Position numbers and translations under genes: made by a program
The notes under the pieces: generated by a model
What the model was told of the DNA's origin: nothing
What the model saw: only the letters and a program-made list of their open reading frames with translations
The model's database searches: none
NCBI RefSeq assembly: GCF_000685155.1
Contig: NZ_JMIY01000005.1
Location: 108,928 to 172,927 of the forward strand
Length of the DNA stretch: 64,000 nt
Source: Candidatus Methanoperedens nitratireducens
Lineage (GTDB): Archaea > Halobacteriota > Methanosarcinia > Methanosarcinales > Methanoperedenaceae
Direction: 5' to 3'
Part shown: positions 1 through 64,000 of the stretch, one piece after another
How positions within the stretch are numbered: position 1 is the first letter of the stretch
Layout of the letters: every line of letters begins with the position of its first letter

Positions 1-39
1 AGAGAAGCTCATCATTTAAGTCCATTTGTAAGATTGTAG

Positions 40-83
40 TATTCGTTACACTATTCACTTTTATTCGTTACACTATTCACTTT
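40..83. repeat. 22-bp tandem direct repeat, two copies
   Basis: Two perfect copies of a 22-bp unit beginning TATTCGTTACACTATTCAC lie head to tail just downstream of the truncated kinase gene. Nothing else was recognised in the first 122 bases. The repeat may mark a recombination junction where that kinase lost its 3' end; this is inference. Confidence 0.7.
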
Positions 84-122
84 TCGCAATTAAAACTTAG
101 TAATGAGGCAAAATATTAGGAG

Positions 123-1115
123 CTAAACGAATCTAAAAAAACCTGAGTAAATACCATTCTCCTTAATCCTTGCCGAAATATGGACATGCTGCACCTCTTC
201 TCCTCTGAATTTGATACCATTACTGATCAGGTTCTGGAACAGTTGAACCATCTGGGAATCATCAGCCATAACAGTGGGAAGAAAATCGTGTGTCATTGCG
301 CCGCCATTCTTCTCAATAGCCACCCTGAGGTTGGTTACTGCCTGATCAAAGACTGCTTCAAGATTAATATGCTCAAACGACTTGCCCTGCGTACCAACAC
401 GTGAATACGCCAGCAGATCCTCTATCATCCTCTGCATCCGCGCTGCTCCGTCCACGATATAGGCAATGTACTCATCAGCACTCTTATCAAGCTTGCCTTT
501 ATATCGCCTTGCCAGGATTTGTGTAAAGCCTGATATCATGCGCAGCGGCTCTTGGAGATCATGCGAGGCTACGTATGCGAATTGCTCAAGTTCGGCATTC
601 GAGCGGGCCAGGTCCTCCGTTCTCTGTGCCAGCTCAGCAGTCCGCTCCTCTACCCGCATCTCCAGCTCATCAACAAGATTTCGATAGCGTGCCTCAGATT
701 CACGTAGTTCCTCAAGAGCCCGCTTTCTTTCCCTGCGTACCTCTGCTTCATGCATCTCACGCTCGATTGCAGGAATAAGCCTCGTTAGATTTCCTTTTAT
801 GATATAGTCATGCGCGCCTGCCCTCATTGCATCTACGGCTATATCCTCGCCGATCCTCCCGGATATGATTATGAACGGCAGGTCAAGCCCGCCTCTCTGC
901 AGTACTCTCAAAGCCTCTAAGCCGCTAAAATGAGGCATGATATAATCAGCAATAATAACATCCCATGTCTTTTTTTCAAGTGCCTCTCTCATGGCTTCCG
1001 CTGTATCCACGCGCTCAAAGACCGGGTCATAGCCCCCACGGCGCAGCTCACGCACTACCAGTAGAGCATCGTTTTCTGAATCCTCGACAATTAATACACG
1101 CAGTTGCGTGCCCAT
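123..1115 (-). pseudogene. Receiver-histidine kinase, 3'-truncated
   Basis: Hybrid two-component protein of 330 residues. A receiver domain (about 1-125) has the acidic pair E11/D12, phospho-acceptor D57 and K107. A coiled-coil linker (112-180) leads into a Cph1-type dimerisation domain with H185 in SHDLQEPLRM, then the start of the ATPase domain with its N-box asparagines (about 295-299). The protein stops about 20 residues later in an unrelated tail, GIYSGFFRFV. The D-box (DNGIGI) and G-box (GTGIGLA) seen in its paralogues are missing, so it cannot bind ATP normally and should lack kinase activity. The receiver could still act as a phosphate sink. Its ATG directly follows the TAA of the upstream regulator gene, so the two are co-transcribed. 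The deletion lies next to a small tandem repeat. Confidence 0.85.
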
Positions 1116-1568
1116 TTATTTCTTCCCCGCCGGTGGCGGCGGCTCGTTCAGAACTAACCAGTACAACTCAAGTTCACGCACTGCTTCCACGAATTTGGTG
1201 AAGTCAACAGGTTTGTGAATATAGCTGTTGGCACCAAGTCTGTAGCTGCTGACCATATCCTCCTCCTCTTTAGATGAGGTGAGAACGACCACGGGAAGAA
1301 GTTTTGTTCGCTTAGCGGCACGCAGGCGCTTGAGCACCTCCAGGCCGCTTATCCTGGGCAGTTTCAGATCCAGCAGAATAACTGTCGGCATCCTGCTTAT
1401 ATCGCGGCCTGCATAGGTACCTGTGCCGAATAGATAATCCAGTGCCTCAACCCCATCTTTAGCTACGGTCACTTCGTTTGCAATTTTACTCTTCTTAAGC
1501 GCCCGCAGTGTAAGCTCAATATCATCAGGGTTGTCTTCAACCAGCAATATATCTCTGTTGTTATCCAT
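1116..1568 (-). CDS. Rcp1-type single-domain response regulator
   Basis: Stand-alone receiver protein of 150 residues with no output domain. It has the acidic pair E11/D12, phospho-acceptor D67 (ILLDLKLP), the switch Thr/Ser in VVLTSS and K119 in HKP. The extra loop between D67's strand and the preceding helix (GTGTYAGRD) and the long C-terminal helix are typical of the Rcp1 family, which serves phytochrome-type kinases such as Cph1. I chose the internal ATG because a good ribosome binding site (GGAGGG) sits just upstream; an earlier in-frame ATG would run into the preceding kinase gene. It probably accepts phosphate from the neighbouring Cph1-type kinases. Its 3' end (LYWLVLNE) is the source of decayed copies found in front of three other genes. 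Confidence 0.9.
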   Translation of the reverse strand: MDNNRDILLVEDNPDDIELTLRALKKSKIANEVTVAKDGVEALDYLFGTGTYAGRDISRMPTVILLDLKLPRISGLEVLKRLRAAKRTKLLPVVVLTSSKEEEDMVSSYRLGANSYIHKPVDFTKFVEAVRELELYWLVLNEPPPPAGKK

Positions 1569-1587
1569 CTTTATCCCTCCTCTTCTG

Positions 1588-2841
1588 TTAAAGTGTATAA
1601 TAAAATGTAGCACCCTCTCCTACCTTGCCCTGTGCCCAGACCTGCCCGCCGTGTCTTTGAATGATGCGCTTGACCGTAGCAAGCCCTATACCCGTGCCAG
1701 GAAACTCAGTCGCTGCGTGCAATCGCTGGAAAGGCGTGAAAAGTTTATCTGCATATGCCATGTCAAAACCCACACCGTTATCGCGCACGAAATATGCAGG
1801 TTTACCCTCGTGCTCTGTAATACCAAATTCTATTTTTGAAGTTTTGTTTTTTGAGGTAAATTTCCATGCATTGCCAAGCAGGTTCTCAAGCACTATCTGA
1901 AGAAGCGGGGCATCACCATTTACAACCAGTCCCGGCGCAATGATAAATTCAACCTTACGCCCGGGTTCTCTTCTCTTAAGTTCTCCTGCAATATTCTTTG
2001 CAAGAGAGCTCAGGTCAACCCTCTCACGCTTCATCTCACGTCGTGTTACGCGTGAGAGCGCAAGCAGGTCATCAATTAGCTGCGACATTCTCTGGCTGGC
2101 CGCACGCACACGCTGCAGGTAGTCTTTGCCCTGCGGATCTAACTTTTCTGAATAATCCTCCAGCAGCGCCTGGCTGAACCCATCGATACTCCGCAGCGGG
2201 GCGCGCAGGTCGTGAGAGACAGAGTAGCTGAAGGCTTCCAGTTCGCTGTTGACAGCTTTGAGTTGTGCTGTGCGCTCGATCACGCGGCGCTCAAGATCCT
2301 CATTCAGCTTTCTGATCTCTTCCTCAGCCCGCTTGTGCTCGGTCAGATCCAGGGCAACAAGATAGGTGGCAGATAACCCATTCATCTGCAGGATGTTGAT
2401 TGAGATGTATGCAGGCACAGGCGTTCCATCCCCTGCCATGAAGGTGATTTCTCCCCTGCCACTGCCTTTATCTCTGCCCTGCTGCAATAACTCCGCAAAC
2501 CTCGCTCTATCTTTTGCCGATATAAAACTCGCAATATCGGCACTCATCACTCTCTCAAGCGGTATCTTGAGCATCCTGGCAAAGCCGTGATTGCAGTAAA
2601 GAACAGTATCATCGGATGCAAGCGTAACCGCCCCCTCCCTCATTTCCTCAATAAGGGCACGGTATGGCTGCTCAGCCCCTCTTAATGTATAAACCTGCTC
2701 GCCCTGCTCCCCTGTGATTACAAGTGCATCCACCTCGCCGCTTCGGATAGCGCGCAGTGTCTCTTCAGCTTCTGCAAGCCTCTCTCGAAGTTTCTCAATT
2801 TCAAGCTTGAGTTCCTCGCATGTCCTGGCTGTTTCATTCAT
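1588..2841 (-). CDS. PAS-domain histidine kinase (divergent core)
   Basis: Soluble sensor kinase of 417 residues: N-terminal coiled coil (about 8-35), one PAS domain (58-170), second coiled coil, HisKA with H210 in SVSHDLRAPL, and a complete HATPase domain with N-box (NLLGNAWKF), D-box (DNGVGFD) and G-box (GTGIGLA). The core differs clearly from the other kinases here: HDLRAPL replaces HDLQEPL, and it resembles kinases common in bacteria. It therefore belongs to another lineage and may have been acquired separately. Its start overlaps the stop of the upstream kinase by ATGA, giving translational coupling, and the Rcp1-type regulator follows about 20 bases downstream. The C-terminus ends on the last strand of the ATPase domain with no tail. 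The ligand is unknown. Confidence 0.9.
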   Translation of the reverse strand: MNETARTCEELKLEIEKLRERLAEAEETLRAIRSGEVDALVITGEQGEQVYTLRGAEQPYRALIEEMREGAVTLASDDTVLYCNHGFARMLKIPLERVMSADIASFISAKDRARFAELLQQGRDKGSGRGEITFMAGDGTPVPAYISINILQMNGLSATYLVALDLTEHKRAEEEIRKLNEDLERRVIERTAQLKAVNSELEAFSYSVSHDLRAPLRSIDGFSQALLEDYSEKLDPQGKDYLQRVRAASQRMSQLIDDLLALSRVTRREMKRERVDLSSLAKNIAGELKRREPGRKVEFIIAPGLVVNGDAPLLQIVLENLLGNAWKFTSKNKTSKIEFGITEHEGKPAYFVRDNGVGFDMAYADKLFTPFQRLHAATEFPGTGIGLATVKRIIQRHGGQVWAQGKVGEGATFYYTL

Positions 2842-4979
2842 AATATCACCCCGCTCTTCTCTCTTTCCGGTATTGTGAAATAGAATGTCGAACCTTTACC
2901 GGGTTCAGATTCTGCCCATATCCTTCCTCCGTGGCGCTCAACGATCCTCCTGCATATCGCAAGACCTACGCCTGTGCCTGGGTATTTTGCTACATGCTCT
3001 CGCTGGAATATCTTGAAAAGCTGCCCCATGAACTCGGGAGATATGCCTATACTGTTGTCCTGCACAGAGAACACCCATTCATTTCCCTTTTTCTCAGCCG
3101 AGATGTGAATACGCGGTGGCTCCTCTTTTCTGAACTTGATGGCGTTGCTGATTAAATGCTGGAGTAACTCAACCATCTGAGAAGCATCAGCCAGTACGGT
3201 AGGCAGAGGGTCATGGGTAACTACAGCTCCGTTCTCTTCAATAGCTACCTTAAGATTGGCAATTGCCTGTTCAAATACAGCCTCTAAGTCAGCAGGCTCA
3301 AATGGTTTACCCCGCGTACCAATCTGCGAATACTCCAGAAGATCCTCGATCATCTGCTGCATCTGTTTGGCCCCATTCACGATATAGGCTATGAACTCAT
3401 CAGCATCCTTATCCAGCCTGCCTTTGTAGCGTCGCTCAAGAAGCTGGGTGAATATAGATATCATGCGCAGCGGTTCCTGAAGGTCGTGGGCTGCGATATA
3501 TGCGAACTGCTCTAGTTCAGCATTCAAGCGGGCTAATTCCTCTGTTCTTTGTTTCAGTTCTTCCTCGGCATGCCTGTGCTCGGTAATTTCGCGTTGAACC
3601 GACTCAAACAGGTTGGCGTTCTGTATCGCCAGTGATACTGATGCCGACAGCTTCTCTGCAAAGTCAATCTCGGGTCGGCTAAATGTCGGTTTTACTGAGA
3701 GGTAAGTAAAATACAAAATGCCGATTACCTCATCCCTCATCAGAAGCGGGATACCCAGTACCGAGCGTACACCATATTCTTTGAGTAGCCAGTGTCTGAA
3801 TCTTTCATCACCGAGAAGGTCTTTGATAACGATTGGTTTTTTAGTATTCTCAATGATGTCAGAGATTGCGGCCTGTTCTCCACTAAAAATTACTCCGATT
3901 ACTTCCTGCGGTAGCCCGTATGCATACTCTACTACCCAGTGACCATTCTTGCATAGCGTTATATTGCAGGCATCACTGCCTGTAGCTTTAGCAGCTTCAA
4001 CTACGGTTTTTTGCATTATTTCATTAAAATCAAGTGTAGAGTTTATAATGAAGTTGATGTCGTTGAGTTTTTTACTTAGCTCCTCTGTCCGCCTGCGCTC
4101 TGTGATATCGCGAGATATACCCAGCACGGATTCAATCGAGCCATCTTTTGCGAACTCAGGTACAATATGGGATTCAAAGTATGCTTTTCCGCCTGCTGTT
4201 GTAAAATCGAATTCAATGATTTTCTCCTTTCCAGTCTTAAAAACAGTTTGTAATGCATTATCCCACAATGTAACGAGGTTCTCTGGCATCCCTAATTCTC
4301 TATTCGTCTTCCCGATGAATGAATTGCATGGAATACCCGTTATGCGTTCAATTACCTGGTTTACGTAGATATGGCGCAGCTTTTTATCAAAACGTGCAAT
4401 AATATCAGGGGCATTCTCAGCCAGTGCACTGAATTCCTGTTCACGGCGATATAGAGCTTCCTCAGCCCGCTTGTGCCCTTGTATCTCAGCCTGTAGAGCT
4501 TCATTAACTTTTGCCAGTTCTGCAGTTCGTTCCTTAACCCGTAACTCTAACTCATCGTATGCTCTGCGCAATGTCTCCTCAGCCAGCTTTCTTTCCCTTC
4601 GCATCTCTGCCTCACACATCTCACGCTGAATTGCAGGTACAAGCCTCGTTAAATTGTCTTTCATGATATAGTCATGCGCGCCTGCCCTCATGGCTTCTAC
4701 AGCCACATCCTCTCTGATCTTTCCAGATACAATTATGAACGGCAGGTCAAGTCCGCTTTTCTGCAAAAGCCCAAGTGCCTCCAAGCCACTAAAATGAGGC
4801 ATGACATAATCAGAAATAATAACATCCCACGTCTTTTCTTCAAGTGCCTCGCTCATGGCCTCCGCTGTATCCACGCGCTCAAAGACCGGGTCATAGCAGC
4901 CGCGGCTCAGTTCGCGCACTACCAGCAGGGCATCGTCTTTTGAATCCTCGACAATTAATACGCGCAGTAAAGTACCCAT
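2838..4979 (-). CDS. Hybrid kinase: receiver-PAS-GAF-HisKA-HATPase
   Basis: Cytoplasmic hybrid kinase of 713 residues. An N-terminal receiver (1-125, D57 in IISDYVMP) is followed by a coiled coil, a PAS domain (about 185-300), a GAF domain (about 320-465) and the shared Cph1-type core with His in AAHDLQEPLRM near residue 510. The ATPase boxes are complete, including DNSIGI (Ser replaces the usual Gly) and GTGVGLA. Receiver-first architecture suggests that it receives phosphate from another kinase or from its own transmitter. The ATG immediately follows a TAA that ends a decayed response-regulator tail. No transmembrane segment is seen. The PAS and GAF ligands cannot be read from the sequence. 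Confidence 0.92.
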   Translation of the reverse strand: MGTLLRVLIVEDSKDDALLVVRELSRGCYDPVFERVDTAEAMSEALEEKTWDVIISDYVMPHFSGLEALGLLQKSGLDLPFIIVSGKIREDVAVEAMRAGAHDYIMKDNLTRLVPAIQREMCEAEMRRERKLAEETLRRAYDELELRVKERTAELAKVNEALQAEIQGHKRAEEALYRREQEFSALAENAPDIIARFDKKLRHIYVNQVIERITGIPCNSFIGKTNRELGMPENLVTLWDNALQTVFKTGKEKIIEFDFTTAGGKAYFESHIVPEFAKDGSIESVLGISRDITERRRTEELSKKLNDINFIINSTLDFNEIMQKTVVEAAKATGSDACNITLCKNGHWVVEYAYGLPQEVIGVIFSGEQAAISDIIENTKKPIVIKDLLGDERFRHWLLKEYGVRSVLGIPLLMRDEVIGILYFTYLSVKPTFSRPEIDFAEKLSASVSLAIQNANLFESVQREITEHRHAEEELKQRTEELARLNAELEQFAYIAAHDLQEPLRMISIFTQLLERRYKGRLDKDADEFIAYIVNGAKQMQQMIEDLLEYSQIGTRGKPFEPADLEAVFEQAIANLKVAIEENGAVVTHDPLPTVLADASQMVELLQHLISNAIKFRKEEPPRIHISAEKKGNEWVFSVQDNSIGISPEFMGQLFKIFQREHVAKYPGTGVGLAICRRIVERHGGRIWAESEPGKGSTFYFTIPEREKSGVIL

Positions 4980-5060
4980 TTAATTTTTCCTCGTTATCGG
5001 TGGAGCTTGTTCAAAACTAGCTCGTTCAAAACTAACCAGTACAGCCCTGATTCTCACAGC
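4980..5060 (-). pseudogene. Vestigial 3' tail of an Rcp1-type response regulator
   Basis: Read on the minus strand, the spacer before the hybrid kinase encodes LYWLVLNE, an eight-residue match to the C-terminus of the intact regulator at 1116-1568. About 23 bases match with one mismatch. The LVLN segment is then duplicated and followed by stops. The stop-to-ATG junction (TAA then ATG) is also preserved. This is a remnant of a deleted regulator gene, not a functional CDS. Confidence 0.75.
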
Positions 5061-5096
5061 TTTTACGATTTACTTTCTAATATGATTTGGGAACTA

Positions 5097-7547
5097 TTAA
5101 CTCTTTTGTAGTTCACCTCTTCCCACTGGTATCGTAAAATAGAATGTCGAACCTCTGCCTTGTACAGATTCAGCCCATATCCTGCCGCTATGGCGCTCCA
5201 CAATCTTCTTGCAGGTCGCAAGACCTATGCCTGTGCCAGAATATTCGCTTGTTGCATGCTCACGCTGGAATAGCTGGAAGAGATCGTCCATAAATTCAGG
5301 AGATATGCCTATTCCGTTATCCTGCACAGAGAAGAGCCATTCACCTTTCTCTCTCTTGAATGAGATGTGAACACATGGCGGTTCTTCTCTTTTTCTGAAT
5401 TTGATGGCGTTACTTATCAGGTTCTGGAGCAATTGAGCTATCTGAGTAGGATCAGCCATTACAGTGGGCAGGGGATCGTGGGTTACTACAGCACCATTCT
5501 CCTCAATAGCAATCTTAAGATTTACCATTGCCTGACTAAAGACATCTTCTAAGTTAGTAGGCTCAAATGGTTTGCCACGCGTACCAACACGTGAATAAGC
5601 CAGCAGATCTTCTATCATGCGCTGCATACGTGTTGCTCCGTCCACTATGTAGTCAATGAACTCATCTGCACTTTTATCCAGTTTGCCTTTATAGCGCCTT
5701 GCCAGGATCTGGGTAAAGCCCGATACCATGCGCAGCGGCTCCTGAAGGTCATGTGAAGCTATGTATGCGAATTGCTCAAGTTCGGCATTGGAGCGTGCCA
5801 GCTCTGCAGTTCGTTCCTGAACACGTATCTCCAGTTCATCATACGCCCTGCGTAATGCTTCTTCAGCCTGCTTGCGCTGTGTGATCTCAGCCTGCAGTGC
5901 TTCATTGGTGGCTACCAGTTCTGTTGTCCGTTCCTGAACACGTAGTTCTAACTCATCGTGCGCTTTACGCAGCGCCTCCTCAGCCTGTTTTCGCTCGGTG
6001 ATATCTTGCCAGTAAACTGAGATTCCTTCTGCGGACGGAAAAACGCTAAACCCATGCCATTCTGCGGGGTTGCGGATGCTTTGCATTTCAAAACGCTTAA
6101 CTTCTCCTTTTAGTTTTGCCTCGCGAAGATTCTTTTCAAACGCGGTGCCAATAACATGAGGAAAGCGCTTCCAAAAGTTTTGTCCAATTAAATCTTTGGG
6201 CTCAAGGCCAACTTTGGCTGCTGAGAGCTTATTAAGATAGGTGTAGTTCCAATCATTATCTAAGGCAAAAAAGCCATCATTAATGCTTTCAAGAATATCA
6301 GTTATCCTCTTGTTGCTTTTAATTAGTTCTTCTTCCGTCCGCTTGCGTTCGGTAATATCTCTTATTATCACCATTCTCAGCCGACCGCTCGGAGTGTCTC
6401 CTACCGACACCGATAGCTCAGCGGTAAATGTTTCTCCATTCTTCCTTCGTAGTTCCAGCTCAACCTGGTTCTTGTCTGCCATGTCATTATTAATATCATT
6501 CGAATAGTCTAACTGGATCATCAACGAGTCCGCTTGTTCGTCAGCAGCTACCAGACTGGCAAAAGAAGAACCAATTGCTTCATTTTGGCTGTAACCGAAT
6601 AGTCTTTCTGCAGCGGGGCTCCAAACCAGAACGTTGCCCTCATCATCAATTGATATTATTGCATCTCTGGCCATGTTCACAAGCATCCTGTAGCTTATCG
6701 CAGGCTCCCGCCAAATATTGCCCAGTTTTTGGGCGAGTCCCATTCCTTTAGCCCGTGCTTCTTTGAGTACAGATACTGCAGCCACGAGGAAATAAGCACT
6801 ACCCAGATACTGTGCAATTCTGCCCAACCAGTTTAAGGGGTCTCCTGGTGTGGCAAGGGGAGCAAGTGTTAAGCCAACAGCGATAATTGCCAGACCCAGA
6901 GAATACCAGTAAATAAAACTCTCTTTGGAAAAATAATATAATCTCGCGTAGAGCGAGGCTGAGGTAAAGAAGAGAATGAGGTACACTGTTATGATAACCC
7001 ATCGGGTAGGTGTGTATCCCTCTGCGGCCACGAAAAACAGTGGGAAAAATCCCCTAATTGCGGCCAAGGAAAGAATAATAAAAAATATTGCAATACCAGA
7101 ATAAAAAAGTATTGCAATTGATTGTCTGGGAAATCTCTTCAAGGAATGTCGGGCAGGATACTTTTTGGTACTTTGGGTCGTACCTAATAGATGTAATACC
7201 GCTGCAAGCAGAGCCCCTATGCTAAATATCGTCACAGCCACATTGGGGCTGTCCGAGAACATCCATCCGGCAAGCAACGCTGAAATGCCAAGGGCCAAAG
7301 CACCTCCACCCAGGAGAAGGGCCTGGCGTTTAGCTCCGAATACGTAGGCTAATGCCGCGATGAATGCTATAGTGAAGCCACCGCCACCAATGAAGATAGT
7401 ATTGAGTATCGGTAACAGCAAATAAGGTTCGTAAATCGTCCGTATATCAATAATATAGATAATTACGGCTGTAGCTATAATTAACAGAATCGGGATAAAG
7501 CTAAAGCGTTTCAACAGACTAAATGTAAATCGTGTTTTTATTCTCAT
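5097..7547 (-). CDS. Membrane-bound PAS-PAS histidine kinase
   Basis: Sensor kinase of 816 residues. The first ~265 residues hold about seven hydrophobic helices with short loops, a membrane sensor module with no large extracellular domain. Two PAS domains follow (about 290-405 and 415-525), then a coiled coil built of two near-identical copies of a DELE(L/I)RVQERT linker unit, then the Cph1-type core with His in ASHDLQEPLRM and intact N, DNGIGI and GTGIGLA boxes. The membrane part probably senses a membrane or redox state; this is inference. Its start overlaps the end of the upstream chimeric receiver gene by 29 bases. The 3' region and downstream spacer are a close copy of those at 12.2-12.5 kb, a sign of segmental duplication. 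Confidence 0.9.
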   Translation of the reverse strand: MRIKTRFTFSLLKRFSFIPILLIIATAVIIYIIDIRTIYEPYLLLPILNTIFIGGGGFTIAFIAALAYVFGAKRQALLLGGGALALGISALLAGWMFSDSPNVAVTIFSIGALLAAVLHLLGTTQSTKKYPARHSLKRFPRQSIAILFYSGIAIFFIILSLAAIRGFFPLFFVAAEGYTPTRWVIITVYLILFFTSASLYARLYYFSKESFIYWYSLGLAIIAVGLTLAPLATPGDPLNWLGRIAQYLGSAYFLVAAVSVLKEARAKGMGLAQKLGNIWREPAISYRMLVNMARDAIISIDDEGNVLVWSPAAERLFGYSQNEAIGSSFASLVAADEQADSLMIQLDYSNDINNDMADKNQVELELRRKNGETFTAELSVSVGDTPSGRLRMVIIRDITERKRTEEELIKSNKRITDILESINDGFFALDNDWNYTYLNKLSAAKVGLEPKDLIGQNFWKRFPHVIGTAFEKNLREAKLKGEVKRFEMQSIRNPAEWHGFSVFPSAEGISVYWQDITERKQAEEALRKAHDELELRVQERTTELVATNEALQAEITQRKQAEEALRRAYDELEIRVQERTAELARSNAELEQFAYIASHDLQEPLRMVSGFTQILARRYKGKLDKSADEFIDYIVDGATRMQRMIEDLLAYSRVGTRGKPFEPTNLEDVFSQAMVNLKIAIEENGAVVTHDPLPTVMADPTQIAQLLQNLISNAIKFRKREEPPCVHISFKREKGEWLFSVQDNGIGISPEFMDDLFQLFQREHATSEYSGTGIGLATCKKIVERHSGRIWAESVQGRGSTFYFTIPVGRGELQKS

Positions 7548-7842
7548 GGTTTTGACGTATAATATTCACTGCCTCAGGCTTTATCGCTTTAAGACCATCC
7601 CTGTATATGTAGCTAAAGAAATTCGGCATCTGCTTTTCACTGGTAAGGTTATTTCTTATCATCCAACGTAATAGAGAATTTTTTACATCCCACGTCTTTT
7701 CTTCAAGTGCCTCGCTCATGGCCTCTGCTGTATCCACGCGCTCAAAGACCGGGTCATAGCAGCCGTGGCGCAGTTCGTGCACTACCAGCAGGGCATCGTC
7801 TTTTGAATCCTCGACAATTAATACGCGCAGCGGAGTACCCAT
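7519..7842 (-). pseudogene. Truncated receiver domain with foreign C-terminus
   Basis: Residues 1-53 are almost identical to the receiver domains that start the hybrid kinases, ending at KTWDV, which is four residues before the expected phospho-acceptor aspartate. The remaining ~54 residues (beginning KNSLLRWMIRNN) are unrelated to a receiver and not recognised. The acceptor Asp and the conserved Lys are absent, so it cannot be a working receiver. It looks like a recombination product that joined a hybrid-kinase 5' end to other DNA. The overlap with the next kinase start could still make it a translational leader for that gene. Confidence 0.7.
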
Positions 7843-7902
7843 CTAATCACTCCTCATTAGCGGTAGCGGCTCATTCAAAACCAATATTCTTTCAACATCT
7901 CC
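7843..7902 (-). pseudogene. Second vestigial response-regulator tail
   Basis: On the minus strand the spacer before the chimeric receiver reads LVLNEP in frame with a TAG that directly precedes the ATG, matching the C-terminus of the intact Rcp1-type regulator (LVLNEPPPP). It is a shorter and more diverged copy than the one before the hybrid kinase at 2838-4979. Confidence 0.6.
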
Positions 7903-7910
7903 TAATAAAT

Positions 7911-8246
7911 TTACTCTTTTTTAAGCGGGCGCAGGTCAAGCCCCACAAGAACACGCTCGGTTTGGGAGAGGTCCCCGATTGTTTTTTTCAAAGGCTCAGG
8001 AAGCTTCCGTATTACCGTCGGAGTGGCAAGTATCTGATGATCCCTGGCAATTTGTGGGTTTTTCAGCAGGTCGATCACTTCAATCCTGTATTTTCCAGCC
8101 AGGTGCTCTTCACATATTCTCTTAAGGTTGGCAAGGGCTGCATCTGATCTGGCTGTTTGCCCGGCAATATACAGCCGCAGTTCCCATACCTCAGGCTCCG
8201 TCTCCTGTATTTCAGATTCCTGTTGTGGCTCTTTTATATTGTTCAT
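7911..8246 (-). CDS. kaiB: KaiB circadian clock protein homologue
   Basis: Thioredoxin-like KaiB-fold protein of 111 residues. After a ~20-residue acidic N-terminal extension, the core follows the KaiB pattern closely: LRLYIAGQT, then [25 protein letters not shown] and [18 protein letters not shown]. In cyanobacteria the fold-switched form of KaiB binds the phosphorylated KaiC hexamer. Here it lies 68 bases downstream of kaiC on the same strand and has a TATA-like sequence and a G-rich binding site of its own. No kaiA is present. Archaeal KaiB function is not established; binding to the adjacent KaiC is the natural inference. Confidence 0.93.
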
Positions 8247-8274
8247 TCTAACCCCCCCACTTACGTTGTTATTG

Positions 8275-8286
8275 TTTATATATATG
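8275..8286 (-). promoter_or_regulatory. TATA-box candidate for kaiB
   Basis: On the minus strand the sequence CATATATATAAA lies about 30-40 bases upstream of the kaiB ATG, in the gap after kaiC. It fits an archaeal TATA element with a very short leader and would let kaiB be transcribed separately from kaiC. Confidence 0.4.
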
Positions 8287-8314
8287 AGTCAGGGTCTTAT
8301 ATCAACATTTTTGC

Positions 8315-10024
8315 TTACGGAACATCAGCCTTACGGATGCGTGCTATTTCTTTGCGCACCTCTTCCTGTATTTCCTTCCTGCGCTCCTCTTCCTGGGTGA
8401 ACTTCCTGAATTTTTCCTCACCGGCCTCATACTCTGCACGCAGGGCGGCAATCTGCGCCTCTACCGCTTTTCGCTGGCGCTCAAGGTCGCGCTTTTTGCG
8501 CTCGATCTCCTCTTTGCGCTCAACCTCAAGAACCCTATCCTTTGCCTCCTGTACAACGCGGGCTGTACCTGTAAGTACGCCTGCAGGGCCGGTATACGCA
8601 TCGATTATATCTATGCCCTGGCCTGTCATGAGGAATTCGCGTATCTGGTTAGAATGCTCCATGCCGCGTGATTTAAGGATATATAGTCCGCGGTTTCGCT
8701 CACCGCCTATTTCAATATCGCGCAGCAGAGCCCATGTATCTATCAGGGATGAGACTCCCATCTCTGTTAATTCAAGAGGGGCTCCGCCGTGTGTCAGATG
8801 CGTAAAGAGAGCGGTAATCTGGCTGGCTTTGAGCATGTCAATAAGACGCGTCAGCATTGATTTAACTTCTGTTTCACTGCCTACAGTGATAAGATTTGTA
8901 ATCGGATCAACGACAGCGACAGATGGTTTAAATTCATTGATCATTTTATACATCGTTACAAGATGCAATTCCAGGCCGAAAATCGTGGGACGCGCAGCAT
9001 GGATCTTCAAAAGACCCTGCCTCACATATGGCTCAAGATCAATGCCAATGGTACGCATATTGCGTATGATCTGTCTTGGGGCTTCCTCAAAGGCGAGATA
9101 GAGGCACCGCTCGCCGCGCTCACATGTTGCTCTGGCAAAGCTGGCTGCAAGAGTGGTTTTGCCTGTTCCTGCCGTGCCTGAGATGAGGATGCTGCTGCCG
9201 CGATAGAATCCCCCTCCCAGCATTGTATCAAGACGGAGGACTCCAGTTGGGATCCGCTCAGTGGATACATCGTGATCCAGTTCAAGTGAGGTAATGGGCA
9301 GCACTGAGATGCCGTGCTCGTCAATAAGGAACGGATACTCATTTGTGCCGTGCTTTGAGCCGCGGTATTTGACAACGCGCAGCCTTCGGGTTGCGATCTG
9401 CCCTTCCACCCTGTGGTCAAGCGTGATCACGCAGTCCGAGACATATTCCTCAAGTCCGCGCCGCGTCAGTGTGTCTCCGCCTCCCCGCTCTCCTGTAATG
9501 ATTGCGGTCACGCCTTTGGTTTTAAGCCAGTGGAACAGACGTCTTAGCTCAGCACGCAGGATGCCCTCATTAGTGAGTGCCGAGAATAGTGACTCGATGG
9601 TATCCAGTACAACCCGTTTGGCTCCGATAGAGTCGATCGCATAGTTGAGGCGGATGAACAGCCCTTCAAGATCGTATTCACCTGTCTCTTCGATCTCACT
9701 TCGCTCTATGTGAATATAATCAACAAGGAGCTTTTTTTGTGCCTCAAGTTCTTTTAGATCAAAACCAAGCGAAGCAAAATTTTTGACCAGGTCTTCTTCT
9801 CTCTCTTCAAATGCAATAAAGACGCCGGGTTCGTCATACTGGGTCGCGCCCCGCACGAGAAACTCCATGGCTATCAGGGTTTTACCGCTTCCGGGTCCGC
9901 CTGCTATCAGTGTCGGACGTCCTCCCGGCAGCCCCCCGTCCGTGATATCATCCAGTCCCCTGATCCCGGTTGGACATTTTTGAAGAACTTCCGGGAATCC
10001 TGTATTATCTGTTACTTCGGTCAT
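8315..10024 (-). CDS. kaiC: KaiC, double RecA-domain clock ATPase
   Basis: Full two-domain KaiC of 569 residues (cyanobacterial KaiC is about 519). The CI domain has Walker A GGPGSGKT (42-49), catalytic glutamates E73/E74 and Walker B Asp 141. CII has Walker A GTAGTGKT (283-290), E313/E314 and Asp 373. At the CII phosphorylation site the cyanobacterial Ser431/Thr432 pair is replaced by S425/S426 (GVSSLIDT), and T420 matches Thr426. The protein should therefore be able to autophosphorylate, on two serines. The C-terminal ~75 residues form a charged coiled coil (about 490-565) that replaces the short KaiA-binding tail, consistent with the lack of kaiA. Together with kaiB it forms a KaiBC system, possibly an hourglass or stress timer, surrounded by kinases that could read its state. 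Confidence 0.93.
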   Translation of the reverse strand: MTEVTDNTGFPEVLQKCPTGIRGLDDITDGGLPGGRPTLIAGGPGSGKTLIAMEFLVRGATQYDEPGVFIAFEEREEDLVKNFASLGFDLKELEAQKKLLVDYIHIERSEIEETGEYDLEGLFIRLNYAIDSIGAKRVVLDTIESLFSALTNEGILRAELRRLFHWLKTKGVTAIITGERGGGDTLTRRGLEEYVSDCVITLDHRVEGQIATRRLRVVKYRGSKHGTNEYPFLIDEHGISVLPITSLELDHDVSTERIPTGVLRLDTMLGGGFYRGSSILISGTAGTGKTTLAASFARATCERGERCLYLAFEEAPRQIIRNMRTIGIDLEPYVRQGLLKIHAARPTIFGLELHLVTMYKMINEFKPSVAVVDPITNLITVGSETEVKSMLTRLIDMLKASQITALFTHLTHGGAPLELTEMGVSSLIDTWALLRDIEIGGERNRGLYILKSRGMEHSNQIREFLMTGQGIDIIDAYTGPAGVLTGTARVVQEAKDRVLEVERKEEIERKKRDLERQRKAVEAQIAALRAEYEAGEEKFRKFTQEEERRKEIQEEVRKEIARIRKADVP

Positions 10025-10338
10025 TAGCTAATTTCTTCTCCCTGTTTTTTTCAATACTCTGTCATGATTTTAGTGATTTATTCAGTAAGTGTCCTCTTCA
10101 AATATAAATATAGAGGATTTCGAAAAACCCCTAATTTTGGTTCTTCCTTTATAAAGGGTTTATAAGCGAATCAATAAAAAAGTAGGTTAATCAAAATCCT
10201 CTATAATGTATCCTGAGAACCCGTCAAATAATTAGACAGGTATTAGTGGCAATTTTTTTATGAAGCCACAGAGTCTGCTATGAACGCGGTTCAGAGATAA
10301 CAATGAAAAAGACGATTAACAACGAACTCAAAACGAAC
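10025..10338. promoter_or_regulatory. kaiC upstream region with 12-bp inverted repeat and palindrome
   Basis: This 314-base gap has no gene. A perfect 12-bp inverted repeat, TATAGAGGATTT (10109-10120) and its complement (10194-10205), encloses 73 bases. Inside it is the 12-bp palindrome CCTTTATAAAGG (10146-10157). An A/T-rich TATA-like stretch lies near 10101-10112, about 80 bases before the kaiC start. These may be operator sites for kaiC. The distal end merges into the iteron-like repeat at 10311. Confidence 0.4.
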
Positions 10339-10349
10339 TTAAACGAACT
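10311..10349. repeat. Iteron-like ACGAACT repeat, single arm
   Basis: Three copies of ACGAACT spaced 10-11 bases apart. The 39-bp block is identical, in reverse orientation, to 44554-44592, 34 kb away. It overlaps the last codons and stop of the kinase gene ending at 10339, so part of that kinase's C-terminus (KFV and stop) is encoded by the repeat. It belongs to the family that frames the GxxExxY gene at 27.3-27.8 kb. Confidence 0.85.
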
Positions 10350-12243
10350 TTCTCACCGGTATCGTGAAATAGAATGTCGAACCCTTGCCTACCTCGGATT
10401 CAGCCCATATCCTGCCTCTGTGGCGCTCCACAATCCTCCTGCATATCGCAAGGCCTACGCCTGTGCCGGGGTATTTTGCCACATGCTCCCGCTGGAACAA
10501 CTGGAAAAGACTTCCCATGAATTCAGGAGATATACCTATCCCGTTATCTCGCACAGAAAGAACCCATTCATTTCCCTCTCTCCTTGCCGAGACATGAACC
10601 TGCGGCGGCTCTTCCCTTCTGAACTTGATGGCGTTGTCGATCAGATTCTGGAACAACTCAACCATTTGCGAAGCATCAGCCATAACAGTGGGCAGAGGAT
10701 CATGAGCAACTTCCGCGTTATTCTCCTCGATTGCCGCCTTAAGATTAGCCACTGTCTGATCAAATATATCTTCTAAATTAGAAGGTTCGAGTTGCCTGCC
10801 GCTCGTGCCGATCCGTGAGTATTTCAACAGGTCCTCGATCATCTGCTGCATATGCCTGGCCCCATCCACGGCATATGTAATGAACTCATCAGCATCTTTA
10901 TCTAACCTGCCTTTATAGCGTTTTGCCAGCAGTTGGGTAAAGATCGATATCATGCGCAGGGGTTCCTGAAGGTCATGGGCAGCGATATAGGCAAACTGCT
11001 CTAACTCGGCATTCGAGCGTCGCAGTTCTTCCTCAGCCAGCTTGCGCTCCGTGATGTTATCAAAAACAGCTACAAAGTGTTCCCTTTGCGTACTATAAAC
11101 CGAGATGGATAACCATATCCCCAGAGGTTTGAAATCTATTTCGAATTTTTCCGGTCGGCCCGTCAACGCGACTCTGCCATAAATCTCGAATAACTCCGGA
11201 TATGATTCTTTGATCCCCGGAATTATCTCGGTGACTTTTTTTCCTACCACGTTTTTCAGGCCGGTCAACCTTTCGAATGCACTATTGACATTGAGATAGA
11301 TAAAATCTACAGGACGGCCGCGGTCATCAAAAAGCATCTTGCAGTATGCAAACCCATGCAGCATGTTCTCAAACAGTGAGCGGTAGCGCTGCTCGCTTTC
11401 CAGTAACGCCTGCTCTGTCCGCTTGCGCTCTGTGATATCAGTAGATATGCCACAGACCGCATAGGGGATTCCTGCCGGGTCATAAAGTGGAAATTTGATC
11501 GCGATATAAGTATGCAGCCCATCATCCTGCTGGATGACCTCATCAAACTCTAATGGGACTCTGGCCTGGAGTACCTTCTGGTCATTAGCTCGTACTGCGT
11601 CGGCCATTTCCTTCGGGAATATATCGTAATCTGTCTTGCCTTTAATCTGCTCACTCTTGATGTGGAGCAGGTTCTCATACCGGCGGTTAACCATAATATA
11701 TCGGCCCTGTGTATCTTTTACATAGATGACAGCAGTGGAGTTGTTTATGATAGCCTGTAAGGCTTCGTTAGCTTTTGCCAGTTCTTCTGTCCGTTCCTGA
11801 ACGCGTATTTCTAACTCATCGTACGCTCTGCGCAATTTCTCATCAGCCCGTTTTTTTTCCCTGCGCACCTCTGCCTCACGCATCTCACGCTCGATTGCAG
11901 GAACAAGCCTTGCTAAATTGTCTTTCATGATATAGTCATTTGCGCCAGCCTTCATTGCTTCTACCGCAGTATCCTCCCCGATCTTTCCAGATACAATTAT
12001 GAATGGCAGGTCAAGTCCGCTTTTCTGCAAAAGCCTGAGTGCCTCAAGGCTGCTGAATTGAGGCATGACATAATCGGAAATAATAACATCCCATGTCTTT
12101 TTTTCAAGTGCCTCGCTCATGGCTTCCGCTGTATCCACGCGCTCAAAGACCGGGTCATAGCCACCACGGCGCAGTTCGCGCACTACCAGCAGGACATCGT
12201 CCTCTGAATCCTCGATAATTAATACGCGCAGCAAAGTACCCAT
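10339..12243 (-). CDS. Hybrid kinase: receiver-PAS-PAS-HisKA-HATPase
   Basis: Cytoplasmic hybrid kinase of 634 residues: receiver (1-125, D57 in IISDYVMP), coiled coil, PAS (about 170-280), second PAS (about 290-395), and the Cph1-type core with His in AAHDLQEPLRM near 425. The ATPase boxes DNGIGI and GTGVGLA are complete. It is the closest paralogue of the 713-residue hybrid at 2838-4979: same receiver, same AAHDL and GVGLA variants and the same vestigial regulator tail before the ATG. The PAS modules differ, so sensor domains have been exchanged between duplicates. The stop lies inside a dispersed repeat. Ligands are unknown. Confidence 0.92.
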   Translation of the reverse strand: MGTLLRVLIIEDSEDDVLLVVRELRRGGYDPVFERVDTAEAMSEALEKKTWDVIISDYVMPQFSSLEALRLLQKSGLDLPFIIVSGKIGEDTAVEAMKAGANDYIMKDNLARLVPAIEREMREAEVRREKKRADEKLRRAYDELEIRVQERTEELAKANEALQAIINNSTAVIYVKDTQGRYIMVNRRYENLLHIKSEQIKGKTDYDIFPKEMADAVRANDQKVLQARVPLEFDEVIQQDDGLHTYIAIKFPLYDPAGIPYAVCGISTDITERKRTEQALLESEQRYRSLFENMLHGFAYCKMLFDDRGRPVDFIYLNVNSAFERLTGLKNVVGKKVTEIIPGIKESYPELFEIYGRVALTGRPEKFEIDFKPLGIWLSISVYSTQREHFVAVFDNITERKLAEEELRRSNAELEQFAYIAAHDLQEPLRMISIFTQLLAKRYKGRLDKDADEFITYAVDGARHMQQMIEDLLKYSRIGTSGRQLEPSNLEDIFDQTVANLKAAIEENNAEVAHDPLPTVMADASQMVELFQNLIDNAIKFRREEPPQVHVSARREGNEWVLSVRDNGIGISPEFMGSLFQLFQREHVAKYPGTGVGLAICRRIVERHRGRIWAESEVGKGSTFYFTIPVRKFV

Positions 12244-12325
12244 TTAATTTTTCCTCGCTGTCAGTGGAGCTTGTTCAAAACTAGCTCGTTCAAAACTAAC
12301 CAGTACAGCCCTGATTCTCACAGCT
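12244..12325 (-). pseudogene. Third vestigial response-regulator tail
   Basis: This spacer is a near-copy of 4980-5060: it again encodes LYWLVLNE followed by the duplicated LVLN and a TAA directly before the ATG. The similarity extends upstream through the end of the preceding kinase gene, so the whole kinase-end/spacer/receiver-start junction was duplicated as a block. Confidence 0.75.
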
Positions 12326-12360
12326 TTCACGATCTACTTTCTAATAGGATTTGGAAACTA

Positions 12361-13539
12361 TTAAATTTTTTGTAGTTCACCTCTTCTCACCGGTATCGTG
12401 AAATAGAATGTCGAACCCCTGCCTACCTCGGATTCAGCCCATATCCTTCCACCGTGGCGCTCCACAATCCTCTTGCAAGTTGCAAGGCCAATACCTGTGC
12501 CGGGATATTTGTCTTTGGTGTACTCGCGCTGGAATATCTGGAAGAGATGCCCGAAGAACTCAGGTGCTATGCCTATCCCGTTATCCTGCACAGAGAAAAA
12601 CCATTCATTCTCCCCTCTTTTTGCCGATACATGAACACGTGGTACCTCTTCTCCTCTGAATTTGATACCGTTACTTATCAGGTTCTGAAACAGTCGAGCT
12701 ATTTGAGATGCATCTGCCATTATAGTGGGCAGAGGATCATGGGTCACTACAGCTCCATTCTCTTCAATAGTTACCTTAAGATTAGTTACTGCCTGATCAA
12801 ATACATCCTCGCAGTTTGTAAGCTCAAACGGTTTTCCGCGCGTGCCGACCCGTGAGTATGCAAGCAGATCATCGATCATACGTTGCATCCGTGTGACCCC
12901 ATCCACAATAAAGGCAATGAACTCATCAGCACTCTTATCAAGCTTACCTTTATAGCGCCTATCCAGAAGCTGGATAAAACCTGATACCATGCGCAGCGGT
13001 TCCTGAAGGTCATGCGAGGCTACGTATGCGAATTGCTCAAGTTCGGCATTCGAGCGTGCTAATTCATCTGTTCGCAGCCTCAGTTCTTCCTCTACTCTCT
13101 TGCGTTCGATGACTTCAGCCTTCAGGGCTTTGTTGGCTCTTGCCAGCTCTGCGGTTCTCTCCTGAACACGTAGTTCTAACTCACCATATGCTCTTTGCAG
13201 TGCCCCCTCGGCCTGTTTGCGCATCACGAGGAGTATTGCTGTTGACCATAACACTAATACTGCCAGGATACTGTTGAAGACTGCTATCTCTATCGTAATA
13301 CCAGGAGGAGAATACATATATCCCAGTGCGATAAAAATTGTACAGATCACCGCAAAAGCATAAATGTAGGACCGCTGGAACTGCAGGGATACGATTATAA
13401 GCGGGAGCAGATATCCTAACCATACTGCCATACCTAATGGTGCCAACAGATCAAGGATGAATATCACTACAGCTATTACAACAGATAATGCATAAATCAC
13501 AGCAGTATTCTTACTCTTAGTCGCTTTCATTATCGTCAT
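12361..13539 (-). CDS. Membrane-bound histidine kinase with four-helix sensor
   Basis: Sensor kinase of 392 residues. Four hydrophobic helices (about residues 12-105) with very short loops anchor the protein and leave almost no extracellular part. A coiled coil of two linker repeats (110-170) joins them to the Cph1-type core with H176 in ASHDLQEPLRM and full N, DNGIGI and GTGIGLA boxes. The C-terminus (RRGELQKI) and 3' DNA closely match the kinase ending at 5097. Only six bases separate its start from the stop of the upstream PAS kinase, so these are co-transcribed. The stimulus may be a membrane-associated signal; no PAS or GAF domain is present. Confidence 0.9.
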   Translation of the reverse strand: MTIMKATKSKNTAVIYALSVVIAVVIFILDLLAPLGMAVWLGYLLPLIIVSLQFQRSYIYAFAVICTIFIALGYMYSPPGITIEIAVFNSILAVLVLWSTAILLVMRKQAEGALQRAYGELELRVQERTAELARANKALKAEVIERKRVEEELRLRTDELARSNAELEQFAYVASHDLQEPLRMVSGFIQLLDRRYKGKLDKSADEFIAFIVDGVTRMQRMIDDLLAYSRVGTRGKPFELTNCEDVFDQAVTNLKVTIEENGAVVTHDPLPTIMADASQIARLFQNLISNGIKFRGEEVPRVHVSAKRGENEWFFSVQDNGIGIAPEFFGHLFQIFQREYTKDKYPGTGIGLATCKRIVERHGGRIWAESEVGRGSTFYFTIPVRRGELQKI

Positions 13540-13545
13540 TACCGC

Positions 13546-15552
13546 TCATATATCTTTTCTCACCGGTATCGTAAAATAGAACGTGGAGCCTCTGCCTACC
13601 TCGGATTCAGCCCATATCCTTCCGCCGTGGCGCTCCACGATCCTCTTGCAGATCGCAAGGCCTATACCTGTACCAGGGTATCTGGTTGCAGCGTACTCGC
13701 GCTGGAATATCTGGAATAGATGTCCGAAGAACTCAGGGGCTATGCCTATCCCGTTATCTTGAACAGAGAAAACCCATTCATTCTCCTCTCTTTTTGCCGA
13801 AATATGAATACGCGGTACTTCCTCTCTTCTGAATTTAATACCGTTACTTATAAGATTTTGAAATAACTGAACCATCTGTAAATCATCGGCCATTACTGCA
13901 GGTAATGGATCATGTGTCACAGTGGCTTTATTTTCCTCAATTGCCACCTTCAAGTTAGTAACTGCTTTATCAAAAACATCCTCCATGTTAGTCGGCTCAA
14001 ACGGCTTGCCGCGCGTGCCAATCCTGGAGTACGCAAGCAGATCCTCGATCATCCTCTGCATCCTGTTAGCACCGTCCACGATAAAAGCAATGAACTCATC
14101 GGCACTCTTATCAAGCTTACCTCTGTAGCGCTTTGCCAGCAGTTGGATAAAACCTGACACCATGCGCAGCGGCTCCTGAAGATCATGTGAGGCTACATAG
14201 GCGAACTGCTCAAGCTCCGCATTCGAGCGGGCAAGCTCTGCCGTCCACCTCTCGCGCTCCTCCTCGATCCGCTTTCGTTCTGTGATGTCCCTTGCAATCC
14301 CATGGATCACGATAATCTCTCCCCGCTCATTCTTGATTAATCTTACGTTATGAAGGATATTTATAATCTTGCCGCTCTTTGATACAAGCCTGTTTTCTAA
14401 ACTAAAGGTGTCTATTCCCTGTTCTATCATCTCACTGAATTTTTTGATAGTTATCTCCCTGTCATCAGGGTGAACCCACTTTGTCCATGGCTGGCTGGCC
14501 ATCTCTTCTGGCGTGGTTTCCAGTATCCTGTAAGCTGCATTGTTCACGAATATCTTTTTTCCTTCTTTATCAGATAGATATATGATATCAGTCGTTAGCT
14601 CGATCAGGTTCCTGTATCTTTCTTCAGATTCCCTGAGACGCTCTTCCATCCGCCTGCGCTCTGTAATGTCGCGCATTGAGCTAATAAAGCCGATGGCTGT
14701 GCCTTTCTTATCAGTGAGTACCCCGATAGATGCTTCGACATATATCTCTTCTCCGCTCTTTTTTATATGGATATACGCTCCGCACCATGAGCCTGTCGCA
14801 GCCAGAGAATCGTATGCTTCCTTCTCATCCTCTGCCCTGAGCCAGCGATAGTGGACCACTTTCTCCAGCGGCAGGCCGAGCACCTCCTTATATTTGTAGT
14901 TGTATAGCCGCTCCGCCCCTTTGTTCCAGTAGATAATGCGATGATTATTATCTATCGCAACAACCGCATCGTTCACCTGGGATAATACAGCGGTCTGAAA
15001 CCTGATGCGTTCTTCTGCTCGCCTGCGCTCGGCAATTTCAGCCTGCAGCGCTTCGTTTGTTCGTGCCAGCTCTGCTGTCCTCTCCCGAACACGTATCTCT
15101 AACTCATCGTATAGATTTCGGTAGCGTGCCTCTGACTCACGAAGTGCATCCTCTGCCTGCTTGCGGTCTGTGATGTCCTCGCACACAATTAGAATAACTA
15201 TTCCACCACCAGGGACACGTATGGCTCGGATCGCCTCTTTCACCCACAGTATGGTTCCATCCTTACGAACCTTACGAAATTCCCTGGTAGCAATACACTC
15301 AGGGTACTTCAGGCATGAAGTCATTTGCTGCAGGATGATTTCTTTATCATCTTCATAAATAATCTTGAATATCGGTTGCCCGGTCAGTTCCTCAACCGTA
15401 TAACCTAGCTGCTCTGCCCCGAACCTGTTGATGGAAAGTATCTTTCCATCCCCATCCACGGTAAAATAGATTGACGGGCTTTCTTCGTACAGAGCCCGGT
15501 ACAGTCCTGATTCATCTATGAGTTGCTTTTTTATCCTATCCTCCTCTTTCAC
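13546..15552 (-). CDS. Triple-PAS histidine kinase
   Basis: Soluble kinase of 668 residues with three PAS domains (about 18-130, 190-300, 315-425), coiled-coil linkers after the first and third, and the Cph1-type core with His in ASHDLQEPLRM near 460. DNGIGI and GTGIGLA boxes are intact. Each PAS is followed by a PAC-type DITER/DITDRK boundary. It is the first gene of the leftward kinase run and faces divergently from pgk, so the 275-base gap upstream probably carries its promoter; no clear TATA element stands out. Several PAS domains suggest redox, haem or small-molecule sensing, but no cofactor residues can be assigned. Confidence 0.92.
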   Translation of the reverse strand: MKEEDRIKKQLIDESGLYRALYEESPSIYFTVDGDGKILSINRFGAEQLGYTVEELTGQPIFKIIYEDDKEIILQQMTSCLKYPECIATREFRKVRKDGTILWVKEAIRAIRVPGGGIVILIVCEDITDRKQAEDALRESEARYRNLYDELEIRVRERTAELARTNEALQAEIAERRRAEERIRFQTAVLSQVNDAVVAIDNNHRIIYWNKGAERLYNYKYKEVLGLPLEKVVHYRWLRAEDEKEAYDSLAATGSWCGAYIHIKKSGEEIYVEASIGVLTDKKGTAIGFISSMRDITERRRMEERLRESEERYRNLIELTTDIIYLSDKEGKKIFVNNAAYRILETTPEEMASQPWTKWVHPDDREITIKKFSEMIEQGIDTFSLENRLVSKSGKIINILHNVRLIKNERGEIIVIHGIARDITERKRIEEERERWTAELARSNAELEQFAYVASHDLQEPLRMVSGFIQLLAKRYRGKLDKSADEFIAFIVDGANRMQRMIEDLLAYSRIGTRGKPFEPTNMEDVFDKAVTNLKVAIEENKATVTHDPLPAVMADDLQMVQLFQNLISNGIKFRREEVPRIHISAKREENEWVFSVQDNGIGIAPEFFGHLFQIFQREYAATRYPGTGIGLAICKRIVERHGGRIWAESEVGRGSTFYFTIPVRKDI

Positions 15553-15827
15553 CCTGCTTGCCCCCTAAAACAGCCGCATATAGTAATAGTTATATGCAGA
15601 TAATCCGTCACCTGAACTCCTGACTAAAACCAATGCCCCTTACCCGGTATCCCCAGTCCCAGATGAGGGTTTATTTAGTCATAAGGTCTATTAACGGTGT
15701 TAACTACCATAAGGGTTTTACCAAAGTTTACCCAAATCCATTGGTAAGCAGGAATTCATACTCTTAAGGTACCCCCTGGTTTATCGCTATGTTTATAGCT
15801 ATCCTCTTCGAATAAAGTTCGTTCGAT

Positions 15828-17051
15828 ATGATGCGGGATTACCTAACAATCGATGACATAAACCTCAGGGGAAAGACGATTCTATGCAGGCTTGATTTAA
15901 ACTCGCCAATGGACCCGAATGGAATTATTCTTGATGATTCACGCTTCAGAAGCCACCTTATAACCTTAAAAGAGCTTGATGAGGCTAAAGTGGTCATATT
16001 ATCCCACCAGAGCCGTCCGGGTAAAAGCGATTTTACTACCATGGGACCGCACTCAAAACTGCTATCAAAACTTATGCGAAAGAATGTAGGCTATGTTGAT
16101 GATATATTCGGCTCGCATGCTGTTAATTCTATAAAGAGAATGCATCAGGGTGACATTATCCTGCTTGAGAATACCAGGTTCTATTCAGAGGAATCGCTTG
16201 AGCGCACACCAAAAGAGCATACCAAAACCCACATGGTAAAGCGCCTGGCGTCTGTTTGCGATGTTTTTATGAATGATGCCTTCTCGGTTTCACACAGGTC
16301 TCATCTTTCTGTAACAGGCTTTACCGAGGTATTACCCAGCATCGCGGGAAGGGTGATGGAAAAAGAAATAGATTCATTAAACAGGGGGCTATCCTGCGAT
16401 GATCGTCCGTGTATATACGTGCTCGGGGGCGCAAAAGTGGATGACTCGATCAAGGTCACAAAAAACGTGCTTGAGAGAGGAGCTGCAGACAGGGTACTGG
16501 TCACTGGTGTTGTTGCCAATATCTTTCTTGCAGCTTCAGGTGTTAGAATAGGAAGCTCAAATATGAATTTTATTGAAAAACAGGGTTATACAAATCAGAT
16601 AGATATTGCCCGCGAGCTGCTCGGACGCTTCAAGGATAAGATCGGGCTGCCTGTGGATGTTGCATTGAATAAAGATGATGAGCGTGTGGAAGAAAAAGTC
16701 CGCAGTCTTGATACACAATTGCCGATCTACGATGTCGGGATTGAGACGATTGTTAAGTTCTCAAGGGAAATCAGCAGCGCAAGGACTGTGGTGATGAACG
16801 GTCCTGCCGGTGTATTTGAAAAAGATGCTTTCGCACTTGGAACATACGAACTCATCAAAGCCGGGACAGCATCAGGTTTCTCGGTTGTAGGAGGGGGGCA
16901 TATTGCGGCTGCCGTTGAGCAGCTTGGTTTAGAGGATAAGTTCTCTCATGTAAGTACAGGTGGCGGGGCCTGCATTGATTATCTAGCAGGCGAAAAACTG
17001 CCAGGGATCGAGTCGCTAAAACATGCTGCCAGTAGATTCAGACAAAAATAG
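15828..17051 (+). CDS. pgk: Phosphoglycerate kinase
   Basis: Catalyses reversible phosphate transfer between 1,3-bisphosphoglycerate and ADP in glycolysis/gluconeogenesis. At 407 residues it has the archaeal length. Visible signatures are the N-domain substrate loop RLDLNSPMD, HQSRPG, the LLENTRFYSEE motif, FMNDAFSVSHRSH, the lysine-bearing GGAKVDDSIKV, MNGPAGVFE and the C-terminal nucleotide motif VGGGHIAAAVEQ. Two ATGs are adjacent; either could start. It is a housekeeping gene set inside the signalling island, and its 3' end overlaps the frame of the next protein. Confidence 0.96.
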   Translation: MMRDYLTIDDINLRGKTILCRLDLNSPMDPNGIILDDSRFRSHLITLKELDEAKVVILSHQSRPGKSDFTTMGPHSKLLSKLMRKNVGYVDDIFGSHAVNSIKRMHQGDIILLENTRFYSEESLERTPKEHTKTHMVKRLASVCDVFMNDAFSVSHRSHLSVTGFTEVLPSIAGRVMEKEIDSLNRGLSCDDRPCIYVLGGAKVDDSIKVTKNVLERGAADRVLVTGVVANIFLAASGVRIGSSNMNFIEKQGYTNQIDIARELLGRFKDKIGLPVDVALNKDDERVEEKVRSLDTQLPIYDVGIETIVKFSREISSARTVVMNGPAGVFEKDAFALGTYELIKAGTASGFSVVGGGHIAAAVEQLGLEDKFSHVSTGGGACIDYLAGEKLPGIESLKHAASRFRQK

Positions 17052-17625
17052 ATCGGCCGGTTTTGATTTTACCGGTAGTATGACCCTGCTTGTTGAAGAT
17101 ATTGTAAAAACCCATCCCTCTTTTTGTCATATCAGACCTGAGAACATATTAATTGCGATATCCCACTCAAACGGAAGCGATCATGGTGTGATCGCAAAGC
17201 TGCGGCCTCTGCGGTTTGAGGGAAGTCCCAGGATCTACCGCAGGATCTTGCATCCCGATATAAACATTAACGGGAACGATATTTTATATGTTGTCTATTT
17301 TTGTTTGCCCCGATATCTGAACCACGGAGCATTTGAGGATAAACTTGCAACCGTATTGCATGAGCTGTATCATATCTCCCCTCTGTTTAACGGGGATATA
17401 AGACGCTTTGAAGGCAAGAACTATGCGCATGGCAATTCAAAGGAAGAATATAATAAATTAATAAACATGTATGCTGATGAGTATATTAATTCAACCTGCC
17501 GCCCTGAATTGAGTATGTTTTTAGAATCCAGATGCTCCGATTTGAAAAGTAGATATGGTGCAGTGTACGGCGATATGATCAGAATCTCCCGTCCAAAACC
17601 ATTGATATATAGCCGCAGGGTATAG
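17023..17625 (+). CDS. Putative zinc metallopeptidase (HExxH)
   Basis: Up to 200 residues and not confidently assigned to a named family. The clear feature is HELYHISP (about residues 113-120), an HExxH zinc site, followed about 20 residues on by a candidate third ligand in YAHGNS. This is the arrangement of small putative metallopeptidases found in archaea and phages. There is no signal peptide or membrane helix, so it should act in the cytoplasm. The first ATG overlaps pgk by 29 bases. A second ATG about 57 bases in (MTLLVED) would avoid the overlap and is also plausible. Substrate is unknown. Confidence 0.7.
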   Translation: MLPVDSDKNRSAGFDFTGSMTLLVEDIVKTHPSFCHIRPENILIAISHSNGSDHGVIAKLRPLRFEGSPRIYRRILHPDININGNDILYVVYFCLPRYLNHGAFEDKLATVLHELYHISPLFNGDIRRFEGKNYAHGNSKEEYNKLINMYADEYINSTCRPELSMFLESRCSDLKSRYGAVYGDMIRISRPKPLIYSRRV

Positions 17626-17736
17626 CGGTAATATTAAATAGGGAGAAAACAATTTATACTAAATTTACATCATGAAGCTAACGATTCGCACCATGATGAT
17701 TTAAGATCTAAGAAAAGGGAGTAAAATTTCAGAAAA

Positions 17737-18645
17737 ATGAATAAAGAAGAGACTAAAAAGCCGACACCAGAATCAAGTGACGCACTTCTGCGCGAGTTAG
17801 TGGACCACTTCCGTGAGAAGCGGGAGATTCTGCGGCAGCAGTGGGTGCAATTGATGATGGGAAAGGGGCTACTTGCAGGTCTGACCCAGGAAGAGATCGA
17901 GACTGAATCAATAACGATCTACGATACCTGCATTGTCTGTCTGGAAACAGGTGAGTATGAAGGCGCTCAGGCCTATGCCACACGTATGGCTGAGCGCGGC
18001 GTGCTGCGCGGGATGACGACAGAGCAGATCATCGGTGGTTTGCTCACACTGCGTGATGTGTATGGGCGCAGCCTGTTCGAGCGGTATCAGCACGATATGG
18101 AGCGGCTGTCCGCAGCATTAGACATCTATGAACCAGTAGCCAATAAGATCCTTTCTGTCGTAGCGCTTGCATTCGTTGAAGAGCGTGAAAAGGTCGTCCG
18201 CCAGCAGCAGGAGGCCATCCGCGAACTCTCAACCCCTGTGCTGCAGTTCAGGGATAAGCTGCTCATCCTGCCGATTATCGGTCTGATCGATTCCCTCCGC
18301 GCCCGTCAACTGACAGAGCAACTGCTGCGCGCCATACGTGCAAACAGGGCAAGGGTCGTAGTTATGGACATCACAGGTGTTCCGTCCGTGGACTCCAAGG
18401 TTGCCAACCACCTGGTGCAGACCGTTGATGCATCCAGGCTCATGGGCGCAACAGTGGTTGTCACGGGTGTATCACCCGAGATTGCCCAGACACTGGTGAC
18501 CCTTGGCGTTGACCTGAGCAAGATGAACACAGTAGGCGACCTGCAGGGCGGCATCGAAGTGGCAGACCAGTTACTGGGTTATAAGGTTTCCAGGACAGAG
18601 CCGCCAGCGACAGGGTTGATTACCAGCAAGGAAAAGGTGCCATGA
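17737..18645 (+). CDS. rsbR: RsbR-like stressosome scaffold protein
   Basis: Co-antagonist of RsbT and scaffold of the stressosome, 302 residues. The N-terminal all-helical RsbRD-type sensor domain (about 15-155) is followed by a linker helix and a STAS domain (about 160-285). STAS signatures include LILPIIGLIDSLRARQL, DITGVPSVDSKVANHL and GVSPEIAQTLVTLGVDL. The two phosphorylation positions of Bacillus RsbRA, Thr171 and Thr205, are both serine here (S186 in LIDS, S220 in VDSKVA). The protein should form the mixed core with RsbS that sequesters the kinase RsbT until stress triggers phosphorylation. It is first in a five-gene rightward cluster and three bases from rsbS. Confidence 0.93.
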   Translation: MNKEETKKPTPESSDALLRELVDHFREKREILRQQWVQLMMGKGLLAGLTQEEIETESITIYDTCIVCLETGEYEGAQAYATRMAERGVLRGMTTEQIIGGLLTLRDVYGRSLFERYQHDMERLSAALDIYEPVANKILSVVALAFVEEREKVVRQQQEAIRELSTPVLQFRDKLLILPIIGLIDSLRARQLTEQLLRAIRANRARVVVMDITGVPSVDSKVANHLVQTVDASRLMGATVVVTGVSPEIAQTLVTLGVDLSKMNTVGDLQGGIEVADQLLGYKVSRTEPPATGLITSKEKVP

Positions 18646-18648
18646 TCA

Positions 18649-19014
18649 ATGCTGGTTCCTATTCTAAAGCAGGGTGATTACCTTATTGCTTCAGTTCAGT
18701 CTGAACTGAGCGATGAGGATCTCTTAAAACTGCGGGATGAACTTGTAAAACGCGTGGGCGAGCTGCGCTCACGCGGTGTCATCATAGATGTCACCGCGCT
18801 TTATGTAATGGACTCGTTTGCGACCCGCACCCTGCGCGCCATAGCACATATGATCAGATTGCGCGGTGCTGAGACCATTATAGTCGGGATACAGCCAGAG
18901 GTGGCGTTCACTATGGTACAACTGGGTCTGAAACTGGAGGGCGTGATGACAGCACTTGATCTGGAAGAGGGCCTTGCATACCTGCAAACACTGCATACGA
19001 GCAAAAGGAGATAG
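18649..19014 (+). CDS. rsbS: RsbS stressosome STAS protein
   Basis: Single STAS-domain protein of 121 residues, the antagonist that with RsbR holds RsbT in the stressosome. The Bacillus phosphorylation site Ser59 is conserved as S56 in VMDSFATR. GVIIDVTAL, the GIQPEVAFTMVQLGL segment and TALDLEEGLAYL match the family closely. The length is standard. The ATG lies three bases after the rsbR stop, and rsbT begins five bases after the rsbS stop, so the three proteins are almost certainly made together. Confidence 0.94.
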   Translation: MLVPILKQGDYLIASVQSELSDEDLLKLRDELVKRVGELRSRGVIIDVTALYVMDSFATRTLRAIAHMIRLRGAETIIVGIQPEVAFTMVQLGLKLEGVMTALDLEEGLAYLQTLHTSKRR

Positions 19015-19019
19015 CAGGC

Positions 19020-19421
19020 GTGGCTGATGAGGTACGCGTATCTATCAACTCTGAATATGATATAGTGACCGCCCGACTGAAAGGGCGAGATCTGGCTGCT
19101 AAGCTTGGCTTCTCATCCACGGAACTTGTGGTCATTGCCACAGCCATATCTGAGATAGCGCGCAATATAGTTCAATATGCAAAGCACGGTGAGATCTCTA
19201 TGAGCATTATCCAGCAGGGCAGCAGGAGCGGCATCATTATCACTGCCAGGGATAAAGGACCTGGAATCCCTAACATCAATTTAGCAATGCAGGATGGCTA
19301 CTCAACCGGAGGGGGGCTCGGGCTGGGCCTTCCAGGGGCAAAGCGTTTGATGGATGAATTTGAAGTTACCTCTAAGGTCGGCAGTGGAACGACAGTAACG
19401 ATGAAGAAATGGCTGAGGTAA
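19020..19421 (+). CDS. rsbT: RsbT serine/threonine switch kinase
   Basis: GHKL-fold protein kinase of 133 residues. Its N-box is ATAISEIARNIVQYA, and the nucleotide-binding loops are DKGPGIPN and GGGLGLGLPGAKRLMDEF, all complete. In Bacillus, RsbT phosphorylates RsbR and RsbS, leaves the stressosome and activates RsbU through its N-terminal domain. Translation starts at GTG, five bases after the rsbS stop. The kinase two genes downstream carries the RsbU_N domain, which supplies the expected target. No RsbV/RsbW pair or sigma factor is encoded nearby. Confidence 0.94.
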   Translation: MADEVRVSINSEYDIVTARLKGRDLAAKLGFSSTELVVIATAISEIARNIVQYAKHGEISMSIIQQGSRSGIIITARDKGPGIPNINLAMQDGYSTGGGLGLGLPGAKRLMDEFEVTSKVGSGTTVTMKKWLR

Positions 19422-19473
19422 AGATGAATCGATGGTGAGAACAAATATCATATAATAATGCTATCTATTCACT

Positions 19474-20079
19474 ATGTTGATCGAGTGTGGTGTCTCCATG
19501 ATGGCGGCGCCCGGACAGAGTGTCTCAGGTGACAGGCACATAATCAAGCAGTTTGTAAACGGTGTACTCATAGCTGTAATGGACGGGCTGGGACATGGCT
19601 ATGAGGCTGCAGTAGCTTCCCGGGTCGCAATCAACACGCTGGATATTCATGCCAGCGAGCCTGTTATCTCATTAATCAGACGCTGTCATGAAGCACTAAA
19701 GGGAACGCGCGGAGTTGTAATGAGCATTGCCTCACTCAACCTGCTCGATAACACGATGGTATGGCTGGGCGTGGGAAATGTTGAAGGCATGCTGCTTCGG
19801 ACGGATGCGAAGGTATCGCAGGAGAACCTGCCGCTTCGCGGCGGGGTGTTAGGCTATCATCTCCCACCGCTTAAGGTCTCCGTTACTCGCCTCATGCCTG
19901 GCGATATACTGATTTTTGTTACTGATGGCATTCGCAGCGGCTTCGAGATAGGATTGGACCTGAGCGAGCAGCCGCAGCAAATTGCAGATCATATCATGGC
20001 ACAGTGCGCCAGGGGGACAGATGACGCGCTGGTGCTGGTTGTGCGCTATAAAGGAATACAGGAAGAGGGCAATGAATGA
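19474..20079 (+). CDS. RsbX-like PP2C/SpoIIE-type phosphatase
   Basis: Phosphatase of 201 residues with the SpoIIE/PP2C signatures VMDGLGHG (metal ligands), VWLGVGNVEG, GDILIFVTDGIRSGF and GTDDALVLVVRY. It has no sensory domain, like Bacillus RsbX, which removes phosphate from RsbS and RsbR and resets the stressosome. That reset role is inferred from size and gene order (R-S-T-X). The first ATG lies about 50 bases after rsbT. Its end overlaps the next gene's ATG by eight bases, so its translation is coupled to that of the output kinase. Confidence 0.88.
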   Translation: MLIECGVSMMAAPGQSVSGDRHIIKQFVNGVLIAVMDGLGHGYEAAVASRVAINTLDIHASEPVISLIRRCHEALKGTRGVVMSIASLNLLDNTMVWLGVGNVEGMLLRTDAKVSQENLPLRGGVLGYHLPPLKVSVTRLMPGDILIFVTDGIRSGFEIGLDLSEQPQQIADHIMAQCARGTDDALVLVVRYKGIQEEGNE

Positions 20080-21601
20080 CATAAAGGAACAGTACATATC
20101 CGCACTGGAGGACTATCTTGCAGGAAAGGGAGAAGCTGCCCTGGAGCAGGCGTATGAGATCGGGCGCAGGGCAATCGCCCAGGGGCTTGGCATCCTGCAC
20201 ATGGCATCGGTTCACCAGGATGCTCTGGCCGCGGTCCTGCCGCGCGCGCTCACACCAGAAGAGAGCGCACAGATCACAGAGAAGGCAGCCGGGTTCTTCT
20301 GTGAGAGCCTGGCGCCGTTTGAGATGACCTTTCGCGGCTTCCAGGAATCCATTACCAAACTGCTCGATCTGAACAGAGAACTGGAGCGGTCAGAGAATGA
20401 GCTGCGCAAAGCACATGATGAGCTGGAAATTCGGGTTCAGGAGCGGACAGCAGAACTTTCAAAAGCAAATGAGGCTTTGCAGGCTGAGATACAAGAGCGC
20501 AAACGAGCTGAGGAAATACTTCGAGAATCAGAAATGCGCTATCGTATGCTCTTTGAGCATTCAACTGATGGCGTTCTTATCATTGATCCAGAGACTGCAA
20601 GTGCCATCGAGTTTAACGAAATAGCTCATCGCCAGCTTGGTTATACGCGTGAGGAGTTCAAAAATCTGCGAGCTTTCGATTACGAAGCAAAAGAAACACC
20701 AGAAGAAATTAGAGCCCATATTGAGAAAGTATTGCGTGAAGGGAGGGATGACTTTGAAACCCTGCATCGTACTAAGGATGGTAAAATTAGAAATGTTTTT
20801 ATAACTGTGCAGGCAATTAAGTTATCCGGTCAGGTATTTTTTCACTGCATTTATCGTGATATCACAGACCGTAAGCGAGCAGAGGAGGAGCGTGAGCGAT
20901 GGACGGCGGAGCTTGCCCGCTCGAATACTGAACTTGAGCAATTCGCCTACGTAGCTTCCCATGACCTTCAGGAGCCGCTGCGCATGATATCAGGCTTTAC
21001 CCAGCTCCTGGCAAGACGCTACAGGGACAGGTTAGATGAGAATGCTTATGAGTTCATTGATTATATCGTAGATGGTGCCACACGGATGCAGAGGATGATA
21101 GAGGATCTGCTGGCGTACTCGCGGGTCGGGACGCGCGGCAAGCCGTTTGAGCTGATCAGTTGTAAAGACATCTTTGATCAGGTTATAGCTAATCTCAAGG
21201 TGACTATTGGGGAAAATAATGCTCAAGTGACACATGACCCTCTGCCTGCCATAATGGCTGATTCCACTCAAATGACTCAGTTGTTCCAGAACCTGATCAG
21301 CAACGCAATAAAGTTCAGAGGGGAAGAGCCGCCGCGTGTTCATATCTCGGTAAAAAGAGCGGGAAATGAATGGGTTTTCTCTGTTCAAGATAACGGGATA
21401 GGCATAGCACCTGAATTCTTCGATCGACTTTTCCAGATATTCCAGCGTATACATACAGGGAGAGAATACCCGGGCACGGGTATTGGCCTTGCGATTTGCA
21501 AGAAGATTGTGGAACGCCATGGAGGCAGGATATGGGTTGAATCCGAGGTAGGCAGGGGTTCAACATTCTACTTCACAATACCGGTGAGAAGCACGGGTTG
21601 A
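20072..21601 (+). CDS. RsbU_N-PAS histidine kinase, predicted stressosome output
   Basis: Kinase of 509 residues. Residues 5-95 are an RsbU N-terminal-like domain: the patterns EQAYEIGRRAIAQGLGILHM and CESLAPFEMTFRGFQE match the RsbT-binding helical domain of the RsbU phosphatase. A coiled coil (100-150), one PAS domain (150-270) and the Cph1-type core with H297 follow, with intact DNGIGI and GTGIGLA boxes. The PP2C domain of RsbU is thus replaced by a histidine kinase. The start is the ATG overlapping the phosphatase stop; an upstream in-frame ATG would lie deep inside the phosphatase gene and give a tryptophan/cysteine-rich leader. RsbT released from the stressosome should bind this N-terminus and change kinase activity. 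Confidence 0.9.
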   Translation: MNDIKEQYISALEDYLAGKGEAALEQAYEIGRRAIAQGLGILHMASVHQDALAAVLPRALTPEESAQITEKAAGFFCESLAPFEMTFRGFQESITKLLDLNRELERSENELRKAHDELEIRVQERTAELSKANEALQAEIQERKRAEEILRESEMRYRMLFEHSTDGVLIIDPETASAIEFNEIAHRQLGYTREEFKNLRAFDYEAKETPEEIRAHIEKVLREGRDDFETLHRTKDGKIRNVFITVQAIKLSGQVFFHCIYRDITDRKRAEEERERWTAELARSNTELEQFAYVASHDLQEPLRMISGFTQLLARRYRDRLDENAYEFIDYIVDGATRMQRMIEDLLAYSRVGTRGKPFELISCKDIFDQVIANLKVTIGENNAQVTHDPLPAIMADSTQMTQLFQNLISNAIKFRGEEPPRVHISVKRAGNEWVFSVQDNGIGIAPEFFDRLFQIFQRIHTGREYPGTGIGLAICKKIVERHGGRIWVESEVGRGSTFYFTIPVRSTG

Positions 21602-21650
21602 TTCAGGGAGAACCATAAACATTTTAATCTATTTAATATATCTTATTACT

Positions 21651-22838
21651 ATGAGAAATAACAGCACCAGAGATATTCTTAATCGCATGGCACTGGTATG
21701 CAGTGCAATCGCAGCAGGTCCGGGTATCCTGGTGATCACAGATCACTTTCCCCTGCGGTTGCTTGTCGGTCCATCAATGCGCGCGCTCCTGCTGCGCTAT
21801 TTTCTTCTGGTAATACTTGTGGTTGCCCTGATCGAGGTGATTATTTATACCCTGTTCGTGGATTTAATTATAAATGAGGTGCTGAGGGCAGCACTGTCGG
21901 TGTTGATCTCTGTGGCGATCGCCAGCATTGTTGTTTTGCAGCTCTCACGCATCATCAGCGGCGCTATAGATCGTGCAGAATCAGAGCGCAGGATGGCTGA
22001 GGAGGCGCTGCGCAGGTCATACGATGAGTTAGAGATACGTGTTCAGGAGCGGACAGCAGAGCTTACAAAAGCCAACGAAGCCCTGCAGGTTGAAATTACA
22101 GAGCGTAAGCGGATTGAGGAAGAACTGCGGCGCTCGAATGCTGAACTTGAGCAATTCGCATACATAGCCTCTCATGACCTTCAGGAGCCACTGCGCATGA
22201 TATCAGGCTTTACGAAACTTCTTGAACGGCGCTACAAAGATAGGTTAGATAAAAGTGCTGGTGAGTACATTACCTATATTGTAGATGGAGCAACACGAAT
22301 GCAAACAATGATAGAGGATCTGCTTATGTACTCGCGTGTTGGCACACGTGGGAGACCATTTGAGTCCACAAACTGTGAAGATGTCTTTGAGAGGGCAGTG
22401 GCCAATCTCAAGGTGGCTATTGAGGAGAACAATGCCGCAGTGACACATGATTCCCTGCCCGCTGTAATAGCTGATGACAATCAGATGGTTCAGTTGTTCC
22501 AGAACCTGATCAGCAACGCAATAAAGTTCAGGGGGGAAGAGCCGCCGCGTGTCCATGTCTCTGCAAAAAGAGGGGATGATGAATGGGTTTTCTCTGTTCA
22601 AGATAACGGGATAGGTATATCTCCTGAGTTCATGGGTCATCTTTTCCAGTTATTTCAGCGCGAGTACGCAGCAAGTGAATACCCGGGCACAGGCATAGGT
22701 CTTGCGATCTGCAAGAAGATCGTGGAGCGTCACGGCGGCAGGATATGGGCTGAATCTGTACAAGGCAGAGGTTCGACATTCTATTTCACAATACCAGTAA
22801 AAAGAGGTGAGAGAGCTGAATATGATGGAAGGATATAG
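21651..22838 (+). CDS. Membrane-anchored Cph1-type histidine kinase
   Basis: Kinase of 395 residues with about three hydrophobic helices in the first 100 residues (near 13-30, 45-70 and 78-98), a two-repeat coiled-coil linker (105-165) and the shared core with H175 in ASHDLQEPLRM, DNGIGI and GTGIGLA. There is no PAS or GAF domain. A TATA-like TTTAATATATC lies about 20 bases upstream of the ATG, so it may have its own promoter although it follows the stressosome genes by only 50 bases. The next regulator gene overlaps its 3' end, suggesting that the two form a cognate pair. Confidence 0.9.
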   Translation: MRNNSTRDILNRMALVCSAIAAGPGILVITDHFPLRLLVGPSMRALLLRYFLLVILVVALIEVIIYTLFVDLIINEVLRAALSVLISVAIASIVVLQLSRIISGAIDRAESERRMAEEALRRSYDELEIRVQERTAELTKANEALQVEITERKRIEEELRRSNAELEQFAYIASHDLQEPLRMISGFTKLLERRYKDRLDKSAGEYITYIVDGATRMQTMIEDLLMYSRVGTRGRPFESTNCEDVFERAVANLKVAIEENNAAVTHDSLPAVIADDNQMVQLFQNLISNAIKFRGEEPPRVHVSAKRGDDEWVFSVQDNGIGISPEFMGHLFQLFQREYAASEYPGTGIGLAICKKIVERHGGRIWAESVQGRGSTFYFTIPVKRGERAEYDGRI

Positions 22839-23262
22839 AACTTCTGAGATTCTGCTGGTTGAGGATAATCCAGGCTATGTGCGCCTGATGATGGAAGCAC
22901 TCGATGAAAGTAAGGTACCAAATAATCTCTCAGTGGTGACGGATGGAGTAGAGGCACTGGACTTCTTGCACAGGAAAGGTAAGTATGCCAATGCGCCTCG
23001 ACCTGATCTTATCCTGCTTGATCTGAAACTGCCCAGGAAAAGTGGCCAGGAGGTACTGGAGGAGATTAAAAATGATCCTGATTTGAAGCGTGTCCCGGTT
23101 GTCGTCCTGACCGTCTCAAGTGCAGAGAAGGATATCCTGAAGAGCTACAATCTCCATGCCAACTGCTATATTATCAAGCCGATCGACCTGGACCAGTTCA
23201 TAGCAATAGTAAAGCAGGTCATAGAATTCTGGTTTACTATTGTGAGCCTTCCGCCCAGATAA
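22822..23262 (+). CDS. Rcp1-type response regulator
   Basis: Stand-alone receiver of about 146 residues: LLVEDNP acidic pair, phospho-acceptor in LILLDLKLPRKSG, switch Thr in VVLTVSS and Lys in IIKPID. The long C-terminal helix (VIEFWFTIVSLPPR) corresponds to the ELYWLVLNEPPP tail of the regulator at 1116-1568. I prefer the ATG pair at the start given here, which follows a GAGGTGAG binding site; an ATG 15 bases earlier is possible. It overlaps the end of the kinase gene before it, so that kinase is the likely partner. There is no DNA-binding domain; output must be through protein contact or onward phosphotransfer. Confidence 0.9.
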   Translation: MMEGYRTSEILLVEDNPGYVRLMMEALDESKVPNNLSVVTDGVEALDFLHRKGKYANAPRPDLILLDLKLPRKSGQEVLEEIKNDPDLKRVPVVVLTVSSAEKDILKSYNLHANCYIIKPIDLDQFIAIVKQVIEFWFTIVSLPPR

Positions 23263-23335
23263 TTTTTTGCCAGGTCTAAACCAAAACAATAACTCTTTAT
23301 ATTCTTTATATCTATTACAGGCGTGAGGTATTGCA

Positions 23336-24190
23336 TTGAATATTATCGGTGGCCCTGCTTCACAATTGCTTGCAGGAAGAGTCTCGGAGATACTAGAATA
23401 TAATCTGCCGATCAGTGAATACAGGAGATTCCCTGATGGAGAGTTATACACACGTGTACTGGATGATTTTGATGTTACTCATGATATCACGATAATCCAG
23501 AGTACGGTGAGCGATTCAGATTTTATCTCACTGCTTCAGTTAATCGATGCATGTAGCGAAGCAGCCAGGATCAATGTGGTCATTCCGTATATGGGTTATG
23601 CGCGCCAGGATAAAAGATTCAAGAGGGGTGAGCCGATAAGCGCCCGTGCAATGGCAAGGGCAATTAAGGCTGACCGTGTTTTTACTATCAACATCCACTC
23701 GCAGAGTATCCTTGATTATTTTGACGCAGAGGCAGTTAACCTTGATGCAACCCCAATGATCGGCGAATATATAAAAAATCTTAAATTTAAAAATCCTCTT
23801 ATTATAGCCCCTGATGATGGAGCCATCCCTCTGGCCAGAAGTGCGGCTTCAAATTTAGGTATTGATTATGATTTCCTTGAAAAAACCCGCATCAGCGGGG
23901 AGGCTGTATCCATAAAACCCAAGAGTATCGAAGTGAGGGGACGGGATGTAATTATTATCGATGATATCATCTCAACAGGAGGAACGATGGCAGAGACAAT
24001 ATCCCTGCTGCGGAGCCAGGGTGCCCGTGAGGTGTTTGCAGCCTGTGTGCATCCTGTTCTCTCAAACAGTGCAATCCTGAAATTATTTAAGGCAGGAGTG
24101 AGGGGGATTATTGCAACAGATACTTTAGATAAAGGTGTAAGCGTTGTAAGCGTTGCTCCTGTAATAGCATCTGTAATTAAAAATATTTAA
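23336..24190 (+). CDS. prs: Ribose-phosphate pyrophosphokinase
   Basis: Makes PRPP from ribose 5-phosphate and ATP for purine, pyrimidine, histidine and tryptophan synthesis. 284 residues, the archaeal length. Signatures: FPDGELYTR, the flexible-loop region GYARQDKRFKRGEPISAR, the ATP-site NIHSQ and PDDGAIPLA, and the PRPP loop VIIIDDIISTGGTM. The start is a TTG; an in-frame ATG that would keep the conserved IIGGPASQ start is absent. A TATA-like CTTTATATTCTTTATATC lies about 30-40 bases upstream. Confidence 0.95.
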   Translation: MNIIGGPASQLLAGRVSEILEYNLPISEYRRFPDGELYTRVLDDFDVTHDITIIQSTVSDSDFISLLQLIDACSEAARINVVIPYMGYARQDKRFKRGEPISARAMARAIKADRVFTINIHSQSILDYFDAEAVNLDATPMIGEYIKNLKFKNPLIIAPDDGAIPLARSAASNLGIDYDFLEKTRISGEAVSIKPKSIEVRGRDVIIIDDIISTGGTMAETISLLRSQGAREVFAACVHPVLSNSAILKLFKAGVRGIIATDTLDKGVSVVSVAPVIASVIKNI

Positions 24191-24235
24191 GCTATCACCC
24201 AGATTTTGCAGAGAAAATTTCAACCATCCAAAATG

Positions 24236-24244
24236 ATATATAAG
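24236..24244 (+). promoter_or_regulatory. TATA-box candidate
   Basis: ATATATAAG centred about 34 bases before the next ATG is at the right distance for a nearly leaderless archaeal transcript. A weak AGGTGA is present but sits 16 bases from the ATG, too far for an ordinary ribosome binding site. Confidence 0.4.
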
Positions 24245-24273
24245 TATCAGTAGGTGAAGTAATAATTTATCCT

Positions 24274-24702
24274 ATGTCCGATACCAGCTATCATCTTATC
24301 AAACATTTCGTAAAGCCTGAGCCAGGTGAATATGTTCCAATCGAGTTTATCGAGATAACGAAGAAGACCGTAGCATGGTCGCCCCGATTAAAGCAGAGCG
24401 TCTATGTTACCGATGACATGCAGGATGCTGATAAACTTAAGCGTGTACGTGAGATCAACGTGCTTAAGGCTATTAACCAGTTATCGGGAAACATAACAAC
24501 AATCGAGCTGAACGATGAAGAAAAAGAGCAGTTTGAGGATGTGTATAAGGCATACATGGAGAGAGGCGGACAGATACTCTTCAGCCGCAGGAGAGCTGGC
24601 AAGAGGACTGTATCTTTCTTCGAGCTGATGGAGGGTAAAGACAGAAAAAAAGAAGTTGCTGTAAATAGCATGCTGCTGTCAGATAAGCTTGAGAGGGAAT
24701 GA
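24274..24702 (+). CDS. Conserved-looking soluble protein of unknown function
   Basis: 142 residues, not recognised. It is soluble, with a basic middle (WSPRLKQS) and a charged helix-rich C-terminal half; RRRAGKRTVSFFELMEGKDRKKE could be a nucleic acid or membrane-surface contact. No catalytic motif is visible. Its codon use and composition match its neighbours, and it has a plausible promoter. It ends 17 bases before the end of the convergent PHA synthase gene. Confidence 0.6.
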   Translation: MSDTSYHLIKHFVKPEPGEYVPIEFIEITKKTVAWSPRLKQSVYVTDDMQDADKLKRVREINVLKAINQLSGNITTIELNDEEKEQFEDVYKAYMERGGQILFSRRRAGKRTVSFFELMEGKDRKKEVAVNSMLLSDKLERE

Positions 24703-24719
24703 CCGAAGATTATACGTGG

Positions 24720-25760
24720 TCAATCAGTCCGTCCTGACCATTCGCATACTTTCGGCCACAGGTTCAGGTGTGCATCCCTGCTCGCAGAAAGACCGGTATG
24801 AGAGGAAGGGAAGACGATTTCTTCATAGCTCTTCCCGGAATAGACATCTTTTAGCGCTTTGCCTGATGATAGAGGAACAAGATGGTCATATTCAGCCAGT
24901 ATGTTAAGTATTGGACTGCGAATTTTTCTCAGGTCAATGATCTGAGAGTCGATCCTCATCTTATTATTGATGAGCAAATTGCGCTGGTAGCAATCCTCAA
25001 TAAATTGAGTATAAGTAGAGCCTGGTACCATCGGCGTATCAATGAGCCATCTATTCGTTCTTAAAGCATCCCGCCATGATTCATAAGTTCGAAACTCTCT
25101 ATTGAATTGCGGGCTCCTGGAGAAAAATGGAAGAGAGTACATAAACAAACTGCGGCCAAAAAGGACAGCTAACTCGCCGGGAAAATTGCCGAAAAGAGGC
25201 ACAATGCCGCGGGCATTAAGTATCTTTGGCCACAGTATCCTTGGATCATACCACATGGAAAAATCCACAGGAGTTGCCATCAGAATAAGCCGCTCCACTT
25301 TATCCGGATATAAAGAGGTGTACATAAGGGAAATTATGCCGCCTGTGCAGTATCCCAGGGCCAAGACTGCTTCTATCCCTCTCTCCTTACATATAATATC
25401 CACTGCTCTGTCCAGATATTGTACATAATCTGAAAAGGAGACATCTCTCTGTTCCACTGTTGGATAGCCCCAATCAAGCATATACACTGAAAAGCCACAT
25501 TCAATGAACTCTCTTATAACGCTGACATCATCATTGAGATCAAGGATATAAGGTCTGTTTATTATATGTGGAATAACGAGTAAAGTTCTACCTTTATCTT
25601 TTTCCTTTGCATACCGAAGAAGCTTAAAATTTAACCGCCTGTCCTCATCTACTACCTCATGAGGTGTTTTTCCCACTTCAATAGCAGGGAAAATACCCTC
25701 CAATGCGTTGAAAAATTCATTTTTCATTATCTGGACATGATCCATGTTAATAACCATCAT
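24720..25760 (-). CDS. phaC: Class III-type polyhydroxyalkanoate synthase subunit PhaC
   Basis: Alpha/beta-hydrolase-fold polymerase of 346 residues that would join hydroxyacyl-CoA units into storage polyester. The lipase-like box is GYCTGG with nucleophile C138, followed by D292 (EYDHLVP) and H321 (SSHTGL). The spacing C-D 154 and D-H 29 matches the class III enzyme triad. PhaC motifs VIPHIINRPYILDL and YMLDWGYP are present. A strong GGGGGGAG site precedes the ATG. Class III synthases need a PhaE partner, which is not nearby. PHA synthesis is rare in archaea outside haloarchaea and Methanoperedens-like methanotrophs, so this gene is a lineage clue. Confidence 0.88.
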   Translation of the reverse strand: MMVINMDHVQIMKNEFFNALEGIFPAIEVGKTPHEVVDEDRRLNFKLLRYAKEKDKGRTLLVIPHIINRPYILDLNDDVSVIREFIECGFSVYMLDWGYPTVEQRDVSFSDYVQYLDRAVDIICKERGIEAVLALGYCTGGIISLMYTSLYPDKVERLILMATPVDFSMWYDPRILWPKILNARGIVPLFGNFPGELAVLFGRSLFMYSLPFFSRSPQFNREFRTYESWRDALRTNRWLIDTPMVPGSTYTQFIEDCYQRNLLINNKMRIDSQIIDLRKIRSPILNILAEYDHLVPLSSGKALKDVYSGKSYEEIVFPSSHTGLSASRDAHLNLWPKVCEWSGRTD

Positions 25761-25869
25761 TTCTCCCCCCTTTTATCAGGTGACATTTCACCCAATACCT
25801 CAATATACGTTTCCAGCATAAAAGAAGTTTTGTGAAGGATGGAAGAAATGAGCCACAGAGTTGAAAGTC

Positions 25870-26130
25870 TTGAGCACGGATGACACGGGCGCGCCGAGCT
25901 AAGCTCATACTCGCCAGCAGGTGAAAATTCCGAAGATCTTGGAAGCCGACGTTATCTGTGTAACGGAAGGCAGCAATCACACCACCGATATTAAGCATCT
26001 CCAGTCTTGGAATATAGCAGAGAGCTATGCGACACGGCAAGGTGCTGTGAGTCCAACGGGGTCTAAGACCGTAGCATGGTATCAAACGGAGTTTATGGGA
26101 ACTCGGGAGACCCAGTATGCTCTCCCAAAA
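25870..26130 (+). ncRNA. Group II intron-like domain I fragment (tentative)
   Basis: The stretch from the GCCGAGCTAAGCTCATACTC region through GGTGCTGTGAGTCC, GTAGCATGGTATCA and GGGAACTCGGGAGACCC has the look of domain I of a group II intron. No reverse transcriptase, domain V hairpin or clear GUGYG boundary follows, so it would be a 5' fragment. Translation gives an open but odd frame, as structured intron RNA often does. The call rests on remembered sequence resemblance and needs a covariance-model search. Confidence 0.35.
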
Positions 26131-26505
26131 GGAGTAATCAATATCAAGCCTATGAACGGTAAGATATTGCAGATGGCATTCTGGGAGTCGGATCAGTTCG
26201 TAGTACTGTTGAAGCAGGGTAACTCCTGTATTCAGATTCCAGACCATGAGACGCTGCAGCATTTTGAAAAAATAAGACTGGGCAATGAAGGAATGGACGC
26301 AATAATGGAACTCTTCTGCATAAAAGTTGACTTAACAATGGAGGAAATATGGTTTGATGGTGGTTATAACAGCAATAAAAACATTGCATTATACCATCTG
26401 AGAAATATTAGTGAGGACATCAATAGTTACATGAAAAACAACCTTGGTCTCCAGACTCGTATGAACGTAAAAGGCATCAAGAGCTTATTTGACATAGGAG
26501 GGTGA
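26131..26505 (+). pseudogene. Possible transposase fragment
   Basis: The frame stays open for about 125 codons after the intron-like stretch. It contains WFDGGYNSNKNIALYHL, which resembles the DGGY-type segment around a catalytic Asp in DDE transposases, and ends LFDIGG and stop. No other DDE residues or flanking inverted repeats are clear. It has no start of its own. The identification is weak; the setting among broken mobile genes is the main support. Confidence 0.25.
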
Positions 26506-26671
26506 AAGAAAGTTGCCAACGGTTATAGAAGGGTATTGGTAAGTACCCTATGACCTTCACCAGCCCCAGCATCTCTATATATACTCAAATCTACTAAATA
26601 TAACTTTAAAGGCGGATCTATACACAGCACATCTGAAGTATCCAAGACATCAACAGTAAGCCCATACATAA
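26506..26671. other. Gene-free A/T-rich spacer in mobile-DNA region
   Basis: No supported gene. The minus strand has a short open frame (ending GEGHRVLTNTLL) with no homology that I recognise. A GTATCCAAGACAT-like 10-12 base word occurs here and again near 26880. Confidence 0.4.
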
Positions 26672-27007
26672 GAGGTACAGAAACAGAAACTCTTCTTTTT
26701 TTCTGATATATTGAGCGAGGCGCCAATAATCTATAGCGATAAAGTAAGGCTTGTTTTTGTTGATGGCTAAAATACGGATATAAGATACCCGGTTGAAGCT
26801 AAGTACTCGTTTCACTGGCAACTTAAAGATAGAATACTAAGAATAGATACAGCACCTCATCACCGCAATCTTTCAACGTATCCAAGACATATGCATATTG
26901 GAAAAGAAGAGCATGTAGCAGAGGATACGGTGACGAAAATCGATAGTACTATAGAGGAAAATATGAAATGCGTACCTCAGTTCGTGCGCGGGAAACTGGA
27001 TAAATAG
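26672..27007 (+). pseudogene. Broken DUF6516-type toxin-like gene
   Basis: One frame reads KVRLVFVDG, stop, then KYSFHWQLKDRILRIDTAPH with the H-rich continuation HRNLSTYPRHMHIGKEEH. This is the DUF6516 signature (DNAPHH...TFPHH-like), a family usually found as one half of toxin-antitoxin-like pairs. A TAA at 26768 interrupts the frame and no start is visible. The normal stop (TAG) is the last codon, and its bases are also the left target-site duplication of the element inserted immediately after, so the insertion hit the exact 3' end of this gene. Confidence 0.75.
27000..27007. repeat. Left 8-bp target-site duplication
   Basis: ATAAATAG directly precedes the left end of the inserted element and is repeated exactly at 28048-28055 after its right end. 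Confidence 0.8.
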
Positions 27008-27114
27008 CCATAGCGTCAAGTTAGTCTTGTAATTTTTTAAAATACCACCTTATTTTTTTATGAAAAAGGCTTAGGCTCCGCCCCAATATAGCCTCCTCCT
27101 CTAAGGCAAAAGGT

Positions 27115-27138
27115 TGTGTAGTGTATATACACTACACA
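27115..27138. promoter_or_regulatory. 24-bp perfect palindrome
   Basis: The sequence is perfectly self-complementary over 24 bases, centred on TATATA with arms TGTGTAGTG. It ends two bases before an ATG that opens a 26-codon frame (27140-27220). It could be an operator for a dimeric regulator or a cruciform/terminator structure. Confidence 0.6.
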
Positions 27139-27139
27139 C

Positions 27140-27220
27140 ATGAATGAACGTATACTTTATCTGGAAAATCAGCAAGGTGACAAAATAGATATACCGAAGT
27201 ATAACATGACTTTTAGATAA
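27140..27220 (+). CDS. 26-residue open frame beside palindrome (doubtful)
   Basis: Very short frame beginning MNERILYLENQQ and ending at TAA, with no ribosome binding site. It may be the surviving 5' end of a gene once controlled by the adjacent palindrome. Kept only because of that position; coding is not established. Confidence 0.2.
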   Translation: MNERILYLENQQGDKIDIPKYNMTFR

Positions 27221-27274
27221 ATATTTTTTCAATGTATTAAATTGGACAATCTTAACTGATAACAAAATCAACTG

Positions 27275-27310
27275 GAGTTCGTAACAGTTCGTATTAGTTC
27301 GTTGTTTTTA
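27275..27310. repeat. Left iteron-like inverted repeat of GxxExxY cassette
   Basis: Three AGTTCGT words spaced about 10-11 bases end in GTTCGTTGTTTTTA. It is the inverse of the array at 27732-27763, and the two frame the GxxExxY gene like terminal inverted repeats. Confidence 0.8.
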
Positions 27311-27330
27311 TTAATATATTTTTATTATTT

Positions 27331-27711
27331 TTAAATTAAATTTGGTATCCGTTCAATGTCCACTGTATTTCTTTCTCTACTAAAGTTAACTAAAACTCCA
27401 AGTTTAATCCCTGTCGCTTTCAGATAATTCAAAACTTGTGCTTTGTGTATGCTTGTTATTTCGTACACAGCCTTTATCTCAACGATTATTTTATCTACAA
27501 TATATAAATCTGCATAGTAGTCGCCGACGACATTTTTTTTATAAGTAACTTGAATCGGGAATTGTTGCTTGACTATGAAACCTCTATCTTCAAGTTCAAT
27601 TTTTAGAGCGTTTTCGTATACCTTTTCTAAGAATCCAAGACCAAGTTCAATTTTTATGGCTATACAGGCTGATTTTATGTCATAAAACTCTTGTTTATAT
27701 ATTAATTCCAT
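27331..27711 (-). CDS. GxxExxY family protein
   Basis: Protein of 126 residues with the family-naming motif GFLEKVY in LGLGFLEKVYENAL, followed by YYADLYIVDKIIVEIKAV, which carries the D...ExK residues of a PD-(D/E)XK nuclease-like fold. The family is widespread in environmental bacteria and archaea. Its biological role is unknown. I took the second of two adjacent start methionines (MELIYKQEFY); the first is equally possible. The gene lies between two inverted repeat arrays within a transposon-like element, so it is cargo or a part of the element's own biology. It has a lower G+C content than the kinase genes. Confidence 0.85.
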   Translation of the reverse strand: MELIYKQEFYDIKSACIAIKIELGLGFLEKVYENALKIELEDRGFIVKQQFPIQVTYKKNVVGDYYADLYIVDKIIVEIKAVYEITSIHKAQVLNYLKATGIKLGVLVNFSRERNTVDIERIPNLI

Positions 27712-27731
27712 CATATCCCTCTGTGCAAGAT

Positions 27732-27763
27732 AAACAACGAACTAAAACGAACTGAACGAACTC
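27732..27763. repeat. Right iteron-like inverted repeat of GxxExxY cassette
   Basis: Three ACGAACT words spaced 9-10 bases, beginning AACAACGAACT, mirror the left array at 27275. Same family as the copies at 10311 and 44512. Confidence 0.8.
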
Positions 27764-28047
27764 TTTTATCAGAAATTTCCAGTTCAGGCCAGTATTATTT
27801 CGTTTTCAATTGAAATCGAATGCTACAGACTTATATCTAATACAATATTAATTCTAAATCTTATTTAGTAATGCCAAGCAGAGTGAAAGTGTTTGATATT
27901 TGTTAAAATATCATAAAAGTTTTGGAGAAGACTGGTCCATCCTGCGAATTGATACCTGCTCTTCAATCCATTTTAGGGGTAGAAGCAAGTGTGGAAGGCA
28001 TTTATTGATGATTATTTATAAAATCCAAGCTAATCTTGACGCTATGG

Positions 28048-28055
28048 ATAAATAG
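28048..28055. repeat. Right 8-bp target-site duplication
   Basis: ATAAATAG directly follows the right inverted end and matches the left flank exactly. Confidence 0.8.
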
Positions 28056-28108
28056 TCTGCTGAGAAAAGTAAATTATAAATATAATCACAATAAGATAAA
28101 GTTAAAAA

Positions 28109-28636
28109 ATGAAACAAAAAATTAAAAAATGTGAGGAAAGAGTATCACCAATTGCTACTATTTTGATGATTGTAATTACCTTCATAATGGCAGTAATAAT
28201 TCCAATTTTTACATTCTCAGTGGGGACGCCATCTTATTTCTACATTGAGACCGAAAAACTCTCCAATGAAGATTTTTTATTAGTAAAGACAATTTCTATA
28301 GAGAAATTGCCTCTAACAGATGTGACTCTAAAAGTTTTTGAACATGGGGGAGGAAGATTTCTTAGTGGTCCATATACGACTAATGAGTACGGAAATGTTA
28401 TTATTCAAATTCCAAAAGGATACAAAGAATATTATGATATAGTTGGAGAATACAACGGTCTAACAATGACCTATACTATAGATAATAGGGCACTGTTAGT
28501 AAGATCAGAGAATAATTTGGGAAACCTTGGAATTGGGTTGGTAATCTCATTTGTGGGAATTGCTGCTGCAGTTATAGGCTGGTTTTTGAAAGGTTGGATA
28601 GATAAAAAAAGGTCAAGTATAACTGATGCACCATAA
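28109..28636 (+). CDS. Pilin-like N-terminus membrane protein with C-terminal anchor
   Basis: 175 residues. The start, ERVSPIATILMIVITFIMAV, resembles archaeal type IV pilins and archaellins, in which a short basic leader precedes VSP-ATILM and a hydrophobic helix. Residues ~40-140 form a beta-rich extracellular-type domain. A second membrane helix (about 145-165) with a basic cytoplasmic tail (KGWIDKKRS) ends the protein. A second anchor is unusual for a pilin, so it may be a membrane protein that only looks pilin-like. No prepilin peptidase or ATPase gene is near. G+C content is low, as in the adjoining mobile region. Confidence 0.6.
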   Translation: MKQKIKKCEERVSPIATILMIVITFIMAVIIPIFTFSVGTPSYFYIETEKLSNEDFLLVKTISIEKLPLTDVTLKVFEHGGGRFLSGPYTTNEYGNVIIQIPKGYKEYYDIVGEYNGLTMTYTIDNRALLVRSENNLGNLGIGLVISFVGIAAAVIGWFLKGWIDKKRSSITDAP

Positions 28637-28764
28637 CTCATCTCTAGGTTGGTATCATATAATAATTATATTATTCTATTTATTAAATATATAATTAAGC
28701 TACTTATTATTATCCAGCAGTTTTCCACTATGCTTATTAATATTCTATAATCTAAAAGCCTCTC

Positions 28765-29874
28765 ATGCCTATATCTAACATCAATTTCCGCTACTTCAAA
28801 CACAACATGCAGAGCATCGCAGCCCTGATGCCCCTTCTTCCCGAATCTAACCTTGTACGGCGGCCCTGCGATGGTATAATGATCTACAGCTTTGCAACAA
28901 CCCAGGCTGCATCTATCTTCCGCGAGGTGGAGCAATCAAAAACGAATTCAATATTCATAGCAGGCGGGCCTCATCCATCTGCGCGCCCCGATGAGACACT
29001 TGAGTTTTTCGATTACGTGGTCACAGGGGAAGGTGAGGAGACACTGCCTGAACTGATAGACGTGCTGCAAAAAGGAGGGGAGCCATCATCGATCAGAGGT
29101 ATCGCTTTTAAAAAGGAAGGCAGCATCATCTTCACAGGAAAAAGAGATAATATTGATCTGGACAGGTATCCGCCTTTTGACCCCCGTATGATGCACAGCA
29201 GCATAGAGATAAGCCGCGGCTGTCCATTCAATTGCTCATACTGCCAGACCCCGCAACTCTTCGGCCATCGGATGAGGCACCGCAGCATTGATGTGATCGC
29301 AAGGCATGCAGAATTTTTAAGGGATATAAGGTTCACATCCCCCAATGCGTTTGCATACGGCTCTGATGGGATTCATCCGCGAATTGAAAAGATCGAGGCG
29401 CTACTTTCGGCTTTGCCCGGAAGGAGCATATTTTTTGGCACATTTCCCTCTGAAGTGAGGCCCGAGTTCATAAATGAAAGGCTCCTTGAGCTTGTATCAG
29501 ATCACTGCGCCAATAGAACGCTCAGCATGGGCGGTCAGTCTGGAAGCCAGAGGATACTTGATAGTATAAACAGGAACCATACAGTTGAGGACATTATCAT
29601 CGGAGCTGAGAGGTGCCTGCAGCATGGATTTATACCTGTAGTGGATTTCATCTTCGGCCTGCCCTATGAGACAGAAGAGGACCAGCTTGATACTCTCAGG
29701 CTTATTAAATGGCTGACCGGAAAAGGAGCAAAGGTACATTCCCACTATTTCATGCCCCTGCCCGGGACAGCGCTTGAGAACACCCTGCCGTCTCCATTAT
29801 CCAGAGAGGTGGATAGAATGATGGGTGAGCTTGCGCTTCATGGGAAAGCGACAGGTGTATGGTCTAAAGCTTAA
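28765..29874 (+). CDS. B12-binding/radical SAM protein (TIGR04013-like)
   Basis: 369 residues. The N-terminal half is a cobalamin-binding-like Rossmann domain (SNLVRRPCDGIMIYSFATTQ, IAGGPHPSARPDE, VVTGEGEETLPEL). The radical SAM core follows with the 4Fe-4S motif CPFNCSYC in ISRGCPFNCSYCQTPQLFG. The His ligand of base-on B12 (DxHxxG) is not evident. Members of this archaeal family have no proven reaction. It is convergent with the coiled-coil gene downstream and overlaps it by eleven bases. Confidence 0.88.
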   Translation: MPISNINFRYFKHNMQSIAALMPLLPESNLVRRPCDGIMIYSFATTQAASIFREVEQSKTNSIFIAGGPHPSARPDETLEFFDYVVTGEGEETLPELIDVLQKGGEPSSIRGIAFKKEGSIIFTGKRDNIDLDRYPPFDPRMMHSSIEISRGCPFNCSYCQTPQLFGHRMRHRSIDVIARHAEFLRDIRFTSPNAFAYGSDGIHPRIEKIEALLSALPGRSIFFGTFPSEVRPEFINERLLELVSDHCANRTLSMGGQSGSQRILDSINRNHTVEDIIIGAERCLQHGFIPVVDFIFGLPYETEEDQLDTLRLIKWLTGKGAKVHSHYFMPLPGTALENTLPSPLSREVDRMMGELALHGKATGVWSKA

Positions 29875-30877
29875 TATCCTCGTTCTCAACAAGAAGCCTG
29901 AACTCATCAAGACTTAAGCGTCCGCTCTTCTGGAATTTTTCCTTTGCCTGCTCTCTTTTCCCCTCGTTTTTCCTCTCATCCCTGTCTAATTGTATATCCT
30001 TCATCTGCTCAAGATATATCCCAAGCTCATCCCTGAGTTTTGGATTCTCAGCCTTAAGAGAGTTTATCTTCTTCCTAAGCGGAGCTATGCATTTATATTT
30101 TTCAGATAACTGGGAGTGATAAGAATCTGCCTCTTTTCGGATTATATCGATCTCATTATAAAGTGCGATCATCTCTTCATGGTATTTCTGGGATTCCGGT
30201 GCCAGGATCTGGATCTGCGCATGTATGGAATCCACATCTGTATAGATATCTTTTGCTTTATTATACTCTTCCGATATCTCAGTATGGATTTCATTGGCTT
30301 TTTTCGTGGCATCAAATCTTGAGCCCAGTTCGATTAAGCGGTTATAGATATTAATCTCATGCTCAAGAGGGATATCAGCAGTCAGGAGCATATTGAGCTC
30401 ATCACTGTATGCTCTCTCAAGTGTCTCAACCCTGCCTCTTGCAGTCTTATTCAGATCATCGCGTGTCTTTTTAAGATCCCCGATCTTTTCACTGAATTCC
30501 TTCCCCCTGCCCTTTAGCTCTTCCCGCACGGATTTTAATTCTGAGATCCTTGCATTTGCTTCATCACGCTTCTTTCGCAGCTCTGAAGCTTTAAGAGACA
30601 TCTCTCTAACCTGCGCATTCAGGTCATCGCGCTTGGCCTTTAATTCCTGACCTCCTTCATTATGAAGTGAGATCTCCCTGTAAATGGTTCTCAGTTCTCT
30701 ATCATTTTTATCCAATCGTTGCCTGAGAATGTTGATCTTTTCTTTTAATTCCCGCTCTGAAAGTTTGGGTATCTCTTGCGCCGCCACATCTTGTGCTCTT
30801 ACATCATCAACCTGCTCTTGCTGGGCATTGACTGTGCCCGGGATATTCTCCATCTGCATATTATCAGATTCAGTCAA
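29864..30877 (-). CDS. Archaeal coiled-coil protein (larger of a pair)
   Basis: 337 residues, almost wholly predicted long coiled coil from about residue 35 to 310, rich in E, K, R and L with heptad spacing. There is no signal peptide, membrane helix or enzymatic motif. The last ~25 residues (SGRLSLDEFRLLVENEDIKL) form a small non-coil motif. Such proteins are conserved across euryarchaea and sometimes misnamed phosphoserine phosphatase. It overlaps the upstream coiled-coil gene by eight bases and lies in one run with DUF424 and MCM, which hints at a chromosome- or division-related role; that is inference only. Confidence 0.8.
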   Translation of the reverse strand: MTESDNMQMENIPGTVNAQQEQVDDVRAQDVAAQEIPKLSERELKEKINILRQRLDKNDRELRTIYREISLHNEGGQELKAKRDDLNAQVREMSLKASELRKKRDEANARISELKSVREELKGRGKEFSEKIGDLKKTRDDLNKTARGRVETLERAYSDELNMLLTADIPLEHEINIYNRLIELGSRFDATKKANEIHTEISEEYNKAKDIYTDVDSIHAQIQILAPESQKYHEEMIALYNEIDIIRKEADSYHSQLSEKYKCIAPLRKKINSLKAENPKLRDELGIYLEQMKDIQLDRDERKNEGKREQAKEKFQKSGRLSLDEFRLLVENEDIKL

Positions 30878-31529
30878 CCTTGATCCCTCCCTTTTGTTTC
30901 ATCCAGTAAGCAAGAGCACTGTTATGGCTCTCGATCCTGTGTTTTAACCATCGAATGCGCCCTTCACTTTCGTTGATCTGTTTTTCATGATCTCTTGCAG
31001 AGATTGCATGCTCCTTTGGTCTACCCTGAAGTGAAAGTAGCTCTCTATGAGAAGAATTAGCTTCATCTAATATATCTGTAATTCCTCTGCATGTTACGGT
31101 TATTCCAGCTTTCCCTGCCGCAGATTCAAAATCGCAGAGGTATTTTTTAATCTCAGCTATCATTTTCTCTTCATCTTCAATGTTTTTTGAGGTTTGGAGT
31201 TTTTTCTCTAATTCCTCTATTCTTCCAGTTGTACGTATTGTATCATGGATACTGGCTGCCTTATTAGCGCGCATCCTGTCAATTACCTGAGCAAATAACT
31301 CTTCTCTCTGTTTTTTGGCCTGGTGGAAAAGCAGGTGGTATTTTTCATTAAGAACAGCGATTCTTGATTCGGCTGTCTCTATCTCTCTCTTGATTGTATC
31401 GAGCTGCTGCTTAGCAGCATTTGATCTGCTCTCAAGCTCAAAGAACTCAAAATTAAACGTTTCAAGAAACCGGTTATGTTTATCGATAACCAGTTCAATT
31501 AATCTTTCGCTGTCCATTATCTCAGTCAT
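30870..31529 (-). CDS. Coiled-coil protein (smaller of a pair)
   Basis: 219 residues, mostly coiled coil with breaks near 45 and 130. It resembles its downstream neighbour in composition and is coupled to it by an eight-base overlap; its own start overlaps the DUF424 stop by four bases. A heteromeric filament or SMC-like partnership between the two is possible. No catalytic motif was seen. Confidence 0.78.
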   Translation of the reverse strand: MTEIMDSERLIELVIDKHNRFLETFNFEFFELESRSNAAKQQLDTIKREIETAESRIAVLNEKYHLLFHQAKKQREELFAQVIDRMRANKAASIHDTIRTTGRIEELEKKLQTSKNIEDEEKMIAEIKKYLCDFESAAGKAGITVTCRGITDILDEANSSHRELLSLQGRPKEHAISARDHEKQINESEGRIRWLKHRIESHNSALAYWMKQKGGIKVD

Positions 31530-31816
31530 ATTCGTACCATCTGGGCATGAGGTATACCCTGTATAAATATAATGTTCTCAGTATCTATGCATCCGCAATC
31601 AACTGCACAGGCAATAGCTTTTTCGCCCGCAATATTTGCGATTGTGGCACACAGGAGTGCTTCTTTAACCTCATCTTCGCAGGCTTCGCTACCTCTATAG
31701 AAGCCCTCGTCCAGTTTAAGGACAAGCTCACCTTCCTTGAATTTTTTTCCAATAATATCCTTATCACAGATGGCTACAATAAATTGACCCTCTGTTTCAT
31801 ATTTTCTCATATACAT
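31526..31816 (-). CDS. DUF424 family protein
   Basis: 96 residues, the size of the archaeal DUF424 family. The hallmark stretches are VAICDKDIIGKKFKEGELVL, FYRGSEACEDEVKEAL and NIIFIQGIPHAQMV. Members are small soluble proteins of unknown role; NIAGEKAIACAVDCGCID has conserved cysteines that could hold metal. It is two bases downstream of mcm on the same strand, an arrangement consistent with a shared replication transcript. Confidence 0.9.
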   Translation of the reverse strand: MYMRKYETEGQFIVAICDKDIIGKKFKEGELVLKLDEGFYRGSEACEDEVKEALLCATIANIAGEKAIACAVDCGCIDTENIIFIQGIPHAQMVRI

Positions 31817-31818
31817 AT

Positions 31819-33903
31819 TTAAACGACCTTAAACCGCTCATTTGTTACTTCAAGTACCTCTCCAACGGTCTTTAATTTTTGTATCATATCTTCAACGGTA
31901 TCTTTTTTAATACCTGATTCTTCTGCCTTTGATATAATATCTCCCAGGGGAACTGCGCTCTTATATTCTCCCTCAAGTTTCCTAATTATCTCTTTTAATA
32001 CTTTAATCCTATCCCTCTGGCTTTTGCCCATTCCGACATTAATAATGTCGGCATCAAGCCTGCCGGTCTCAGGATCTGTCATGACCTGTTTCAGGCTTGC
32101 CATCACAATCCTGATAACGCGATCTGTGTCTTCTTTTGTTATGATATTGCTCAACCTGACACGTGCGCTTGCTTCTGCAAGGCGGATAAGGGCTTCCAGT
32201 TGACGGGCGGTCACAGGAACTGGAGAATTGGGATCTTCACCCTGCTTTCGCAGGCCGAGGTAAAAGTCGATCAACTGCTTCCTGGCATCATCCTGGATAA
32301 TAGGAAAGATATTCCTCTTTGTATATGCTATATATTTCCTGAGCATGCCTGACTGGATAACGGGCTGTATCACCTCCATGGCGCTTGTTATCTCATCCAG
32401 TGTTATGCCAGAATTAATGATATTATCCCTCCTGATCGAGAGCTGGCCTGCATAATGTGCTTTGAGTATGTGCTCCGCGATTGCGGTATCCCGGCTGACT
32501 GAGGGCTCATCTGTCAGGATGAAGATCAGATCAAAGCGCGACATAAGGGCAGGAGGCATATTGATCTGCTTTGCAATAGGTTCATACCGATCAAACCTCC
32601 CGAACTTTGGATTTGCAGCCCCGAGCAGTGCACAGCGCGATTTCAATGTAGCCATAATGCCTGCCTTGGCTATACTTATAGTTTGTTGCTCCATGGCCTC
32701 GTGCATCGAACTTCTATCATCTGATTCCATCTTATCAAGTTCATCCACGCATGCCAGACCCATATCTGCAAGTACAAGCGCACCAGCCTCAAGCGTCCAC
32801 CTTCCCTCTCCAAACTCATCCTTGACAGCAGTCGCGGTAAGGCCGGCTGATGTTGAGCTTTTCCCGCTTGTGTATATTCCGCGCGGCGCAAGTCTTACTC
32901 CATAGCGTAAGAGTTGAGATTTCGCCACACCCGGATCACCTACAAGAAGGATATGTATATCGCCGCGGATTCGGGTGCCGTCGGGCAGGGATTTTGGCAT
33001 ACCTGAGAAAAGCTGCAAAGCCATGGCCTCCTTGACTTCATCATAGCCGTAGATCGAAGGCGCTATTGAGTGGATTACCTTGCTGTAAACCTGCGGGTCC
33101 TTCCCGAGGTCAAGGATCTCCTCAATCTCTTCTTTTGATATCTCGATATCCTCAAACTCTTTATCCTCTATCTCAATTGATACCCCATCAAGCACGAGAT
33201 CAAAGAAGGTACTCTTTCCCTGCTGTGTGCTTCTCTGATACGAGCGCAGTATCCCGGTGACCACCACACGGTCACCCGGAGCTACGATCCCGGCAAGGTC
33301 ATCATCAACATCCACATCAAGCGTCTGGGGTTGCTCGCCTCCCCGCAGATCATCAGGCGATTCCTGCACCCTCAGCTTCTGCGCATCCACGAACTCAGAT
33401 TCCTCATGAACAAGCTTAAAAGGACCTTTTCTGCCGCACATCTCATCTTCGCACTCATACGGCTCAATGAATTTGCCTTCGCTCTGATGCACTACTGTTA
33501 CATGCTCGCACCTCTGGCACCTGAAGGCTGCATTGATGATCTTGGGTCTCACCTCGGTCGCCTTCCTGATAAGACCTGATACAGCTATGAATTTGTTGAT
33601 GTGAACACTTCTAAGCTCTCTTATCTGTACGCGCTCTGGCAGCTTGATGATCCTTACATGGGTATTGGTAAATTCAACATCCGCAGGTAGGTCGATTCTC
33701 ACTAAGGTTTCGTTTGCATGTGCCAATGCAGAATCCGGGTGCTCAAGCAGCTCGTTTGCAAGCTCCATATCATATCGTGCAATATCAGAGAACTCAACGA
33801 ACATGCTGCGCTTTTCAGGGTAATGGTTGGCAAGGTCAAGTATACTCTCCCAGTAATAGCGCTTGAAGAAATCTTCCCAGACCTGATGCGATGATTGTGC
33901 CAT
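31819..33903 (-). CDS. mcm: Replicative MCM helicase
   Basis: Hexameric 3'-5' DNA helicase of the archaeal replication fork, 694 residues. The N-terminal domain contains a zinc site (CQRC ... CEDEMC) and OB fold (DRVVVTGILRSYQRST). The AAA+ core has Walker A GDPGVAKSQLL, Walker B LACVDELDKM, sensor 1 LLGAANPKFG and the arginine-finger motif MSRFDLIF. A C-terminal winged-helix domain (about 620-694) ends ERFKVV. It leads an operon with DUF424 and two coiled-coil genes. No intein is present. Confidence 0.97.
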   Translation of the reverse strand: MAQSSHQVWEDFFKRYYWESILDLANHYPEKRSMFVEFSDIARYDMELANELLEHPDSALAHANETLVRIDLPADVEFTNTHVRIIKLPERVQIRELRSVHINKFIAVSGLIRKATEVRPKIINAAFRCQRCEHVTVVHQSEGKFIEPYECEDEMCGRKGPFKLVHEESEFVDAQKLRVQESPDDLRGGEQPQTLDVDVDDDLAGIVAPGDRVVVTGILRSYQRSTQQGKSTFFDLVLDGVSIEIEDKEFEDIEISKEEIEEILDLGKDPQVYSKVIHSIAPSIYGYDEVKEAMALQLFSGMPKSLPDGTRIRGDIHILLVGDPGVAKSQLLRYGVRLAPRGIYTSGKSSTSAGLTATAVKDEFGEGRWTLEAGALVLADMGLACVDELDKMESDDRSSMHEAMEQQTISIAKAGIMATLKSRCALLGAANPKFGRFDRYEPIAKQINMPPALMSRFDLIFILTDEPSVSRDTAIAEHILKAHYAGQLSIRRDNIINSGITLDEITSAMEVIQPVIQSGMLRKYIAYTKRNIFPIIQDDARKQLIDFYLGLRKQGEDPNSPVPVTARQLEALIRLAEASARVRLSNIITKEDTDRVIRIVMASLKQVMTDPETGRLDADIINVGMGKSQRDRIKVLKEIIRKLEGEYKSAVPLGDIISKAEESGIKKDTVEDMIQKLKTVGEVLEVTNERFKVV

Positions 33904-34022
33904 TTGTGACTACTTAAGACAGAGGGGTACATCAAGGTTTCGAACTACAGACAGTACTTGTGCAGGTATCCAGGAGGATAAATATTTGGTGCTGTAACTC
34001 TCTTTTAAAAGCAGGTGTAAAA

Positions 34023-34499
34023 TTGGGGTCCAGTGTCGCATCCGAAATTGAGGTTGTTTTAGCAAAAGAAGAGCATGTGCAAGTCGCAGCTTTACTCTAT
34101 TTTGAAGCATTCAGAGAATTCTATAGATCTAAAGATGAGGCTGTTGCAGCAGTATCAGAGAAACAAAAAAATAGGACGCTGTGGGTGGCTCTACTCGGTG
34201 GTAGAGTTGTTGGAACCTTTGGCTATATCCGTGGATGGTCGCATAATGTAAATTATCTTAATGGAATCGTGGTTTTGCCCGAATACCGTGAGCTTGGAAT
34301 TGGAAGCAAGATGCTGCAAAAATTCATTGAGATCTGCAAGAAAGAACAGATGAGCCAGGATTATGCAATCACCTCGACACGTATTAACAACAAAGCCTCT
34401 ATTTCAATCAGCAAGAGAATGGGGTTTGAGGAATGTGGGGTAATTAAGGGGCTGCACTTTGGGATTGATGAGGTTTTCTTCAGGATAAAGGTGAGATAA
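34023..34499 (+). CDS. GNAT-family N-acetyltransferase
   Basis: About 158 residues with the GNAT acetyl-CoA fold: GGRVVGTFGYI (strands 2-4), GIVVLPEYRELGIGSKML (motif A with the R/Q-x-x-G-x-G/A loop) and ISISKRMGFEECG (motif B). Substrate is unknown; small-molecule or protein N-acetylation are both possible. I chose TTG at this position because AGGTG precedes it at good distance and the family core starts shortly after. A GTG 63 bases earlier is in frame but adds a poorly conserved leader. Confidence 0.85.
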   Translation: MGSSVASEIEVVLAKEEHVQVAALLYFEAFREFYRSKDEAVAAVSEKQKNRTLWVALLGGRVVGTFGYIRGWSHNVNYLNGIVVLPEYRELGIGSKMLQKFIEICKKEQMSQDYAITSTRINNKASISISKRMGFEECGVIKGLHFGIDEVFFRIKVR

Positions 34500-34551
34500 T
34501 TGCGGTGCAGATAGTCTTTTAAAGAATAGAGAGCTAACTACGACTGCTGAT

Positions 34552-35493
34552 ATGTCTAACAATGAGACCCATGTTGTGACAGGTGCCTTTGGGTACTCTG
34601 GAAAATATATCGCCAGGCGCTTACTTGATGCTGGATATCAGGTACGCACCATAACAAATTCTCCTGCCCGTGTTAATCCGTTTGGTGACAGGGTAAAAGC
34701 CTGCCCGTACAATTTCGATGATCCCGAAAAACTCATTGAGTCATTGCATGGAGCTTCGGTTCTTTATAATACCTACTGGGTCAGGTTTAATCATTCGGAT
34801 TTCACACATTCATTTGCTGTCGATAATACTCTCAGGTTGTTTGATGCTGCAAAGAGGGCAGGGATCAAACGAATAGTTCATATCAGCATAACAAACCCTT
34901 CAGAAGATTCCCATCTTGAGTATTTCAGCGGCAAGGCACAATTAGAACGTGCACTGATCGAATCTGGATTAACATACACAATACTCAGGCCAACTGTTTT
35001 ATTTGGAAAAGAGGATATCCTGATAAACAATATAGCATGGTTTTTACGAAGGTTCCCGGTGTTTGGAGTATTCGGGGATGGAAATTACCGTTTACAGCCA
35101 ATATATGTTGATGACCTGGCCAGGCTGGCAGTCGAGCAGGGACAGAGAACCGAGAATTGCATCATCGATGCAACCGGTCCGGAGACATTCACGTATCGCG
35201 GCCTGGTTGAGGAAATAGGCAATATCATAGGTAAAAGCAGGCCGATTGTTTCTGTCTCACCTGCTGCATGTTACTTTGTCGGGGCACTCATCGGTAAGAT
35301 AGTTGGGGACGTAACGATCACCCGGGATGAGATCGAGGGTCTGATGGCTGATCTGCTCTGCACAGATTCACCACCTGCAGGTGAGACAAAGCTGACCGAA
35401 TGGATCAGGGAGAATTCCACCGGTCTTGGTATGCGGTACACCAGTGAACTGGCACGCAGGAAGAATAGAACCGAACCATATGACAGGCTGTAA
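34552..35493 (+). CDS. NAD(P)-binding epimerase/NmrA-like protein
   Basis: 313 residues. A Rossmann fold with TGAFGYSGKYIARRLLDAG (glycine motif), IKRIVHISITNP (active-strand Ser position) and TILRPTVLFG is typical of atypical SDR proteins related to complex I NDUFA9 and sugar epimerases. The YxxxK pair reads YFSGK. A hydrophobic stretch near 240-260 may be a surface helix. It could act as a reductase or as an assembly factor; the substrate is not evident. The gene stands alone. Confidence 0.83.
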   Translation: MSNNETHVVTGAFGYSGKYIARRLLDAGYQVRTITNSPARVNPFGDRVKACPYNFDDPEKLIESLHGASVLYNTYWVRFNHSDFTHSFAVDNTLRLFDAAKRAGIKRIVHISITNPSEDSHLEYFSGKAQLERALIESGLTYTILRPTVLFGKEDILINNIAWFLRRFPVFGVFGDGNYRLQPIYVDDLARLAVEQGQRTENCIIDATGPETFTYRGLVEEIGNIIGKSRPIVSVSPAACYFVGALIGKIVGDVTITRDEIEGLMADLLCTDSPPAGETKLTEWIRENSTGLGMRYTSELARRKNRTEPYDRL

Positions 35494-35575
35494 TGAAAAA
35501 TTTGAACTTAGGTTTTTATAGTTAGAGGTATTTTTCTATGTCTAAGGTATCATCTATAACTACAGGAGGTAGGCT

Positions 35576-35782
35576 ATGCCAGATAGAAAATACGTAATAG
35601 AGTCCAGAAGGTATGTTGGCGAAGATGGAAAAATGACGTTTGATAAATGGGTCACAAATGCAAACGTCATAGAAATAAAACATAATGAGCAGTACCTGGT
35701 GTTTTATCCGCTTGAGGGAGAATATGCAGGGAAGAAACACTATATACCGTTCGCGAATATACACGTCGTCAGGGAATTATAG
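35576..35782 (+). CDS. Small conserved-looking protein, unknown function
   Basis: 68 residues, beta-rich and charged (YVIESRRYVGEDGKMTF, YLVFYPLEGEYAGKKHYIPF). A very strong AGGAGGT binding site precedes the ATG at ideal distance, good evidence that it is translated. No motif or signal peptide was recognised. Confidence 0.7.
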   Translation: MPDRKYVIESRRYVGEDGKMTFDKWVTNANVIEIKHNEQYLVFYPLEGEYAGKKHYIPFANIHVVREL

Positions 35783-35787
35783 TTCAA

Positions 35788-36660
35788 CTAAACAATGGGC
35801 GTGCCTTCTATCATGGTCAATTCCCTGAAGGCAGCCATTAACTTTTTAGTGACCTGACCAGGTATTCCATCTCCGATTAAGCGTCCATCGATCCTCGTAA
35901 CAGGTGCTATTTCAGCAGCCGTACCGGTTACAAAAACCTCATCTGCAGTATAAATATCGAACAGACCTATATTGGTCTCGAATACTCTTATCCCTTCTTT
36001 GATAGCCAGCTCTATTGCTGCAGCCCTTGTTACTCCTCGCAGGTTGTTAAGCGTGGGTGGGGTTATGATCCTGCCATTCTTTACAACAAAGATATTATCC
36101 CCTGAGCCCTCTGAGATATTGCCGCATGTATCGATCATTATTGCCTCATCCCCGCCTTTTACATTGGCTTCGATCTTAGCAAGGATGTTATTCAGATAAT
36201 TCAATGATTTGATATTAGGTGGCATGGCCTCAGGTGCATTCCTCCTGATACCAACAGTAACAGCAGTAAGACCTCTCTCATACAGGTCACCATACATGGC
36301 GCCCCATTCCTGCGTGATGATGAATACATTGGGCCTGGGACATTTCCTTGGATCAAGACCAAGATCACCATCCCCTCGTGAAACAATGGGGCGTATATAG
36401 GCATCTTCTAGATTATTCCTCTTCAAGGTATCTATAATGGCCTTTTTCATCTCTTCTTTTGAGAGAGGAATCTTTAAGTCTATCGCCTTTGCTGAATCGT
36501 ACAACCTGTCAAGATGTTCATCGAGCCTGAATACCCTGCCGTTGTATGCCCTGATGCCCTCAAAAACACCATCACCGTATAAGAAACCGTGATCGTATAT
36601 AGAGGTTCTTGCCTCGTGTTTTGGCACGAATTCTCCATTGAAATAAATTAATAATTCCAT
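35788..36660 (-). CDS. ilvE: Branched-chain amino acid aminotransferase
   Basis: PLP-dependent fold-type IV enzyme that transaminates branched-chain 2-oxo acids with glutamate. 290 residues from the preferred ATG, which gives the canonical start [13 protein letters not shown]; an ATG 15 bases upstream is in frame. Family marks are [34 protein letters not shown], the PLP lysine region [24 protein letters not shown] and [20 protein letters not shown]. It is divergent from the wHTH regulator gene at 36858. Confidence 0.95.
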
Positions 36661-36857
36661 GCATATCCCGGTCACATAAGGAAAACGTTAGATATATGTG
36701 TTTTGATGGAGGCTTTAGCTGTATTGTACAACAACTAGCTCTGGACATTCTCAGGTCTAAAAACAGTTTCTGGATTATAATAACTTTTCTTTTATCGAAT
36801 TTATTAAAACGTAAGATTTATATTCAATGGAAGCATTTAAAAATAGGGTGAAATATA

Positions 36858-37232
36858 ATGAAAAGCCTATCAGTTAATGTACTCGATAAAGCCGATGAAG
36901 AATTCGCCGATACCCTGATCGAACTAGGACTAAAGAGAAACGTAGCAAAAGTACTAACATATCTAAAGAACGTCAAAGAAGTAACTTCCAGAGACCTTGA
37001 AATGGGTTCTGATCTTAGGCAACCTGAGGTCAGTATAGCCATGCGTGAGTTAGAGGAGCTTGGCTGGATTGCAGAGAGAGAGGAGAAAAAACCAGGAAAG
37101 GGCCGCCCGTATAAGATATACCAGCTCAAGACAAGTATTGATGAGATCATCGAATATCTGGAGAACCAGAAGAGAAAGGAATCACAGGCAATGATGGCAA
37201 GCATCAAGCGCCTGAAAGAATTGAGTAGATAA
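36858..37232 (+). CDS. Winged-helix transcriptional regulator (ArsR/TrmB-like)
   Basis: 124 residues. The helix-turn-helix is LTYLKNVKEVTSRDLEMGSDLRQPEVSIAMREL-like, with the wing in EEKKPGKGRPYKIYQL, followed by a C-terminal helix likely used for dimerisation. This archaeal family lacks a ligand-binding domain. A TATA-like TTTATATTC and a GGGTGA site lie upstream. Targets are unknown; the divergent ilvE and convergent ribB are nearest. Confidence 0.85.
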   Translation: MKSLSVNVLDKADEEFADTLIELGLKRNVAKVLTYLKNVKEVTSRDLEMGSDLRQPEVSIAMRELEELGWIAEREEKKPGKGRPYKIYQLKTSIDEIIEYLENQKRKESQAMMASIKRLKELSR

Positions 37233-37259
37233 TCTTCCAGGGAGTGGGGAACTGATATA

Positions 37260-37952
37260 TCATAAGCGATGCAGAGTCGCTTCCATGATATCCTTCCCTG
37301 CTATAAATGGCATATCATAGCGAAGGGAATACTCCTTTGCATCCTCTTTAGAGAGAGCTTTTCCTGTTCTCTCATCAAGCATCTCACATACTACCATTGA
37401 GGGGCATATCCCGGCCATTAATGCTAACTGTATCGATAGCTCAGTCTGTCCGCGCCGCTCATCCAGGAGACCTGCTGCTGCGCGGAGCAGTGCAACATGG
37501 CCTGGTGATCTGAATTCCCTTCCAAAATCGATCTTTTCCCCATTTAATACCCTGTACACAGTCTCACCCATCTTATTAATAGTAAGAGCCCTGTCATTAT
37601 CGGTTATACCTGTAAAAGTGCCTCTGTGGTTCACCCACAGTGAGAAGGATGAGCGTGAATCATAGGGAATATCGCCTTTCTTTTCCACAAGTGTACGCAA
37701 TTGCCTGTGGCCGTTTAAAGAGATGCTGCTTAGGATATCGGACATGAAGGGCAGCCCTAATTTCTCCGCTGCTTTTCCGTGAATTGCAACGCATATAAGT
37801 CCGCCTGCATCACGCCTCATGCGGGCAATATCTGCCGGGGTTACGCTCAGCGCCGGTATTACCAGATCGGTTTCACCTTCTCTGTCCTCATCATCAAATA
37901 AAAGTATCATATTACCCTTGCGTATTGATTCAATTGCTTTCTCAAGACTCAT
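37260..37952 (-). CDS. ribB: 3,4-dihydroxy-2-butanone 4-phosphate synthase
   Basis: Forms the four-carbon unit of riboflavin from ribulose 5-phosphate. 230 residues, stand-alone enzyme without a GTP cyclohydrolase II domain. Motifs are LLFDDEDREGETDLV (acidic metal/substrate loop), RRDAGGLICVAIHG, GITDNDRALTI, FRSPGHVALLRA and RRGQTELSIQLALMAG. The ATG overlaps the ribK stop by four bases, so two flavin-pathway genes are coupled. Confidence 0.95.
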   Translation of the reverse strand: MSLEKAIESIRKGNMILLFDDEDREGETDLVIPALSVTPADIARMRRDAGGLICVAIHGKAAEKLGLPFMSDILSSISLNGHRQLRTLVEKKGDIPYDSRSSFSLWVNHRGTFTGITDNDRALTINKMGETVYRVLNGEKIDFGREFRSPGHVALLRAAAGLLDERRGQTELSIQLALMAGICPSMVVCEMLDERTGKALSKEDAKEYSLRYDMPFIAGKDIMEATLHRL

Positions 37953-38596
37953 TTTATAACCTCCACCTTAACAATGCTGCCGTCACTGATGTTTAAATAT
38001 TCTCTCAGGTTTACAGGTGCTATTATCTCAATTATATCCTCTGGATAATGCGTGCGCTCAGGAACGACTACAGCCCCCCTTATATCCTTAACCATGACCC
38101 TGAAGCAAGAACCCCTGCCAAAGGTTCTGCTCTGGTCTGTAAAACCCGATATCTTGATATTCGCGCTTATCCCTTTGCGGATTCCAATACTGGAGGTATC
38201 GAGTCTTATGTTCAATGTACCGGGGTACGGGTCAAATCCGAGCTTTTCAATGAACTGCGTCCTGTACCCTTCAAGAGAGATATAGTACTGCCCCTCACCC
38301 AATCCTGTAATTACCTTCCCGCTTAAGAATTTCTTACTCCCGTTCCCTGAGAATATCTCCTGGTAATCGTTTAATTCTTTTTGCAGTACCCCAAGACCAT
38401 TCTCTGTTATTGTGATTAGCTGTCCGCTGTGCAGGATCTGCCTTGCGATAAGCCTCTCATCCTCAAGATATTTAAGCTTTCGCGCTGCTGTCTGAGGGCT
38501 TGAATCTATATGTAATGCGAATTCAATCGATGATAATTCAACAGGTTTTCTATGTGCCCCGAGCATTGCAAGTTTTTTAAGAGATAGTATGTCCAT
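37949..38596 (-). CDS. ribK: CTP-dependent riboflavin kinase with HTH domain
   Basis: Archaeal enzyme that makes FMN using CTP. 215 residues: an N-terminal winged-helix domain (about 1-90, HIDSSPQTAARKLKYLEDERLI) joined to the RibK barrel (about 90-215) with GLGEGQYYISLEGYRTQF, GFDPYPGTLNIRL and ERTHYPEDIIEIIAPVNLR. The DNA-binding domain suggests that it also regulates its own or flavin genes, as proposed for this fusion. It is the first gene of a ribK-ribB unit. Confidence 0.94.
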   Translation of the reverse strand: MDILSLKKLAMLGAHRKPVELSSIEFALHIDSSPQTAARKLKYLEDERLIARQILHSGQLITITENGLGVLQKELNDYQEIFSGNGSKKFLSGKVITGLGEGQYYISLEGYRTQFIEKLGFDPYPGTLNIRLDTSSIGIRKGISANIKISGFTDQSRTFGRGSCFRVMVKDIRGAVVVPERTHYPEDIIEIIAPVNLREYLNISDGSIVKVEVIK

Positions 38597-38653
38597 AATC
38601 GCCTCATTTTTGAGATGCTATCCAATTATGAGATTTAGAAGAGATAAAACTTT

Positions 38654-39457
38654 TCATCGGGCTGCAGGATAGGAGCCGAGTATTTTGATCCCTATCTTGC
38701 TCCTTATTCTACCAAGTGTATCCCTTATGATCCCCTCTTCTATATGCCCTTTTAAGTCAATATGGAACAGGTAATCTCCGAGGATTTTTTTTGTTGGACG
38801 CGATTCAATCTTGGTTAAATCTATGCCCGCATCTGCGAATTCCCCGAGAATCTCATAGAGCGCGCCAGGCCTGTTTTTTTCAAGGTATACGATGATCGAG
38901 GTTTTATCATTACCTGTAGCAGGCGGTATATTCTTCCCTATAACAATGAACCGTGTGTAATTCTCGTTCATATCCTGTATGTCCTCGGCCAGTATATCCA
39001 ATCCGTATCTATGTGCTGATTCCCTGGATGCGATAGCGGCAATATCCTTTGATTCGCAGGCCAGTTTTGCAGCCTGAGATGTACTCAATGTTGAGCGCAC
39101 TTCTATATTCTTAAAGTTCTTTTTAATAAACTTCCTGCACTGGGCTAATGCTGAGGGATGGGATGCAATTACTTTTATATCCCCGGATCTGCCCTTTGAG
39201 AGAAGACAGTGCCTGATCTGGACTATTATCTCGCCCACGATCTGCAATTCTTGCTCCATGAGTAAGTCTAATGTGATCGTAATCGAGCCATCCTGTGAAT
39301 TTTCGATAGGTACAATACTGTAATCCACCTCCCCTCCTGTGAGCGCATCTACTGTTTCCATGATATCGCTGTAATACCGCAGCTCTGCTTTATCATTCCA
39401 TTGTTTTGCTGCTTTTTCTGTGAATGAACCTTCAGGCCCTAATGTTCCGATTATCAT
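38654..39457 (-). CDS. pheA: Prephenate dehydratase
   Basis: Converts prephenate to phenylpyruvate in phenylalanine synthesis. 267 residues: catalytic periplasmic-binding-like domain (1-175) with GTLGPEGSFTEKAA, PIENSQDGSI, SHPSALAQCR and the catalytic YTRFIVIG segment, then a C-terminal ACT domain (about 185-262) with NRPGALYEIL and ESRPTKK that should bind phenylalanine for feedback inhibition. Monofunctional, without chorismate mutase. Confidence 0.95.
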   Translation of the reverse strand: MIIGTLGPEGSFTEKAAKQWNDKAELRYYSDIMETVDALTGGEVDYSIVPIENSQDGSITITLDLLMEQELQIVGEIIVQIRHCLLSKGRSGDIKVIASHPSALAQCRKFIKKNFKNIEVRSTLSTSQAAKLACESKDIAAIASRESAHRYGLDILAEDIQDMNENYTRFIVIGKNIPPATGNDKTSIIVYLEKNRPGALYEILGEFADAGIDLTKIESRPTKKILGDYLFHIDLKGHIEEGIIRDTLGRIRSKIGIKILGSYPAAR

Positions 39458-39514
39458 CCTGCCTATATATTGATGAGCAAAAGAAATAGTTTGTTACATT
39501 TTTGCATCAAAAAC

Positions 39515-39523
39515 TTAAATAGC
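39515..39523 (+). promoter_or_regulatory. TATA-box candidate for citrate synthase
   Basis: AAAACTTAAATAG, an archaeal BRE/TATA-like sequence, lies about 60 bases before the ATG in a 123-base divergent gap. GGGAGAAA close to the ATG is the likely ribosome binding site. Confidence 0.45.
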
Positions 39524-39580
39524 CACAAAACCCTATTTTAAAGCAGGGATTTTAGAATCAGGGAGAAAAGAACTGAACTC

Positions 39581-40750
39581 ATGCGGGAGATTAAAAATAT
39601 TGGATTGAGGGGGATTTCGGTGGCTGACACTAAAATAAGCGCCGTAGATGGTGAGAGAGGTAAACTGCTCTACAGGGGATACAACATAGAGGAGCTGGCT
39701 GAGCACTCAACTTTTGAGGAAGTAGCCTATCTGCTGCTCTATGAGACCCTTCCTGCAGAGGAAGAGTTAGGTATATTCACTGATCTGTTAACCTCAGAAA
39801 GACAGCTTCCGGCAGAGATTATAAGACATCTAAAAAACAGGAAAAAAACAGCCTATCCCATGGACGTACTTCAATCTGTAATACCGATGCTTGCTGATTT
39901 TGATGAGGAAGCAAGAATTGAGACAAGAGAAGCAAATATGGGAAAATCAATCCGGCTTATTGCCAGAGTGGCAACACTGGTTGCTTATTGGGAAAGGATC
40001 CGAAAGAACCTTGATATAAAAAAGCCAGATAAAAGGCTTGGGATAGCAGCGAATTTTCTGTATATGCTGACCGGAGAGACCCCTGATATGCAGATAGCCA
40101 GGTATTTTGATATCTGTCTGATTCTTCATGCTGATCATTCATTCAACACCTCTACCTTTACAGCCAGGGAAGTAGCCTCAACCCGTGCACATATGTATGC
40201 ATGTGTGAGCGCTGCACTGGGTGCGCTCTCTGGTGAACTCCATGGCGGCGCTAATACCGAGGTAATGAAAATGCTTCTTGAGATTGATAATGTTGATAAG
40301 GTTGAGGAATGGGTAAATACAAGATTGGATGCCGGAGAGAGGATTATGGGCATGGGTCATGCTGTCTACAGGATTATGGACCCGCGCGCTAAAATACTGC
40401 GTGATATCTCAGAGAAGCTGGCGCAAAGAACCGGAGATACAAGATGGTTTGATCTATCTAAAAAGGTAGAAGATGTAGTCCGAAGTGAATTAATAAAACG
40501 CAAAGGAAAGGACATGTATCCCAATATAGATTTATACAGCGCACCGGTCTTTTACATGATGGGGATTGACCCTGACCTTTTTACCCCGGTATTTGCTGCC
40601 TCAAGAGTCTCAGGATGGTGTGCGCATATTATAGAAGAGAAATTTGCCCAGGCACAGCCAGAGCCTGCCCTGTACAGGCCAGAAGCTGATTATATTGGAA
40701 GGTACTGTGGGCCACAGGAATGCAGGTATGTGCCTGTTGAGAAGCGGTAG
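39581..40750 (+). CDS. gltA: Citrate synthase (Si type)
   Basis: Condenses acetyl-CoA and oxaloacetate. 389 residues. The catalytic residues H221 (GELHGGANTEV), H260 (GMGHAVYRIMDPRA) and D317 (NIDLYSAPVFY) are all present, as are the substrate-site HADH (183-186) and the N-terminal GVSVADTKIS-like strand. Although 2-methylcitrate synthase is a close relative, the length and archaeal setting favour citrate synthase. It would feed glutamate synthesis through an incomplete oxidative arm; no other cycle gene is nearby. Confidence 0.93.
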   Translation: MREIKNIGLRGISVADTKISAVDGERGKLLYRGYNIEELAEHSTFEEVAYLLLYETLPAEEELGIFTDLLTSERQLPAEIIRHLKNRKKTAYPMDVLQSVIPMLADFDEEARIETREANMGKSIRLIARVATLVAYWERIRKNLDIKKPDKRLGIAANFLYMLTGETPDMQIARYFDICLILHADHSFNTSTFTAREVASTRAHMYACVSAALGALSGELHGGANTEVMKMLLEIDNVDKVEEWVNTRLDAGERIMGMGHAVYRIMDPRAKILRDISEKLAQRTGDTRWFDLSKKVEDVVRSELIKRKGKDMYPNIDLYSAPVFYMMGIDPDLFTPVFAASRVSGWCAHIIEEKFAQAQPEPALYRPEADYIGRYCGPQECRYVPVEKR

Positions 40751-40777
40751 TCACAGGGACTATACAGATGTTATTTC

Positions 40778-43700
40778 CTATTTCTTTTGAACCAATCTTC
40801 TTAATAGAAAGGCAGCTAATATCCCGAGAAGGGGAAACGTGCCGTAACTCAATTTTTTATCATTCTCTACTCTTAGAACCGCACCTTCCCGTGTAAACGC
40901 AAGTGATGCAGGAATTCCCCACTTATCATTTCGTTCCATGGATTCGATATATATTACATGTTTTCCAGGTGACATGTTTGAGATTTCGATCTCAGCAAAG
41001 ACCTCCTCAGTCTGGGAATCAAATATCCCATCAACAGGACTCATCAAAATTTTCTCTTCTGGAGTATCAATGTAATATCTCGCACCTCTGATCTTCATCT
41101 TGTATCCTGCCACTGCAAGAGCCTTTACTATAGTCCTGTTCCCCTGCTTAAGCAATGATATATCTTTAACAGCAGGCAGCATGTTAAATCCGATTATATC
41201 ATGGGATCTGGGTACATGGCAGGCCTCACATTTCTCATTTTTATGCTCTTCATCACCTATATACACGGCGTTATAATTATCCCGTGTTGCGGCATGGCAG
41301 CTTCTGCAATCCCTCGGGGTCTTATAGCCAACTGGATGTGTTTTGGTACCTTCTTCTCCACCATGACACGCACGACAGGCGTTATTTCCTCCGCCGTTCA
41401 GGGTTTTATGTCTGCCAAGCGAATCTATCCTTTTTTCTACAAAGCCTTCAGTTCCATGGCATGAGAGGCAATCCCCGCCGCCGTCCCTTCCACCGAAGAT
41501 CTGCGGGGAATGAAAGTTTTGCGGGATTCTTCCTGCAACCAGCGTGGAATTTTCCCAGAGCCAGCCTGCATTGTAGCCTTCTATTGTCTCATTTTCCATA
41601 ATTTTCTTAATATCAGGAGATAGAGCAACAACCTCCTCTAAAACCACCATATTTTTTGGCTTTGTCTGGATGATTTCAGATACCTTTGCACTGAAAATGG
41701 TGATATTCTTTGACTGGTACCCGGTGTAGTTTATGCCTGGCGTGTATTCAAAGACCTCACCCCTTCCTACAAAATCCTCATAAGAGAGATTCCCGGCCTG
41801 AAGCTGCAGGAAAGCCTCATCGCTTTCTGTGTTCACTGCCTTTAATAAAAGGCTGAAATTTTCTGAGATGTTCCATCTCTCGCCCTCAAAAATGGCTTTA
41901 CGCTTTCCTGATTCTATATTTATATACATATCATTTTCGGTAATGTTTGCTAATATAAGGAGGGCAGTAGTTTCATTGTACTCTTTTTTATTTGTAAAAT
42001 TAGCCAGCTCCCTTGTATAGAAAATATCATCTTTGTCTCTATCAACTCTTTCGATTACCCTGAGTCTTATTTCTGGTCTTGCGTAGACATGGCACAAATA
42101 ACATGAGATTGTATTGTTCTCAGCATGAACCCTTTTCAATCTGAAGCCTTCAAACTGGATAAAGCTTGTATTTTCTGATTTAAAAATTTCTGTGACATTA
42201 AGCACAATCGCAGGTAACTTTACGCTTGAGTTGTCTATGGTAAAATACTCTTCATATGTGTAATTCCCAATGTTTATAAGACTTCTATCCACGGGTACAT
42301 TATCTTTGAGAATTTCGATGATCGCATTCCCTCTTACAACGGAGATCTCCAGCAGTTTTAGCCTGAATCTAAATCCTAAATCAATAAAATCTCCGGCTTT
42401 GACACTGAACTTATTCCTCTCCCTGTCAAGTTCAACCAGAGATGTTCTATTCTTGTATATTAAAGTAGCATTTCCCCATTTTTCTGAATTTTCTTTATTC
42501 AGGTGGCAGTATATGCAGTTTATGCTATCAGGCAGTTCACGCAAAGCATAGTGGGATGCGGTAGATCTCATGTTTTTGCCCTGAGTCTTCACACTATTAG
42601 CATGGCACTCCTCGCAGATGCTCCCTGTAGTGACATTAAGATTTACAGCGTTACCAGGGTTATCATTCAGGCTGGCATTCTTAAAATGGGAATATACCAT
42701 GGGAGCACGGTATTTCTGGTTTAAGGAATGGCATTCATCATTACTGCACTTCCTGGGCGATTTATATTCAGGCGGGTGTCCATCTGGCTCTGCTCCATTA
42801 CCATGGCAGGCCCAGCATGCGCTGTTGCCGCCTCTATTTAAGCGGTAGTGTACGCTGTTATTAAATGCCGCAATATCTATTCTCTTATCCAGAGGCCCGC
42901 CTGTGGCTTTGATATCATGACATGAGGCACAGTCTGCTCCTCCTCCACCTGCGGCAACATTGTGAACAAATAAAGCGGTTGTAAGCTGTGAGGAATTACC
43001 GTGACATTGTAGGCATGTTTTATCAGACCATTCACCGAGGGAGTGATTAAAAAAGGATGTACCGTCATTTGCTGCTGCAGGCGTAATGCCAGTCTTATTC
43101 TGGATCTCAGGTGGGACGGGGTAAAAGGAAAAAGCATTATAGAAGTAGTTTCCCGATGCGCCATTGCTGTAATGGCAGTTGGCGCACCAGTAGCTTGTAC
43201 TGGTTATACCCTGATTTGGCATATTTCCAGATCGAATGTTCTCTACTTTTCCTAATGCCTCTGGATCGTGAAGAGTATTTCCGTGGCAGTAATCGCAGCT
43301 TGATTGCTGGCTGGCATTGCTCCAGTACGCTGGCTGTGAGCCGTTCCACAGGGCTCCAGAATAGGGATTTGTGCTGTGGTTAACAGGTGTGGGTATGATC
43401 GGGGCCTGGGCGAACTTAATAAGTCCACTTCCCTGGTGGCAGGAGGTGCAGTTTGCAGCAGAAAACGGTAATCTAAAGCTAAAATTAGAGACATGACAGC
43501 TTCCGCACTTTGTGGCATTTATGCCCTGATAGCTTCCGTTCGGTAATATATACTTGATACTATGAACATCTGATGGTACCTCTGAATGGCATCTTATGCA
43601 CTCAACCTTTCCAGCATGTTTATTCTTTTGTATCCTGTCATTTAAATGACAGTTGTTGCAGAACCCGGAATCTGCTAAAGGTCTGGTTATATTTGTTCCG

Positions 43701-44323
43701 TGTAGCTTATCCTGTCCATGACAGTTTGTACAGTTTGGGCTGCCAGCAGGATGCAGCGGATAGATGGAGGTGATATCAGATGTATGATTGCCTACCAGTA
43801 TGTTGTTCGGGTTCTGCATCACGTCCTTATAAACAGTCGAGGAGTTCTGGTGGCAGTATGCACAGTATCCTTCTCCAGGAGATATGCCAAAACCCGCATT
43901 CATGCCGTAATGGGCTGCGCTGGCACTGGCGCTATACTTAAAAAGAGACGAGGTCTTGCTGTGGCAGTCATAGCATTGAACATTCACAGAGATATTGGCA
44001 TTTTTCAGATGATTGTTAACTCTAAGAGCGCTCCCTTGCTGATGGCAGTCCTCACATGTATAGGTTGATACAGGGCCATGCGGTATACTTGAGGTGTTCA
44101 CATTATAGTGGCATCCTGTGCAGTCGCTGCTGGAGAGACCGGCATCTGCTGTATTGATATTTATATGAGATCCAAAAAAAGAGGCGTTAATTGCAGGATA
44201 AACAGGAGAGGGGATCGGCATATCAGATACGTGGCAATCCATGCATTCCTGCGCATCACCTATATACACAAAAGAAAAGGCTACCAGCAATAAAAACAGA
44301 GTTTTTTTCATCATATCAAACAA
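40778..44323 (-). CDS. Giant 23-haem surface c-type cytochrome with S-layer-like segments
   Basis: 1,181 residues with a signal peptide (KKTLFLLLVAFSFVYIGDA) and a C-terminal anchor helix (about 1158-1176) before RRLVQKK. I count 22 CxxCH motifs and one CSNDECH (Cx4CH), so up to 23 haems: 18 in residues 27-605, one near 743 and four at 954-1045. Between them are haem-free beta-rich segments (about 610-740 and 750-950) whose VKAGDFIDLG, NGNAIIEILKD-type strands resemble Methanosarcinales S-layer repeats. NxS/T sites are abundant, consistent with a glycosylated surface protein. In ANME archaea such fusions are proposed to carry electrons through the S-layer to outside acceptors. Translation may start at a nearby ATG (MMKK). 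Confidence 0.92.
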   Translation of the reverse strand: MFDMMKKTLFLLLVAFSFVYIGDAQECMDCHVSDMPIPSPVYPAINASFFGSHININTADAGLSSSDCTGCHYNVNTSSIPHGPVSTYTCEDCHQQGSALRVNNHLKNANISVNVQCYDCHSKTSSLFKYSASASAAHYGMNAGFGISPGEGYCAYCHQNSSTVYKDVMQNPNNILVGNHTSDITSIYPLHPAGSPNCTNCHGQDKLHGTNITRPLADSGFCNNCHLNDRIQKNKHAGKVECIRCHSEVPSDVHSIKYILPNGSYQGINATKCGSCHVSNFSFRLPFSAANCTSCHQGSGLIKFAQAPIIPTPVNHSTNPYSGALWNGSQPAYWSNASQQSSCDYCHGNTLHDPEALGKVENIRSGNMPNQGITSTSYWCANCHYSNGASGNYFYNAFSFYPVPPEIQNKTGITPAAANDGTSFFNHSLGEWSDKTCLQCHGNSSQLTTALFVHNVAAGGGGADCASCHDIKATGGPLDKRIDIAAFNNSVHYRLNRGGNSACWACHGNGAEPDGHPPEYKSPRKCSNDECHSLNQKYRAPMVYSHFKNASLNDNPGNAVNLNVTTGSICEECHANSVKTQGKNMRSTASHYALRELPDSINCIYCHLNKENSEKWGNATLIYKNRTSLVELDRERNKFSVKAGDFIDLGFRFRLKLLEISVVRGNAIIEILKDNVPVDRSLINIGNYTYEEYFTIDNSSVKLPAIVLNVTEIFKSENTSFIQFEGFRLKRVHAENNTISCYLCHVYARPEIRLRVIERVDRDKDDIFYTRELANFTNKKEYNETTALLILANITENDMYINIESGKRKAIFEGERWNISENFSLLLKAVNTESDEAFLQLQAGNLSYEDFVGRGEVFEYTPGINYTGYQSKNITIFSAKVSEIIQTKPKNMVVLEEVVALSPDIKKIMENETIEGYNAGWLWENSTLVAGRIPQNFHSPQIFGGRDGGGDCLSCHGTEGFVEKRIDSLGRHKTLNGGGNNACRACHGGEEGTKTHPVGYKTPRDCRSCHAATRDNYNAVYIGDEEHKNEKCEACHVPRSHDIIGFNMLPAVKDISLLKQGNRTIVKALAVAGYKMKIRGARYYIDTPEEKILMSPVDGIFDSQTEEVFAEIEISNMSPGKHVIYIESMERNDKWGIPASLAFTREGAVLRVENDKKLSYGTFPLLGILAAFLLRRLVQKK

Positions 44324-44690
44324 TGAATAATGGATTTATTTAAATAAATAGATTTTGAAATCATGATAATTAGTATACTGATAAAATTATCGAGCCCATT
44401 CAATAATTCCAATTTTTCAAATATATCAAAAAGCTTTCCGTGCCTCAGCATCTGGTATGAGAAAGTTCAACTATATCGCATCTCAGACTCGGATGTGGTT
44501 CAGCTAATATAAACAACGAACTGGTACGAACTTGATACGAACTCGAGCTGATGAGTTCGTTTAAGTTCGTTTTGAGTTCGTTGTTAATCGTCTAATTATT
44601 GGATGGGTTCCTCAGTATTAGAAAAGCTATATAATTAAACACAGGAATTAGTGCTCTTAATAACCGGCTGCATTACGTTAAGAGAGGATT
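44324..44690. promoter_or_regulatory. Divergent promoter region of the cytochrome and LUD genes
   Basis: No gene in 367 bases. A 16-bp palindrome ATTTATTTAAATAAAT (44333-44348) lies just upstream of the cytochrome start and can serve as its TATA element. The middle holds the large iteron palindrome. GAGAGG just before 44691 is the binding site of the next gene. Confidence 0.5.
44512..44592. repeat. Iteron palindrome: two repeat arms tail to tail
   Basis: A left arm (44512-44544) with three ACGAACT words and a right arm (44553-44585) with three AGTTCGT words are inverted around an 8-base spacer, GAGCTGAT. Within arms the words are 10-11 bases apart, one helical turn. The right arm plus AATCGTC is identical over 39 bases to the single arm at 10311-10349. 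The arm order is the reverse of that around the GxxExxY gene, as if the ends of a cassette had been joined. Confidence 0.85.
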
Positions 44691-45893
44691 ATGCACTATG
44701 AAGAAGTTATAGCCCTTAGAAAAGCCTTTAATTCAGTAAAGGAAAGGCAGAGCCTGAATCCGCCCTCGGACTTTGAAGAAAGAAAAAAGAGGCTTAAATC
44801 CTCAAGGGAACTCTGTGTGGGAAATGAAATACTTCTGAGCAAAGCTATTGATAATCTGAGGAGAAACGGCATCAAGGTATATCCTGTCAGAGAGAAGCAG
44901 GAAGCAGTTGATGTTATTCTCGATGAAGCAGGGCATGAGAAACATATTGTAAAATCCAAATCAAACGTCACAAAAGAAATAGAATTAACCAGAGCCCTTG
45001 AGAGAAAGGGATTGACAGTCATTGAGACCGATATTGGAGATCGGATCTTACAGATACTGAATGCAAGACCATCCCACCCCACAGGGCCTGTGACCCATCT
45101 CTCGGCAAGAGAGATTGCTAAGAAACTATCCACGTACTACAATAAACCCATAAAAGAGAGCCCTGAGGAGATCGTACAGATAGTACGGGAGGATGTGATC
45201 TCCAATCTCAATGATGCGAGAGTGGGAATCACAGGGGCGAATGCCATAACCGTAGAGGAAGGCTCGATTATGATGACCCATAATGAGGGAAACATCTATG
45301 AGGTGATGCGGAAGGAAAAACATATAGTTGTGACCTCAATAGACAAGATCTATCCTGATATTGAAGCAGCTATGAACATGATAAAAATCCTGAGCTTCAG
45401 TGCCACAGGCTCAATAGTACCATCATTTGTTGAAGTAATAAGCGGCGTGAGCAAGACCGCTGATGTTGAGAAGAAATTTATTAAAGGGATTCACAACCCT
45501 TCTGAAATAGTCTTAGTATTGCTTGATAACAGGAGGACCGAGCTTGCAGGGAATGGATTTAAAGACCTCCTGCTGTGCATAGGATGCGGGAACTGCCTGC
45601 TCCACTGCCCCATGTATAATACTATTGGTAATGAGTTCGCCAGGGATAACTACCTGGGTGGAAAGGGTCTTGCCTACTATTCCCTTTATAATAATGAAAA
45701 AGATGAGAGGCTTGAGTTCTGCCTGACCTGCGGCAGGTGCAAAGAGAACTGCCCGCTGGGACTGGATATACCTGCAATAATTAAAAGAATAAGAAGTAAA
45801 GGGATCTCTTCGGATATCTATTATTTTTTAAAATCGCATATGATATGGGCGTACTACCAGATGCTTTTGAGACTTAAAACCGCAAACAAATGA
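44691..45893 (+). CDS. LUD-domain 4Fe-4S protein (LutB-like)
   Basis: 400 residues. The N-terminal two thirds is an LUD domain (VGITGANAITVEEGSIMMTH, VVTSIDKIYPDIEAAM), as in lactate-utilisation LutB/LutC. The C-terminal part carries two 4Fe-4S motifs, CIGCGNCLLHCP and CLTCGRCKENCP. The C-terminal tail is amphipathic. No LutA or LutC partner is adjacent, so lactate use is unproven; a general electron-transfer role, possibly with an FAD or heterodisulphide-type partner, is equally possible. Its TGA ends directly against the 3' end of a convergent tRNA. Confidence 0.88.
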   Translation: MHYEEVIALRKAFNSVKERQSLNPPSDFEERKKRLKSSRELCVGNEILLSKAIDNLRRNGIKVYPVREKQEAVDVILDEAGHEKHIVKSKSNVTKEIELTRALERKGLTVIETDIGDRILQILNARPSHPTGPVTHLSAREIAKKLSTYYNKPIKESPEEIVQIVREDVISNLNDARVGITGANAITVEEGSIMMTHNEGNIYEVMRKEKHIVVTSIDKIYPDIEAAMNMIKILSFSATGSIVPSFVEVISGVSKTADVEKKFIKGIHNPSEIVLVLLDNRRTELAGNGFKDLLLCIGCGNCLLHCPMYNTIGNEFARDNYLGGKGLAYYSLYNNEKDERLEFCLTCGRCKENCPLGLDIPAIIKRIRSKGISSDIYYFLKSHMIWAYYQMLLRLKTANK

Positions 45894-45965
45894 TGCACCG
45901 ATCGGGATTTGAACCCGAGTTATGAGCTTGGAAGGCTCAAGTCATAGCCACTAGACCATCGGTGC
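45894..45965 (-). tRNA. tRNA-Gly (anticodon UCC)
   Basis: The minus strand folds as a cloverleaf: a 7-bp acceptor stem GCACCGA/TCGGTGC with discriminator A, D arm with GGTCTAGTGG-type loop, anticodon stem TGAGC/GCTCA around loop CTTCCAA giving anticodon UCC, and T arm CGGGTTCAAATCCCG. CCA is not encoded and there is no intron. A promoter-like AAGCTTTTTATGG lies about 30 bases upstream. The 3' end abuts the stop codon of the LUD gene. Confidence 0.95.
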
Positions 45966-46056
45966 GTGTCTTAGCCCTAATAGTGCATTCCACCATAAAA
46001 AGCTTTATCATGGTCTGGCAAATCTTTAACTTATTGTACTCATAGTATAGCGCATT

Positions 46057-46248
46057 ATGAAGAAGATGTATATTGAGATCATAACAGCAGTTGCTTCTGT
46101 AGCGGTATTTATTATGCTGATTATTGCAGCACAGCTCATCATGCCTGCATCAACAGGTTATGGCTACACCGCTGCTTTGCTTATCTTTGTCATTATAATG
46201 GGTATTGCAGGATTTAAGCTTGCAGAGATTCCGGATAAATCAAAATAA
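46057..46248 (+). CDS. Small two-helix membrane protein
   Basis: 63 residues: two hydrophobic helices (about 8-30 and 37-54) joined by PASTGYGY, with a short polar tail. Not recognised. It lies five bases before the guaA subunit gene and is probably co-transcribed with it. Function is unknown. Confidence 0.7.
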
Positions 46249-46253
46249 TATTT

Positions 46254-46817
46254 ATGGTAAAAATCATAGTAATTAACAATTATGGCCAGTTCTGCCACCT
46301 GATACACCGCGCTGTGCGGGATCTGGATCAGGAAGCAGAGCTGATGAAAAACACCTCTTCCATAGAGGAGATACTATCAAGAGAGCCGGATGGACTTATA
46401 TTAAGCGGCGGGCCTTCACTTGAGCGCTCGGGCAATTGCAGTTTATACGTAAAGGAGATCGATCTGCCTGTTCTGGGCATCTGTCTCGGGCACCAGGTGA
46501 TGGCGCAGGCATACGGCGGTGCGGTGAGGACAGGAGCTGCTGGAGGCTATGCTGCGGTTGAGATAGAGATACTTGAAGAAGATGATATCCTGAAAGGCCT
46601 GGGTCAGAAAACAAAAGTGTGGGCATCCCATGCAGATGAAGTATCCTCTCTTCCTCCTGATTTTATAAGGCTGGCGCGCTCAAAGATCTGTGAGATCGAA
46701 GCGATGAAGCATAAGACAAAACCGCTATATGGCGTGCAGTGGCATCCTGAGGTCTCACATACAGAGCGCGGAAATGACCTGCTCAATAACTTCTTTGAGA
46801 TATGCCAGAGCTTTTAA
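46254..46817 (+). CDS. guaAA: GMP synthase, glutamine amidotransferase subunit
   Basis: Class I amidotransferase of 187 residues supplying ammonia for XMP to GMP conversion. The triad is visible: nucleophile Cys in [11 protein letters not shown], and His/Glu in [11 protein letters not shown]. It has the archaeal form in which this subunit is separate from the ATP-pyrophosphatase subunit; the partner gene is not in this window. It overlaps the convergent MFS gene by 35 bases at the 3' end. Confidence 0.94.
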
Positions 46818-47865
46818 AACGGATGACTGCATAGCCCAGCACAGCAAAAAAAGCCCCAATTGCCATCACACCCTGAAAACCATAATATTCTAATATGGCT
46901 CCCCCCAGGAGAGAACCGATTATTGTTGAAAACGCTATTGCTGAATTAAGTAACCCAGATGCTGTGCCTTTTTCTTCATTTGTATCAATAAGCAGGCGGA
47001 CAGAACCTACATAGAGGCATGAATAGGAAAAAGCGATCAGTACCATTCCGAAGATAGCCTGATAGTATATCGTTAATGGTATAAGTGATATAAATGCCAC
47101 GGCTGAGATTAAATCTCCTGCATGAATAAGACGGACAGTGTTGTACCTGTCAAGCCGCCTCATAATGAGAAACTGCAGGGCCGGATTCAGCATATATATT
47201 ATCCCGATCCATAGTTTATCTGCCCCAAGACTTGCAAGATATAAGGGAAAGATTACCCAGACGTTATTTGCTCCTATCTGGCGCAGAAAGAATGAAAAAT
47301 ATATACCCCAGTTTTTTTTCAGGATATCGCGGGAGAAGTAATCTGCTTTCTTTCTCGTATGCACCTCTGTACCAGGCAGTGTTAATGTAACCAAAAACGA
47401 TGAGGCGAATAGTAGCGATGCAATAGCAAAGATCTGCCAGTAAACAGCGATGATCCCGGCTAACAGGTTCCCCACAGCCCAGCCAAGGGGCATGAATGAA
47501 CTGAACTTCCCGATACTCCGCTTTAAATTATATACATAGAGCACAAGCACAGCAGGATAGACCCCTGCACTGAATCCGGCCAATGCCCGTACTACACCGA
47601 GACTTAGGGGATCGTATGCGAATATCTGGAGAAAAAAAGTTACAGAAGCACTTAAAAAACCTGCATACAAAAGTGTCTTTGGAGGGAATAGATCTGCTGC
47701 CCTGCTGAAGATATACGTTGAGATAAAAAGTGCTCCCCCATAAGCTGCCCCGATTATACCGATCTCAATCCCTGATGCTTCAAATTCATGCGCAAGAATT
47801 GGAATAAAAAGATTTGACATCATCACAGCAGAGTTGGTGAAAAGCTGGATCATGTTAAGTCTCAT
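46783..47865 (-). CDS. Major facilitator superfamily transporter
   Basis: 360 residues with about eleven to twelve membrane helices in two halves. The signature loop between helices 2 and 3 is [17 protein letters not shown]. Loop [13 protein letters not shown] marks the second half. The type resembles DHA-like drug/metabolite efflux proteins; the substrate cannot be read. It is divergent from rfcL. Confidence 0.86.
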
Positions 47866-47922
47866 AACCGAATCTAATGAAAAGATACGTATTTAAGGAG
47901 TACAGTTTATAAAACCACAATC

Positions 47923-49338
47923 ATGACATCACTTGACTGGACAGAGAAATACCGCCCCCGGATACTTTCACAGGTAGCAGGCCATAATAAGGCGATAGAG
48001 GAACTCAGGCTCTGGGCACAGAGCTGGAAGCAGGGAATCCCCGGGGACAGGGCGGTTGTTCTGTATGGAAGAGCGGGTACAGGCAAGACTACAGCAGCCC
48101 ATGCACTTGCAAACGAGATGGGATGGGAAGTGATCGAGCTAAATGCAAGTGACCAGCGCACAGCCGCTATAATTGAAAGAGTAGCCGGTTCTGCTTCTCA
48201 GATGAGCACACTGGGCGGTATGAGAAGGCTTGTTATACTGGATGAGGCTGATAATATCCACGGCAATGCGGACAGGGGAGGGGAGAGGGCGATTATTGGA
48301 CTGATAAAGGAAACAGGACAGCCGATTATTCTTATTGCAAATGAACTATATGATATGTCAGCAGGGCTTCGGGGTGTATGCAAACCCATCCAGTTCAATG
48401 CTGTAATGTCGCGCTCTATGATCCCTGTATTAAGGAAAATCACTGAGGCAGAGTGCATAACATGCGGATCTGCTATTCTTGAGAAGATCGCAGGGAATGC
48501 AAACGGTGATCTACGAAGTGCAATAAACGATTTGCAGGCTGTAGCCCAGGGAAGATCAAGTATCGAACCTGATGATATCACTACAGGTGAGAGGGATACT
48601 AAAGAGAGCATATTCAAGGTAATGGCAAAGATCTTCAAAGGAGTGGATATCATAAAGGCCCATGAGGCTACTTTTAATCTTGATGAGAACCCTGAGGACT
48701 TTATTCACTGGGTGGATGAGAACCTGCCTCTTGAATATACGCAGGCAGATGACCTTGAGGAAGGTTACCGTAATCTCTCCAGGGCCTCTCTCTTTTTAGG
48801 CAGGGTCAGAAGAAGGCAGAATTACAACATGTGGAGGTATGCAGGTGTTATGATGACCGCGGGTATTGTAGCCGCGCGCTCCCGCCGTTACACAGGATTC
48901 GTAAAGTTCCAGTCTCCTTCTTTATGGAAAAAGCTCGGGCAGACAAAGGGCACAAGGAGCATACGCGATTTGACCGCAAAAAAAATCGGAGCCTACTGTC
49001 ATGTATCAATGAGCTATACCCGTTCACATTTGCTGTCTTTTTTCAGGATGATGATGAAGGATGATAAGTATGCACCTTCAGTTGCGGCCCTGCTTACCCT
49101 TGAGCCAGAGGAAATTGCATTCCTGATAGAATCAAAATCTGTAACAAAAAAGGTTCAGAAGATATACAATGATGCACAGTCCCTTATAGAAAAAGAGACA
49201 GAGCATGAGATAGAGTTATTCGGTGGATTTGGGGCCAGGATACAGGAATCCCGGGTTAGTGGGGAAGATCAAGAGGAAAAACCAGAGGTCGAAGTTAAGA
49301 AGGAGGTTAAACCCCAGCGGTCGTTATTTGATTTTTGA
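47923..49338 (+). CDS. rfcL: Replication factor C large subunit
   Basis: Clamp-loader subunit that opens PCNA at primer ends, 471 residues. DWTEKYRPRILSQVAGH opens the AAA+ domain, with Walker A YGRAGTGKTTAA, Walker B VILDEADNIHG and the DLRSAINDLQ sensor segment. A collar domain follows (about 250-400). The C-terminal tail is charged and ends QRSLFDF, a PIP box that binds PCNA. Confidence 0.96.
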   Translation: MTSLDWTEKYRPRILSQVAGHNKAIEELRLWAQSWKQGIPGDRAVVLYGRAGTGKTTAAHALANEMGWEVIELNASDQRTAAIIERVAGSASQMSTLGGMRRLVILDEADNIHGNADRGGERAIIGLIKETGQPIILIANELYDMSAGLRGVCKPIQFNAVMSRSMIPVLRKITEAECITCGSAILEKIAGNANGDLRSAINDLQAVAQGRSSIEPDDITTGERDTKESIFKVMAKIFKGVDIIKAHEATFNLDENPEDFIHWVDENLPLEYTQADDLEEGYRNLSRASLFLGRVRRRQNYNMWRYAGVMMTAGIVAARSRRYTGFVKFQSPSLWKKLGQTKGTRSIRDLTAKKIGAYCHVSMSYTRSHLLSFFRMMMKDDKYAPSVAALLTLEPEEIAFLIESKSVTKKVQKIYNDAQSLIEKETEHEIELFGGFGARIQESRVSGEDQEEKPEVEVKKEVKPQRSLFDF

Positions 49339-49534
49339 AGAATAAGATGAGCAGGTTGGGGAGTGGGGGTTAGTATTAAAAATAAGTTTCCCTGCTCATC
49401 TAAACCTAAGATAATCTCATTGTATATAAACCTAACTAATTGGTATTCTACTTGGATATCTGATAGCTTGATAATGAAAACACCCAAAGTTATATGGTAA
49501 TAGTGTTCTTTATTCGTATAGAAGCGAAGCGATC

Positions 49535-52120
49535 ATGATTTCAGAACATTCCTCCCTAAAAGTCGATGATGTTATTGATGAGCGTTTCAGGTCTCTTTTT
49601 CCCTTCCAGATGTTTAACCGTATGCAGTCCCTGGCAGTGCCTGTTATCATGGAGTCCGACAGGCACTGCGTTGTGGCTGCACCGACTGCGAGCGGTAAGA
49701 CGGTAGTGGCTATAGCCGCCATGGTTCATGAGCTCTCCAGACCGTCGCATGGTAAGATACTGTATATTGCGCCCATGCGCGCCCTTACCAATGAGAAGGA
49801 ATCAGAATGGAACGGTGCCTTTAAAAAGATAGGCTTTGATGTGTATGTCGTCTCAGGTGAGCGGGAATTGTCTGAAAAACACGCGGCTGAGGCTGACGTG
49901 ATCATAACAACACCTGAAAAATGGGATTCGGCGACCAGGAAACACCAGACCGACAGGTTTGCCTTTGTACGCGATATATCATGCGTCATAATAGATGAGG
50001 TGCATCTCATAGATTCTGATGTGAGGGGAGGGACTTTAGAAGTTCTGATCAGCCGTATGAAGCGGATAAATAAAGGGAGGCTTCGGATAGTAGCCCTCAG
50101 CGCCACCATGCCCAATATCGAGGATGTTGCAGGGTGGATAGGTGCAGATGAGAGGGAGATTCTTAAATTTGATGACAGCTACAGGCCGGTCAAGCTCGAT
50201 ACGGATATCCTTGCCTATGACCCTAAAGAAAGCGATTTCATCAACAAATACATACGGCTCTACAAAGCGCTCAACCTGATCAGAAAACCCCTGCGAGAGG
50301 GTCATCAGGCACTCATCTTTGTGTCATCAAGGGATGACACTGTCAGATCGGCTAAAAAGCTTCTTGAGTTGTTCGAGAAAGACGGCAGGATGTACCTTAC
50401 AGAAGCTGAATACAGGTATGTATCAGAGCTGGGAAAGCTGATAAAGAACCAGACACTGGTCCAGACGATCCGATTGGGAATAGCTTTCCACCATGCAGGA
50501 CTTGGCAAGATGGATCGCGATACTGTAGAGAACCTGTTCCGCAGGGGTGTTATAAAAGTCCTTATATCGACCTCTACTCTGGCATGGGGTGTCAATCTTC
50601 CAGCCAGGGTGGTAGTAATACGGGACGTGGAGATAAACGACCCGCTTGAGGGTAATAAAGAGCTAAGTCCTATAGACCTGCTTCAGATGCTTGGCAGGGC
50701 AGGAAGACCGCAGTACGATGACAGGGGATATGGGTGGGTGATTGTTCCCTATACAAAAGCAGGGGTGTACAGGCAGATTCTGAAAGAGGGAAAAGAGATA
50801 GAATCTGTACTGCATGAATCTCTTTCCGAGCACATTAATGCTGAAATCGCCATGGGTACGATTAACAATATCAATGATGCAAGAGAATGGATTAAAACCA
50901 CATTTCTATATCGGTGTGTGAGGAAAAACCCGCTAAAATATAATAATCTTGATCCTGGCGAGAAAGTTAAGGATGAAGTTAAAACACTTATTTCGAATGG
51001 TTTTATAGATTTTAACCCTGATACGTATGATTTCCGGCCAACCCAGCTTGGCATTATAACATCCATCTATTATGTTAAAATAAAGACAGCTATATTGTTC
51101 AGAGAATTCGCGAAAAAGGAGGATATCGCATTATCAGAAGTGCTGGAAACAGTATCAAAAGCGAATGAGTTCAGCGAGATCGTAATCCGGCCAAAAGAAC
51201 ATGCCCTGATCAAGAATATCATTAAAAACAGGACAATCAACCTGAAAGGAGGATCACTAAAAGTTGCGGCTATCCTGCTGGCATATATGCACGGGGAGAT
51301 ACCTGCTGAATTCAGAAGTGATGGCTGGGTCATAAAACAGAATGCAGAGAGATTGCTTAAAGCACTGGAACATGTTTTCCAGCACTACTCAACTCCTACC
51401 AATACAGCAATAGTAAAAAACATGGGTACACTAATCAGGAACAGTATACCGGATGAGGCAGAATCGCTATTGCAGATTCAATCTATCGATATAAGAACAA
51501 TAAAAACCCTTATCCAGCACGGTATCACGGATATCCAGGAGCTGGCAGCCCGAACACCGCAGACGCTCAAAGCCACCGGGATAGATGAGACAAAAGCAAA
51601 ACGCATATTAAAAGAACTTGAGAGATACCAGACTGACCATCTACAGCAGAGGCTGGTTCCTGACGAAGATATCATGCGAGAGTGTCTGGTTGATGCCCTG
51701 CCATGGAGTACCGTGGATAAGATTGCCGATATCATGGTAAAAGAACAGGAACATACGCCCATATCATCTGTGGAGAGACAGGATATACACGATATCATAG
51801 AGGAATTGATCGAGCAGCTTGAGAACCATCCTGATAACCATCCTGTGTATCTTATCGCCGGTCATGCCGAAATAGAGTACTCAGGCAGAAAAGATGACAG
51901 AAATGAAGGGCAGAGGCTTATAATAATAAAGCCTGGCGGCACGATAATCGTGCACGCCGCGACCGGATTGAAGCCCCTTAACTACCAGGCAAAAGAGGCA
52001 AAATTTAAGATCCAGAACCATGACAGCAGCCTCGTAATAACCTCAGAGAGCGCAAGGACAAAAGAGAAGTTGAGGATCAAGTTCAGTCAGACGCCAAGGA
52101 TAATAAAGCCATTCGTATAA
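49535..52120 (+). CDS. Ski2-like helicase with NucS-like C-terminal domain
   Basis: 861 residues. Superfamily 2 motifs: I APTASGKT, II IIDEVHLID, III SATMPN, IV/V STSTLAWGVNLP and VI QMLGRAGRPQYDD. A winged-helix and Sec63-like helical region follows (about 400-650), then a helix-hairpin-helix segment (about 655-705, GIDETKAKRILKEL). The last ~100 residues contain RLIIIKPGGTIIVHAATG and KPLNYQAKEAKF, which resemble the N-terminal DNA-binding half of the mismatch endonuclease NucS/EndoMS. No nuclease domain follows. This is longer than Hel308, so a related but distinct repair helicase is likely. It stands alone, convergent with the MBL gene. Confidence 0.87.
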   Translation: MISEHSSLKVDDVIDERFRSLFPFQMFNRMQSLAVPVIMESDRHCVVAAPTASGKTVVAIAAMVHELSRPSHGKILYIAPMRALTNEKESEWNGAFKKIGFDVYVVSGERELSEKHAAEADVIITTPEKWDSATRKHQTDRFAFVRDISCVIIDEVHLIDSDVRGGTLEVLISRMKRINKGRLRIVALSATMPNIEDVAGWIGADEREILKFDDSYRPVKLDTDILAYDPKESDFINKYIRLYKALNLIRKPLREGHQALIFVSSRDDTVRSAKKLLELFEKDGRMYLTEAEYRYVSELGKLIKNQTLVQTIRLGIAFHHAGLGKMDRDTVENLFRRGVIKVLISTSTLAWGVNLPARVVVIRDVEINDPLEGNKELSPIDLLQMLGRAGRPQYDDRGYGWVIVPYTKAGVYRQILKEGKEIESVLHESLSEHINAEIAMGTINNINDAREWIKTTFLYRCVRKNPLKYNNLDPGEKVKDEVKTLISNGFIDFNPDTYDFRPTQLGIITSIYYVKIKTAILFREFAKKEDIALSEVLETVSKANEFSEIVIRPKEHALIKNIIKNRTINLKGGSLKVAAILLAYMHGEIPAEFRSDGWVIKQNAERLLKALEHVFQHYSTPTNTAIVKNMGTLIRNSIPDEAESLLQIQSIDIRTIKTLIQHGITDIQELAARTPQTLKATGIDETKAKRILKELERYQTDHLQQRLVPDEDIMRECLVDALPWSTVDKIADIMVKEQEHTPISSVERQDIHDIIEELIEQLENHPDNHPVYLIAGHAEIEYSGRKDDRNEGQRLIIIKPGGTIIVHAATGLKPLNYQAKEAKFKIQNHDSSLVITSESARTKEKLRIKFSQTPRIIKPFV

Positions 52121-52861
52121 TTAAAACTCAAACTCCATGCCATCATATCCCAGTGGCCATTCTCTAATAGATTCATCATGTGGAGGAAAATTATGGCTTA
52201 TATGGGTAAGTACGACATTCTTTGCCTCTAATTCAAAAGCAAGCTCCATGGCCTCCAGTGAATTCATATGCTTGGGTAATTTCCCTCTGGGTGGAATTAT
52301 GGCATCGGCAATAAGAAGATCAGGCTGGTACATAAGTTCAAGGCTTTTCTGGGGTATATCTCTGGTAGTATCACCTGTAATCACAACCTTACTTCTTCCG
52401 TCTGTTATGATTACGCCAGCGGATTCCTGAAGAGGTGGATGGATTACCTCTACCAGTATTATGTTAAGGCCGATTAACTCAAAAGGCGTATAAAAGCTCA
52501 CATCATGCCTGATGGGCTTCATGAAGCTAAGGTAATTCAGTATATAATCAAGCGTATTTTTCAATCCATACACGTTCACATTATTCTGTATGCGGTGAAA
52601 ATCCCCAAAACCTGCATAGTGATCGTAATGCGAGTGTGTCCATACCACACCATCAACACGATTAATCCCTTTTTTCAAAAGCTGCCACCGAAGATCTGGA
52701 CTGGTATCAATAAGTAACCTGCCTGATAAAGATTCTACCAGTACAGAGAATCGAAGCCTCCTGCTTCTTCCGCCTGTGTGCGCGTCAAGGCAGGCGGGGC
52801 ATGAGCACCCGATCTTGGGTGTCCCTACAGCATCGCCTGTTCCAAGCAGGGTTACTTTCAT
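52121..52861 (-). CDS. MBL-fold metallohydrolase (PhnP-like)
   Basis: 246 residues. The metallo-beta-lactamase motif is WTHSHYDHYAGF with further ligands in VITGDTT and LTHISHN. Near the N-terminus, GCSCPACLDA is the structural zinc site of PhnP-type cyclic phosphodiesterases. It probably cleaves a cyclic or phosphodiester metabolite; PhnP itself works in phosphonate breakdown, which is not otherwise seen here. It is coupled to the AAA+ gene by a four-base overlap. Confidence 0.9.
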   Translation of the reverse strand: MKVTLLGTGDAVGTPKIGCSCPACLDAHTGGRSRRLRFSVLVESLSGRLLIDTSPDLRWQLLKKGINRVDGVVWTHSHYDHYAGFGDFHRIQNNVNVYGLKNTLDYILNYLSFMKPIRHDVSFYTPFELIGLNIILVEVIHPPLQESAGVIITDGRSKVVITGDTTRDIPQKSLELMYQPDLLIADAIIPPRGKLPKHMNSLEAMELAFELEAKNVVLTHISHNFPPHDESIREWPLGYDGMEFEF

Positions 52862-54141
52862 CTAGCTTCATCCATTGTCCTGAGCGGGATCCTCTTATTG
52901 AACTCACCTACCCCGCGTAATAGATCCTGCTGGGTCAGTACTGTTCTCTCAGTTATAAGACCGTTGAGCACAGCTTCCCTGACGATCAACCGCAGATCTG
53001 AGCCTGAATATCCTTCAGTCCTTTTTGCGATCTCCTCTGTATCGAAGGTACCCTCAATCTCGCGCAGCACGATATCCAGTATCTTTTTGCGCATGTCTTT
53101 ATCAGGAAGTGTGAATTCCACTATCTCATCGAACCGTCTCCAGGCAGCATGGTCGAGTATAGTGGGATGGTTTGTTGCACCTATGAGGAGAACCCCGTAA
53201 TCTACCAGGCTTATCTCGTCTATGGCTTTTAACAGGGTGTTTACAGCCCTCTTTAATGCGGCATGCTCGTCAGTTGCCCGTGCTTTTGCCACGAAATCAA
53301 ACTCATCAATAAAGAGTATGCATGGGCTCAGGCGTTTTGCAAGTTCAAAAACCCTGTCTATGTTCTTGGCAGTCTCGCCCAGGTACTGATCTGCTATCTG
53401 GGAGAGTTTTACTTCCACAATGGGAATTCTTAGTTTTCCAGATAGTGAGCGTGCAAGTGATGTTTTCCCTGTACCAGGAGGGCCCACGAACAGGAGTTTA
53501 CCTATCTCCGTAAGGCCGATTCGCCTCAGGTAATCACGGTACTGGATTGCCTTTGCCATCTTCTCGATCTCATCCTCCTGCTCCTTTGTGAGGACAAGGT
53601 CTTTCAGATCCTGCTTGATATCCTCAGGTGCGACTATGTTCACAAGCCTCAGCATATCTTCAGATCCTTTCTCAGATTCTATTGCTTTAATAAGGGAGTT
53701 TATCCATTCTCTTCCGCTCTCTTTTGGTACGTTGGATGCTTTTGCTCTCTCATAGCTCACCGGAAGTGAATCATAACTCTCAAAAAAGGAAGCAAGGATG
53801 GGGTTCTTATCAATACTCTCAATCGCCTCAGCATGCTTTGCAAACCATTTTGTGCAGAGCTCAAAGACGGTCAGTTTTATCTGAGAGCCAAACTCTTCGA
53901 ACTCCAGGAACGGCAGCATTTTCGTACTGTTTTTCACATTCTCAAGACCATAAATAGCTCTTATATCGCCTTCAGTGACATAGATAGGACGTTTGACCGT
54001 TTTCTCTTTCTCATTCCAGTAATGCTTCCGTATCTTCTGTGGAAGATCGTCCACACCAAGCTTATCAGACTGGTTATATAGATATGCCGTTAGTACAAGC
54101 TCTGTTATTAAGAGTTTATCGTCTGCCATAATGAACTTCAT
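52858..54141 (-). CDS. AAA+ ATPase, archaeal, unknown substrate
   Basis: 427 residues. An N-terminal domain without clear homology (1-190) precedes one AAA module with Walker A VGPPGTGKTSLARSL, Walker B CILFIDEFDFVA, sensor 1 LLIGATNHP and arginine fingers in AAWRRFDEIVEF. The sensor 2/lid has GYSGSDLRLIVREAVLNGL. The single module resembles katanin/spastin-type and archaeal Vps4-like ATPases but lacks a recognised MIT domain. An internal ATG four residues in (MADDKLL) is an alternative start. Confidence 0.88.
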   Translation of the reverse strand: MKFIMADDKLLITELVLTAYLYNQSDKLGVDDLPQKIRKHYWNEKEKTVKRPIYVTEGDIRAIYGLENVKNSTKMLPFLEFEEFGSQIKLTVFELCTKWFAKHAEAIESIDKNPILASFFESYDSLPVSYERAKASNVPKESGREWINSLIKAIESEKGSEDMLRLVNIVAPEDIKQDLKDLVLTKEQEDEIEKMAKAIQYRDYLRRIGLTEIGKLLFVGPPGTGKTSLARSLSGKLRIPIVEVKLSQIADQYLGETAKNIDRVFELAKRLSPCILFIDEFDFVAKARATDEHAALKRAVNTLLKAIDEISLVDYGVLLIGATNHPTILDHAAWRRFDEIVEFTLPDKDMRKKILDIVLREIEGTFDTEEIAKRTEGYSGSDLRLIVREAVLNGLITERTVLTQQDLLRGVGEFNKRIPLRTMDEAR

Positions 54142-54270
54142 TGTTATGTTATCAAATGAGATATACTTTACTAAAAATAATTCAATTTAATTTATACTAT
54201 ATATGATTATTATAAGCCCAGTAAACCTTAATATACAAAGAAAAATAATTTAGTTATAATAATCAAATCT

Positions 54271-55056
54271 ATGGATAACAGGGATACAACTGGAATACAG
54301 GCAAGCATTGCATTTTATTTCATTTTAGTACTGATTGTACTGGTATCTGCATATATCCCGGGTATAGCTTTTATCGCATATCTGTTTATTATCGCTGTAC
54401 TTTATATATTAAAAGATATGGAAGGTGGATTCAAATGGGGTACATCATGGGAACCCGGCTTCCTTTTTGGTTTTGTCCTTATATCTTTGATATTTATACT
54501 TGAGTTATGGCTTGGCTGGATTAAACCTGGAGAGCTTTATCCGAACACATTTTATCTACTGATAGCATATGTAATTTTTCAGCTTCTTGTTGCACTGGGG
54601 GAGGAGATGTCCTTTCGGGGCTACATTCTTCCTAAACTGATAAATAGCCTGGGCATAAGGAATGCAGTTATCACAACCTCAATCCTTTTTTCTGGACTGC
54701 ATATCCCGTCTATATTGAGCCTTGATATCGGGACTTTCAATGCATTAATTATGTTTATCACTGTAAGTATAGCCGGCATACTCCTTGCTCTATTGTATCT
54801 TGCAGGTGGTTTAAAAATGTCCTGCGGGTTTCATTATTCATGGAACTTCTTCCAGTACCATGTCTTCTCGTTAAGGAGCGGGCTTGGCATTTTTGATATT
54901 ACAGTAACAGAGCCTGAATTCACAGGTGGACCTGCAGGCCCTGAAGCGGGTATAATGGGGTTACTGGCACTTATGATCGGGACTCTTATAGTATGGTACG
55001 TCATAGTAAAGAATAAATACCTTAATGCAATTGTGAAAGGCATCCATTACGGTTAA
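54271..55056 (+). CDS. CPBP-family intramembrane metalloprotease
   Basis: 261 residues with about seven membrane helices. The CPBP (Abi/Rce1-like) motifs are all present: EEMSFRGYI (catalytic Glu pair with Arg), FSGLHIPS and HYSWNFFQ. It may process membrane or prenylated peptides, or confer bacteriocin-type resistance; no partner gene is evident. A TATA-like CCTTAATATAC lies about 45 bases upstream. A second, broken CPBP gene is at 63.1 kb. Confidence 0.9.
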   Translation: MDNRDTTGIQASIAFYFILVLIVLVSAYIPGIAFIAYLFIIAVLYILKDMEGGFKWGTSWEPGFLFGFVLISLIFILELWLGWIKPGELYPNTFYLLIAYVIFQLLVALGEEMSFRGYILPKLINSLGIRNAVITTSILFSGLHIPSILSLDIGTFNALIMFITVSIAGILLALLYLAGGLKMSCGFHYSWNFFQYHVFSLRSGLGIFDITVTEPEFTGGPAGPEAGIMGLLALMIGTLIVWYVIVKNKYLNAIVKGIHYG

Positions 55057-55104
55057 TGATTAAAAAATAAGGTAGTGCATATTATTATCTTTGGAGAAAA
55101 AGAA

Positions 55105-55650
55105 ATGAAGGAGATACGAATACATGGTCGTGGCGGGCAGGGTTCTGTGACCGCAGCCGAACTTCTGGCAGTGGCTGCATTTGAGGATGGGAAATACAGC
55201 CAGGCTTTTCCTGCATTTGGTGTAGAAAGAAGAGGTGCTCCTGTAACTGCATTTGTGCGCCTGAGTGACAAACCAATACGCCTGAGGAGCCAGATATACG
55301 AACCTGATTATGTGATAGTACAGGATGCAACACTGGTTGATGTGGTTGACGTTGAAAAAGGAGCCAAGTGCGATGGGATCATATTGATAAATACGGAGAA
55401 GAACCCATCATCCTTCAAATTTGATACAAAAGCTTCTATAAAAACGCTTGATGCAACAAAATTAGCAATGGATTTTATTGGAAAACCCATTGTCAATACC
55501 ACATTAATCGGGGCATTTGCTGGCGTTTCGGGTCTCATCAGACCTGAATCGATAATAAACGCAGTTATGGAACGCTTCCCTGGACCTATCGGGGAAAAGA
55601 ATGCAAAAGCTATTCAGGCAGCTTACGATCTTATGGAGACACAGCGATGA
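55105..55650 (+). CDS. porG: Pyruvate:ferredoxin oxidoreductase, gamma subunit
   Basis: 181 residues, from the ATG that gives the family start [21 protein letters not shown]. The gamma domain helps hold coenzyme A in the four-subunit enzyme that interconverts pyruvate and acetyl-CoA using ferredoxin. [20 protein letters not shown] is the second hallmark. First gene of the gamma-delta-alpha-beta operon typical of methanogens. A GAGAAAAAG stretch precedes the ATG. Confidence 0.93.
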
Positions 55651-55907
55651 AGCTGATTATTAAGACAGTAACTAAACCAGGGAGCACGCGGGTCAATAAG
55701 ACCGGAGCCTGGCGCTCGTTCATGCCGGTTTTCGACCATAAGCTATGCAGCAAATGCGGGATTTGTGCGATGTATTGCCCGGAAGGAATTGTCTATAAGT
55801 TAGAGAACGGGTATTATGAACCAGATTATGAATTCTGTAAAGGTTGCGGTATCTGCGCAAACGAATGTCCCAAGAAAGCGATATTGATGGTGCTGGAGGG
55901 GAAATGA
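55647..55907 (+). CDS. porD: Pyruvate:ferredoxin oxidoreductase, delta subunit
   Basis: Ferredoxin-like subunit of 86 residues with two 4Fe-4S motifs, [14 protein letters not shown] and [14 protein letters not shown], which pass electrons from the TPP site to free ferredoxin. The start overlaps the porG stop and the stop overlaps the porA start, each by four bases (ATGA). Confidence 0.95.
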
Positions 55908-57091
55908 GGAATAGAATGATTGTTGTAGAGGGCTCTTATGCTGTTGCTCACGCAGTCAAGGTATGCAGGCCCAATGTGATATCAGCGTACCCCATAACAC
56001 CGCAGACACATATTGTAGAGAATCTATCCCAGTTTGTGGCGGATGGCGAGATAGACTGTGAGTCTATGAACGTAGAATCCGAGTTCTCTGCTATATCAGC
56101 ACTGATAGGGGCAAGTGCAGCAGGGGCGCGCACCTATTCCTCTACGACTTCGCAGGGCCTTGCGCTGATGCATGAGGCCTTATTCAATGCCTCGGGTATG
56201 AGATTACCTATTATTATGACAGTGGTGAACAGGGCGCTCAGTGCGCCGATCAATATATGGAATGACCAGCAGGACTCAATCGCGCAGAGGGACACGGGCT
56301 GGATCCAGCTCTATGCAGAGGATGTCCAGGAATCTGCAGATATGATACCGCAGCTCTATAAGATCGCAGAGGATTCAGAGGTACTATTACCGGCTATGGC
56401 ATGTATGGACGGGTTCATACTTTCACATGTCTATGAGCCTGTTATCTTACTTGAACAGAGCCTGACAGATGAGTTCCTGCCTTCCTATTCTCCTGAGTTC
56501 GTGCTTGATCCTAAGAATCCCATGTCGTTCGGGGCGTTTGCAGATCCGAGCACATATACTGAGTTCAGGTACAAGCAGGAGAAAGCCATGGGAGAGGCAT
56601 TAGAGAGGATCGAGGAGGTCGCCAACGAGTTCATGGAGAAATATGGGCGATATTACGGCGGCCTGATTGATGGTTATGCACTGGATGATGCAGAGATTGT
56701 GATAATGGCGATGGGTTCTGTAATCGGCACGGTTAAGGATACTATAGATATGCTGCGAAGCGAAGGAGAAACTGTTGGACTTCTTAAGGTCAGGTCGTTC
56801 AGACCCTTCCCTGCAGAGGCTATAAGAAAGGCATTGAGAAATGCAAAGGTTGTCATAACCCTTGATAAGAATATCTCGATCGGTAAAAATGAGGGTGCCC
56901 TGTGTACAGAGGTAAAAGCCTGCCTGTATAATGCCGGTGTTCGTACTCCTGTTATAGGCTTTATGCTGGGTCATGGAGGGCGCGATATTCCTGTGAGCAC
57001 GATCATGAAAATAGTTAATAAAGCAAAGTTAGTGGAGAAGGGGATATTTATTGAAAGCGAATTCGCAGACCTGAGGGAGGATCTGGTATGA
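55904..57091 (+). CDS. porA: Pyruvate:ferredoxin oxidoreductase, alpha subunit
   Basis: 395 residues carrying the pyrimidine-binding and transketolase C-terminal-like domains. Motifs include [38 protein letters not shown]-type stretch and [18 protein letters not shown]. The start given follows GGAGGGGAA and overlaps the porD stop; an upstream in-frame ATG would lie inside porD. The separate short beta and delta genes favour pyruvate over 2-oxoglutarate as substrate. Confidence 0.94.
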
Positions 57092-57960
57092 GCCTGCTTG
57101 CACCGGGTCATCGCGGATGTGCAGGGTGCTGTGATGCCCTTGCAGGGAAGTTCGTGCTTGATGCGTTAGGTTCTGATTGTATCGTGGTCAGCCCTACAGG
57201 CTGTCTTGAGGTCTTTACAACACCCTACCCTGAGTCGGCATGGGATGTACCCTGGGTACACTCGCTCTTTGAGAACGCAGCGGCGGTTGCATCCGGTGTT
57301 GAGGCAGCGCTCAAGGCACTTGGAAAGAAGAGCAATACCAAAATAGTGGCAATCGGAGGCGATGGCGCTACACTGGATATCGGGCTTCAGGCAATATCAG
57401 GGGCTTTTGAGAGGGGGCATGATATTATTTATGTGTGCATTGATAATGAGGCATACATGAATACAGGTGTGCAGCGAAGTGGTGCAACACCATTATATGC
57501 AAGTACAACCACAAGCCCTGCTGGTAAGGTCTCATTTGGTAATCCGCTGCAAAAGAAGAACATGCCTGCAATCATTGCTGCTCACGGCTCACCCTATGTA
57601 GCCACGGCATCTGTAGCGTATGCCCCGGATATGATGAAAAAAGTGAAAAAGGCAGCAGAGATAAAAGGACCTACATATGTGCATGTACATGCACCCTGCT
57701 GCACTGGATGGAAATTTGAAGGTTCAAAGACCATAGAGGTAGGAAAGCTGGCTGTTGAGACTGCGATGTGGCCGCTGTACGAGATGGAGAACGGCACTAT
57801 TACAAACGTGAGGAAATTGAGGAACAGAAAGCCGGTTGAGGAGTATCTCAAGGTACAGGGAAGGTTCAAGCACCTCTTTACTATGCCGGGCGGAGCCGAT
57901 GAGATCAAGAAGATACAGGCGACTGCTGACTGGAATGCCAAGCATTTCGGGCTGGAGTGA
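57088..57960 (+). CDS. porB: Pyruvate:ferredoxin oxidoreductase, beta subunit
   Basis: 290 residues, binds thiamine diphosphate and the proximal 4Fe-4S cluster. The TPP motif is [11 protein letters not shown] with the later DNEAYMNTG. Cluster cysteines lie in [17 protein letters not shown] and [11 protein letters not shown]. It overlaps porA by four bases and closes the operon. Confidence 0.95.
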
Positions 57961-57974
57961 GAAGTTCAATTACT

Positions 57975-58088
57975 GCAGTGGATAACGGGAAACCTGGCAA
58001 GAGAGATACCTTCGCTATCAGCATACCTACAATATCCTACACGGCAAATGGCACATTGGGAGGAGGCAATATAAAGGTAAGTCCGTAA
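57975..58088 (+). pseudogene. C-terminal scrap of a secreted repeat-type protein
   Basis: One frame reads VDNGKPGKRDTF, then YTANGTLGGGNIKV and a stop. This resembles the closing segment (DNGEPG...YSASGTLTGGNI) of large secreted archaeal and bacterial adhesin-like proteins. No start or upstream domain exists because the porB stop lies just before it. The rest of the gap to 58276 holds no gene. Confidence 0.5.
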
Positions 58089-58276
58089 ATCCCGAGGGTA
58101 AATCCCTCTTTTTATAAAATGCTAGCGCCGTCGAAGGCAGTAATTGCCCGGGTCAGGATATACTAACAGTGGTGAATTTAAGCAGCATATAATAAACACG
58201 GTAAACTTAATATGCCATGAAGTTTGATTTTTAAGCAGTGGATAATAGATATTTGTTCTGGCGAGGGGATGAGAAT

Positions 58277-59002
58277 ATGAAAAATAAAATGATAACTATG
58301 GCCAGTATAATTGGGATAATACTGGTATCTGGCACAACTTCTGCGATGGCCCAACATATGAGTGGTAGAAATACAGGAGATATGCAAAACCATAAGTATA
58401 TTCCTGAAAGGATGACAGATATGAACGCGGACTGTCCGGAGGATATGATGTCATCAAAAGCCAACAATACAATGATGGGTGGTGGAATGATGGGAGGAAT
58501 GATGGGAGATATTGATCGCAACTTCATCGAGCATATGATTCCTCATCATCAGATGGCGGTCATGATGGCTGATCTTGCGCTTCAAAAGGCAGAGCATGAG
58601 GAGCTAAAACAGCTTGCAGCAGACATAAAAATTACACAGACCAGGGAAATCAATGACATGCGCTCCTGGTACAAATCGTGGTATGGAACCGAAGTTCCAA
58701 CGAATTCGACGGGAATGGGAAAAGGCATGATGGGCGAGGACGTAAATATTGAAAGTCTCAAGAACGCCGATCCTTTTGATAAAGAGTTCATCGAACAGAT
58801 GATCCATCATCATCAGATGGCGGTCATGATGGCTGATCATGCGCTTCAAAAGGCAGAGCGTGAGGAGCTAAAACAGCTTGCAGCAGACATAAAAACTGCA
58901 CAGACAAGGGAAATCAATGACATGCGTTCCTGGTACAAATCATGGTATGGAGTCGAAGTTCCAATGAATTCGATGGGAAGATGCATGATGACGAGTACAT
59001 AA
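58277..59002 (+). CDS. DUF305 protein with duplicated domain, C-terminally frameshifted
   Basis: 241 residues: a signal peptide (MKNKMITMASIIGIILVSG, cut near AMAQ), a Met-rich linker (NNTMMGGGMMGGMMGD), then two nearly identical DUF305 domains 88 residues apart. Each has the metal-binding-like pattern FIE-M-HHQMAVMMAD and ends SWYKSWYG. DUF305 proteins are exported; copper or other metal binding has been suggested but is not proven. The start follows GAGGGGATGAG. A third repeat begins at 58983 but has lost one base relative to copy two, so the reading frame stops at MTST; the DNA homology stops near 59024 against integrase debris. Confidence 0.85.
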   Translation: MKNKMITMASIIGIILVSGTTSAMAQHMSGRNTGDMQNHKYIPERMTDMNADCPEDMMSSKANNTMMGGGMMGGMMGDIDRNFIEHMIPHHQMAVMMADLALQKAEHEELKQLAADIKITQTREINDMRSWYKSWYGTEVPTNSTGMGKGMMGEDVNIESLKNADPFDKEFIEQMIHHHQMAVMMADHALQKAEREELKQLAADIKTAQTREINDMRSWYKSWYGVEVPMNSMGRCMMTST

Positions 59003-59024
59003 ATATTGAACGTTTCAAGAACGC
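58523..59024 (+). repeat. Tandem 264-bp repeat, two copies plus a fragment
   Basis: The DNA encoding each DUF305 domain is repeated with a 264-bp period (copies start at 58523 and 58787) at high identity. A third, 5'-linker-only copy follows with small deletions and breaks off at GCGTTCTTGA (complement), a 10-base word shared with the integrase remnant. Confidence 0.8.
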
Positions 59025-59230
59025 TTTGAGGCGTTCTACCGTAAAAGGCATCAACATATCTATCCTGTACACCTTTTAAGCTCATCTCTCTGGTAAATAC
59101 GCTTCTAAGTGTTTGGGCAGATATGTCAATGCCTGTTTTATCGGCAATCTCTTTAAAGAGATGTGTAACCGTGTTTCTGTTCATGTTAAAGGGGTTGAAG
59201 TGAAGATAAAAAATGTATTTAAAAACCTCT
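59015..59230 (-). pseudogene. Tyrosine recombinase (integrase) C-terminal remnant
   Basis: The minus strand encodes TVTHLFKEIADKTGI, then LRSVFTREMSLKGVQDRYVDAF and GRTPQSVL. This is the C-terminal catalytic region of archaeal XerA/SSV-type integrases (LRKWF...GVPDRY-D-F-GR-P-SVLARHYT). The final HYT tyrosine motif is replaced by DUF305 antisense sequence, so the catalytic tyrosine is gone. The N-terminal domain is also missing. Confidence 0.75.
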
Positions 59231-59371
59231 AATCAAATAGAAAAGCTATTAAAAGGGGCATTTTTTTCTCAAAGCATTTATATATATTCATCATCCAATC
59301 ACATTTAAGAAACATCCAGGTATTAAAAAGAAAAAAAGAATTCTTTGAAATATTTAAAGAGGTATAATGAA

Positions 59372-60511
59372 ATGTCAAAAAAGCGGGTTTTTTTCATTGA
59401 TAACCTGAGAACCTCACTTATAATCCTGGTAATTTTGTTTAATCTGGCCCTAATATATGGATCTCCATTAAGTAACCGGCCTTATCATGAAGGTCAGCCG
59501 CCTGGGATAATTCAAAGTATCTTAGAAAGTATCTTCTATCTATCATTTCTTGCTGTAACTGAGTCCTTTTTTATGGGCTTCTTTTTCATGATTTCAGGCT
59601 ATTTTACACCTGACTCTTATGACCGAAAAGGAGCATGGCCTTTTTTCAAGGATAGGCTGCTAAGGTTGGGCACACCCCTGCTATTTTATATCATTTTTAT
59701 TCATCCACTTATGGCATACGCAATAGCAGTATCAACAAAAGAATTTGTAGGATCCTTTTTTGATTTTCTCGGCTTGTATATGGGGAATTACGAAATCCTT
59801 GGCAGCGGACCCTTATGGTTCCTTGAAGTATTGCTTATCTTTAACGGTGCTTATGTTCTATGGCGCCGACTGGTAAAAAGTACAAACACAGAGATTAAGA
59901 TTCCGGGAAACAAGACTATAGCGATTTTTGCTCTTATTTTAGGGATAGTCACATTTATTGTAAGGATTTGGCTCCCCTCAAATTGGAATTTTAAACTTCT
60001 CAATTTACAGATTGCTTTTTTTCCTCAATATATCGCTATGTTTATTGTTGGCTTAATCGCCTATAGAGGCAACTGGTTCTTGCGGATATCCAGAGAGACA
60101 GGCAGGTTGTGGCTTCAGATCTCAGTAGTTCTCATCATTCTCTTTCCGTTCTTGCTTGGATTGTATATAAACACTGGAGATCTAACCCGACGTTACGGAG
60201 GATTTTACTGGCAGGCTTTTACATTCGCATTATGGGAACAATTCATTGGTATAGCTATTATCATGGCCTTATTAGTCCTATTCCGCGAGAAATACGATTA
60301 TCAGGGAAGACTGACAGAAGCAATGTCTGCAAGTGCATATACAGTATATATATTCCATTTACCGATTATCGTCTTCCTTGCGCTTAGGCTGCAAGGGATT
60401 GCACTGAATCCTCTTCTCAAATTTGTTCTGGTAGCCCCCCTGGCAGTGGCCATTTGTTTCCTGATAAGTAACTACATAAGGAAACTTCCGCTCGCAAGGA
60501 GGATTTTATGA
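59372..60511 (+). CDS. Acyltransferase-3 family membrane protein
   Basis: 379 residues with about ten membrane helices. FFIDNLRTSLIILVILFNLAL is the usual first helix with the D-x-R motif, though the catalytic His normally found in helix 1 (VIxxH) is Asn here. FFFMISGYFTPDSYDRKG and FLKDRLLRLGTPLLFY-type motifs place it near MdoC/OpgC-like acyltransferases. It likely adds acyl groups to surface sugars or lipids. The chosen ATG follows GAGGT; a TTG 27 bases upstream is in frame. Low G+C content. Confidence 0.87.
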   Translation: MSKKRVFFIDNLRTSLIILVILFNLALIYGSPLSNRPYHEGQPPGIIQSILESIFYLSFLAVTESFFMGFFFMISGYFTPDSYDRKGAWPFFKDRLLRLGTPLLFYIIFIHPLMAYAIAVSTKEFVGSFFDFLGLYMGNYEILGSGPLWFLEVLLIFNGAYVLWRRLVKSTNTEIKIPGNKTIAIFALILGIVTFIVRIWLPSNWNFKLLNLQIAFFPQYIAMFIVGLIAYRGNWFLRISRETGRLWLQISVVLIILFPFLLGLYINTGDLTRRYGGFYWQAFTFALWEQFIGIAIIMALLVLFREKYDYQGRLTEAMSASAYTVYIFHLPIIVFLALRLQGIALNPLLKFVLVAPLAVAICFLISNYIRKLPLARRIL

Positions 60512-60651
60512 AAGAGTATTAATTACAGACACGACCAAAAATTATTAATCGTTTTGAGATTAATTAGAATATGGAGTGGGGTTAGAAATGAGTTTGAATC
60601 TTAATAAAAAATTTCTGGCAATTTTAAAGAAACCAGAGGAGGTGAGTTTTC

Positions 60652-60945
60652 ATGTCAAAATATATAATACTGTTTCGCTTTACGCAAAAAGGCATTGAAC
60701 ATATAAAGGAGAGCCCAGCCAGGGTAGAAGCAGCAAAACGACTCTTTCAGGAAATGAACGCAAAAGTGGAAGAGTTCTATGCACTCATGGGTCGATACGA
60801 TACTATATTCATAGCTGAAGCACCGGATGATGAAACAATAGTTAAGGCGGTTGCAGCCGTTAGTTCATTGGGCAATGTTCAAGCTGAGACTCTCCGCGCC
60901 TTTACAGAAGAGGAATTCAGGAACCTCGTTGGAGCACTGCCCTAA
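60652..60945 (+). CDS. GYD-domain protein
   Basis: 97 residues. IILFRFTQKGIEHIKESPAR and the naming motif MGRYDTIFIAEAPDDETI (GxYD) define this small ferredoxin-fold family, found widely in bacteria and archaea with no established reaction. A very strong AGGAGGTGAG site precedes the ATG, so expression may be high. It stands alone. Confidence 0.92.
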   Translation: MSKYIILFRFTQKGIEHIKESPARVEAAKRLFQEMNAKVEEFYALMGRYDTIFIAEAPDDETIVKAVAAVSSLGNVQAETLRAFTEEEFRNLVGALP

Positions 60946-61000
60946 CTTATAATTATAACCGACCCCGCTCTCAATGATAAAATTAACACATAACTTCAAT

Positions 61001-62398
61001 TTAGTGCAGCATAAAAGTAATGAATGAAGTTATAATCGCTATACAAAGCAGGTTCATCCACAGCCCTGCTCTTGCCATCTGGGGGATCGTTACATAGCCG
61101 GTACCGAACACTATGGCATTAGGCGGCGTTGCTACTGGCAGCATGAAAGCAAGTGAGGAAGACATGGCTGCTGCGATCATCAATCCTGCAGGTTCCATAC
61201 CAAGAGCGACTGCAAGCGAAGCTGTTACAGGCAATATAATTGTGGCCGTGGCGGTATTTGAGGTTATTTCAGTCAGGAAAACTATGAGAGCCACAACCGC
61301 CAGTATTATCATAACAGCAGACATGTCCCTGAGAAAAAGCAGCATCTGCGCAATCCATGCATCAAGACCTGTTTCCGTAAAGCCTCTGGCGATCGCTAAC
61401 CCGGCACCCAGTAAAAGCACTACATCCCACGGCAGCTTCACAGCATCGTTCCACTTCAGCAATGCCTCACCTTTTTTAGAGGGTATCAGGAACAAAAGAA
61501 AAGCCCCAAAAACAGCAATGCTTGAATCCTGGATCATGGGCAGGTATCTGCCCCACAGTGCTCTCGTGATCCAGAGTAGAGCTACAAGTAAGAATACTGC
61601 CAGTACTCTTTTTTCTTCTGCTGTGAAATTTCCAAGTTTCTTGATTTCATTCTCGATCCCATTTCCCAGTGATTCCACCCTTGGCGGGTATGCTATATAG
61701 ACAAGATATGCCCAGCATATTATCAGTATAAAAAACGCTAACGGTGCTCCAAAGTATGCCCATTGCAAAAATGTTAGTTCCTTTTCAAAAAGTGTGCGGT
61801 ATATGCCCGCAAAGATCAGGTTTGGAATTGTGCCTATAAGGGTCGCCACTCCCCCAATAGAGGCTGCATACGCAACAGAGAGTATGATCGCTGTGTTGAA
61901 ATTCCTGTCCTCTCCAGATCCTGATGCATGGTATATCACTGCTGTGGCTATCGGAACCATCATCATAGCAGTTGCGGTGTTGCTTATCCATGCCGAAATA
62001 AAAGCAGTTGCAAACATGAACCCTGCTATTATTTTCCTCGGGCTTGTCCCTATTACTTTTATTATCATCAGTGCGATTCTGACGTGAAGCCTCCATTTCT
62101 CCATAGCGATGGCTATGAAAAATCCCCCTATAAGAAGGAAGATTATCGGGTTCCCGTACTCCGCTGTGACTGTTCCGACTTCAAGCACCCCAAGCATAGG
62201 AAAAAGAATTATCGGCAAAAGCGAAGTAGCAGGAATGGGAATCGCCTCTGTCAGCCACCAGCATGCAATCCATGCTGTGCCTGCTGCTATAGCTTTTGCC
62301 TGCCATGACAGTCCTTCTATGTCAGAGAAAAGAATGAGCAAAAAGAGCAAAGGACCCAGTACAAGACCCGTATTCTGTCTTGAGATCATCAACCTCAT
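61001..62398 (-). CDS. SLC13/DASS-family sodium:anion symporter
   Basis: 465 residues and about twelve membrane helices. The paired DASS signatures are AWISNTATAMMMVPIATA and TEITSNTATATIILPV, both with SNT motifs that bind sodium and carboxylate. Candidates are dicarboxylates, citrate, sulphate or phosphate. It is divergent from the flavodoxin gene. Confidence 0.93.
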   Translation of the reverse strand: MRLMISRQNTGLVLGPLLFLLILFSDIEGLSWQAKAIAAGTAWIACWWLTEAIPIPATSLLPIILFPMLGVLEVGTVTAEYGNPIIFLLIGGFFIAIAMEKWRLHVRIALMIIKVIGTSPRKIIAGFMFATAFISAWISNTATAMMMVPIATAVIYHASGSGEDRNFNTAIILSVAYAASIGGVATLIGTIPNLIFAGIYRTLFEKELTFLQWAYFGAPLAFFILIICWAYLVYIAYPPRVESLGNGIENEIKKLGNFTAEEKRVLAVFLLVALLWITRALWGRYLPMIQDSSIAVFGAFLLFLIPSKKGEALLKWNDAVKLPWDVVLLLGAGLAIARGFTETGLDAWIAQMLLFLRDMSAVMIILAVVALIVFLTEITSNTATATIILPVTASLAVALGMEPAGLMIAAAMSSSLAFMLPVATPPNAIVFGTGYVTIPQMARAGLWMNLLCIAIITSFITFMLH

Positions 62399-62557
62399 GA
62401 TACCTCCTTATGCTCTGATTTCATGTGGCTTTTTATGTGAGAATTATTTTTATTTCTCAAATAAGTTCCTACCTGATCCTGTCTACCATTCTCGTCTTAG
62501 ATCTGGGAGAAAGTAGAAATAGCATGAAAACAATTATAAATCGGGGGCACGTCAAAA

Positions 62558-62992
62558 ATGTCAAAGCTTGTGATCATCTACGGCACAGGCTCGCACAACA
62601 CCGAGCGTATGGCAGTGGCAATAGAGGAAGGAGCAAGGGCAGAAGGGATAGAGACCGTGCTGAAAAACGTGAACGATGCGAACGTGGACGAGCTCAGGGA
62701 TGCGGATGCAGTAGCAATCGGCTCACCAAATTATAATCATGCCATGATGCCTACAGTGAAAAAATTCCTGAACGGGCTTGCTGGGATAAACCTGTCAGGA
62801 AAAGTCGGACTTGCGTTCGGTTCATACGGCTGGAGCCTTGAAGCCACGCAGGAGATCAACAGGATACTAACCTCCTGCGGTGTAGAGATGGTAGAGGACC
62901 TGAACATAAAGAGGATGCCGGGCGATGAGGAGCTTGAACTGTGCAGGCGTGCGGGCTCGCTGCTGGCATGCAGAATCAAGATGATGAAGTAA
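62558..62992 (+). CDS. Flavodoxin-family protein
   Basis: 144 residues. The FMN phosphate loop is IYGTGSHNTERMA and the isoalloxazine loops are GSPNYNHAMMPT and GSYGWS. It resembles the flavodoxin module of FprA-type flavoproteins but has no diiron domain. It should carry electrons between ferredoxin-level donors and reductases. Confidence 0.92.
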   Translation: MSKLVIIYGTGSHNTERMAVAIEEGARAEGIETVLKNVNDANVDELRDADAVAIGSPNYNHAMMPTVKKFLNGLAGINLSGKVGLAFGSYGWSLEATQEINRILTSCGVEMVEDLNIKRMPGDEELELCRRAGSLLACRIKMMK

Positions 62993-63053
62993 ACATACGC
63001 GTGGCGAAATGGCAGAAAACATGACAAACCGTTCTCGCAGCAGTGAGCCATCT

Positions 63054-63369
63054 CTATTGCAAGCCTGCTTTGGCATGAAAGAGGATTGCCGCAAATACGC
63101 TTTTTCCGGTGTTGTTATAGCTCTTCACCTATAGCGGCGATAAAGAACGCAACAAAAAGGATCGGTATCGTCAGAAACAGAATGCGTGTTTCCGGGGGGA
63201 GTGGTAACCCGATCAGGCGCATTACCCCGTAGGTCAGCAAGTATAGAAGAGGCATCAAGAAAATGATGGGCACATACCAGAGCTTTTGCTTTATTCTCTT
63301 ATAATCGAAAGCTCTCTTCAATAGTCTTCTTATGCCGCCAGGTTTCTCTTCTCTGTAAACAAGGCACAT
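63054..63369 (-). pseudogene. CPBP protease gene with internal deletion
   Basis: The 5' part encodes basic N-terminus and two membrane helices, ending IAAIGEEL and stop, exactly at the start of the catalytic EExxxR motif. One frame over, the DNA continues YNNTGKSVFAAILFHA, a C-terminal CPBP segment with the FxxxH-type His. About 60-80 codons between them are missing and the frame is shifted. The protein cannot be active. Confidence 0.75.
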
Positions 63370-63398
63370 TTAGAAACGCATTATTTTGAGAGATTATT

Positions 63399-63659
63399 AT
63401 GGACAGTATTTCTAAATTCAACGGCATAGACTATGCAAATACTTTTGCAAAAAAAATCAGTGTAATGCACGAATTAGTCAAAGACGTCCTGTCAGGTCAT
63501 TTAAACAAAGGTGATGTGATAATCGATATAGGTGGCGGACCTGGAATCGGTGCAAAGATTATTGAGGATCTGGGGATAGAAGCAACCGTAATCAATATTG
63601 AACCTTCTACCACAATCTATGATATTCCCCAGCTTCTGTCAGTGAAGAAATACTCTTAA
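63399..63659 (+). pseudogene. Truncated SAM-dependent methyltransferase
   Basis: 86 residues: a helical lead (ELVKDVLSGHLNKGD) and motif I VIIDIGGGPGIGAKIIE with the ribose-binding acid in VINIEPS. A complete class I methyltransferase needs another 100 or more residues, so only the SAM-binding N-terminal part is left. It stops near an apparent breakpoint in the same debris region as the broken CPBP gene. Confidence 0.65.
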
Positions 63660-63675
63660 CCGATGACCAATGGAA

Positions 63676-64000
63676 TTATTCTATCAGCATCATTTTTTCC
63701 CATTCGGCACATTTAATGGGTTCGATTTGTTTGGTTTCAATTAGTGTAATTTTATCAGGTCGTCCGGGTCTATGATACACTTTATATTTTGCATTAAAAG
63801 AGGAGTAGACCCTGCTTTCTAAATCAATTATTCTTGGAATTAAATCTATCAAATTGCTTCTTTCCACCATAATAAAAGAATCTCTCTTTTCAAAAGCTAT
63901 GATATCAGAACTACTACCATAAAGCCATCCCTCATCGTATTCTCTTACTCCGTGCAATTCAATCCAGATCCAATCATCCTGTGCATCATCCTTTCTATTT
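63676..64000 (-). CDS. Unknown protein, N-terminus beyond window edge
   Basis: The frame continues upstream to the window end: codons before the apparent TTG start encode DDAQDDWIWIELHGVREYDE, which fits the rest, so the gene is longer than seen here. The visible part (about 108 codons) is soluble with mixed charge; WLYGSSSDIIAFE and DKITLIETKQI are reminiscent of PD-(D/E)XK-like proteins but no full motif can be shown. Not assigned. Confidence 0.55.
   Translation of the reverse strand, partial: NRKDDAQDDWIWIELHGVREYDEGWLYGSSSDIIAFEKRDSFIMVERSNLIDLIPRIIDLESRVYSSFNAKYKVYHRPGRPDKITLIETKQIEPIKCAEWEKMMLIE

Follow-up and report, generated by a model that had tools for sequence, protein, structure and literature searches.

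Background

Mobile insertion cassettes (MICs) and transporter IS are elements derived from insertion sequences (IS) which carry a passenger gene, and the IS256/Mutator family of IS duplicates 8-9 bp of its target. In the REPIN/RAYT layout, a gene is accompanied by short inverted repeat modules which are also dispersed genome-wide, while Cas4 proteins contain an iron-sulphur region. These are the closest described systems to the locus presented here, a GxxExxY family gene flanked by short repeat arrays in a stretch of 64,000 nucleotides (the window) from the 3.2 Mb genome of the archaeon Candidatus Methanoperedens nitratireducens. No description of the carriage of this GxxExxY clade or of the array repeat was found in the open-licence PMC literature on GxxExxY, PDDEXK_3/PF13366 and Methanoperedens inverted repeats or insertion sequences. 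Our analysis suggests that the gene is probably the passenger of an IS-derived element, and that this element is tied to genus-wide iterons bound by a putative protein. The comparison with the systems above is taken up at the end.

Results

The GxxExxY gene lies in an element with IS-type ends

The features of the locus are collected in Table 1. An earlier note on this DNA had described positions 27275-27763 as an array-to-array cassette around a GxxExxY gene with a PD-(D/E)XK-type product, and both the framing and the enzyme type were upheld. There are six matches to AGTTCGTNNNAGTTCGT (at most one mismatch) in the window versus a mean of 0.00 in 100 window shuffles, giving a chance expectation of 0, and three of the six are the arrays framing the gene, while the family profiles and the invariant catalytic residues of the product agree with the proposed enzyme type. 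New with respect to the note are the outer pair of terminal inverted repeats (TIRs) and target site duplications (TSDs) at 27000-28055, the array sites at 10322 and 44516, and ~90 matches elsewhere in the genome.

Table 1. Features of the GxxExxY locus and other array sites in the window
Feature	Position	Strand	Basis or remark
Half array, dispersed element, without GxxExxY gene	10322-10349	-	Word pattern
TSD, left copy ATAAATAG, 8 bp	27000-27007	.	Identical to 28048-28055
Left TIR CCATAGCGTCAAGTTAGTCTTG	27008-27029	+	Inverted pair; same end on transposase-encoding IS of G029
Left array	27276-27302	+	AGTTCGT-aac-AGTTCGT-att-AGTTCGT; 3 words, spacings 10,10
GxxExxY gene, intact, 127 aa, PD-(D/E)XK type	27331-27714	-	PF13366 and TIGR04256
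Right array	27737-27762	- (plus reads ACGAACT)	ACGAACT-aaa-ACGAACT-ga-ACGAACT; spacings 10,9
Upstream motif AATGCCAAGCAGAGTGAAAGTGTT	27870-27893	-	Common to gene copies; also upstream of other genes
Transposase C-terminus remnant, 29 residues and stop	27919-28008	+	Alignment to L245 transposase; DNA match to L244 ORF end
Right TIR	28026-28047	-	Partner of CCATAGCGTCAAGTTAGTCTTG
TSD, right copy ATAAATAG	28048-28055	.	Identical to left copy
Divergent array element, family A: 3 words each side of 10-bp core, without GxxExxY gene	44516-44581		

The TIRs bound an element of 1,040 bp (27008-28047) with an exact 8/8 duplication outside, and the arrays are located ~270-285 bp inside its ends. Between these ends there are only the GxxExxY gene and the 29-residue transposase remnant, with no intact transposase. 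The remnant aligned to the L245 transposase with a score of 72, against shuffles scoring at most 43 (0/2000 as high), and for the L244 transposase 1/2000 shuffles scored as high; a BLASTP search of the 29 residues against L244 gave no match, which counts against an IS-derived origin, and at the DNA level the right end of the element matches the 3' end of the L244 transposase ORF. With the element as query in 99 relatives, its ends were found at a distance of ~2.2 kb from each other in G029 and in G040, where they enclose transposase genes, the one in G040 being split into two ORFs. The match of the transposase to PF00872 is weak (23.2 bits, cut-off 21), and its 27.6 bits against the NF033543 IS256 equivalog are far below the cut-off of 150. 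In L244 and L245, which encode a transposase, an exact target duplication is absent, unlike in the derivatives with their 8 bp, and there are no paired array words, on which ground the arrays were rejected as sites for the outer IS transposase. The window genome yielded no copy with these ends that encodes a transposase, which counts against a supply in trans there. Since a C-terminal transposase remnant is retained and the ends are shared, the element would be an IS derivative in which the gene has replaced most of the transposase, and we consider it a probable non-autonomous element derived from a distant IS256/Mutator-like insertion sequence, the GxxExxY gene being its passenger.

The suggestion in the earlier note that the array-gene-array piece of 490 bp mobilises itself was sustained only with respect to the gene riding on a small mobile DNA unit. 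For the piece itself as this unit there was no support, as the TSDs sit at the outer TIRs: the insertion boundaries envisaged at the arrays were found at the outer repeats instead, and the transposase-encoding relatives have these outer ends without the paired array words.

A second copy in the window genome (contig C1, 1,092 bp) has a broken gene, a nested repeat and an exact duplication ATAAACTG, and two more copies have lost one end, one of them together with part of the gene. In the closest relative, G024, homology ends at window position 28724, and hence there is no clean empty site for the window copy; of 11 array sites with flank in G024 stretches, L065 had a clean empty site and L049 was a shared element, the rest being mosaic or one-sided. 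G024 also has solo fragments of ~95 bp (L237, L243), consisting of one array and the pre-gene sequence of the window copy, without the gene. Left of the window element, a 194-aa ORF (25921-26505) has no Pfam or NCBIfam match. The upstream motif was rejected as a cassette end, because the same motif is also present upstream of other genes. The motif AATACTTTCACACYGCTTGGYA precedes many genes, among them a tRNA gene (L180, L186, L199, L200 and others, in Methanoperedens and in a single genome from a different family in the order), and resembles a widespread promoter element located upstream of genes.

Gene-bearing and gene-less elements in other genomes

In G005 the gene is contained in a 787-bp element whose end, CTATAGCATC, is related and whose 8-bp duplication, CGATACTC, is exact, and the gene-bearing element of G013 measures 834 bp. 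On the G013 contigs, four left ends and four right ends are present with flank, and the 8-mers next to them form pairs, which are exact for CTCCCTAC, CTCATATT and AAAAACCC, and match at 7/8 positions for GCATACAG/GCACACAG. Both contigs of the AAAAACCC pair contain gene sequence, while three interiors were not assembled, so that a gene inside each of these is presumed. At least 10 gene-less relatives in G013 combine stretches from either side of the gene, among them an element of 184 bp flanked by the exact duplication AACTAATC. At three G013 loci (L424, L429 and L436) the downstream array is fused straight to the upstream array, which is expected if recombination between direct arrays removed the gene. 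For the copies in G003 and G006 outer repeats were not detected, which counts against reading the gene as the passenger of an IS-derived element.

The mirror order, presented in the earlier note as the layout of the cassette, did not turn out to be fixed. The window genome and G003 have it (as >>> gene <<<), while G006 has >>> gene >>>, G013 has <<< gene with a divergent pair, and in G005 both arrays are on one side of the gene. Judging from G003, G005 and G013, the convergent framing in the window may represent a gene located between two modules, each of which keeps one half.

Architecture and distribution of the arrays

The usual form of the array is a divergent palindrome with three plus three 7-bp words, a 10-bp period and a 10-12-bp core, this core length being present in 129/154 distinct divergent elements. 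Among the matches listed for 80 named loci, divergent arrays outnumber convergent ones by 55 to 4, and the array is followed by TGTT in 128/152 and by TGCT in 22/152 cases, where the selecting pattern includes TGTT. The named loci with the three-word pattern are, among the matches listed, mostly from Candidatus Methanoperedens. In the 154 divergent elements 12/433 word pairs were mutated on both sides (13.9 expected), 0/10 single-change word pairs were compensatory, and the gaps were complementary in 12/279 cases. On the grounds of the absent compensation and the non-complementary gaps, hairpins were rejected, and as word mutations are never compensatory, the arrays resemble protein-binding iterons of duplex DNA. 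Sites which are read in double-stranded DNA at one word per helical turn would have these properties, and the arrays are probably a multi-site element bound by a putative protein.

The two-word pattern is present 103 times in the window genome (reversed control 0), and of 100 array places listed, 11 belong to the four gene-bearing copies. The paired word was found in all 31 genomes of the genus, in 34/34 of the family and in 40/99 relatives, with three control hits in all. Among viral contigs, the three-word pattern had no exact match. Array counts vary with assembly quality, as repeats break short-read contigs. The coupling of array and gene considered in the earlier note does not extend to the majority of array sites, which are without the gene, including those of genomes in which GxxExxY was not detected (G001, G002, G010, G012, G028 and G029), and G009 combines 77 array matches with a GxxExxY remnant only.

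Within the window genome, the arrays are found inside unrelated repeat families. Family A accounts for 35 strict matches, family B is represented by 16 near-identical copies, and the gene-bearing element is a further carrier of arrays. Family B repeats are ~175 bp long (e.g. L075:1384-1560, L020) and end in TCAAGAAAGCCCCTGCGGGGGC and TATACGT. A target duplication was not seen for these copies, which are possibly IS200/IS605-like non-autonomous elements, and one is nested between the gene and the 3' array in the C1 copy (L033 near 2271-2425). In L043 (G000:C2:307482-312400), the core of a family A array element is interrupted by an insertion of ~1.9 kb, the ends of which are GGCCATTTGACCTC / GAGGTCATTTGGCC. 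In L017, L056 and at window 44380-44640, intergenic repeats are nested in one another: a bracket GAGCCCATCCAATAATT ... AATTATTGGATGGGTTC surrounds CACAGAG/CGCAAAG repeats and, in the window genome, also array elements, and this bracket has different content in G024.

The 797 ORFs of 109 array loci contained no recurring neighbour gene as candidate binder, other than hsd genes and ORFs made of repeats. A link with type I restriction-modification, first suggested by loci selected for arrays, was rejected, as a sample which was not array-selected gave 3/30 hsdS loci and 3/30 control loci with arrays. Arrays are present in gaps between type I restriction-modification genes at L248, L274, L275, L329 and L334, and at L248 a toxin-antitoxin-like pair is also located at an array gap.

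The GxxExxY protein and the array-associated clade

The 127-aa product matches PF13366 and TIGR04256 GxxExxY, both with E=6.5e-37, and the residues invariant in 21 homologues are GxGxxExxY, D69, E79-x-K81, Q93 and Y97. While sequence searches gave no convincing relative with a solved structure, the best structural match of the AlphaFold2 model (pLDDT 94.7) was SSO0001 (PDB 4ic1), which we take to be a Cas4 (Foldseek E=8e-6; Z 10.7, 101 residues, rmsd 3.7). The next matches were other PD-(D/E)XK enzymes with Z under 9, so the top row alone stands out, and families missing from this list are no evidence of absence. The protein is predicted to be a minimal Cas4/RecB-type PD-(D/E)XK nuclease. It consists of one compact nuclease domain with no extra DNA-binding domain in the model, which would make array recognition by the GxxExxY protein alone less likely. 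The dN/dS values of 0.04-0.21 between clade members indicate that the gene is under purifying selection.

For GxxExxY genes in general, arrays were present within ~1.5 kb at 2/30 loci, compared with 3/30 radical SAM and 3/30 hsdS loci, and as a whole they are thus not nearer to arrays than other genes are. In a tree of 39 rows, all 11 rows with arrays within 300 bp are in a single clade (support 100/100), versus 0/28 of the other rows; the G006 and G013 loci were each entered twice, L154 was left out as it had no protein hit, and the L087 and L152 rows represent fragments and have long branches. The clade comprises nine distinct loci (two of which are fragments) from seven genomes, was found in two families of the order, and has arrays within 40 bp in 9/9 loci. 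Homology among the copies stops near the gene and arrays, and their neighbourhoods thus differ. The association with arrays is real for this clade, while the 28 other rows without arrays, like the majority of arrays without the gene, go against the self-mobilising unit suggested in the earlier note.

Discussion

Alternative explanations

The gene could be envisaged as the active partner of the arrays in a RAYT/REPIN-like manner, with the GxxExxY protein of the clade recognising the arrays, cutting or nicking there and spreading the elements, most of which would be gene-less derivatives. This would fit with the arrays at every clade member, with the purifying selection, with the two ends which gene-bearing and gene-less elements of G013 have in common, and with the higher number of array matches in genomes with the clade (median 36, n=5) than without (median 9, n=26; one-sided p=0.028), although p is 0.085 without the window genome and assembly quality confounds these counts. 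However, the six genomes with arrays and no detected GxxExxY, the remnant in the array-rich G009, the TSDs at the outer repeats rather than at the arrays, and the single compact nuclease domain all argue against it, and we consider this explanation unlikely. The proposal that the clade is the nuclease partner of the genus-wide iteron palindromes, combining a Cas4-type nuclease with duplex-read iterons and spread between hosts in IS-derived cassettes, is similarly improbable.

It is quite doubtful that the arrays are operators, and that a genus-wide regulator bound there acts on the gene (or on its antisense) in the same way as on other units. While the spacing of one word per turn and the conservation of sequence without pairing are consistent with operators, as are several copies in which an array immediately precedes the start codon, with a TATA-like TGTTTAT after the array, the promoter side of the G005 gene is without an array. 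Furthermore, array elements are commoner between convergent genes (23/64 intergenic cases vs 20% of intergenic length) and rarer between divergent genes (12/64 vs 25%), as counted with a simple longest-ORF caller, for which 12 of 96 elements had no neighbour on one side and 20 were inside called ORFs, mostly short. Framing by coincidence, through repeat insertions into intergenic DNA which are unrelated to the gene, was already disfavoured and is very improbable: arrays are common, as seen at the radical SAM and hsdS loci, but the contrast of 9/9 clade loci with 0/28 other rows and the different flanking sequences of clade loci in two families speak against it.

Proposed explanation and significance

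Taken as the passenger of an IS-derived element, the gene would be moved by a distant IS256/Mutator-like transposase, which acts in trans on the outer TIRs and duplicates 8 bp of the target, a step suggested by the ends, by the duplicated target sites and by the relatives which encode a transposase. The AGTTCGT arrays would not be the ends of the mobile unit, but a module dispersed through the genus, to which one GxxExxY clade may have become tied, carrying it on one or both sides. Where direct-repeat arrays flank the gene, recombination appears to delete it and give rise to gene-less elements, as suggested by the fused arrays in G013, while the nuclease itself would be kept by selection. It counts against this explanation that simple passenger status does not account for the universal link of array and gene in the clade.

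With these results the GxxExxY clade gains a natural history, as a probable passenger of IS-derived elements which is under purifying selection in two families of the order, and a partner sequence which is exact enough for testing. The strict architecture of the array makes it a distinctive genus-wide repeat in methane-oxidising archaea, and with this repeat as bait its putative binding protein could be isolated directly.

Comparison with known systems

The window element is like the MICs in its IS-type TIRs, its 8-bp TSD and a passenger which replaces most of the transposase, but differs from them in being archaeal, in its nuclease-like GxxExxY passenger and in AGTTCGT arrays which are also found in unrelated repeats genome-wide. 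With the IS256/Mutator family the derivatives have the 8-bp TSD in common, and the related transposases give weak matches to it, whereas the relationship is distant, below the IS256 equivalog cut-off, and the window copy has a transposase remnant only. As in REPIN/RAYT, a gene is accompanied by repeat modules which are also scattered across the genome; however, this gene matches PF13366 only and not the Y1 HUH transposase, and the array modules are not hairpins kept by compensation. With the Cas4 / lambda exonuclease type the protein has in common the predicted fold and the D, E-x-K and Q-xxx-Y motifs, while it differs from Cas4 in its length of only 127 aa, in having no iron-sulphur region and in that no cas neighbours were seen. 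The window protein is a full match to the GxxExxY / PDDEXK_3 family (TIGR04256, PF13366) with all invariant residues, and within this family the array clade is distinct, with arrays always present and a changed N-terminal segment.

Follow-up and report, generated by a model that had tools for sequence, protein, structure and literature searches.

The window, meaning the whole 64-kb stretch of DNA that was analysed, comes from a Ca. Methanoperedens genome of 3.2 Mb and holds on its minus strand a gene for a fusion of S-layer and multihaem cytochrome parts. The open frame covers 40778-44323 when counted from a TTG codon, and the best coding sequence within it starts at an ATG at 44311 (or 44314), which opens a typical signal peptide, MKKTLFLLLVAFSFVYIGDA (Table 1). 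This signal peptide looks cleavable. Its residues G18 and A20 are invariant in 10 orthologues, and with such a G-x-A at its end the N-terminus of the protein should be free. The 39 N-glycosylation sequons of the protein are in keeping with a location outside the cell.

The gene sits between those for citrate synthase and a LUD-domain protein; the other neighbours tested encode a class IV aminotransferase, prephenate dehydratase, a GATase and an MFS transporter. No second multihaem gene was found within the window. A role in an operon was rejected, since the window has no other multihaem gene and the neighbours tested are absent beside the orthologues in the flanks examined.

Table 1. Coordinates of the cytochrome gene, its parts and a gene found beside related loci
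Feature	Position	Strand	Remark
Whole CDS, S-layer/multihaem cytochrome fusion (ANME MHC-A type)	40778..44311	-	1177 aa plus stop
Signal peptide, residues 1-20	44252..44311	-	G-x-A precedes the predicted cleavage point
N-terminal 18-haem region, residues 21-605 (17 CxxCH + 1 Cx4CH)	42497..44251	-	Proposed outward arm
Cx4CH site CSNDECH, residues 522-528	42728..42748	-	Third haem ahead of the first S-layer half
First S-layer half (PF07752), about residues 610-722	42146..42484	-	Pfam match, fold model
Single linker haem site CYLCH, residues 737-741	42089..42103	-	Motif count
Second S-layer half (PF07752), about residues 798-910	41582..41920	-	Pfam match, fold model
C-terminal four-haem block, residues 948-1032	41216..41470	-	Partial internal duplicate of residues 457-529; proposed membrane-proximal
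Beta-strand domain, residues 1039-1148	40868..41197	-	pLDDT mostly >80; putative spacer by the membrane
C-terminal hydrophobic helix and basic tail, residues 1158-1176	40784..40840	-	Likely membrane anchor, weak here, clear in orthologues
Neighbouring 16-haem cytochrome gene	L039 4013-6793; L041 2058-4805		

Haem motifs and S-layer module

A direct count of motifs agrees with the first-pass annotation of this DNA, giving 22 CxxCH and one Cx4CH (C522, CSNDECH), or 23 sites, of which the first lies at residue 23; the 1177-aa protein has no Cx3CH. All 46 of its cysteines fall inside a haem motif, a pattern that cannot be ascribed to chance. The positions of the motifs likewise yield the grouping of 18-1-4 that had been described: 18 sites (17 CxxCH and the Cx4CH, which is the sixteenth of them), a single site (C737, CYLCH) and a final four (C948-H1032).

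A full-length AlphaFold2 model had a mean pLDDT of 41.4, with haem regions mostly below 50 and useless for haem distances. Sequence searches of the PDB gave no cytochrome match, either for the whole protein or for the Cx4CH module, the latter with an approximate query (second residue K for L). A profile of ten orthologues reached MA0829, an S-layer protein of Methanosarcina acetivorans, and cytochrome c7 only weakly. Residues 414-528 score 31.7 bits against PF02085 (cytochrome c3/class III; cut-off 22.9), a match repeated in six of ten orthologues. Cytochrome c3 resembles this protein also in having CXXXXCH sites (PMC10454114), but there is no sequence match to a solved c3 and the likeness is one of profile.

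The two haem-free segments were proposed in the first-pass annotation to be S-layer-like, and the PF07752 profile check confirms this for both. Singly they score 33.9 and 31.3 bits (cut-off 30), together they reach 59.2 bits, and the domain is matched in 10/10 orthologues. The same part of the profile is matched by each (88-201 in the first half, 105-218 in the second), and the halves may be a single unit composed of subdomains I and II, or one subdomain present twice; comparing the sequence of one half with that of the other gave no significant match.

The fold is also that of an S-layer protein, a point on which the earlier proposal had been made to depend. A model of residues 604-945 (342 residues, 26 homologues) had a mean pLDDT of 75.7 and showed beta strands in both halves. 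Its only PDB fold matches at E<=0.001 were 3U2G and 3U2H, both structures of MA0829, with 285 and 275 aligned columns covering both halves. The angle between the halves differs from that in the MA0829 structures (rmsd 18 Å). In a profile search of the PDB with the S-layer module, MA0829 was again the sole match (E=1.3e-8). Haem-free proteins with PF07752 domains are encoded in the same genome, and these could form the coat itself.

Relationship to known multihaem cytochromes

Full-length orthologues within the genus are about 49-62% identical. Among named Ca. Methanoperedens relatives found with the orthologue profile, identity was 92% for a genome from an African mine, 86% for Kmv03 and 49-61% for the others, while the more distant named relatives are ANME-2 archaea. 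Each of ten aligned orthologues carries 22 CxxCH and one Cx4CH. No relatives were found in viral contigs.

Proteins of this kind are already known. Chadwick et al. (2022) described ANME multihaem cytochromes of type A (MHC-A) as S-layer/cytochrome fusions with one haem between the S-layer parts and a C-terminal membrane helix, for which a conduit model was proposed (PMC9012536). Membership of type A was judged by an S-layer domain homologous to MA0829, a single linker haem, 20 to 80 motifs and a C-terminal transmembrane helix. The protein has such a domain (PF07752, with 3U2G/3U2H as best fold and profile matches), C737 CYLCH is the only motif in the linker, and its 23 motifs lie within the range; the helix is considered below. 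The marks of type B are an N-terminal peptidase M6-like domain and an adjacent CcmF2. Pfam detected no peptidase M6-like domain, and no CcmF2 was present among the neighbours tested. The protein is therefore the Ca. Methanoperedens form of MHC-A and an orthologue of described proteins. Both the surface fusion with a role in extracellular electron transfer and the single haem between the S-layer halves, as put forward in the first-pass annotation, thus find support, having already been published for MHC-A (PMC9012536).

Some differences from known members are nevertheless apparent. The protein shares with type A the lone linker haem, the many haems and the lack of an N-terminal peptidase-like domain, but it is shorter than many members and has 23 sites. 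With type B it shares the S-layer halves and their linker haem. Type-B-like frames differ from it in that 17 haems follow the S-layer part, or the gene is split, and they mostly have CxxCH where this protein has Cx4CH.

Two published S-layer cytochromes come close. Ouboter et al. reported a 23-motif Ca. Methanoperedens protein that is differentially expressed and upregulated on an electrode (PMC10874420), and Leu et al. listed an S-layer protein of Ca. M. manganicus to which a count by CXXCH assigns 22 haems (PMC7082337). The present protein has the same haem count, which likewise becomes 22 if only CxxCH is counted. Compared by description, both are probably its orthologues.

The Cx4CH site

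The Cx4CH motif is a conserved element. It occurs as the third haem before the S-layer module in 46 distinct frames from the genus and its ANME-2 relatives, 41 of which have four haems after the S-layer part; the remainder are three ANME-2-type frames with a longer C-terminal part and two type-B-like frames with 17 haems after it. Among the MHC-A frames scored it is found at the identical position in 44/44, with varying inner residues (CSNDECH, CNNNSCH, CSNMDCH, CSGGDCH), and a further locus outside the automatic count (L030) has CNNNDCH there. Conversely, the equivalent site is CxxCH in 11/13 scorable non-A frames. Twelve S-layer cytochrome frames have no Cx4CH (CxxCH at the site in 11, the other being a fragment), and these look like type B in having either 17 haems downstream of the S-layer module or a split gene, rather than by their N-terminal domains. 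None of the peptide patterns used to retrieve the named loci contains the Cx4CH motif, so this conservation is no artefact of how the loci were found.

An internal duplication offers a view of how the site relates to ordinary ones. Between residues 944-1007 and residues 457-529 the identity is 47% (E=8e-17), and CSNDECH aligns with CRSCH across a two-residue gap, which points to a normal haem site with two residues added or, in the duplicate, lost. The supply of axial ligands also fits. Outside the motifs the protein has 24 histidines. In one alignment, of ten orthologues, 23 of these do not vary; the remaining one, H78, is kept in the ten close relatives of another. H1118, in the C-terminal beta domain, is probably no haem ligand. 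Setting it aside leaves 23 spare histidines for 23 haems, the number for bis-histidine ligation throughout, Cx4CH included.

The search for cytochrome maturation genes recovered System I components in the genome, namely four CcmC/F-type genes, two for CcmE and two for CcmH. Contig C5 gave no CcmC/F match, and one CcmC/F-type gene adjoins another S-layer cytochrome of the genome.

The earlier suggestion that the Cx4CH site needs a special haem lyase or stays empty, to which decay of the site may be added, is not borne out and appears very unlikely. The motif does depart from CxxCH, and several CcmC/F-type genes exist, including the one beside another S-layer cytochrome. Against this, the site is present in every MHC-A frame scored despite its varied inner residues, and the number of conserved spare histidines fits an occupied site. 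CcmF2 has been tied to MHC-B (PMC9012536), and the type-B-like frames of Methanoperedens have CxxCH at this position. In addition, cytochrome c3 carries two CXXXXCH sites (PMC10454114), and CxxxxCH motifs have been described in Methanoperedens cytochromes that are expressed (PMC4683180). With conservation, spare histidines and System I genes together, no special lyase is called for. The site is thus a constant character of the family rather than damage or a defect, and it very likely binds haem by way of ordinary System I.

The Cx4CH motif marks type A, and counts restricted to CxxCH miss such sites. No mention of its strict conservation in type A was found in the openly licensed literature, and a term search of the text of PMC9012536 for Cx4CH gave no match. 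An earlier mention elsewhere is possible; the observation appears to be unreported, but it is a modest one. A functional meaning can also be imagined, in which the two extra residues alter the geometry or potential of this haem and make it a switch point that sets the direction of electron flow, or gates it, on the path linking the S-layer haem with the outer arm, although we regard this as speculative and unlikely.

Two type-B-like frames with 37 haems (L077, L078) have Cx4CH (CANRECH, CGDRECH) where other type-B-like frames have CxxCH. This hints at recombination between the types or at an ancestral insertion.

Polarity, electron transfer and related loci

The C-terminus bears on how the protein is oriented. 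Its beta-strand domain (Table 1) has no Pfam name and contains invariant DG.F.SQ and GKH-type residues. It is followed by a hydrophobic stretch at about residues 1158-1174 and then RR..KK. The C-terminal anchor claimed in the first-pass annotation is therefore partly upheld: the hydrophobic stretch and basic tail are present, but the hydropathy of this particular protein is weak (Kyte-Doolittle 19-residue mean of at most 1.44, compared with more than 1.6 in most orthologues), and the helix is predicted at low pLDDT. Some MHC-A homologues (L024, L025, L026) end in PxVPGF, a helix and a basic tail, like archaeosortase sorting signals, and the genome has three exosortase-family matches. Archaeosortase anchoring of the present protein was rejected, as it has no clear signal and no such match in NCBIfam.

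Variation among relatives is uneven. The number of haems upstream of the S-layer part varies, up to 57 in one ANME-2 frame, and there is little change in the C-terminal part, which comprises four haems and the beta-strand domain. Three ANME-2-type relatives have a pair of hydrophobic helices after the fourth C-terminal haem and further haems beyond the pair, as expected for a hairpin through the membrane. Taken together, the C-terminal anchor, the cleavable signal peptide, the constant four-haem side and the hairpin forms suggest that the four-haem block probably lies close to the membrane, with the 18-haem block on the outside.

We thus favour, with a probability of about 0.8, an MHC-A-type electron conduit through the S-layer with an outward 18-haem arm, a linker haem in the coat, a four-haem block on the membrane side and a System I haem at Cx4CH. 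From this arrangement of features we infer the orientation, haem occupancy, direction of electron flow and surface location of the protein. Following removal of the signal peptide, the chain would begin outside with the 18-haem arm. The two S-layer halves would then form part of the protein coat, and the one haem between them would lie in its plane; the four-haem block, the beta-strand spacer and the terminal membrane helix would follow. Electrons would enter the four-haem block from small pseudoperiplasmic cytochromes, pass to the single linker haem and on to the 18-haem arm, and leave for outer cytochromes, minerals, an electrode or a partner cell. The Cx4CH site would hold an ordinary covalent bis-histidine haem, attached by System I.

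This polarity is opposite to that of the first-pass annotation, which had read the 18-haem block as an inner wire below the S-layer and the four-haem block as an outer head. Such a layout requires the N-terminal hydrophobic segment to be kept as an anchor and the C-terminal helix to lie elsewhere than in the cell membrane. It could draw on the C-terminal stretch of this protein being under the usual threshold and on signal cleavage being a prediction, yet most orthologues have a clear C-terminal helix with basic residues, three homologues carry a hairpin of two helices at this place, the G-x-A ahead of the cleavage point is invariant, and it is the N-terminal haem number that varies widely while the C-terminal one is mostly four. 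We therefore give it little credence. A similarly low probability attaches to the idea that the protein is not an essential through-conduit: its 23 haems would serve chiefly for charge storage, like a capacitor, or for contact at the surface of the coat, and most of the current would run through other cytochromes. A culture grown on nitrate indeed showed hardly any expression of S-layer cytochromes (PMC4683180), an Fe-reducing culture showed low expression (PMC7327174), and the cluster stressed as strongly upregulated on electrodes was OmcZ-like (PMC10874420). Five Methanoperedenaceae genomes contain no S-layer/cytochrome fusion (PMC7327174), and the fusion is thus not essential for the lifestyle. 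However, the 23-haem S-layer cytochrome was itself upregulated on the electrode (PMC10874420), and a mere store gives no reason for the one-haem linker to be kept in all S-layer cytochromes examined. High expression of S-layer cytochromes has also been reported where methane oxidation depended on Mn (PMC7082337).

The foremost candidates for carrying electrons through the protein coat of methane-oxidising archaea are S-layer cytochromes, although direct proof is still lacking. The preferred reading, an outward arm joined to the membrane through the coat, adds a testable anatomy: a constant core running from the three haems that begin with Cx4CH through an S-layer half, the linker haem, the other S-layer half, four haems and a spacer to the helix, and an outer arm that varies.

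Other cytochrome genes lie near related loci. In six of these (L039, L041, L042, L044, L045, L046) a 16-haem cytochrome gene adjoins the MHC-A gene, and its product is a possible redox partner of MHC-A. Its nearest relative in the present genome is on another contig (L126, C7:138762-141584; 58% identity). The genome also encodes a type-B-like S-layer cytochrome at about C1:91900-97050 (L130 5927-11038), followed by a CcmF homologue. At this locus and four others (L084, L088, L089, L099) the type-B-like gene is split in two, with the break falling inside the second S-layer half. The first of the two frames has 12 haems and stops at a TGA; the other, with 16 haems and a signal peptide of its own, comes directly after, in the same frame in 4/5 loci. 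This split is kept between species, and the S-layer half concerned may be completed by two separate proteins.
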